Virus record (IMG/VR): IMGVR_UViG_3300033141_006339
Location: 1-20,724 of that record
DNA: 20,724 bases
Source of the DNA: a virus
Direction: 5' to 3' (one strand)
Each line of letters begins with the position of its first letter. Within the stretch, counting starts at the first letter, position 1. A program made the position numbers and the translations under genes. Positions 1 to 20,724 of this stretch are shown one piece after another. The notes below the pieces were generated by a model. The model saw only the letters and a program-made list of their open reading frames with translations. It was not told the origin of the DNA and searched no databases.

Positions 1-303
1 GCCCTCGGCGCGGGCGAAATTCGTGCGCCCGACATAGATTGCCCGCTGCCCCGCCGGAAGGTTCTTCTCCTCGACCACCTCGAAGTGCGCGCCGGTAACT
101 TTCTCAAGGTAGGTGCATAGCTCCCTGACGGCCGTGCGCTCCGGCGGAGTCGCATCGGAGGATCGGACAATTACGACCAGAGCTTGCCCGTTTTCGGCGA
201 TCGGGAACGAGCCGTCCTTTTTTGCAGCGCCCAGCTCAGGCGCCGCAAAAGCCGCAGCATTCACCAAAGTGAAAACGAGAATGCCAAACCACATCCGATA
301 CAT
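1..303 (-). CDS. Secreted DUF4838/GH67-N-terminal-domain protein, 5' part only
   Basis: An open frame runs from the ATG at 301-303 to the window edge without a stop (101 codons), so only the N-terminus is present. The start is well supported: AAAGGAG lies 8 nt upstream. Residues 1-21 form a signal peptide (short basic start, hydrophobic core, AAAFA-A cleavage region). The following roughly 80 residues match the N-terminal alpha/beta domain found in front of DUF4838 and GH67-like glycoside hydrolases: a strand (ALVVIV), then the helix pattern AVRELCTYLEKVTGAHFEVV, then the strand AIYVGRT. The protein is probably exported and acts on carbohydrate; the catalytic domain lies outside the window. 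It is likely host chromosome, which would place the phage boundary between here and about 1150. The domain call is from motif recognition only. Confidence 0.7.
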   Translation of the reverse strand, partial: MYRMWFGILVFTLVNAAAFAAPELGAAKKDGSFPIAENGQALVVIVRSSDATPPERTAVRELCTYLEKVTGAHFEVVEEKNLPAGQRAIYVGRTNFARAEG

Positions 304-381
304 GCTCACCGCTCCTTTCCCACATCCCAACACTTCCCAGCCAAGCATACAACATGAGCAACGCGCCAATCCACACAAGAC

Positions 382-670
382 TCAGGCCGGCTGCCCGGGC
401 CCTTCGGATTCTTCCGCCCTGGCGCTTGCACCAACAAGCTCGCTCACTGCCGCCCAGACCCCTATCCGCGATGGGCTCCACGGGCAGGGGTTCATCGCCG
501 AAGGCACATTCGATGACGACCCAGTCCGCCGAGCGGCGCGATAATTCAAGGTAGGCGGCACGGGTCGCCTCCAGATGGCTCACGCTTCTTTCGTGGATGT
601 CCGTGCCGCCCCGCCCTATCAGGTCTCACAGTCGCCCCGCTCTTCCGCAGCCAACAACTTGCCCGCGCAT
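382..670 (-). pseudogene. Thymidylate-kinase-like C-terminal remnant, frameshifted
   Basis: Three minus-strand frames join into a string resembling the C-terminal half of dTMP kinase. The pieces are LLAAEERGDCET, then (after a shift near 622-630) GRGGTDIHERSVSHLEATRA followed by AYLELSRRSADWVVIEC, then PVEPIADR, and, after one extra base near 450-456, VWAAVSELVGASARAEE ending at a TGA at 382-384. In dTMP kinases the matching region contains the LID (Arg-rich, DRIE-like), an F/YHxRV-like helix and the WVVID strand. No intact P-loop half is seen upstream. Either it is a decayed gene at the phage/host junction or the sequence has indel errors. The family assignment is tentative and based on pattern only. 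Confidence 0.35.
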
Positions 671-676
671 GTGCGA

Positions 677-895
677 CTATCGCGCACAGGACTCCCCGAA
701 GAAACCCAAAAGAGCTATCCAGAGCATGTGAAGCCCAGCCATGGCCAAGTAGCAGACCCATGGAGCGTGTAGCGCAGCTTCATAACCGATAAGGAGCGAA
801 CCTATGGACAGCAAGCATGGTAAGATCCCCCAGTAGCCCTTGAAAACGAGCCTGTATGTTCGCAAGGATTCTCTATCCCACTTGAGCCGCAACAT
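677..895 (-). CDS. Small two-helix membrane protein, unknown
   Basis: This 72-residue ORF has two clear hydrophobic stretches: about residues 20-39 (YWGILPCLLSIGSLLIGY) and about 46-66 (WVCYLAMAGLHMLWIALLGF). Its N-terminus is basic. A GAGGAGG sequence lies upstream of the ATG but at 13 nt, longer than usual, which lowers confidence. It sits just before the dTMP-kinase-like remnant and ends with TAG at 677-679. No family is recognised. It may be a real small inner-membrane protein or a fragment of a decayed gene in the junction region. Confidence 0.35.
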   Translation of the reverse strand: MLRLKWDRESLRTYRLVFKGYWGILPCLLSIGSLLIGYEAALHAPWVCYLAMAGLHMLWIALLGFFGESCAR

Positions 896-1151
896 TTTTC
901 ACTTGCAACCTCCTCGCTTTCGCCGTTTGCAACACGGTAGCAACAAATCACCACAGGCCCCAGCTACGCAACACTTGGCTACTTGGCAGGCCAGTACCCA
1001 TTGTTCGCGTGCATTTGGTTTGTCACTTTTGCCAACGTAAAACGGGTGTGTGCGGGCACAAAATATACGCAGGAAACCGGTTTTGTTTTTGTCCGGCCTC
1101 TTTGCACTATACTATATCTTGACGCTTGCACGTCCGCAAGCGCGCTTTGTG
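896..1151. other. Intergenic gap with one strong hairpin
   Basis: These 256 bases show no convincing coding frame on either strand and are less GC-rich than the genes. They contain a perfect 7-bp inverted repeat, CGCTTGC - ACGTCC - GCAAGCG (1123-1142). It lies just past the stop of the last glycosyltransferase, where a transcription end would be expected, but no T-run follows on either strand, so a classical intrinsic terminator is not shown. An AT-rich TATACTATAT stretch lies at about 1108-1117. Confidence 0.4.
1123..1142. terminator. Possible terminator hairpin after the glycosyltransferase operon
   Basis: A perfect 7-bp stem with a 6-nt loop (CGCTTGC ACGTCC GCAAGCG) lies 10 nt beyond the TAA of the last minus-strand glycosyltransferase gene. 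The expected U-tract is absent (TCAAGATATAG follows on the minus strand), so it may be Rho-dependent, an RNA-stabilising 3' hairpin, or coincidental. Confidence 0.3.
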
Positions 1152-2009
1152 TTATACAAGATGTGGCAGGGGCGGCCCTCCTTTGTTGTGGCAGTGGTCG
1201 ACGCGGTCTACAGGTCTACCATCGTCATAAATCATCCTGAAGCGGCCTGGCAGGGCACGCTCTATTACATCCGGGCGGCGAGGGGCGGTTTTGTCAGCGG
1301 TGCCCAGATACGTGGGTTTAAGGCGGTCTTGATGGCTCGTCAAAAGGGTTTTAATGGCGCGTTGATGGATATCGTCTGGGGCCATCTCGGCGACGATTTC
1401 TGCGGGCGGGCGGGTAAGTTTGCCTCGTAGCCACTGGCGCATCAGGCTGCGTTCTACGATGCGTTCGTCGGGCTTGACGCCTTTCAGGTGAAAGAACAAG
1501 GGGCCGGGGCTGCACGTGGCTTTTACGACCGTTTCGGGCCGGGCTGCCGAGCCTCCCCGCCAGCAGAAGTCTCTCATCGCCCGCCGGTTGACAAAAACGT
1601 GGCAGCGGTCGTAGTGGTGCAGGCGCTGGGTTGTGTGGTTGAGGTCTCCCCACATCTCACAGAGCTGTAGACGCACGATAGGGGCGTCGCCCTCGGCAAT
1701 CCGGCGCAGCAGGTGGGCGTTGTATTCGCAAAGCACGTCGTCAGCGTCCAGCCAGAAAAGCAGCGGGCTGTCGCAGGCGAGGGTGAGCAGTTGATTGCGC
1801 GCCTGCACCCAGCCCATTTGCGGGCCGGGGTTGCGCCACCAGTAGATGTTCTTGTGTCGGAGAGCCATGTTCAGGGCCACATCGGGGGTTTCGTCGGTGC
1901 TGGCGTCGTCGAGCACCAGGATGTGGTCGAAGTGCGCCGCTATGCTTTCCAGGCAGAAGCGGAGCGTGTAAGCATCATTGTGGGCCGGGATGAGGGCTGT
2001 CAGGTGCAT
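1152..2009 (-). CDS. GT2-family glycosyltransferase
   Basis: This 285-aa protein has a GT-A fold N-terminus: strand LTALIPAHN (3-11), the nucleotide-binding segment ILVLDDAST (30-38) with DDAS, and the metal-binding LFWLDADDVL segment (84-93) with DADD in place of the usual DxD. About 100 residues of probable acceptor-side sequence follow, ending with a basic tail. It should transfer a sugar from a nucleotide sugar; donor and acceptor cannot be read from the sequence. The start has GGAGG 7 nt upstream and overlaps the 3' end of the preceding gene by 10 nt, so the two are translationally coupled. It is the last gene of the minus-strand late operon. Unlike its two upstream GT neighbours it has no tandem-repeat insertion. 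Confidence 0.85.
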   Translation of the reverse strand: MHLTALIPAHNDAYTLRFCLESIAAHFDHILVLDDASTDETPDVALNMALRHKNIYWWRNPGPQMGWVQARNQLLTLACDSPLLFWLDADDVLCEYNAHLLRRIAEGDAPIVRLQLCEMWGDLNHTTQRLHHYDRCHVFVNRRAMRDFCWRGGSAARPETVVKATCSPGPLFFHLKGVKPDERIVERSLMRQWLRGKLTRPPAEIVAEMAPDDIHQRAIKTLLTSHQDRLKPTYLGTADKTAPRRPDVIERALPGRFRMIYDDGRPVDRVDHCHNKGGPPLPHLV

Positions 2010-2929
2010 CGGATGACCTCCATGTATGGCAGGATGCGGTGCCTGGCCCAGGAGACGGCATCATGGCCAGTGGGCATGAGCGGCTGGCCGTCGCCGAAAT
2101 CGCAGTTGGCGGCGGCGAAGCGGTCGGAGGCACCGGGCTTGTTGCCGCAGGAGCTTATGTGGGCGAAGCCCTGTCCCCAGCGATAGACATAGGTGATGGC
2201 CTCGGATTCGGGGATTTTGTAGAGTCTGCCTGCGCGCTCGAAGGTGGCCATGAGGGCGCGCGCCTGGCCGCTGTTGGTGGGGGGATAGCCGCCTGACTCA
2301 AGCGCTTCCTGGCGGCGGAATATCATGGTGCCCTCGAAGACGTTGTGATGGACGCCGTGATACATAGGCTTGAGGCGTGAGGCTTGCCCCGTCGTATTCG
2401 GGGCTTGCCCCGTCGTTTTCGGGGCTTGAGGGTTGAGGTTTACCCCGTCGTTCTCGGGGCTTGCCCCGTCGTCTTCGGGGCTTGCCCCGTCGTCCTCGGG
2501 GGTTGCCTCGTTGTTCTGGGGGCTTGAGGGGGCGAGGCCGACGACGTAGTGGGCGGCGCGGGATTTGACGCAGCCTGCGCCTTCGCGCAGGAGGGCTTGA
2601 ACGCCTTTTGAGAGGTGGTCGGGCAGGTAGAGGTCGTCGTCGTCCCAGTGGGCGACAAGCGGCGTGGAGGCCGCTTCCAACAGGGCCTGGCGCTTGTGGC
2701 CGAGGGTCGGGTAACGTTCTTTGGCGTTGATGATAGTTACGGGTAGCCCGTCTCCGCCCCCAATAATGGGCTTCGGTGCGTCATTCAAGACAAGCATCCG
2801 CTTGTTTGGATAATCCTGTAGCAGGAAGCAGGCGACGGCGTCGCGCAGGCGCTTGAAGCGCCCGTAGGTGGGGCAGAGGCAGGTAACGGCAGGGCAATCA
2901 CTCGCTATGGCATTTGCCATATCAGGCAT
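2000..2929 (-). CDS. GT2-family glycosyltransferase with a repeat-derived insertion
   Basis: This 309-aa protein starts with a GT-A domain: VTCLCPTYGRF (15-25), strand RMLVLNDAP (44-52), HKRQALLEAA (78-87) and the metal site HWDDDDLYLPDHL (94-106). The C-terminal half holds TMIFRRQEALESGGYP (201-216) and WGQGFAHISS (251-260), typical of GT2 enzymes. Residues about 135-188 between the two halves are not glycosyltransferase sequence but translated repeat units (PEDDGAS, PENDGVN, APKTTGQ, SRLKP), from the array at 2367-2530. Adjacent units are read in different frames, so units are joined out of phase yet no stop arises. The insertion falls after the metal-binding motif, probably in a surface loop. 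The start overlaps the upstream sulfatase-like gene. Donor and acceptor are unknown. Confidence 0.85.
   Translation of the reverse strand: MPDMANAIASDCPAVTCLCPTYGRFKRLRDAVACFLLQDYPNKRMLVLNDAPKPIIGGGDGLPVTIINAKERYPTLGHKRQALLEAASTPLVAHWDDDDLYLPDHLSKGVQALLREGAGCVKSRAAHYVVGLAPSSPQNNEATPEDDGASPEDDGASPENDGVNLNPQAPKTTGQAPNTTGQASRLKPMYHGVHHNVFEGTMIFRRQEALESGGYPPTNSGQARALMATFERAGRLYKIPESEAITYVYRWGQGFAHISSCGNKPGASDRFAAANCDFGDGQPLMPTGHDAVSWARHRILPYMEVIRCT
2367..2530. repeat. Mixed family A/B tandem repeat array inside a glycosyltransferase gene
   Basis: About seven units of the 21-22-nt family B repeat (core CCCCGTCGTTNTCGGGG; units begin near 2382, 2403, 2438, 2459, 2480 and 2502) are bracketed and interrupted by heptamers GGCTTGA/GGCGTGA/GGGTTGA (family A). 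Each B unit has complementary ends, CCCCG...CGGGG, around a 7-nt loop. The array is wholly inside the coding frame of the glycosyltransferase and supplies about 54 residues. Confidence 0.9.
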
Positions 2930-3737
2930 AGCCTAAGGCCTCCAGCTTGGTTAGGACATCTGATTCGCAGTTTTGGGCTTCACGTTCTGCGCTACCGTCT
3001 AACCTGAGCCAGGGGACGGCATAGAGTTGGGGGTAGCGCCAGTGGCCTTCGTGGCCGAACTTACCGCCGTCCTCGCCCAGCATCTCGCCGTGGTCGCTCG
3101 TAACAATGATAGTGCCGGTCAATTGTCCGGCTAACTGCCGGGCCGCGTCCCAGGCCAGGGCGAGGTTCATGCGGTATGCGCGCTTCAGGAGCGTCCAATC
3201 AAAAGCGCCTTGCCTGACGGCCACATCGGGTCGGGTGAGCGCATGGCAGGCGCGGCCGAACTCGGAATTGGAGCGGCCCCAGCGGCTGACAGCCAGAGGG
3301 ATTGCGCCGATGTATGGGCTGTGCGGCTGGAGGTAATGAATTACTACGCGCCTGCCTTCAAGGCGGCCCATCTCCAGGTAAGTGAGCACGACTCCGTTGA
3401 CGCTCAGGGGGTGCACGGAGGGGATGGCCAGCCGGGTGAAGCGCGACCAGTGCCGCTTCCAGATGCTGATTAGTTCCACTTGGAGGCTGCGCTTCTGCAC
3501 CTCGCGGTCAACGACAGGGTTCGCAGTGAAGTACAGGACATTCAGGCGCTCCAGCAGCGGCCCGACTTTCGCTATCCACTGGGGGGTGCAGACGCCGGGG
3601 GAGCGCACAGCGGGGGCATCCGTGCCGGTAACTTCGCGTAAGGCATCCGCCCGGCAGGCATCCAGGACGATGAGCACGTCCCAGTCGGCCCGCTCGAGCA
3701 ATTGTAATTGTTCCTTATCCCCAGGCCCCGGCCCCAT
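2922..3737 (-). CDS. Sulfatase / alkaline-phosphatase superfamily protein
   Basis: This 271-aa soluble protein has the metal-binding and nucleophile region WDVLIVLDACRADALRE (19-35), strand RRVVIHYLQPHSPY (129-142), and the distal metal ligands IVTSDHGEML (211-220) and FGHEGHW (227-233). This is the pattern of sulfatases, phosphoglycerol transferases and related alkaline-phosphatase-fold enzymes. There is no CxPxR formylglycine motif; Cys28 of DACR is the candidate nucleophile position. It is shorter than classic sulfatases (around 450-550 aa) and lacks a signal peptide, so it probably acts in the cytoplasm. Similar short DACR proteins are often found beside glycosyltransferases, as here. A likely role is adding or removing a sulfate or phosphate-linked group on a glycan; the substrate is unknown. 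A GAGAGGG lies 10 nt before the ATG. Confidence 0.75.
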   Translation of the reverse strand: MGPGPGDKEQLQLLERADWDVLIVLDACRADALREVTGTDAPAVRSPGVCTPQWIAKVGPLLERLNVLYFTANPVVDREVQKRSLQVELISIWKRHWSRFTRLAIPSVHPLSVNGVVLTYLEMGRLEGRRVVIHYLQPHSPYIGAIPLAVSRWGRSNSEFGRACHALTRPDVAVRQGAFDWTLLKRAYRMNLALAWDAARQLAGQLTGTIIVTSDHGEMLGEDGGKFGHEGHWRYPQLYAVPWLRLDGSAEREAQNCESDVLTKLEALGYA

Positions 3738-3752
3738 ATGGCATTTTCCCTC

Positions 3753-4010
3753 TCATTCCCCGTATCTCTCCCGCAGTTGCCTCACGGCTTCTTCTGCTTG
3801 CTGTGTCCTGGCGTCCCGGTAGAGCAAGCTGAGCATGTAGGGACTGAGCAGATAGCCTGTGAAAGGGGCCTTCTCGCCCTTCCTCAGGTATCGCACCTCT
3901 GCCTCAATGCTGAGCGGAGCCTTCGGAACCGCTTTGCAGCCGGCGACGAGCCAGGTCAAGCAGATAGCCAGCAATAACGCGAGTGTCATGCGTCTTATGA
4001 ACGGCTTCAT
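3753..4010 (-). CDS. Small lipoprotein, candidate o-spanin
   Basis: This 85-aa protein starts at the ATG at 4008-4010, chosen over an upstream start at 4085 because GGAGG lies 7 nt before it and a clean lipoprotein signal follows: basic MKPFIRR, hydrophobic core, lipobox LVAGC with Cys25. The mature part is about 60 residues, mixed charge, ending in a helical EEAVRQLRERYGE. Its first 107 nt overlap the end of the preceding gene in another frame. An embedded or overlapping outer-membrane lipoprotein after an N-terminally anchored helical protein is the layout of Rz/Rz1 spanin pairs. The Pro-rich content common in Rz1 is weak here, so the spanin call is an inference from layout and signals. Confidence 0.65.
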   Translation of the reverse strand: MKPFIRRMTLALLLAICLTWLVAGCKAVPKAPLSIEAEVRYLRKGEKAPFTGYLLSPYMLSLLYRDARTQQAEEAVRQLRERYGE

Positions 4011-4149
4011 CGAACCCCTCCAGGTCAGACGAAAGCTCTTCGGCAACCGCCATGATGGCCCTGTCCCGCGCCCGATTCGGGTCATTGCGGTTCTGAATCA
4101 GAACGAGCAGCACCTTCAGCATCACCAGGATGATGCTCGCTATTGTCAT
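3904..4149 (-). CDS. Membrane-anchored helical protein, candidate i-spanin
   Basis: This 81-aa protein has an N-terminal transmembrane segment (TIASIILVMLKVLLVLIQN, residues 2-20) followed by a charged, mostly helical domain rich in Ala, Arg, Asp and Glu. It follows the holin-like gene and overlaps the lipoprotein gene by 107 nt in a different frame, as inner-membrane spanins (Rz) do with Rz1. Its ribosome-binding site is supplied by a family B repeat copy: GAGGT at 4155-4159 lies 5 nt before the ATG at 4147-4149. Sequence similarity to known Rz proteins is not evident by eye; the role rests on position, topology and overlap. Confidence 0.6.
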   Translation of the reverse strand: MTIASIILVMLKVLLVLIQNRNDPNRARDRAIMAVAEELSSDLEGFDEAVHKTHDTRVIAGYLLDLARRRLQSGSEGSAQH

Positions 4150-4150
4150 G

Positions 4151-4215
4151 GTTTACCTCGTCATTCTTCGGGCTTTACCTCATTGTTTCTGAGGTTTACC
4201 TCGTTGTTCTCGGGG
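4151..4215. repeat. Three diverged family B repeat units between holin and spanin genes
   Basis: Three tandem units begin near 4151, 4173 and 4194 (GTTTACCTCGTCATTC..., CTTTACCTCATTGTTTC..., GTTTACCTCGTTGTTC...). On the minus strand they encode the last residues of the holin-like protein, its TGA stop (4180-4182, created by a C-to-T change inside a unit: AACAACGAGG became AACAATGAGG), and the Shine-Dalgarno sequence of the next gene. Confidence 0.85.
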
Positions 4216-4440
4216 TTGTTCCATGGCTGGCGGCGATATCTGGAGCAGGCCGCCAGCGGACTTCTCCCCTGCATCCTCTATCGCTATGCCCAGAATGTTG
4301 GCGAAGATGACCGCCAACGCACCCGCCAACGCCACGCTGTCCATCTGTAGATTCAGCTTTGCGTTCAGCACCGGCACAAGAATGCCCAGCACCATCAGCC
4401 AGAACTTGCGAGAAGCCAGCAGACTCTTTATTACTCGCAT
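4180..4440 (-). CDS. Holin-like two-helix membrane protein
   Basis: This 86-aa protein has a basic N-terminus, a first transmembrane segment around residues 12-28 (KFWLMVLGILVPVLNAK), a second around 35-53 (VALAGALAVIFANILGIAI), then an acidic/amphipathic stretch and a polar tail. This size and topology fit small phage holins, and the neighbours fit a lysis cassette. AAAGGAG lies 7 nt before the ATG, just after the TGA of the 54-aa membrane protein. The last 10 or so residues (REQRGKPQKQ) are translated family B repeat and the stop codon lies in the repeat, so the original C-terminus has been replaced or extended. No endolysin is seen in the window. Confidence 0.65.
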   Translation of the reverse strand: MRVIKSLLASRKFWLMVLGILVPVLNAKLNLQMDSVALAGALAVIFANILGIAIEDAGEKSAGGLLQISPPAMEQPREQRGKPQKQ

Positions 4441-4453
4441 TGTTCTACTCCTT

Positions 4454-4618
4454 TCATCGCAATCTCAGGTATAGCAGCGCCGACAGAACGACCAGCAGCA
4501 GAAACAGCCCGGTAAGCACTACGGCGTTGCGGAGGCCAAATCCCCATTCCTTTACCAGCGCTCTCACAAACCCGCAGTGCTCATACATCCACTTACACAA
4601 TCGTTTTCTGAAACTCAT
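4454..4618 (-). CDS. 54-aa single-pass membrane protein
   Basis: This short frame of 54 codons begins at the ATG at 4616-4618 and ends at TGA 4454-4456. It is supported by a strong Shine-Dalgarno sequence (AGGAGGAG, 6 nt before the ATG) and tight packing: it starts inside the 3' end of the large glycosyltransferase gene and ends 13 nt before the holin-like gene. Residues 1-30 are basic and aromatic (MSFRKRLCKWMYEHCGF...); residues 31-51 form one transmembrane helix (NAVVLTGLFLLLVVLSALLYL); it ends in RLR. It probably belongs to the lysis cassette, for example as a second holin, antiholin or pinholin-like protein. Function is inferred from size, topology and place only. Confidence 0.65.
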   Translation of the reverse strand: MSFRKRLCKWMYEHCGFVRALVKEWGFGLRNAVVLTGLFLLLVVLSALLYLRLR

Positions 4619-7421
4619 TTTGCGCTCCTCCTGTAAAATGGTTCAGAAGCGTTTCCACGGCGCGGTTGCGGGCGTCCCAGTGGCCGGGCTGGGCTGCCAA
4701 TGCACGACTGTCCTGTTTCAGGTCCACCCAGCGTTTGCCCAGCACGCCGGGCACCAGGTGATACCCAGGCCGGCCGCCTGATATCATCAGGTTGATGTAG
4801 ATGTCGTCGCAGCGAAATAAGGCTTGAGGCGTGAGGCTTGAGTCTTGAGGTGGCACCAGGGGCACGCGCTCCAGCAGTTCGCGGCGCAGTAGCATGAAGC
4901 GACCTTTCACCAGGTCCACGCGGCGGTCTTCGGCGGAGCCGTTGATGTGTCGGGCGCCCTTGTAGCTCTTGCCGGGCACGCGCTTCCACCCAAAGAAGCC
5001 CACTATGCCGTCGGGGCATTTGGAGCGGCAGGCATCTATTGCATCTTCGAGCACCTTCTCATCTCGCAGCAGCAGGTCATCATCTATTGTGCAGACGAAC
5101 TCGGTCTCGGCCGCTGAAGCCAGCCACCAGCGGGGGAAGCAGCCCAGGTTGGTGTCGCTCTGAATGAGCGAAAGGCTTGAGGCGTGAGGCTTGAGGCTTG
5201 AGGAATCAAGAGGCGCACCATTGTTCCAGAGGAAGATGCGGGGGCGGGCGGTCTGTGCGGCCAGGCATTCCAGGATGGGGCCGATGTTCTCCGGCCGCTT
5301 CCAATTCAACAACAGCACTGTTATGGAGGCGTGAGGCGTGAGGCGTGAGGCTTGAGGCTTGAGGCTTGCCCCGTCGTTTTCGGGGCTTGAGGCTTGAGGC
5401 GTGAGGCTTGAGGCATGAGGCTTGGGGCTTGAGGCTTGCCCCGTCGTTTTCGGGGCTTGAGGCGTGTTCGTTGCGGTCTCTGCACTTAATACTTTTTCCT
5501 CTTTTCTGCGCTCGTTGTCTTCTATGACGAAACGGTCGGCGCGCTCATTTACGATAATACGGCCTCCGGGATTCAGCAGGCGCTGTGCCACCCGGCGGCA
5601 CTCGGCCTGCATCTCGCCGCCGATGAGTATCAGGTCAAATTGTCCGAGGTTTGCCGTAACGGGCCGGTTCACGTAATCCGGTCCGAGCCGGCACTTGGTG
5701 AGACGCACGCCAAGCTCCTTGCAGATGTCCCACCAGTTGTCGGCGCGATGCCCCGGCATCTCGATGCAGTGGATTTCGGCATCGCACCAGAGGCGGCGGA
5801 GCAGGATAGTGGATTCGCCGGGCCGCCACTGGAGAATTCTCAACGCAGAGGACGCAGAGTTTACCCCGTTGTTCTCGGGGGACGCAGAGTCAGAATCACC
5901 CAGGGGCTTCTCTGCGGTCTTTGCGACCTCCGCGCTGAGGTCTTGGAGCCAGGCATGGTCGGGGTGGGGCCGCGTGATGGGGGCGTTCCTGCCGCATAGA
6001 TGCGTGAAAATTGCATCCTCACGGGAGCGGCCCCAGGGTGGGGGAGGCTTGAGGCTTGAGACTTGAGGCGTGAGGCACTGCAATTCCTCTGGTGTGAGGC
6101 GCTTGAGGCAGTAGGGCTTGAACCGCAAATCAAAGGTCTCTTTGTGCAGCAGGCGGCTCATGCTGACGGCGATATTTTTCCAGATTTCCTTTCCGGCACC
6201 GGGCACGGGGTTCTGGCTGCGGTAGAGATGGCGCGTGAACACGTCCCGGCTCACCAGGGTGGGGATGTCCATCAGGAACGCCTTGACGGCTAAGGCTTGC
6301 TCGCTGAACCCCCAGCGCCCGGCGGTGTCTTCCCACAGGTAGCCGGTGGGTTCGCTGAGCCTCTGGGCCAGGGAACGGCTCACGAAGTAGGCTGCGCCCA
6401 TCATGCACGGCACCCGCAGGTAGGGAGCGGTGTTGCCGTCGGGGTCGCGGGGGTAGAGGCGGTATTTGGGCTGGAGGCCGTCCCTGCGGTTGTAGTAGAG
6501 GTCGGCCCCTAGCCCGAAGAAGCTGCGGTCGGCGCGCACGTCCCGGCTGGCGGAACAGACAAGGGCATCGCCCTCGGCGGCTTTCGCCGCGAGTAACGTC
6601 AGGCTTGAGGCGTGAGACTTGAGGCTCCGGGCTCCAGGCTCCAGGCTTGAGGCTTGAGGCGTGAGGCGTGAGAGGTGAGAAGATATCTTTGCGCTGAGGC
6701 TTGCCACGTTGTTCTCGAGGCTTTCTTTGAATTCGTCGCGGCAGCATTCCAGGAGTTCGTCGGCCAGGGGAAAGCGCATGTGGGCGTCGTGAAAGCTGAT
6801 GACGTCCCCCGTGGAAGCGGCATAGCCCGCGTTGCGGCTGGCGCCCACGCCCCGGGGCACGTCGTGCCGGATAAGCTTCACCACGGGGGAGCCCGCCAGG
6901 TTCGGGGGCAGGGAGACGGGGGGCTGGCTGCCGTCGTCAACGATGATGATTTCCAGCCGGTCCTGCGGATAGGCCGCCAGCGCGCTCTGGATGGTCTTAA
7001 ATAGTTCCTCGCCCTCGTTATAGGCGGTGATAACCATGCTCAGGGACGGCAGAGTCCAGGCGTGAGGCTTGAGGTTTACCCCGTCGTTCTCGGGGCGTGA
7101 GGCGTGAGGCTTGAGGCTTGAGGCTTGCCCCGTCGTTTTCGGGGCGTGAGGCTTGAGGCTTGCCCCGTTGTTCTCGGGGTTTACCCCGTTGTTCTCGGGG
7201 GGCGCAGAGACTTCATAATAAGGGCACTTGACGGGCGCGCAAACCCGCCTGGGGACGGTTGCGCCGCCCTTTTCCGGGTGCTGGCAGCGGACGGCACAGC
7301 AGCCCTGCCGCTTCGCCCATCGGCACAGCGGATATACCGTAGGCCGGGGTTTACCCCGTTGTTTTCGGGTCCACCACTCAGCCGCCTTTTGAAACCTCTG
7401 AAGTTTACCTCGTTGTTTCAC
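4593..7421 (-). CDS. 942-aa fusion: Cys-rich segment, GT27-like glycosyltransferase, methyltransferase-like domain, second glycosyltransferase
   Basis: The order is as follows. Residues 30-70 are Cys-rich (C33, C41, C42, C46, C61, C66). Residues about 123-435 are a GT-A domain with MVITAYNEGEE, EIIIVDDGS (157-165), FHDAHMRF with DAH (212-214), PCMMGAAYFVS, GRWGFSEQAL (368-377) and RHLYR (397-401). This order resembles polypeptide GalNAc-transferases (DxH, WGGEN-like, HxxR). Residues about 525-635 look like a Rossmann methyltransferase fold (ALRILQWRPGES, FDLILIGGEMQ, LLNPGGRIIV). Residues about 699-905 form a second GT with VCTIDDDLLL (776-785). Linkers at about 75-121, 235-278, 448-461, 513-523, 650-698, 740-752 and 858-867 are translated repeats. 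The start is GTG at 7419-7421, with a repeat-borne GAGGT 7 nt upstream. Catalytic specificity is inferred. Whether the product is one chain or is processed at the linkers is unknown. Confidence 0.75.
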   Translation of the reverse strand: MKQRGKLQRFQKAAEWWTRKQRGKPRPTVYPLCRWAKRQGCCAVRCQHPEKGGATVPRRVCAPVKCPYYEVSAPPENNGVNPENNGASLKPHAPKTTGQASSLKPHASRPENDGVNLKPHAWTLPSLSMVITAYNEGEELFKTIQSALAAYPQDRLEIIIVDDGSQPPVSLPPNLAGSPVVKLIRHDVPRGVGASRNAGYAASTGDVISFHDAHMRFPLADELLECCRDEFKESLENNVASLSAKISSHLSRLTPQASSLEPGARSLKSHASSLTLLAAKAAEGDALVCSASRDVRADRSFFGLGADLYYNRRDGLQPKYRLYPRDPDGNTAPYLRVPCMMGAAYFVSRSLAQRLSEPTGYLWEDTAGRWGFSEQALAVKAFLMDIPTLVSRDVFTRHLYRSQNPVPGAGKEIWKNIAVSMSRLLHKETFDLRFKPYCLKRLTPEELQCLTPQVSSLKPPPPWGRSREDAIFTHLCGRNAPITRPHPDHAWLQDLSAEVAKTAEKPLGDSDSASPENNGVNSASSALRILQWRPGESTILLRRLWCDAEIHCIEMPGHRADNWWDICKELGVRLTKCRLGPDYVNRPVTANLGQFDLILIGGEMQAECRRVAQRLLNPGGRIIVNERADRFVIEDNERRKEEKVLSAETATNTPQAPKTTGQASSPKPHASSLTPQASSPENDGASLKPQASRLTPHASITVLLLNWKRPENIGPILECLAAQTARPRIFLWNNGAPLDSSSLKPHASSLSLIQSDTNLGCFPRWWLASAAETEFVCTIDDDLLLRDEKVLEDAIDACRSKCPDGIVGFFGWKRVPGKSYKGARHINGSAEDRRVDLVKGRFMLLRRELLERVPLVPPQDSSLTPQALFRCDDIYINLMISGGRPGYHLVPGVLGKRWVDLKQDSRALAAQPGHWDARNRAVETLLNHFTGGAQNEFQKTIV
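4821..4850. repeat. Family A heptamer array inside the second GT domain
   Basis: Four heptamers (GGCTTGA, GGCGTGA, GGCTTGA, GTCTTGA) lie in the coding region of the 942-aa protein. They are read on the minus strand as part of DSSLTPQAL, near residues 858-867. Confidence 0.85.
5174..5202. repeat. Family A heptamer array inside the second GT domain
   Basis: Four heptamers (GGCTTGA, GGCGTGA, GGCTTGA, GGCTTGA) encode SSLKPHASSL (about residues 741-750) between two core strands of the second glycosyltransferase domain. Confidence 0.85.
5328..5466. repeat. Long mixed A/B array forming the linker before the second GT domain
   Basis: Runs of GGCTTGA/GGCGTGA/GGCATGA heptamers alternate with two nearly identical family B units (beginning near 5364 and 5434, core CCCCGTCGTTTTCGGGG). 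The translated product (about residues 650-698) is a Ser/Pro/Ala/Lys-rich linker exactly between the methyltransferase-like and the second glycosyltransferase domains. Confidence 0.9.
5842..5941. repeat. Family C and B repeats before the methyltransferase-like domain
   Basis: CGCAGAGGACGCAGAG (family C) is interrupted by one family B unit at 5859-5880. Opposed family C-like sequence (CTCTGCGGTCTTTGCGACC) lies at about 5911-5929. All are in frame and supply SASPENNGVNSAS (about residues 511-523) at the domain junction. Confidence 0.8.
6046..6076. repeat. Family A heptamers at the end of the first GT domain
   Basis: Four heptamers (GGCTTGA, GGCTTGA, GACTTGA, GGCGTGA) encode CLTPQVSSLKP (about residues 449-459), just after the first glycosyltransferase domain. 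Confidence 0.8.
6602..6720. repeat. Family A array plus a diverged B unit inside the first GT domain
   Basis: Heptamers GGCTTGA/GGCGTGA, plus a GGCTCCA variant, run over about 75 nt and are followed by a diverged B unit (6699-6720, CCACGTTGTTCTCGAGG). They encode about residues 235-272, a Ser/Leu/Lys/Ala-rich insertion that splits the glycosyltransferase fold between DELLECCRDEF and GDALVCSASRDV. Confidence 0.85.
7059..7201. repeat. Mixed A/B array forming the N-terminal linker of the fusion protein
   Basis: Family B units begin near 7074, 7123, 7158 and 7179, separated by heptamer runs. They encode residues about 75-121, including PENNGVN, APKTTGQ and SSLKPHA, between the Cys-rich segment and the first glycosyltransferase domain. 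Confidence 0.9.
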
Positions 7422-7447
7422 GGGGTTTACCTCGTTGTTTCACGGGG
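7349..7447. repeat. Family B units carrying stop, Shine-Dalgarno and start codon
   Basis: One unit lies at 7349-7369 and two near-identical units at 7403-7425 and 7425-7447 (GTTTACCTCGTTGTTTCACG...). On the minus strand the pair holds, in order, the TGA of the Cys-rich gene (7440-7442), GAGGT (7429-7433) and the GTG start of the 942-aa gene (7419-7421). Confidence 0.85.
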
Positions 7448-7841
7448 TTTGTCCTTCTAATTCATCGCTTATTTCCACGGCGATTTCAGGTTCCAGGGCG
7501 CCCAATGCGCTCAAGGTCTCAAGCACGTCGTCAACGTGCTCCTGGCTCCGTCCGCGCAAACGTTCCAGCACGAGCGGCTTGAGCCGCTCGCGTTGTCCCT
7601 GAAGTTTGCGCCTCTTCTGCTCTCTTGCCACAGCTTCCATGTCCACGGGTTCAAGTCCCGCCCACCTGCCGGCCGGGCAATTCTCATCCGGCCCTTCCAT
7701 AAAGGCATCGTCCCTGAGAGGCGCGCCGGTTTCACCTGTCCTGTCGCTGAAGCAGCATTTCGGCCAGGGCCACGCGCCCGTATTGCGGTTGAACTCGCAT
7801 CGAGCGCACCTGCGAATCCTCGCCAGCTTAATTCCGTTCAT
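7440..7841 (-). CDS. Small Cys-rich, probably zinc-binding phage protein
   Basis: This 133-aa protein starts at the ATG at 7839-7841 rather than further upstream: AGGG lies 7 nt before it and it begins 10 nt after the stop of the 920-aa tail gene. Residues 12-15 are CARC, followed by CC (29-30) and C55 in ENCPAGRW, a likely single zinc site. Residues 60-133 are charged and helical (REQKRRKLQGQRERLKPL..., ending in an acidic tail). The TGA stop lies in a family B repeat. The Cys spacing resembles that at the start of the next gene product (CRWAKRQGCCAVRC). No named family is recognised; a tail-assembly or glycosylation accessory role is possible. Confidence 0.7.
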   Translation of the reverse strand: MNGIKLARIRRCARCEFNRNTGAWPWPKCCFSDRTGETGAPLRDDAFMEGPDENCPAGRWAGLEPVDMEAVAREQKRRKLQGQRERLKPLVLERLRGRSQEHVDDVLETLSALGALEPEIAVEISDELEGQTP

Positions 7842-7851
7842 GATTTCCCTC

Positions 7852-10614
7852 TCACGTGTAAACCGTTGCAGTCGGGTCGCAATCGGGGCAGCCTGCGCTG
7901 TACAGGCTATAATTCCCCGTGGGGCAGCTATCGGTAGTCGCCGTCTTGTGATAGACGCACACATCTGTGCCCAGGCCGACATCAAAACTCCACGTTCCTG
8001 TCGAGCATGTTATGCCGCCGCTGCCGCACCCCATGGCGGGTGTTCCGGTGTTCGTCCACGTGCAGTCACTCAGCCACGTCCATTGCCAGAGTCCATCGCA
8101 CACGTCTGGCGGCGAGCCGCAACCCGTAGTGATTTCGGCGTAGACGGTTGTGGGGCAGTTGTTGGCGCACCACTCATCCGTCGGGCAGCCCGGCCCGGCG
8201 GTAGTGGTAGTGGTCGGGGGCAGCGTGGTAGTAGTGGATGGCGGCTGCGTTGTGGTGCTGGTCGTGGTGGGCGGGCAGCCGAAGACAACTCTTACTGAGC
8301 AGCCTTCGCACAAATCCGTGCCGTCGGCGACGCACTCCCCGTAAAGCCCCCCGTTATCGCAGCAGCACAGCCAGGCGCTGTCTGTTTCATAACCCAGATA
8401 ATACTCTCCCAACTGGTAATAAAGCAGTTGGACGCGGTAACAGCCGGGCAGAAGGCAGCCTGCCTGCGTGGTGGTTGTTATTTCCCCGGGGCATTGCACG
8501 CATTCGACGCGAACAGCCCAGCTACCGAACGGATTTTCCGCCCCTCCTTGCCACCAGCCATTTTCCTCGTGATATCTAAGTTCATACTGGCCTGCGGCGT
8601 CCTCACAGCCGGAACCGTAACCTGAACATTCAGTATCAACCATTGTTACGGTGGCAACGCATCTGCCTCCTGCCTCTCTGGCCAGTTCCTCGCAGGCGGA
8701 GCAGAGGAACTCCGGCGCTTCGGTCGTAGTCGTGCTTGTGGTCGGGCCGGGGGCCTCGGTGGTTGTCGAGGTCGAGGGCGCTTCGGTCGTGGTGGATGTG
8801 GGCGTGCCCACCTCGCCCTGGTATGCGCTCGCCAATACCTGGCAATCGTTGACGTCCTCGCTCAAATCAAGCTCCCGCCGGGCGAAAAGGTTCTGTTCCA
8901 GCCGCCGCTTCAGTTCGCTGTAGCCCTCCAGCATGAAGAAGGTGTTGGCGACGGTTATCTGCGTTTCGTTGCGGTCCAGGTCGTAGACGACTTCGACGGC
9001 ATTGATTTGCAACTCGTCCCATCGCATGGGGTCGGGTGGCAGGGTGGTCGTGCTCGTGCCGGGTGCGGCGGTCGTGGTTGCGGGGGCGAGGGTGCTGGTG
9101 CAGCCCAGGTTCAGGACGTTGTAGCGCACGTCAAGGCCGAAAGCGGACGGGTCAACTTCGTCGCAGACCAACACGCCCTGTCGGCGCACGTCCTTGCGCT
9201 GGCGCAGGATGCGCTCGGCCAGGATACCCATCGCCACCTCGTCGTCGGCGGTGCCGGGACGGGGCCAGCTCGTGGTGTGCTTGAAGGCCGGGTCGTAGAT
9301 GATGAGCGTGTTCTCGTAGCCGTAATGCCAGTAGGCATCGCCGTCCGGCCCCGCCTGCACGGTGAAGGGTACGCGGGCGAAATACCAGCCCCAGAGTTTC
9401 TCGCCAGGGTCGAGTGACGGGTTCTCGTAGAAGCTGATGATGCCCGTGACGCGGTTCCAGGAGGGCAGAGGCACTCCGGGCGTATCGGGCACGTAAACAT
9501 ATTTCGCTCCGGCATCGGTGCCCTTGTAGATGCGGGGGCCCTTGTCCCAGGTCAGGTATCCTTGGGGTGGGGTGAGGGTATTGCCGGGGTCAATCTCGCG
9601 CCAGGTGGGCAGGCGTTTTGTCTGGCAGACGTGGCGGAAGGCGGCGGGCCAGTCCATCCAGGGCGCGGCCACCAGTTCCAGTTCGCCCGCATCGCCCAGG
9701 GCCGGGTTGCCCGTGCCCTCGATGTTGGCTGGTTTCTCCTCGACTGTCCTGTCCGTTCCCTGCACGATGACGGTCGTGCAGACGCCGTCCAGGCTCCAGT
9801 CCAGCTTGTTGTCCAGCAGCACGTAGTTCTTGCCGGCCTCGTCCTGCCAGTGGCCCAGCTGGCCCGCCTCGATGTTCCGCACGGGGCAGGCGTCCAGGTC
9901 GGTGAGGACCAGGTTGCCGCTCTCGGGGTCTACATACCAGCCGTAGAATCCGCCCGCCAGGCCCAGGAGCATGTCCAGCGCCTGCGCCACGGGCGTGTTG
10001 TCCACACTGAACTCGCCGATTACCGTGTCCAGGGCCAGCCAGTCGGCGGCGGTATATCCGGCGATGTCGCCGGCGGTGAGATATGTGTCGGTAACACAGC
10101 AGGGGTCGCCGTGGTGGCCGCTGATGTCGCTTCCGCCTGCGGGGATGCCAAGGGCGTGTTCCAGGATGTCAACGGCTATCTCGCCTGCTGTCCACTTGCC
10201 GCCGTCTGCGCCGGGAGAGTCCTCGCCGCTCTCGTTGTTGCACGTGTGCCCGCGCCGGTTCCAGACGTAGTGCCCGCGTCCGTTGATGCAGACCGGCTCG
10301 TTTTCCAGCCGGAACCGTTTGCCGCTTGCGGTGCAGTTCCAGGATTCCTCGGCGATGCCGCCGGGGGCGATGTCGGTTATGTCGCCACGGAACAGCACCG
10401 GGCCGGGGTAGCCGCCTGAGGTGGTGGTCGTGGTGCCGCCGCTTTCGGCCACCTGGCAGATGAGGACGCTGTCCCACATCCGGGGCATGCCGCAGGCGTC
10501 GTGCCGGCCGTTGTAGCGCAGCAGGGCCGTCCACGGCTCCAGGTAGGAGCGTTTGAGTTGAAGGACCCTTAAATCCGTCCTCAAGACGCCGTTGATGTAG
10601 ATTTGAACGTCCAT
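7852..10614 (-). CDS. 920-aa tail hub/receptor-binding protein with Thr-rich linkers
   Basis: The N-terminal half looks like a phage baseplate-hub/late-control type protein: LFRGDITDIAPGGIAEESWNC (74-94) then KRFRLEN, a TAGEIAVDILEHALGI helix, and LLGLAGGFYGWYVDPESGNLVLTDLD, where the second hub subdomain starts. From about residue 510 onward Thr/Ser/Pro/Ala tracts separate domains: about 509-529 (ATTTAAPGTSTTTLPP), 602-635 (STSTTTEAPGPTT...), 712-716 (ITTTT) and 779-809 (TTSTTTQPPSTTTTLPP...). A short TTTTT also lies at 61-65. Between the later tracts are Cys-rich domains (CSACEELAREAGGRC; WLCCCDNGG; CPTDEWCANNC), which look like disulfide-stabilised external modules. It is probably exposed at the tail tip and contacts the host. 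The tracts resemble mucin-type O-glycosylation substrates. GGAG lies 2 nt upstream of the ATG, close for an SD. Hub assignment is from motifs; receptor binding is inferred. Confidence 0.7.
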   Translation of the reverse strand: MDVQIYINGVLRTDLRVLQLKRSYLEPWTALLRYNGRHDACGMPRMWDSVLICQVAESGGTTTTTSGGYPGPVLFRGDITDIAPGGIAEESWNCTASGKRFRLENEPVCINGRGHYVWNRRGHTCNNESGEDSPGADGGKWTAGEIAVDILEHALGIPAGGSDISGHHGDPCCVTDTYLTAGDIAGYTAADWLALDTVIGEFSVDNTPVAQALDMLLGLAGGFYGWYVDPESGNLVLTDLDACPVRNIEAGQLGHWQDEAGKNYVLLDNKLDWSLDGVCTTVIVQGTDRTVEEKPANIEGTGNPALGDAGELELVAAPWMDWPAAFRHVCQTKRLPTWREIDPGNTLTPPQGYLTWDKGPRIYKGTDAGAKYVYVPDTPGVPLPSWNRVTGIISFYENPSLDPGEKLWGWYFARVPFTVQAGPDGDAYWHYGYENTLIIYDPAFKHTTSWPRPGTADDEVAMGILAERILRQRKDVRRQGVLVCDEVDPSAFGLDVRYNVLNLGCTSTLAPATTTAAPGTSTTTLPPDPMRWDELQINAVEVVYDLDRNETQITVANTFFMLEGYSELKRRLEQNLFARRELDLSEDVNDCQVLASAYQGEVGTPTSTTTEAPSTSTTTEAPGPTTSTTTTEAPEFLCSACEELAREAGGRCVATVTMVDTECSGYGSGCEDAAGQYELRYHEENGWWQGGAENPFGSWAVRVECVQCPGEITTTTQAGCLLPGCYRVQLLYYQLGEYYLGYETDSAWLCCCDNGGLYGECVADGTDLCEGCSVRVVFGCPPTTTSTTTQPPSTTTTLPPTTTTTAGPGCPTDEWCANNCPTTVYAEITTGCGSPPDVCDGLWQWTWLSDCTWTNTGTPAMGCGSGGITCSTGTWSFDVGLGTDVCVYHKTATTDSCPTGNYSLYSAGCPDCDPTATVYT

Positions 10615-10630
10615 TGCTCCACTTCACTTT

Positions 10631-10706
10631 GGAGGCTTGAGACTTGAGACCTGAGGCTTGAGACTTGAGACCGGAGGCTTGAGGCTTGAGACCTGAGGCT
10701 TGAGTG
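10631..10706. repeat. Family A heptamer array, left flank of the four-helix-bundle gene
   Basis: About eleven heptamers (GGCTTGA, GACTTGA, GACCTGA, GACCGGA variants) run tandemly between the start of the 920-aa gene and the plus-strand gene. Their orientation is opposite to the array on the other side of that gene (11200-11232). The last heptamer provides the -35 hexamer of the plus-strand promoter. Confidence 0.9.
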
Positions 10707-10728
10707 AACAGCGGGCAGCACGTATAAT
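10700..10728 (+). promoter_or_regulatory. Sigma-70-type promoter of the four-helix-bundle gene
   Basis: TTGAGT (10700-10705) and a perfect TATAAT (10723-10728) are separated by exactly 17 nt. The ATG is at 10738, so initiation about 7 nt past the -10 box gives an almost leaderless mRNA; no Shine-Dalgarno sequence is visible. The -35 box is part of the last GGCTTGA heptamer. Confidence 0.7.
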
Positions 10729-10737
10729 TGCCCGGTC

Positions 10738-11100
10738 ATGAGAGACCACAGGAAACTCAAGGCTTTCACGCTGGCAGACCAGCTTGTCAGAGACATCTAC
10801 GCTGCTACGGCCACTTTCCCGCACGAGGAAATCTTCGCCCTCACAGCCCAGATGCGTAGAGCAGCCGTGTCGGTGCCTGCCAACATTGTTGAAGGGTGCG
10901 CTCGCAACAGCTTGAAGGAGTATCTCAACTTCCTCAATATGGCGTTCGGCAGCCTGCGGGAACTGGGTTATTACGTTCATCTTGCCCATCGTCTCGGTTA
11001 CCTCCCAGAAACAGAGAAGTCCAGGCTGGTGAACTTGCATGACGAAACCTGCCGGGTGCTCTCCGGCCTGATGCAATCGCTGCGCAGGCGGCAGGTGTAG
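10738..11100 (+). CDS. Four-helix-bundle protein of the 23S rRNA-intervening-sequence (S23/IVP) family
   Basis: This 120-aa protein has the full hallmark sequence: LKAFTLADQLVRDIYAATATF (helix 1), EEIFALTAQMRRAAVSVPAN followed by IVEG (helix 2, residues 31-53), KEYLNFLNMAFGSLRELGYY (helix 3), HRLGYL and a C-terminal helix. The family is encoded inside intervening sequences of 23S rRNA in some bacteria and is related to the Avd accessory protein of diversity-generating retroelements. Its molecular role is unclear; it forms pentameric helical bundles that can bind nucleic acid. It is the only plus-strand gene of the phage block, has its own promoter, and is bounded by inverted heptamer arrays, so it looks like a moron or small mobile unit. 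The ATG sits 10 nt after the -10 box. Confidence 0.9.
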   Translation: MRDHRKLKAFTLADQLVRDIYAATATFPHEEIFALTAQMRRAAVSVPANIVEGCARNSLKEYLNFLNMAFGSLRELGYYVHLAHRLGYLPETEKSRLVNLHDETCRVLSGLMQSLRRRQV

Positions 11101-11199
11101 ACCATGTGCTCCCTCCCAACCATGTCTCCTGGTATTTGCAGGAACTCTTTCTTGCTGGCTTCGACCCTCAGTCGCTGAGCGATCATTGTTTGCCCATCC
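11101..11199. other. Non-coding 3' flank of the four-helix-bundle gene
   Basis: No coding frame is seen. A small inverted repeat CTCAG-TCG-CTGAG lies near 11167-11179, without a T-run. This stretch belongs to the segment between the two inverted heptamer arrays. Confidence 0.4.
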
Positions 11200-11232
11200 T
11201 CACGCCTCAAAGCCTCACGCCTCAAGCCTTTT
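11200..11232. repeat. Family A heptamers in reverse orientation, right flank
   Basis: CCTCACGCCTCAAAGCC and CTCACGCCTCAAGCC form an array complementary to the one at 10631-10706. It is the only A array in the window in this orientation. Read on the minus strand it contains TGA triplets, and one of them is the stop codon of the gene at 11215-12012. Confidence 0.85.
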
Positions 11233-12012
11233 AACGAACTCCGCCTCGAAGTCGGTGGCCTTCTGGTCCGTGTGCGCGGGCCGCAGAGAGTCCAGCACCA
11301 CATCGGTGAACGTGTTGCCGTTGCCGGTCAGGTCAACTTTGCGTGGGCCGATTTGCCGCGCCAGGCTCTCAAGGTAAGCGGCCAGGTGGACGGCATCGGC
11401 CAGGGCGTGGGCCCGCACGATGAAGCGTATCTGTGCGGCGCGGTGCGGCTCGCTGGTGCGCGCCCCGCGCGCCCTGGGTATCTCCCTGAGCGGCCAGACG
11501 CGGATAAGCTCTATCCTCATGCCGACGCCGATGCCCAGCGCAACGCCGCCTGCGGCGTAATCCTGGGCAGTCGAGGTGCCGGCATAGGGAGAGGGAGTGC
11601 CGGGCGGTGGGCCACCCCATGCCGGCTCGCTCGACTTTTCGGGGCACTGGAAACTGAACAGCATATCGGCGAACTTGAACGCCCTGACCTCGCCCACAGC
11701 GCCCACGCAGATGCTATCGCCGAACACCTGGCGGAACAGCCGGTTGTCCTCCACGCCTAAATCGCCGGGGCCGCTCGCGGCCAGGGCACTGAAAAGCTCG
11801 TAGATGTAACGTTCCGCATCGCCCAGGTTAGAGCGCACGCGCTGGCCCGTAACTTCTATATCCAGGATGCCCCCGCCGCTGTCCAGGACGCGGGCGGGCA
11901 GGCCGTAAGGCTCGTGGACGATATTGCGGCGGAAGGCCGTCGGCGTGGCGAACGCGTGCTCGCCCAGCTCCACCAGCGTCCCGTTGCCGTCGTTGAAGTA
12001 GCCACCTGGCAT
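11215..12012 (-). CDS. Phage tail protein, distal-tail-like
   Basis: This 265-aa protein follows the tail-tube and coiled-coil genes and precedes the hub gene, the place of distal tail proteins in siphophages. The N-terminus (LGEHAFATPTAFRRNIVHEP) and middle (beta-rich, LDIEVTGQRVRSNLGDAERYIYELFSAL) suit a virion structural protein. Residues about 140-155 are a Pro/Gly-rich loop. The start is well supported by GGAGGTG 5 nt before the ATG. The C-terminus ends in EFVKRLEA with a TGA inside the reversed heptamer array, so the natural end may have been trimmed by arrival of the repeat/four-helix-bundle unit. No family is recognised with certainty. Confidence 0.6.
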   Translation of the reverse strand: MPGGYFNDGNGTLVELGEHAFATPTAFRRNIVHEPYGLPARVLDSGGGILDIEVTGQRVRSNLGDAERYIYELFSALAASGPGDLGVEDNRLFRQVFGDSICVGAVGEVRAFKFADMLFSFQCPEKSSEPAWGGPPPGTPSPYAGTSTAQDYAAGGVALGIGVGMRIELIRVWPLREIPRARGARTSEPHRAAQIRFIVRAHALADAVHLAAYLESLARQIGPRKVDLTGNGNTFTDVVLDSLRPAHTDQKATDFEAEFVKRLEA

Positions 12013-12026
12013 GGGTTCACCTCCGC

Positions 12027-12254
12027 CTACGACCTTGCCGTGGACAATTGTTTGAGCCGCATCTTGATGCGCAGCAGTTCTTTCTTCATCAGTTCCTGTT
12101 CTTCCAGGATTTTGCGGTAGAGTTGGGCGTTGCGCCTTGCGACCTCTGCGAAGGACCTTCTGAGTTCCACCATGCGCCGGTGTTGGGCCAGGAGGCTGTC
12201 GGCGGCCTCTTCAATGTCCTCGCCGGGCGCTTCGGGTTGTGTTTGTGGCATCAT
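12027..12254 (-). CDS. Short coiled-coil phage protein in the tape-measure position
   Basis: This 75-aa protein starts at ATG ATG (12249-12254), 7 nt after AAAGGGG; longer upstream starts would overlap the tail-tube gene and lack such a site. Residues 14-70 are a continuous charged helix (AADSLLAQHRRMVELRRSF..., QLYRKILEEQELMKKELLRI), probably a coiled coil. It lies between the tail-tube-like and distal-tail-like genes, where siphophages normally carry tail chaperones and a long tape-measure gene. Its function is unknown; it could be a remnant or minimal tape-measure, a chaperone, or an unrelated small structural protein. Confidence 0.65.
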   Translation of the reverse strand: MMPQTQPEAPGEDIEEAADSLLAQHRRMVELRRSFAEVARRNAQLYRKILEEQELMKKELLRIKMRLKQLSTARS

Positions 12255-12286
12255 GTTCCGGCCCCTTTCTTTTGTTGCGGGTTCCT

Positions 12287-13180
12287 TTACGGCTCGCCAA
12301 GTGTGTAGCTCATGTCCACGCCGCTTTCGTCCACGCCGGCCTCCAGGCGCGTCCTTGAGGTGACGAGCGCGCCGGGCATGGCGGGTTCGGCGCTTTCGTC
12401 CACGTAGAGGCGCGGCAACTGGATGCCGAGTTCCCACCCCGACGGATGGCTCAGGACGGCGCTGAAACTCAAGGTGCCGCCGCTTCGGATTGCGGCGTTG
12501 AAAAGGTCGGAGTCGTTAAGCTTTGTCAGTTCAAGGCTTACGGCCCGCTGGCCTGCTATCAGGTAGGCCAGAAGGCCGCCGCTGCTCGGGCCTGCCCGCA
12601 GGTTGTTGCGCACCGTTATGGTGCACGCCTCCACGTCGCCGACGGGCGATGCGTCCATCTGGAGCGTTGCGCCCTGGAAGCAGAACGGGACGGGAGTGAG
12701 GCCCGAGTAGTCGAAATCCTCCTCGCTCAGGGCGTCGTTTTCCTGCTCTTGCCTGCCGCGCAGGGCCATGTGCCACAGCACGGCGCTGCCCCGCCCGCTG
12801 CACTCCAGCCTTGCGGACTCCACCATGCACCCCAGGTGGCGGCGCGGGTCGGGGGGCGTGTAGTGGTCCACGCAGTAGCTGTGCAACTGGCCGCCGGTGC
12901 GCTCCAGCGCCATGTCCAGCAGGAACTCCGCCACCTCGGGGTATAGCAGCGCGCTCCAGCGGCCCTCCACCACCTGGAGGTAGCTCAGGTGGACGCTTCG
13001 CTGCCAGCCGCCCACAAGCGTGCGGGGCCGCAACTTGCGGTCGGCGGCCTTCACCGTGTAGCCGTCTGCGAACACGGGGATGCAGTGCCACTGGGGCGAG
13101 GGGGGGCACTGCCCCCACGTCGCCTCCCGGCAGGCCCGCACGTGTCGCCGCGCGCCCTGGTGAACGCCTGTTACGGCCAT
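12287..13180 (-). CDS. Tail tube-like protein
   Basis: This 297-aa protein is beta-rich with alternating polar/hydrophobic strands and features of siphophage major tail tube proteins of the Phage_tube type. These are the N-terminal VEGRWSALLYPEVAEFLLDMAL region (about 72-93), the SGRGSAVLWHMALRGRQEQE strand pair (about 129-148), and a repeated second half (VEACTITVRNNLRAGPSSGG; SLELTKLNDSDLF; GTLSFSAVLSHPSG). The two-half layout suggests duplicated tube domains. AAGGGA lies 5-9 nt before the ATG. It follows the neck-like gene across a 134-nt gap that holds an inverted repeat. The presence of a tube protein argues for a long-tailed (siphovirus-type) particle even though the head genes are Mu-like. 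Confidence 0.7.
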   Translation of the reverse strand: MAVTGVHQGARRHVRACREATWGQCPPSPQWHCIPVFADGYTVKAADRKLRPRTLVGGWQRSVHLSYLQVVEGRWSALLYPEVAEFLLDMALERTGGQLHSYCVDHYTPPDPRRHLGCMVESARLECSGRGSAVLWHMALRGRQEQENDALSEEDFDYSGLTPVPFCFQGATLQMDASPVGDVEACTITVRNNLRAGPSSGGLLAYLIAGQRAVSLELTKLNDSDLFNAAIRSGGTLSFSAVLSHPSGWELGIQLPRLYVDESAEPAMPGALVTSRTRLEAGVDESGVDMSYTLGEP

Positions 13181-13214
13181 CGCCTTCCCTTCTCAATCAA
13201 ACTGAACGGCCTTC

Positions 13215-13315
13215 AGCGCAGAGCACGCCGAGAACGCCGAGAAAAAAGGACAGGATACCCACTGACGATTGTTGTCCCTCTGTAGCCTTTCCGCGCTCTC
13301 TGCGTTCTCCGCGCT
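13215..13315. repeat. Inverted family C repeat pair between neck-like and tail-tube genes
   Basis: The left arm (13215-13241, AGCGCAGAGCACGCCGAG and onward) and the right arm (13291-13315, CGCTCTCTGCGTTCTCC and onward) are imperfect reverse complements of about 25 nt with a roughly 50-nt loop. The pair fills most of the 134-nt gap and starts at the stop codon of the upstream gene. Confidence 0.75.
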
Positions 13316-13770
13316 TAAACTGATCGCTTCCGCCACAGCAGGCGCACCGTTATGGCCACCGTCCAGAGCATCCTGGCCCCTGCCCTGTCGGGCACGGCCT
13401 CCCAGCGCAACCCCTGGACGTGCACGCCCGCAAGGCCGCCGGAGGCGAGACCGAGACAGTTTTCGTTGCACAGGTGGACGCGCTGGACGACGAGCGCTGT
13501 CAGCTCTTCGGCCGGTGCAGCATCCTGTCCGTCCGTGGCGATGTCAATGCGCAGTAGTTGCGGCACCTCGCGCTCGACGTTTGCCACGCACTCCACCTCG
13601 GCCCGGGCGGGACAGAGCGCCAGCAGGGGGCAGAAGGCAGCCTCCAGCTCGTAGCGTCGGCTCAGACCGCTGCCGAACTCCAACCACGTCTTGACCGCCG
13701 CCGCTATCTGTGGGTCATCCTTTAGCGCACCCAGCAACGCCAGCCTTCCTTGCGTCAGGAAATTCGCCAT
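13315..13770 (-). CDS. Neck / tail-terminator-like phage protein
   Basis: This 151-aa protein starts with a helical segment (LTQGRLALLGALKDDPQIAAAVKT) and continues as alternating strands and helices: RRYELEAAFCPLLALCPA, ELTALVVQRVHLCNEN, and the final strand MLWTVAITVRLLWRK. Size, fold pattern and place (after DUF1320, before the tail tube) match tail-terminator or head-tail-joining proteins of Mu-like and lambda-like modules. No strong Shine-Dalgarno sequence is seen before the ATG. The TAA stop abuts the family C inverted repeat. Named-family membership could not be fixed by eye. Confidence 0.6.
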   Translation of the reverse strand: MANFLTQGRLALLGALKDDPQIAAAVKTWLEFGSGLSRRYELEAAFCPLLALCPARAEVECVANVEREVPQLLRIDIATDGQDAAPAEELTALVVQRVHLCNENCLGLASGGLAGVHVQGLRWEAVPDRAGARMLWTVAITVRLLWRKRSV

Positions 13771-13917
13771 GTTCCCGAAGCCCCTATCAACTGCTGAGAC
13801 ACTGATTTACATTCATGCGCCTGTGGCAGACCGACGGACACAAACACGGATAGAGCCACAGATGCGTGGTCAGCGGTCGGTGATTAGTGGCCGAGGCCCG
13901 TAACCGACAACTGTTCG
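13771..13917. other. Intergenic gap with decayed repeat-like sequence
   Basis: These 147 bases between the DUF1320 and neck-like genes have no credible frame. They contain fragments resembling interspersed repeats of the D type (GGTCAGCGGTCGGTGATTAG near 13869-13888) and ACACGGATAGAGCCACAGAT. No clear promoter or terminator is visible. Confidence 0.4.
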
Positions 13918-14337
13918 TTAGAGCGGTTCGCTGCGGCCGAAGATGCGCTGCTCTCCCTCAAACCGCACGCCGCCGGCGCCGCTGCCTTCCTGGGGGGCGG
14001 GTTCCACGCCGAGGGAGGCCGCCCCCGCTGCCACATCCCCCAGCCAGGCCACGTCGGCCTCGTACTGCGCCCGCACGTCCCCGGTAACGCTGTCCCTGCC
14101 CAGCCTGAGGAAATAAACCGCCAGGTTGACGGCGCACGTGCGCAGCGCATCCGGCACGGGCGAGACCGGCACCGAGAACCGCACGCTCAGGTAGCTGTCC
14201 ACCAGAGCACAGGCGTCCTGTATGGCGCGCGCCACCACGTCGGCATCGGCATCGCCATCGCCGTCGTAGTCGGCCAGCGCCGCAAGGTCAGAGGCACCGA
14301 TACGCATCTCAACGTCATCGTAAGTGCAGTAAGCCAT
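13918..14337 (-). CDS. DUF1320 (Mu gp36-like) head-completion protein
   Basis: This 139-aa protein shows the hallmark start AYCTYDDVEMRIGASDLAALADYDGDGDADADVVARAI and then QDACALVDSYLSVRFSVPVSPVP, AVNLAVYFLRLGR and YEADVAWLGDVAAGAASLG. This is the typical DUF1320 arrangement: an N-terminal helix pair, DxDGDGxAD, and a long helical core. The family sits directly after the major capsid gene in Mu-like phages and is thought to be a head-tail connector. GGAGG lies 7 nt before the ATG. The C-terminal tail (QEGSGAGGVRFEGEQRIFGRSEPL) is usual for the family. The family is confidently recognised; the precise role is less certain. Confidence 0.9.
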   Translation of the reverse strand: MAYCTYDDVEMRIGASDLAALADYDGDGDADADVVARAIQDACALVDSYLSVRFSVPVSPVPDALRTCAVNLAVYFLRLGRDSVTGDVRAQYEADVAWLGDVAAGAASLGVEPAPQEGSGAGGVRFEGEQRIFGRSEPL

Positions 14338-14399
14338 GAATCAGCCTCCGGCTGAGGAAAACCAGAGTATGCCGCGTCCGGTCAGTTTTAAGCGCCCAG

Positions 14400-14481
14400 G
14401 GCACAGAGAACGCAGAGGAACGCGGGACGCAGGACGGCCCAACTGTGTTCATCCCGTTGTTTTCTCGGCGTTCTCTGCGCC
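14400..14481. repeat. Inverted family C repeat just after the major capsid gene
   Basis: GGCACAGAGAACGCAGAG (14400-14417) and CTCGGCGTTCTCTGCGCC (14464-14481) are reverse complements at 16 of 18 positions with a 46-nt loop that contains a diverged B-like CCCGTTGTTTTCTCGG. The right arm begins 11 nt past the capsid stop codon, so the mRNA could fold into a stem between capsid and DUF1320 genes. Confidence 0.8.
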
Positions 14482-14491
14482 AATTGGGTCT

Positions 14492-15376
14492 TTACGCCCC
14501 GGCGCTTGCCTGCACCAGCCAGGGAGCCAGGATGGCCACGGCGCAACGCCGCCGCCCCTTGTAGGCGTAGAGTTCGCGATAGAACGCATCGTCGTCCTCG
14601 GGGTCATCCTTGGCCGTGAACTCCGGCCCCTCGCGGTCCTGAAGCACCATCGGCCTGACCGGCTCGGTGTCCATGACGAACCAGGCGGTGCTGGAGCCCA
14701 GCCTGGGCAGCACCAGCAGATCGCACCTTTTGTAGTTGCGGTTGGACTGGCCGCCCTCAAGGAACTCCAGTTCCAGGATATTCTGTGCGGTCCTGCGGTT
14801 TGCCAGCCCGCACACCAACAGGTTCGCCCGCAGGCCCAGCGGCGCGCCATCCGGCCCCAGGCGCCCCTCAAGGGCATCTATGGCCGCATCCAGGCTCTCG
14901 GCGCTCAGGGCCACATCGCTGCGGTTGGACCACACCTGCCCCCCAACCCACTCATGGCTGTCGCTGAAGACCGTCGTGCCGTCCACCCACTGTTCGGTAA
15001 ACCCGGCAAGGAGCGCCTCGGCAGCCAGGCGCAGCGGGTAAAGGGCCGCCCTGCGGCCAAGCTGCCGCACCCCCGGCCTGTAAACACCTATGTTGTCGTC
15101 GGCTATATCGTTACGCCTGACCGTAACGATGCGCGCGAACGTCCTGTTCGGCACGCTCTGGACGAACACACCGATGCTGGTGATAGTTACCTCGTCCAGC
15201 ACCTCTTCCAGGTCGCCCAGCAGCGACGCCACGGGATAGTTCTCCGTGCCGCTGGAGCTCGGAACGACCTCCATCAGCCTCCCGATATCGTCCGCCTCAG
15301 TGGCCTGCACGGCCTCGTTGAAAACCGCCTTGAGGCCGGCAAAGACCGCCTGAAGGTTGCCCTGAGTAATCTCCAT
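14492..15376 (-). CDS. Major capsid protein, Mu gpT-like
   Basis: This protein of about 294 aa starts at the ATG at 15374-15376, with GAGGAG 5 nt upstream; a TTG 18 nt further up would include the SD in the coding region. It matches the Mu-like gpT major head subunit family: the start EITQGNLQAVFAGLKAVFNEAV, a central YRPGVRQLGRRAALYPLRLAAEALLAGF, a helical LANRRTAQNILELEFLEGGQSN, and the final strand YAYKGRRRCAVAILAPWLVQAS. The length fits (about 300 aa). It forms the icosahedral shell and is preceded by protease/scaffold and decoration genes as expected. A stem-loop follows its stop codon. There is no repeat insertion in the reading frame. Confidence 0.9.
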   Translation of the reverse strand: MEITQGNLQAVFAGLKAVFNEAVQATEADDIGRLMEVVPSSSGTENYPVASLLGDLEEVLDEVTITSIGVFVQSVPNRTFARIVTVRRNDIADDNIGVYRPGVRQLGRRAALYPLRLAAEALLAGFTEQWVDGTTVFSDSHEWVGGQVWSNRSDVALSAESLDAAIDALEGRLGPDGAPLGLRANLLVCGLANRRTAQNILELEFLEGGQSNRNYKRCDLLVLPRLGSSTAWFVMDTEPVRPMVLQDREGPEFTAKDDPEDDDAFYRELYAYKGRRRCAVAILAPWLVQASAGA

Positions 15377-15441
15377 CTCCACTCCTCCTCTCAAAACACA
15401 CCCGTCAACACACGGGCCTCACACACCCACACACCGGCCAC

Positions 15442-15933
15442 CTACCCAGCGGCCGTCGTGGTCGTCGTGGGGGCCAGGGTAGTCGTGGTCGGCTCGGTCC
15501 AGCTGCGGCCCTCCAGCACCGCCGCATCAATGGCAACCCAGCACTCGTGCGAGCCCTCCACCCTGTCAACTACACCCACAGGGATGTCATAGGTTACCTC
15601 GGCAGCATCCGCCGCCACCGTCTGGTCATCCACCGCATAGGCCCGCGCAGCCAGGGCGCTCTGGTCCAGGATGCTCTTGCAGTTGAAGCGGTAGCGACCC
15701 CTGCGCCTGACGACCACGCACAGCTCACCATCCGAGCCGTTCCGGTTGTCGGCCCCTTCCGTAGCCACGCCCACAAAAACCAACCCGGCCGCATCCTCTG
15801 CGGGCACGGCGTAGCCCGAACCGTTGCAGCAAACCAGAGAGCCAGCGAAGATGCGCTCCCCGGCAGCGACCGGTATCGCAAGCAGGTCGCCCAGGCTGTA
15901 CTGCGTGCTTCTGTCCTGTGTCAGTGCAGTCAT
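15442..15933 (-). CDS. DUF2190-like capsid decoration protein with a Thr-rich tail
   Basis: This 163-aa protein has the DUF2190/decoration beta-barrel pattern: AIPVAAGERIFAGSLVCCNGSGYAVPA (about 19-45), LVFVGVATEGADNRNGSDGE (51-70), VVVRRRGRYRFNC. It ends in a C-terminal tail TEPTTTTLAPTTTTTAAG (146-163) with nothing after it, so the tail would hang free on the capsid surface. This tail has the same Thr/Ala/Pro composition as the linkers of the 920-aa tail protein and would be a good O-glycosylation acceptor (inference). AAGGAGG lies 7 nt before the ATG. It sits between scaffold and capsid genes, as in other Mu-like head modules. Confidence 0.75.
   Translation of the reverse strand: MTALTQDRSTQYSLGDLLAIPVAAGERIFAGSLVCCNGSGYAVPAEDAAGLVFVGVATEGADNRNGSDGELCVVVRRRGRYRFNCKSILDQSALAARAYAVDDQTVAADAAEVTYDIPVGVVDRVEGSHECWVAIDAAVLEGRSWTEPTTTTLAPTTTTTAAG
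15449..15497 (-). repeat. Thr-codon tract at the 3' end of the decoration gene
   Basis: A run of GGT/CGT/GGTCGT on the plus strand encodes the Thr/Ala/Pro tail of the decoration protein. Similar tracts occur in the 920-aa tail gene at about 8189-8278, 8711-8810, 9030-9090 and 10417-10440, which suggests shared selection or exchange of a mucin-like tract. Confidence 0.75.
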
Positions 15934-15953
15934 CCGTCATCCTCCTTACATGG

Positions 15954-16553
15954 TTACTGAGATGCCTTCAGAAATGCCTCAGCGCCGATGCCGAGCTGGC
16001 GGCACACAAGCTCCTCACCCTCGGTCAGGCCCCGCAGCGCCAGGTCGGCCTTCATGCCGGCGGTCTGGCTCGAAAGCAGGCACGGCATATCCGCCAGGCA
16101 CATCTTGGTGGCCTCCAGGTCATCCAGGGCGCTGTTGAGGAAGAACTCGCGGTGAGCGGGCGGGATCTTGCCCGCCTTCACCGCCTCGTCCACCAGCGCC
16201 TGCGCCTCCCTTTTGCGGTGGTCCTGGCGCAGCGCCACGATAGCGTTCAGGACGGCCTGCTCGCTGGCCGTCGGCTCCAGGCCCAGCGCCCTGCGCACGC
16301 TCGCCAGGCCGGCGGCGGGGGCCTTGAGCTGGAGTATCCTGGCCCGCACCGCCGCCTCGTCGGCGTCGGGCTCAACGCCCAGGGCGTTCGCCACGCCCTC
16401 GGGCAGCACAGCGGCGGCGCCATTGGCCGCCGCGCCCTCCATGATGGCCTCCGCAACCCTCCTGTCATCCGCCCCGGCATCCAGCCCGAGCCGGGAGGCC
16501 ACATCCTCGGGCGTGGAGTTCAGTGCCTGGGCCACCTGTTTGAGAATTGCCAT
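15954..16553 (-). CDS. Internal in-frame scaffold protein (Mu Z-like)
   Basis: Within the protease gene, the ATG at 16551-16553 is in frame and follows one of the best Shine-Dalgarno sequences of the window (AGGAGGAGG, 4 nt spacer). It would give a 199-aa product starting MAILKQVAQALNSTPEDVAS, exactly the scaffold half without the protease domain. In phage Mu the scaffold Z is made from an internal start of gene I, and lambda has the same C/Nu3 arrangement. The signal is direct; separate expression is inferred. Confidence 0.75.
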   Translation of the reverse strand: MAILKQVAQALNSTPEDVASRLGLDAGADDRRVAEAIMEGAAANGAAAVLPEGVANALGVEPDADEAAVRARILQLKAPAAGLASVRRALGLEPTASEQAVLNAIVALRQDHRKREAQALVDEAVKAGKIPPAHREFFLNSALDDLEATKMCLADMPCLLSSQTAGMKADLALRGLTEGEELVCRQLGIGAEAFLKASQ

Positions 16554-17081
16554 ATCGCCTCCTCCTGAAACGGGTTGGGACAACGCACCGGCACCGTTGC
16601 CGGCGCTTGCATTCAGCGCCTCGAGCTCGGTCAGGAACGGGGTATTGGTCAGCGCCACGCTGTGAATCATCATGGGAACCGGCTCGCCGGTTATCCTATC
16701 CGGCACGCCGAACCGCAGATACGGCGAGAGGTAGCGGAACTGGCGGGCGGCGATGGCCTCCCTTGCTTCCACCGTCCACAGGACCCTGCCCCACAGTTCC
16801 GTATCGCCATTGCGCAATTGAAGCTGTTGTATCCAGCCCGCGGCCGGCGCCTTGGGCGCCACGCGACCGGCGTAAACGCTGCCGTGGTGGTAATCTATGA
16901 CAAGGTCAGCGCCCCGGGCTGCGTGGTGGCGCTCGAAGTAGTCCAGTGCCGCCCGCAGGTGCCGGGGGGTTATGAGTTCCGGGCCATCGGGATGTCCCAG
17001 CCACTGGCCGGTGCGGCACACCATCACCCACTGCGGGACCGGGGCCGGTATCTCGGCTGCCATCATGTCTTTTTCACCCAT
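15954..17081 (-). CDS. Mu gpI-like head maturation protease and scaffold
   Basis: This 375-aa protein starts at the ATG at 17079-17081, with GGGAGG 5 nt upstream (a TTG further up lacks such a site). The N-terminal half is the Mu-like prophage I protease domain: WVMVCRTGQWLGHPDGPELITPRHL, VIDYHHGSVYAG with the likely catalytic His, GWIQQLQLRNGDTELWGRV, and RQFRYLSPYLRFG with the likely catalytic Ser of the YLSPYL motif. After about residue 176 comes an Ala-rich helical region typical of scaffolding cores, ending in AHREFFLNSAL and ELVCRQLGIGAEAFLKASQ. It cleaves head proteins during maturation and, through its C-terminus, guides capsid assembly. An internal start for a separate scaffold is annotated on its own. 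Confidence 0.88.
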   Translation of the reverse strand: MGEKDMMAAEIPAPVPQWVMVCRTGQWLGHPDGPELITPRHLRAALDYFERHHAARGADLVIDYHHGSVYAGRVAPKAPAAGWIQQLQLRNGDTELWGRVLWTVEAREAIAARQFRYLSPYLRFGVPDRITGEPVPMMIHSVALTNTPFLTELEALNASAGNGAGALSQPVSGGGDMAILKQVAQALNSTPEDVASRLGLDAGADDRRVAEAIMEGAAANGAAAVLPEGVANALGVEPDADEAAVRARILQLKAPAAGLASVRRALGLEPTASEQAVLNAIVALRQDHRKREAQALVDEAVKAGKIPPAHREFFLNSALDDLEATKMCLADMPCLLSSQTAGMKADLALRGLTEGEELVCRQLGIGAEAFLKASQ

Positions 17082-17120
17082 CTGTTCCTCCCTTGCGGGG
17101 CGTTCAAACGCCAATGAAAT

Positions 17121-17204
17121 CTATCGGTTTTCTATCGCCGGCTATCGGTTTTCCATCACGGGCTATCGGTTTTTTATCATCGGCTATCGGTTTCTCATCA
17201 CTGC
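17121..17204. repeat. Four exact-length 21-nt tandem repeats (family D)
   Basis: Four units of 21 nt, each starting CTATCGGTTT, run at 17121-17141, 17142-17162, 17163-17183 and 17184-17204. They fill the gap between the portal stop codon (TAA, 17205-17207) and the protease gene. Read on the minus strand in one frame they are open and encode KPIA-type heptapeptides, but no gene uses that frame. Confidence 0.9.
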
Positions 17205-18425
17205 TTACCGGTCGTCTGCTCCCAGCACTGCCTCGCCGGGGGTGGGTTCGGGGATGCCGAATTTCTGATAGGCCCAGCTGGCTGGAATCCTCATGCCTGC
17301 CTCGGCGAGCGTTTTGATGGTTCGGGCGAGGGCTTCGAGGTCGCGGGGTTTTTCCACGGCGAAGTGCCACCTGGGCACGGGGTATCGCTCGCCCAGGTTC
17401 AGGCGCACCAGGGGCTTGAGCAGTTGCGCGGTGAGGGTTTCTTCGAGGGCGGCTGCGTCGGATTCCAGCAGGTCCCAGCGCACCTGGTTGTGGACTTCGC
17501 CCAGGGCGTGGGAGCCGCCCTGTTCGCCGCGGCTGGTGAGCAGTTGGCCCAGGATTGCCAGGGTCATTTCCCTGCTGGCGCGCTCCAGGATGCGCTCGAA
17601 TATCTCGCCTTCGCCTGCGGTGCTGGTCTGAAGGACTTCTATCTGGTTGCCTTCGCGCACCACCGCTGCGGCGTCCATGCCCAGTGAGCGGACGGCTTGC
17701 CAGAGCTGGCGGGCTTCCTCTGAGTCCCAGGGGACGCCTTCGCGCAGGCGGCCCAGGCGCGGTGGCATGCCGTAGACCTCTGCGAATGCCATCCAGTCCT
17801 TCCAGGAGAAGTGTCGCACGATGAAGGCGCGCACGCAGGAGCGCAGGAGTCCTGTGCGGGGGCAGAAGCCGCTGCGGGCGCGCACGCGGTGGATGATGAA
17901 GTTGAGGGGGTTCAGCCTCACCGCCCTGCCGGTCTCCTGGCGCAGCATCAGCGTCTGGCCGTCGTCGGCCACGGTGAACCAGCGCTGGGGGCGCCAGATG
18001 AGCCGTGCCGGCGCCCAGCCTTCGGGGCCGGTTCGCCATTGTATCTCCTGGACGCTGAACCCTTTGGGAATGGCGTCCAGGAGGTCGAAGATGGCCTGGT
18101 TTAGTTCCGGCACCTCGCTCAGGGCGTTGCGGCAGAGCCGGGCGGCGCGGGCTGCCTGCGCTGATTCGTCTGCGGGCTGGATGTGGAACTTCAGGTGTGC
18201 CACTCCGCTTTTGCGCGTCCTGAGGTGGGCGTCCAGCTCTGCGTCTTTCTCCTCCATCTTTTCAAACAGGGCGGCCTGGGCCGATATGTCGCCGCTTTCG
18301 GCCTCCAGCAGCATCCCTTTGATGAGCCGCGGCGTGAGCGTGTCTATGTCAACGTGGCTCACGATTGTGCGTGGGCCGAACTGCTGCGCCTCGGCCTGTA
18401 GGTCTGTTTCGGGTCTTTCTGCCAT
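17205..18425 (-). CDS. Portal protein, DUF935 (Mu gp29-like)
   Basis: This 406-aa protein has the DUF935 pattern: an N-terminal helix region with ITPRLIKGMLLEAESGD-like spacing (LTPRLIKGMLLEAESGDISAQ), then KDAELDAHLRTRKSGVAHLKF, FDLLDAIPKGFSVQEIQW, PQRWFTVADDGQTL, RHFSWKDWMAFAEVYGMPPRLG, LGQLLTSRGEQGGSHALGEVH, and a C-terminal helix region ending PEPTPGEAVLGADDR. It forms the dodecameric DNA-entry ring. It is shorter than Mu gp29 (about 510 aa) but similar to many prophage DUF935 proteins. No Shine-Dalgarno sequence is visible before the ATG (GACCGCTAAAAA precedes it); a family D repeat lies directly upstream. Confidence 0.92.
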   Translation of the reverse strand: MAERPETDLQAEAQQFGPRTIVSHVDIDTLTPRLIKGMLLEAESGDISAQAALFEKMEEKDAELDAHLRTRKSGVAHLKFHIQPADESAQAARAARLCRNALSEVPELNQAIFDLLDAIPKGFSVQEIQWRTGPEGWAPARLIWRPQRWFTVADDGQTLMLRQETGRAVRLNPLNFIIHRVRARSGFCPRTGLLRSCVRAFIVRHFSWKDWMAFAEVYGMPPRLGRLREGVPWDSEEARQLWQAVRSLGMDAAAVVREGNQIEVLQTSTAGEGEIFERILERASREMTLAILGQLLTSRGEQGGSHALGEVHNQVRWDLLESDAAALEETLTAQLLKPLVRLNLGERYPVPRWHFAVEKPRDLEALARTIKTLAEAGMRIPASWAYQKFGIPEPTPGEAVLGADDR

Positions 18426-18429
18426 TTTT

Positions 18430-18475
18430 TAGCGGTCAGCTATCGGTGTTCGGCTATCAGCGTTCAGCGGTGGGT
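18430..18475. repeat. Family D-like repeat upstream of the portal gene
   Basis: GCGGTCAGCTATCGGTG, TTCGGCTATCAGCGTTCAGC and related sequence lie in the 100-nt gap between terminase and portal genes. They share CTATCGG/CTATCAG words with the 21-nt units at 17121-17204 and the block at 20146-20198. Confidence 0.65.
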
Positions 18476-18525
18476 TTTTGTGTCTGTGTGCTGGGCGCTG
18501 ATGGTTGATAGCTTCCTTTCTTTCC

Positions 18526-20145
18526 TTAAAGGTGTGCGAAATCGGTTCGCTGTCCGAGGCTCATGTATTCCGTGCTCCCTTGCCTGGCGCGCCAGGGGTC
18601 TGGCAGCAGTTCCTCGCATCCGGCGCAGGCGTCTGGGCCGTCCACAAACCCGTCCGGGTAGCTCAGGAACTGCTCCTGGAGCGTCCTTATGCCGGGGGCG
18701 GGGTTGCGTGGGAATCGCCATCTTCCGCTTTCAAACGCGCAGCAGAGGCTTTCGATGCGTATCGCTTTGGGGCGGGTGTGGTTCACGTAGCGCACGGGGA
18801 GGAACTCGCCTCGCCGCTCGCATTCGAGTTGCAGCAGGGGCTTGATGAGGGCGTAGCCGCCGTTGGATTCTATGCCGATGAGCCTGGGGCGGTGGATGCG
18901 GTTGAAGGCGAACAGTTTTTCTACCATCTGCATGGGGCTGCCGCGTTCTATCCATGCGTCCAGCACGTAGCGGATGCCGGAGGTTCTGTCGGCTCCGACG
19001 GCCACCAGGGCCCGGGGGCAGCCGGTGGGGGCCTCGCTGAGCGCCGGGTCCAGGAAGCACACCACGTCCAGCCTGTTCCGCTCCAGTGCTTCTTCCCTGT
19101 ATGTGTGCATCCAGGCGGGCTGGAACGGCCTGGTGGGGTCGTCGGCGCAGAGGGCGTAGTTGCGCAGCCAGTTCTTGAGGCCCACTGTTGCCCTGACCCG
19201 CGCCAGCACGCCGTCGGGGAACCGTTCGGGCCACACCGAGTGGCCCTGCCGGGTGGCGGGCTGGATGAAGAGCTTTGCCAGGGGGCGGCCCGAATCGTCG
19301 CGCTTTTGGGCGAGTTCCCGCGCCCGCTCCAACATGCAGCCAGGCCCGAACATCGTCCCCAGCACGGTGAATGCATACCTGGCGGGTTCCAGCGCCGGCA
19401 GCACTTCGTCCATCATCCAGTCCCACAGGTTCTGCTGGCGCCGGGGGTTGCGGGCCAGCTCGGCGTCTTCCAGGTCGTCCCCGACGAACTCCAGGGGCCT
19501 GTACTGCCTGTGGCGGCGGCCCCGGGGGCTCATGCCGATGCCGAAAGCCTCGAACTTTACCGAAGGAACCTTCACCGTGCTCCGCCGTACGGCGGAGGCA
19601 GAGGAGGCAGAAACGGCGGATTGCGGGTCGCCTTTCCCCTCAGCGTTCTCTGCGGCGGCCCCGGCGGTAAGGACGTTTTGCGTGAGTTCCAGCGTCCATT
19701 CCTCTTCGCGGCCGTGGGTTTCGATGGGTCCGTAGTCGGCGCGTATGCGCTCGTTGTGGTCCAGTTCCAGGCGGACGTAGTCCATGTTTTGGGCGGCCAG
19801 ACGCTGCACCTGGCTGCCGTAGAGGAGGTAGGGACAGCCTCCGCCCAGGGCGACCCAGAGGGGTCTGGCGAGCGCGAGCAGGGCGCTCTTGCCCGCGCCC
19901 CGGAACGCCCCTATGAACGTGGGCATCCCCGGCTCGGCCACGGTGCGCACCATGGGGGCGTGGAAGGGGGCGAAGGGGCGGTCGAAGTAGTGCGGCAGGT
20001 AGGTCTGGCACCACTGAAGGAACGGCAGGGCGCGCCGCTCAGCGCGCGCCTCCTCCCCCAGGTCCTCAAAGGGCAGGGCTTTCTGCGCCATCTTGTCCTG
20101 GATGCGCTGCCGCTGCTGCTCATGCTGTCTGGTCCACTTGGACAT
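18526..20145 (-). CDS. Terminase large subunit with a repeat-derived insertion
   Basis: This 539-aa protein has a Walker A motif GAFRGAGKSA (about 99-108), a Walker B-like PLEFVGDDLED (about 205-215), a TVLGTMFG coupling segment, and a nuclease domain with VVCFLDPALSE, LIGIESNGGY and FLSYPDGFVDGPDACAG carrying the acidic metal ligands. It packages DNA into the head. Residues about 160-190 (AENAEGKGDPQ..., SAVSASSASAVRRST) are not terminase sequence but translated family C-type repeat plus an 18-nt palindrome; they interrupt the ATPase domain between the ELTQ strand and KFEAFGIGMSPRGRRH. The insertion is in frame and carries no stop. No Shine-Dalgarno sequence is visible before the ATG; family D sequence lies upstream. 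Confidence 0.92.
   Translation of the reverse strand: MSKWTRQHEQQRQRIQDKMAQKALPFEDLGEEARAERRALPFLQWCQTYLPHYFDRPFAPFHAPMVRTVAEPGMPTFIGAFRGAGKSALLALARPLWVALGGGCPYLLYGSQVQRLAAQNMDYVRLELDHNERIRADYGPIETHGREEEWTLELTQNVLTAGAAAENAEGKGDPQSAVSASSASAVRRSTVKVPSVKFEAFGIGMSPRGRRHRQYRPLEFVGDDLEDAELARNPRRQQNLWDWMMDEVLPALEPARYAFTVLGTMFGPGCMLERARELAQKRDDSGRPLAKLFIQPATRQGHSVWPERFPDGVLARVRATVGLKNWLRNYALCADDPTRPFQPAWMHTYREEALERNRLDVVCFLDPALSEAPTGCPRALVAVGADRTSGIRYVLDAWIERGSPMQMVEKLFAFNRIHRPRLIGIESNGGYALIKPLLQLECERRGEFLPVRYVNHTRPKAIRIESLCCAFESGRWRFPRNPAPGIRTLQEQFLSYPDGFVDGPDACAGCEELLPDPWRARQGSTEYMSLGQRTDFAHL
19573..19668. repeat. In-frame repeat insertion with an 18-nt perfect palindrome in terL
   Basis: The segment contains the perfect palindrome CTCCGCCGTACGGCGGAG (19580-19597), then GGCAGAGGAGGCAGAAACGG, and family C-like CTCAGCGTTCTCTGCGG (about 19639-19655). 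It supplies about 30 Ala/Ser-rich residues within the terminase ATPase domain. Confidence 0.8.
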
Positions 20146-20198
20146 AGCTATCGGCTACCGGCTGCGAGTTGCTCTTTGCTGTGGCTGACTGCTGAGGG
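20146..20198. repeat. Family D-like sequence upstream of terL
   Basis: AGCTATCGGCTACCGGCTGC followed by TGCTGTGGCTGACTGCTGAG fills the gap between the small helical gene and the terminase ATG. It resembles the CTATCGG repeats near the portal and protease genes. No ribosome-binding site is seen for the terminase. Confidence 0.6.
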
Positions 20199-20438
20199 CT
20201 AAATCAACAGCCTCCTGAGTTGTCCGGCGAAGTCGTCCAGCATTTCGAGTCTTTGGACGGCCTCGGCGTAGGTATCGGCGGCGGCTCTGACCGCATCGGC
20301 ATCGACCTCCAGAAGGGGGACCATGCCGCTTGCCAGCCGCACCATTTCCTCGGCGGCGCGGGCGGCCTGTGCCTCCGCCTCGTCCCTGCGCCGCCGCAGG
20401 GACGCCAGGGCTATCTCCACCTCATCTCTCATTGCCAT
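20199..20438 (-). CDS. Small helical protein upstream of terminase
   Basis: This 79-aa protein starts at the ATG at 20436-20438, chosen among three close in-frame ATGs because AGGAGG lies 7 nt before it. The product is almost wholly helical and charged: MAMRDEVEIALASLRRRRDEAEAQA..., ending DDFAGQLRRLLI. It lies directly before the terminase large subunit and overlaps the end of the DUF2730-like gene, a place often used by a small terminase subunit or small Mu-like accessory protein. No DNA-binding helix-turn-helix is evident, so the function is left open. Confidence 0.65.
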   Translation of the reverse strand: MAMRDEVEIALASLRRRRDEAEAQAARAAEEMVRLASGMVPLLEVDADAVRAAADTYAEAVQRLEMLDDFAGQLRRLLI

Positions 20439-20724
20439 TTCCATGCCTCCTGTCGCATTCCTCGTGGGAAACGAAGTGCTTCCGTTCCTCGCGCAGTTCT
20501 CGCTTCAGGTCGCGTATCTCCCGCAACACCACGTCCAGCCTGGTCTCTATGATGGGGACGGCTCCCACGAGCGGGTCGCCCCTGGCCAGGCGTTCCTCTG
20601 CGAAATCCAGCCTGTCCTCCACCTGCTGGCGCCAGCGCCCCATGCGGAACGCCACCACCCACCCCCCGACGAACCCCCCGCAGAGGGCCGAACAAACCGA
20701 GATGATGGTCTGGATCCAGCTCAT
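20422..20724 (-). CDS. DUF2730-like membrane/coiled-coil phage protein
   Basis: This 100-residue ORF has an N-terminal transmembrane helix (about 5-27, QTIISVCSALCGGFVGGWVVAFR) followed by a charged coiled coil (RWRQQVEDRLDFAEERL...; ETRLDVVLREIRDLKRELREERKHF) and a short Cys/His tail SHEECDRRH. This layout and place, just upstream of the terminase genes, match the DUF2730 proteins of Mu-like phages, whose function is unknown. The first codon is the last triplet of the window, so a longer N-terminus outside cannot be excluded. Its end overlaps the next gene start. Confidence 0.7.
   Translation of the reverse strand: MSWIQTIISVCSALCGGFVGGWVVAFRMGRWRQQVEDRLDFAEERLARGDPLVGAVPIIETRLDVVLREIRDLKRELREERKHFVSHEECDRRHGNGNER

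Follow-up and report, generated by a model that had tools for sequence, protein, structure and literature searches.

A candidate virion-glycosylation cassette with a GT27-like glycosyltransferase in a Mu-like phage

The minus-strand genes running from position 7421 to position 1152 of a phage genome probably form a virion-glycosylation cassette, in which soluble phage-encoded enzymes would O-glycosylate threonine tags on the particle surface. The window, that is, the whole stretch of DNA that was analyzed, is the linear virus record IMGVR_UViG_3300033141_006339 of 20,724 bases. More tentatively, we propose that a GT27-like, mucin-type initiating transferase O-glycosylates portable Thr-rich tags, which have been repeatedly attached to different outer virion proteins and would give the phage a mucin coat. 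The initial annotation of the window had suggested mucin-type O-glycosylation of virion proteins, and this interpretation is supported in part: the likeness to GT27 and the linkage of the cassette to tract-bearing genes stand, whereas the specificity of the tracts and the sulfatase reading do not.

Gene content of the window

Pfam and PHROG matches identify the head and tail genes as Mu-like, and all of them lie on the minus strand (Table 1). The tail gene is followed by a small ORF, the glycosyltransferase fusion, three small ORFs with hydrophobic stretches, the sulfatase-fold gene and two GT2 genes. In relatives, extra methyltransferases and additional GT2 genes are present. Since these relatives turn up not only on viral contigs but also on MAG contigs whose titles name Planctomycetota or Brocadiaceae, the host of the window phage is probably a planctomycete.

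Table 1. Features of the window; residue numbers refer to the fusion protein
Feature	Position	Strand	Remarks
GT2 glycosyltransferase	1152-2009	-	SunS-type peptide S-glycosyltransferases as best solved relatives, followed by GmaR
GT2 glycosyltransferase	2000-2929	-	best solved relative PglI
Alkaline-phosphatase/sulfatase-fold enzyme	2922-3737	-	superfamily metal motifs kept
Glycosyltransferase fusion, 942 aa	4593-7421	-	PF00535, 7.5e-21; PF09258, 1.1e-6
GT27-like GT-A domain	residues ~124-480		PF00535
Methyltransferase-like middle	residues ~525-650		weak O-methyltransferase matches only
GT64/EXTL2-like GT-A domain	residues 701-929		PF09258, 1.1e-6; EXTL2, 5.4e-8 (Foldseek)
RHLYR	6219-6233	-	residues 397-401; invariant His, candidate third metal ligand
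WGFSE motif	6300-6314	-	residues 370-374
FHDAHMRF, DxH metal-binding motif	6771-6794	-	DAH, residues 212-214
Small protein, between tail gene and fusion	7440-7985	-	kept in several relatives
Tail protein, 920 aa	7852-10614	-	Thr-tract and Cys-rich modules
Thr tract PPTTTSTTTQPPSTTTTLPPTTTTTAGPG	8188-8274	-	tail protein
Thr tract TTTTQAG	8458-8478	-	tail protein
Thr tract GEVGTPTSTTTEAPSTSTTTEAPGPTTSTTTTEAPE	8710-8817	-	tail protein
Thr tract TSTLAPATTTAAPGTSTTTLPPDP	9028-9099	-	tail protein
Short Thr run VAESGGTTTTTSGG	10411-10452	-	tail protein
Tail tube protein	12287-13180	-	PF18906; no Thr tail in window
Capsid decoration protein	15442-15933	-	phrog_1731, 2.2e-35
Free C-terminal Thr tail	15445-15498	-	decoration protein, ending in TEPTTTTLAPTTTTTAAG
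Major capsid protein		-	phrog_371
Protease, Mu I-type		-	PF10123
Portal		-	PF06074

As first annotated, two GT2 genes and a sulfatase-fold gene share the strand of the fusion, but the sulfatase reading fails. A formylglycine sulfatase was considered for this gene and rejected, the C/S-x-P-x-R motif being missing: the site reads CTPQW in the window and has no Arg, Asn replaces Cys in the related locus L009, and C-x-P-x-R does not occur. The Cys is not conserved, and a Thr, the candidate nucleophile, is invariant. The protein is probably not a sulfatase; a Thr kept without the sulfatase Cys and Arg is what we would expect of phosphoethanolamine- or phosphoglycerol-transferase-like enzymes. The similarity of the 1152-2009 product to SunS-type enzymes (~1e-4; NCBIfam 8.3e-8, far below the family cut-off) is confined to approximately its first 100 residues. 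A point in favor of the virion-glycosylation cassette is the likeness of both sibling GT2 genes to enzymes acting on peptides or glycoproteins; points against it are that no sugar-nucleotide gene was seen within the 20,724-base window and that the window's copy of the fusion has an insertion.

That fusion carries many in-frame DNA repeats that are absent from relatives, one of them after the D-x-H motif. A repeat-derived insertion falls within the catalytic domain (residues ~218-270) and might impair this copy. Because of these insertions and a poor full-length AlphaFold model (pTM 0.35), the case for the family is stronger than the case for activity of the window's own copy. Two kinds of repeat, arrays of a heptamer, (GGCTTGA)n, and a hairpin unit of 21 nt, CCCCGTYGTTYTCGGGGCTTG, are dispersed over 2346-2531, 4151-4224, 5322-5482, 5859-5889, 6582-6693, 7046-7209, 7349-7463 and 10621-10718. 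Within the fusion and GT2 genes they preserve the frame but are read in differing reading frames. The window has 30 matches to the heptamer and 12 to the hairpin, 12 related loci have none, and the pattern resembles in-gene invasion by palindromic repeats. In other relatives, genes are interrupted at linker positions by different repeat-like sequences (GTGTSTPLGSLSP; VPQGGTMAGKPEGLPAEASAK; LQTRNSKPGTL; L021 9004-10254, L011 472-1599, L012 1-1498), so such invasion may have happened more than once. On the opposite strand, the gap separating the tail gene from the next gene upstream holds a gene for a 23S_rRNA_IVP four-helix bundle (10738-11100, plus strand; PF05635, 4.8e-31). It adjoins heptamer repeats, is absent from the relatives examined, and is perhaps a mobile insertion connected with these repeats.

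Relation of the first GT-A domain to GT27

The initial annotation described a first GT-A domain with VDDGS, DAH, WGFSE and HLYR, all of which are present, VDDGS at residues 161-165; it overlooked the methyltransferase-like middle, the GT64-like second transferase and the repeats. Because profile search, fold search and invariant motifs agree on GT27, we describe the domain as GT27-like in predicted fold and metal site, a likeness short of GT27 membership or GalNAc specificity. A profile of 10-12 family members compared with the PDB retrieves GT27 polypeptide GalNAc-transferases first (E 1.4e-12 and 5.6e-13), followed by the chondroitin synthase K4CP at ~1e-8, and a profile of the broader family A9 likewise places GT27 first. 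Two sequence controls behave differently: the top PDB match is chondroitin synthase for a related chromosomal enzyme, and SunS-type enzymes lead for the sibling GT2 gene 1152-2009. The GT27-like domain of a relative, L005, yields an AlphaFold model with a mean pLDDT of 84 and a pTM of 0.87. The best 50 listed Foldseek matches of this model are all GT27 (query TM 0.60-0.73), with alignments spanning 310-341 columns against the 318-aa domain at 16-23% identity. Both checks thus put GT27 ahead of the polysaccharide synthases, and the alternative of a lipid- or polysaccharide-acting GT2 family was not borne out.

All 12 family members have the Asp and His of D-x-H, the later His and the four named residues of W-G-x-S-E, and the DAH of the fusion aligns with the DSH of GalNAc-T2 in the profile alignment. 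Sequence similarity to GT27 is mostly limited to the donor-binding half: most profile matches span positions 4-181, only that to PGANT9 reaches 6-233, and the half containing WGFSE and HLYR, used alone as a profile against the PDB, gave no match. A C-terminal ricin-type lectin domain is usual in GT27, if not universal; the Pfam scan of the fusion found none. The best match in the NCBIfam search was MftF, far below its cut-off, and no GT27 model was reported. The low identity to GT27 and the missing lectin domain weaken the cassette reading, and the label "mucin-type", meaning GalNAc on Thr, is drawn purely from homology.

With two GT-A domains in one chain, the fusion could instead be a polysaccharide synthase of the heparosan or chondroitin type, making a free or capsule-like polymer. 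A full-length fold search does return heparosan synthase 2 (3.8e-10) and K4CP (4.4e-9) over both domains; the model behind it is the poor one, however, and the two-domain matches have an rmsd of ~25 Å. Given also that the isolated N-terminal domain prefers GT27 and that a methyltransferase-like stretch separates the two transferases, we consider this improbable.

Another possibility is that the cassette modifies lipopolysaccharide or another host surface glycan, as serotype-converting phage genes do, with the Thr tracts unrelated to it. GT2 enzymes often have such a role, and PHROG matches point to GtrB-like O-antigen conversion. A GtrB-type O-antigen glucosyl carrier was rejected, since its C-terminal transmembrane helices are missing: no transmembrane helix was found in the fusion or either GT2 gene (maximum 19-residue hydropathy 0.83-1.11). 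The enzymes of the window all look soluble, which fits modification in the cytoplasm before lysis. A planctomycete chromosomal enzyme (L189 8891-9823), a candidate cellular relative with 26% identity to the GT27-like domain, has D-G-H, W-G-G-S-E and the later His and adjoins kdsB and a probable waaA, which suggests a role in lipopolysaccharide. This relative, sharing the motifs of the phage family in such a neighborhood, weakens the cassette reading and favors host-surface modification. Its first PDB match is nevertheless chondroitin synthase and not GT27 as in the phage family, and the constant place of the fusion behind the tail gene, together with the recurrent pairing of the enzyme with Thr-tract virion proteins, two divergent lineages included, also argues against host-surface modification. 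Modification of the host surface therefore seems unlikely to us, although less so than polymer synthesis.

Threonine-rich tracts on outer virion proteins

Residues 1-600 of the tail protein are conserved among relatives (53-61% identity), and its C-terminal third is variable. Five Thr-rich tracts are present, one more than the minimum of four previously noted, the addition being TTTTQAG; the free Thr tail reported for the decoration protein was also recovered, with the Thr-rich end sequence TTTTLAPTTTTTAAG. The tail protein reaches 14 Ser/Thr in a 20-aa window, a value attained in none of 2000 shuffles of the same protein. The decoration protein, shuffled likewise, has 11 Ser/Thr in 20 aa (p = 0.001) and a run of five Thr (p = 0.001). 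Clustering is unremarkable in most other genes of the window (p > 0.25), with TerL a weak exception (8 Ser/Thr in 20 aa, p = 0.0095, no Thr run).

We mapped nine virion proteins over 13 distinct phages, scoring TTTT within the last 25 residues. Such tails occur on the decoration protein in 13 of 13 phages, on the major capsid protein in 3 of 13, on the tail tube protein in 3 of 12 and on an unassigned protein between tube and tail in 4 of 12, giving 23 of 50 for these four; the head-tail proteins gp36 and gp37, the portal, the protease and TerL have none (0/59). Among these related phages the restriction is significant (Fisher p = 5e-10; p = 3e-5 with the decoration protein left out). Decoration, capsid and tube proteins are, as a rule, exposed on the outside of phage particles.

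At the protein level, at least nine Thr in 16 aa are found at 17 of 20 family loci and at 1 of 35 control loci; a strict DNA pattern for the tracts, which matched only five family and lineage records, was too strict, and protein-level counts were used. The fusion lies directly downstream of the tail gene in all nine related records that reach past this gene, contigs ending inside it being left out and the cases coming from related, not independent, phages. An enzyme of ~30-40% identity also lies shortly behind Thr-tract ORFs in two divergent lineages, L190/L192 (a virus record) and L188 (a planctomycete genome). In the former, a separate phage lineage with identical copies in two records (L153/L190 8457-9659), the GT27-like enzyme consists of a single domain and a short extra C-terminal stretch, and a homologue of the GT2 gene 2000-2929 comes just after it.

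The co-occurrence of tracts and cassette proposed at the outset thus holds in one direction: the cassette is present in every relative whose record continues beyond that gene's end, the tail gene being the last before it, but the reverse link is weak. A general dependence of Thr tracts on the enzyme was rejected, as only two of 50 long tract-bearing virus records matched, one of them by a partial GT2 match, leaving one convincing enzyme. GT2 genes appear in 22 of 50 tract-bearing records against 2 of 12 random records of at least 16 kb (2/28 overall), a suggestive difference in small samples not matched for length, which we did not use. Among isolated phages (INPHARED), no match covers more than 39% of the GT27-like domain.

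Tracts are widespread in unrelated phages without the enzyme, which weakens the cassette reading and would be expected if they acted only as linkers and tails, flexible or sticky, and became glycosylated incidentally if at all. In tail proteins they indeed space Cys-rich modules. The free tails of decoration, capsid and tube proteins, however, join nothing, which speaks against a pure linker role, and free TTTT tails are limited to outer or unassigned proteins; we give the linker explanation little credence.

A Cys-rich C-terminal module, C..G.YS...C..C...VTVY, recurs after Thr tracts on different virion proteins (the C-terminus of the window tail protein; L005 2507-4483; L162 8126-9325; L188 1109-1576). 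By its sequence it looks shuffled between genes and is possibly an adhesin module. Downstream of the fusion in L010 (11235-12674), a 480-aa protein with no Pfam match contains approximately 12 near-perfect TTTTTEAPPP repeats.

For the glycosylation cassette we infer the following catalysis, donor, acceptors and order of steps. In the host cytoplasm the GT27-like domain would transfer a sugar from a nucleotide-sugar donor to Thr, and to Ser, where outer virion proteins have Thr/Pro/Ala-rich tracts. In the window phage the acceptors would be the free tail of the decoration protein and the tracts of the tail protein; in relatives they would further include the tails of the major capsid and tail tube proteins. 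Lengthening of the glycan would fall to the GT64-like domain and both GT2 enzymes, and the sulfatase-fold enzyme would put on or take off a phosphate-linked group. Capsid and tail would then wear a mucin-like coat, of presumed benefit to the phage.

Comparison with known systems

The phage domain shares with GT27 enzymes (GalNAc-T1, T2, T4, T10 and T12, Toxoplasma GalNAc-T3, PGANT9) the catalytic fold, D-x-H, a W-G-x-x-E-like segment and a later His, and the candidate acceptors are Thr/Pro/Ala-rich. It differs in being soluble, remote in sequence and fused to methyltransferase-like and GT64-like parts, and in having no lectin domain. Heparosan and chondroitin synthases (PmHS2, K4CP) also have two GT-A domains per chain, and K4CP is the first non-GT27 match in the PDB; by contrast, the N-terminal domain of the fusion is nearer GT27, a middle domain is added, and the second transferase is GT64-like. 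This C-terminal domain resembles EXTL2, a eukaryotic enzyme of animal glycosaminoglycan synthesis.

A bacterial GT27 annotation, as a candidate only, exists for Bacillus firmus GB1 (PMC3178493). Our search, in mainly open-access literature, found no paper that describes phage enzymes of a GT27-like type or phage virions with Thr tags. The cassette reading is supported by precedent from mycobacteriophages: according to PMC12363180, citing Freeman 2023, Che8, Corndog and Myrna glycosylate their own capsid and tail with phage-encoded enzymes. The Che8 cassette consists of a GT2-methyltransferase fusion (gp108), a GT2 and a GT25 (gp110), and it resembles the present one in its GT2-methyltransferase fusion and in being phage-encoded, with capsid and tail as the expected targets. 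Homology of gp110 to the GT27-like domain was considered, and no similarity was found.

Virion glycosylation is already known from a small number of actinobacterial phages, which use different enzymes; Che8 does so without sequence tags, its capsid and major tail proteins having no Thr tails. If the proposal is true, a working virion-modification system with GT27-type initiation would exist in a non-eukaryotic setting. What is new here is that the acceptor can be read from the sequence, as Thr tails come and go on outer proteins, and that the enzyme is near in fold to the best-studied initiators of protein O-glycosylation. Together these make acceptor, donor and benefit directly testable, offer a rule to predict glycosylated phages, and could yield compact soluble O-glycosylation enzymes.
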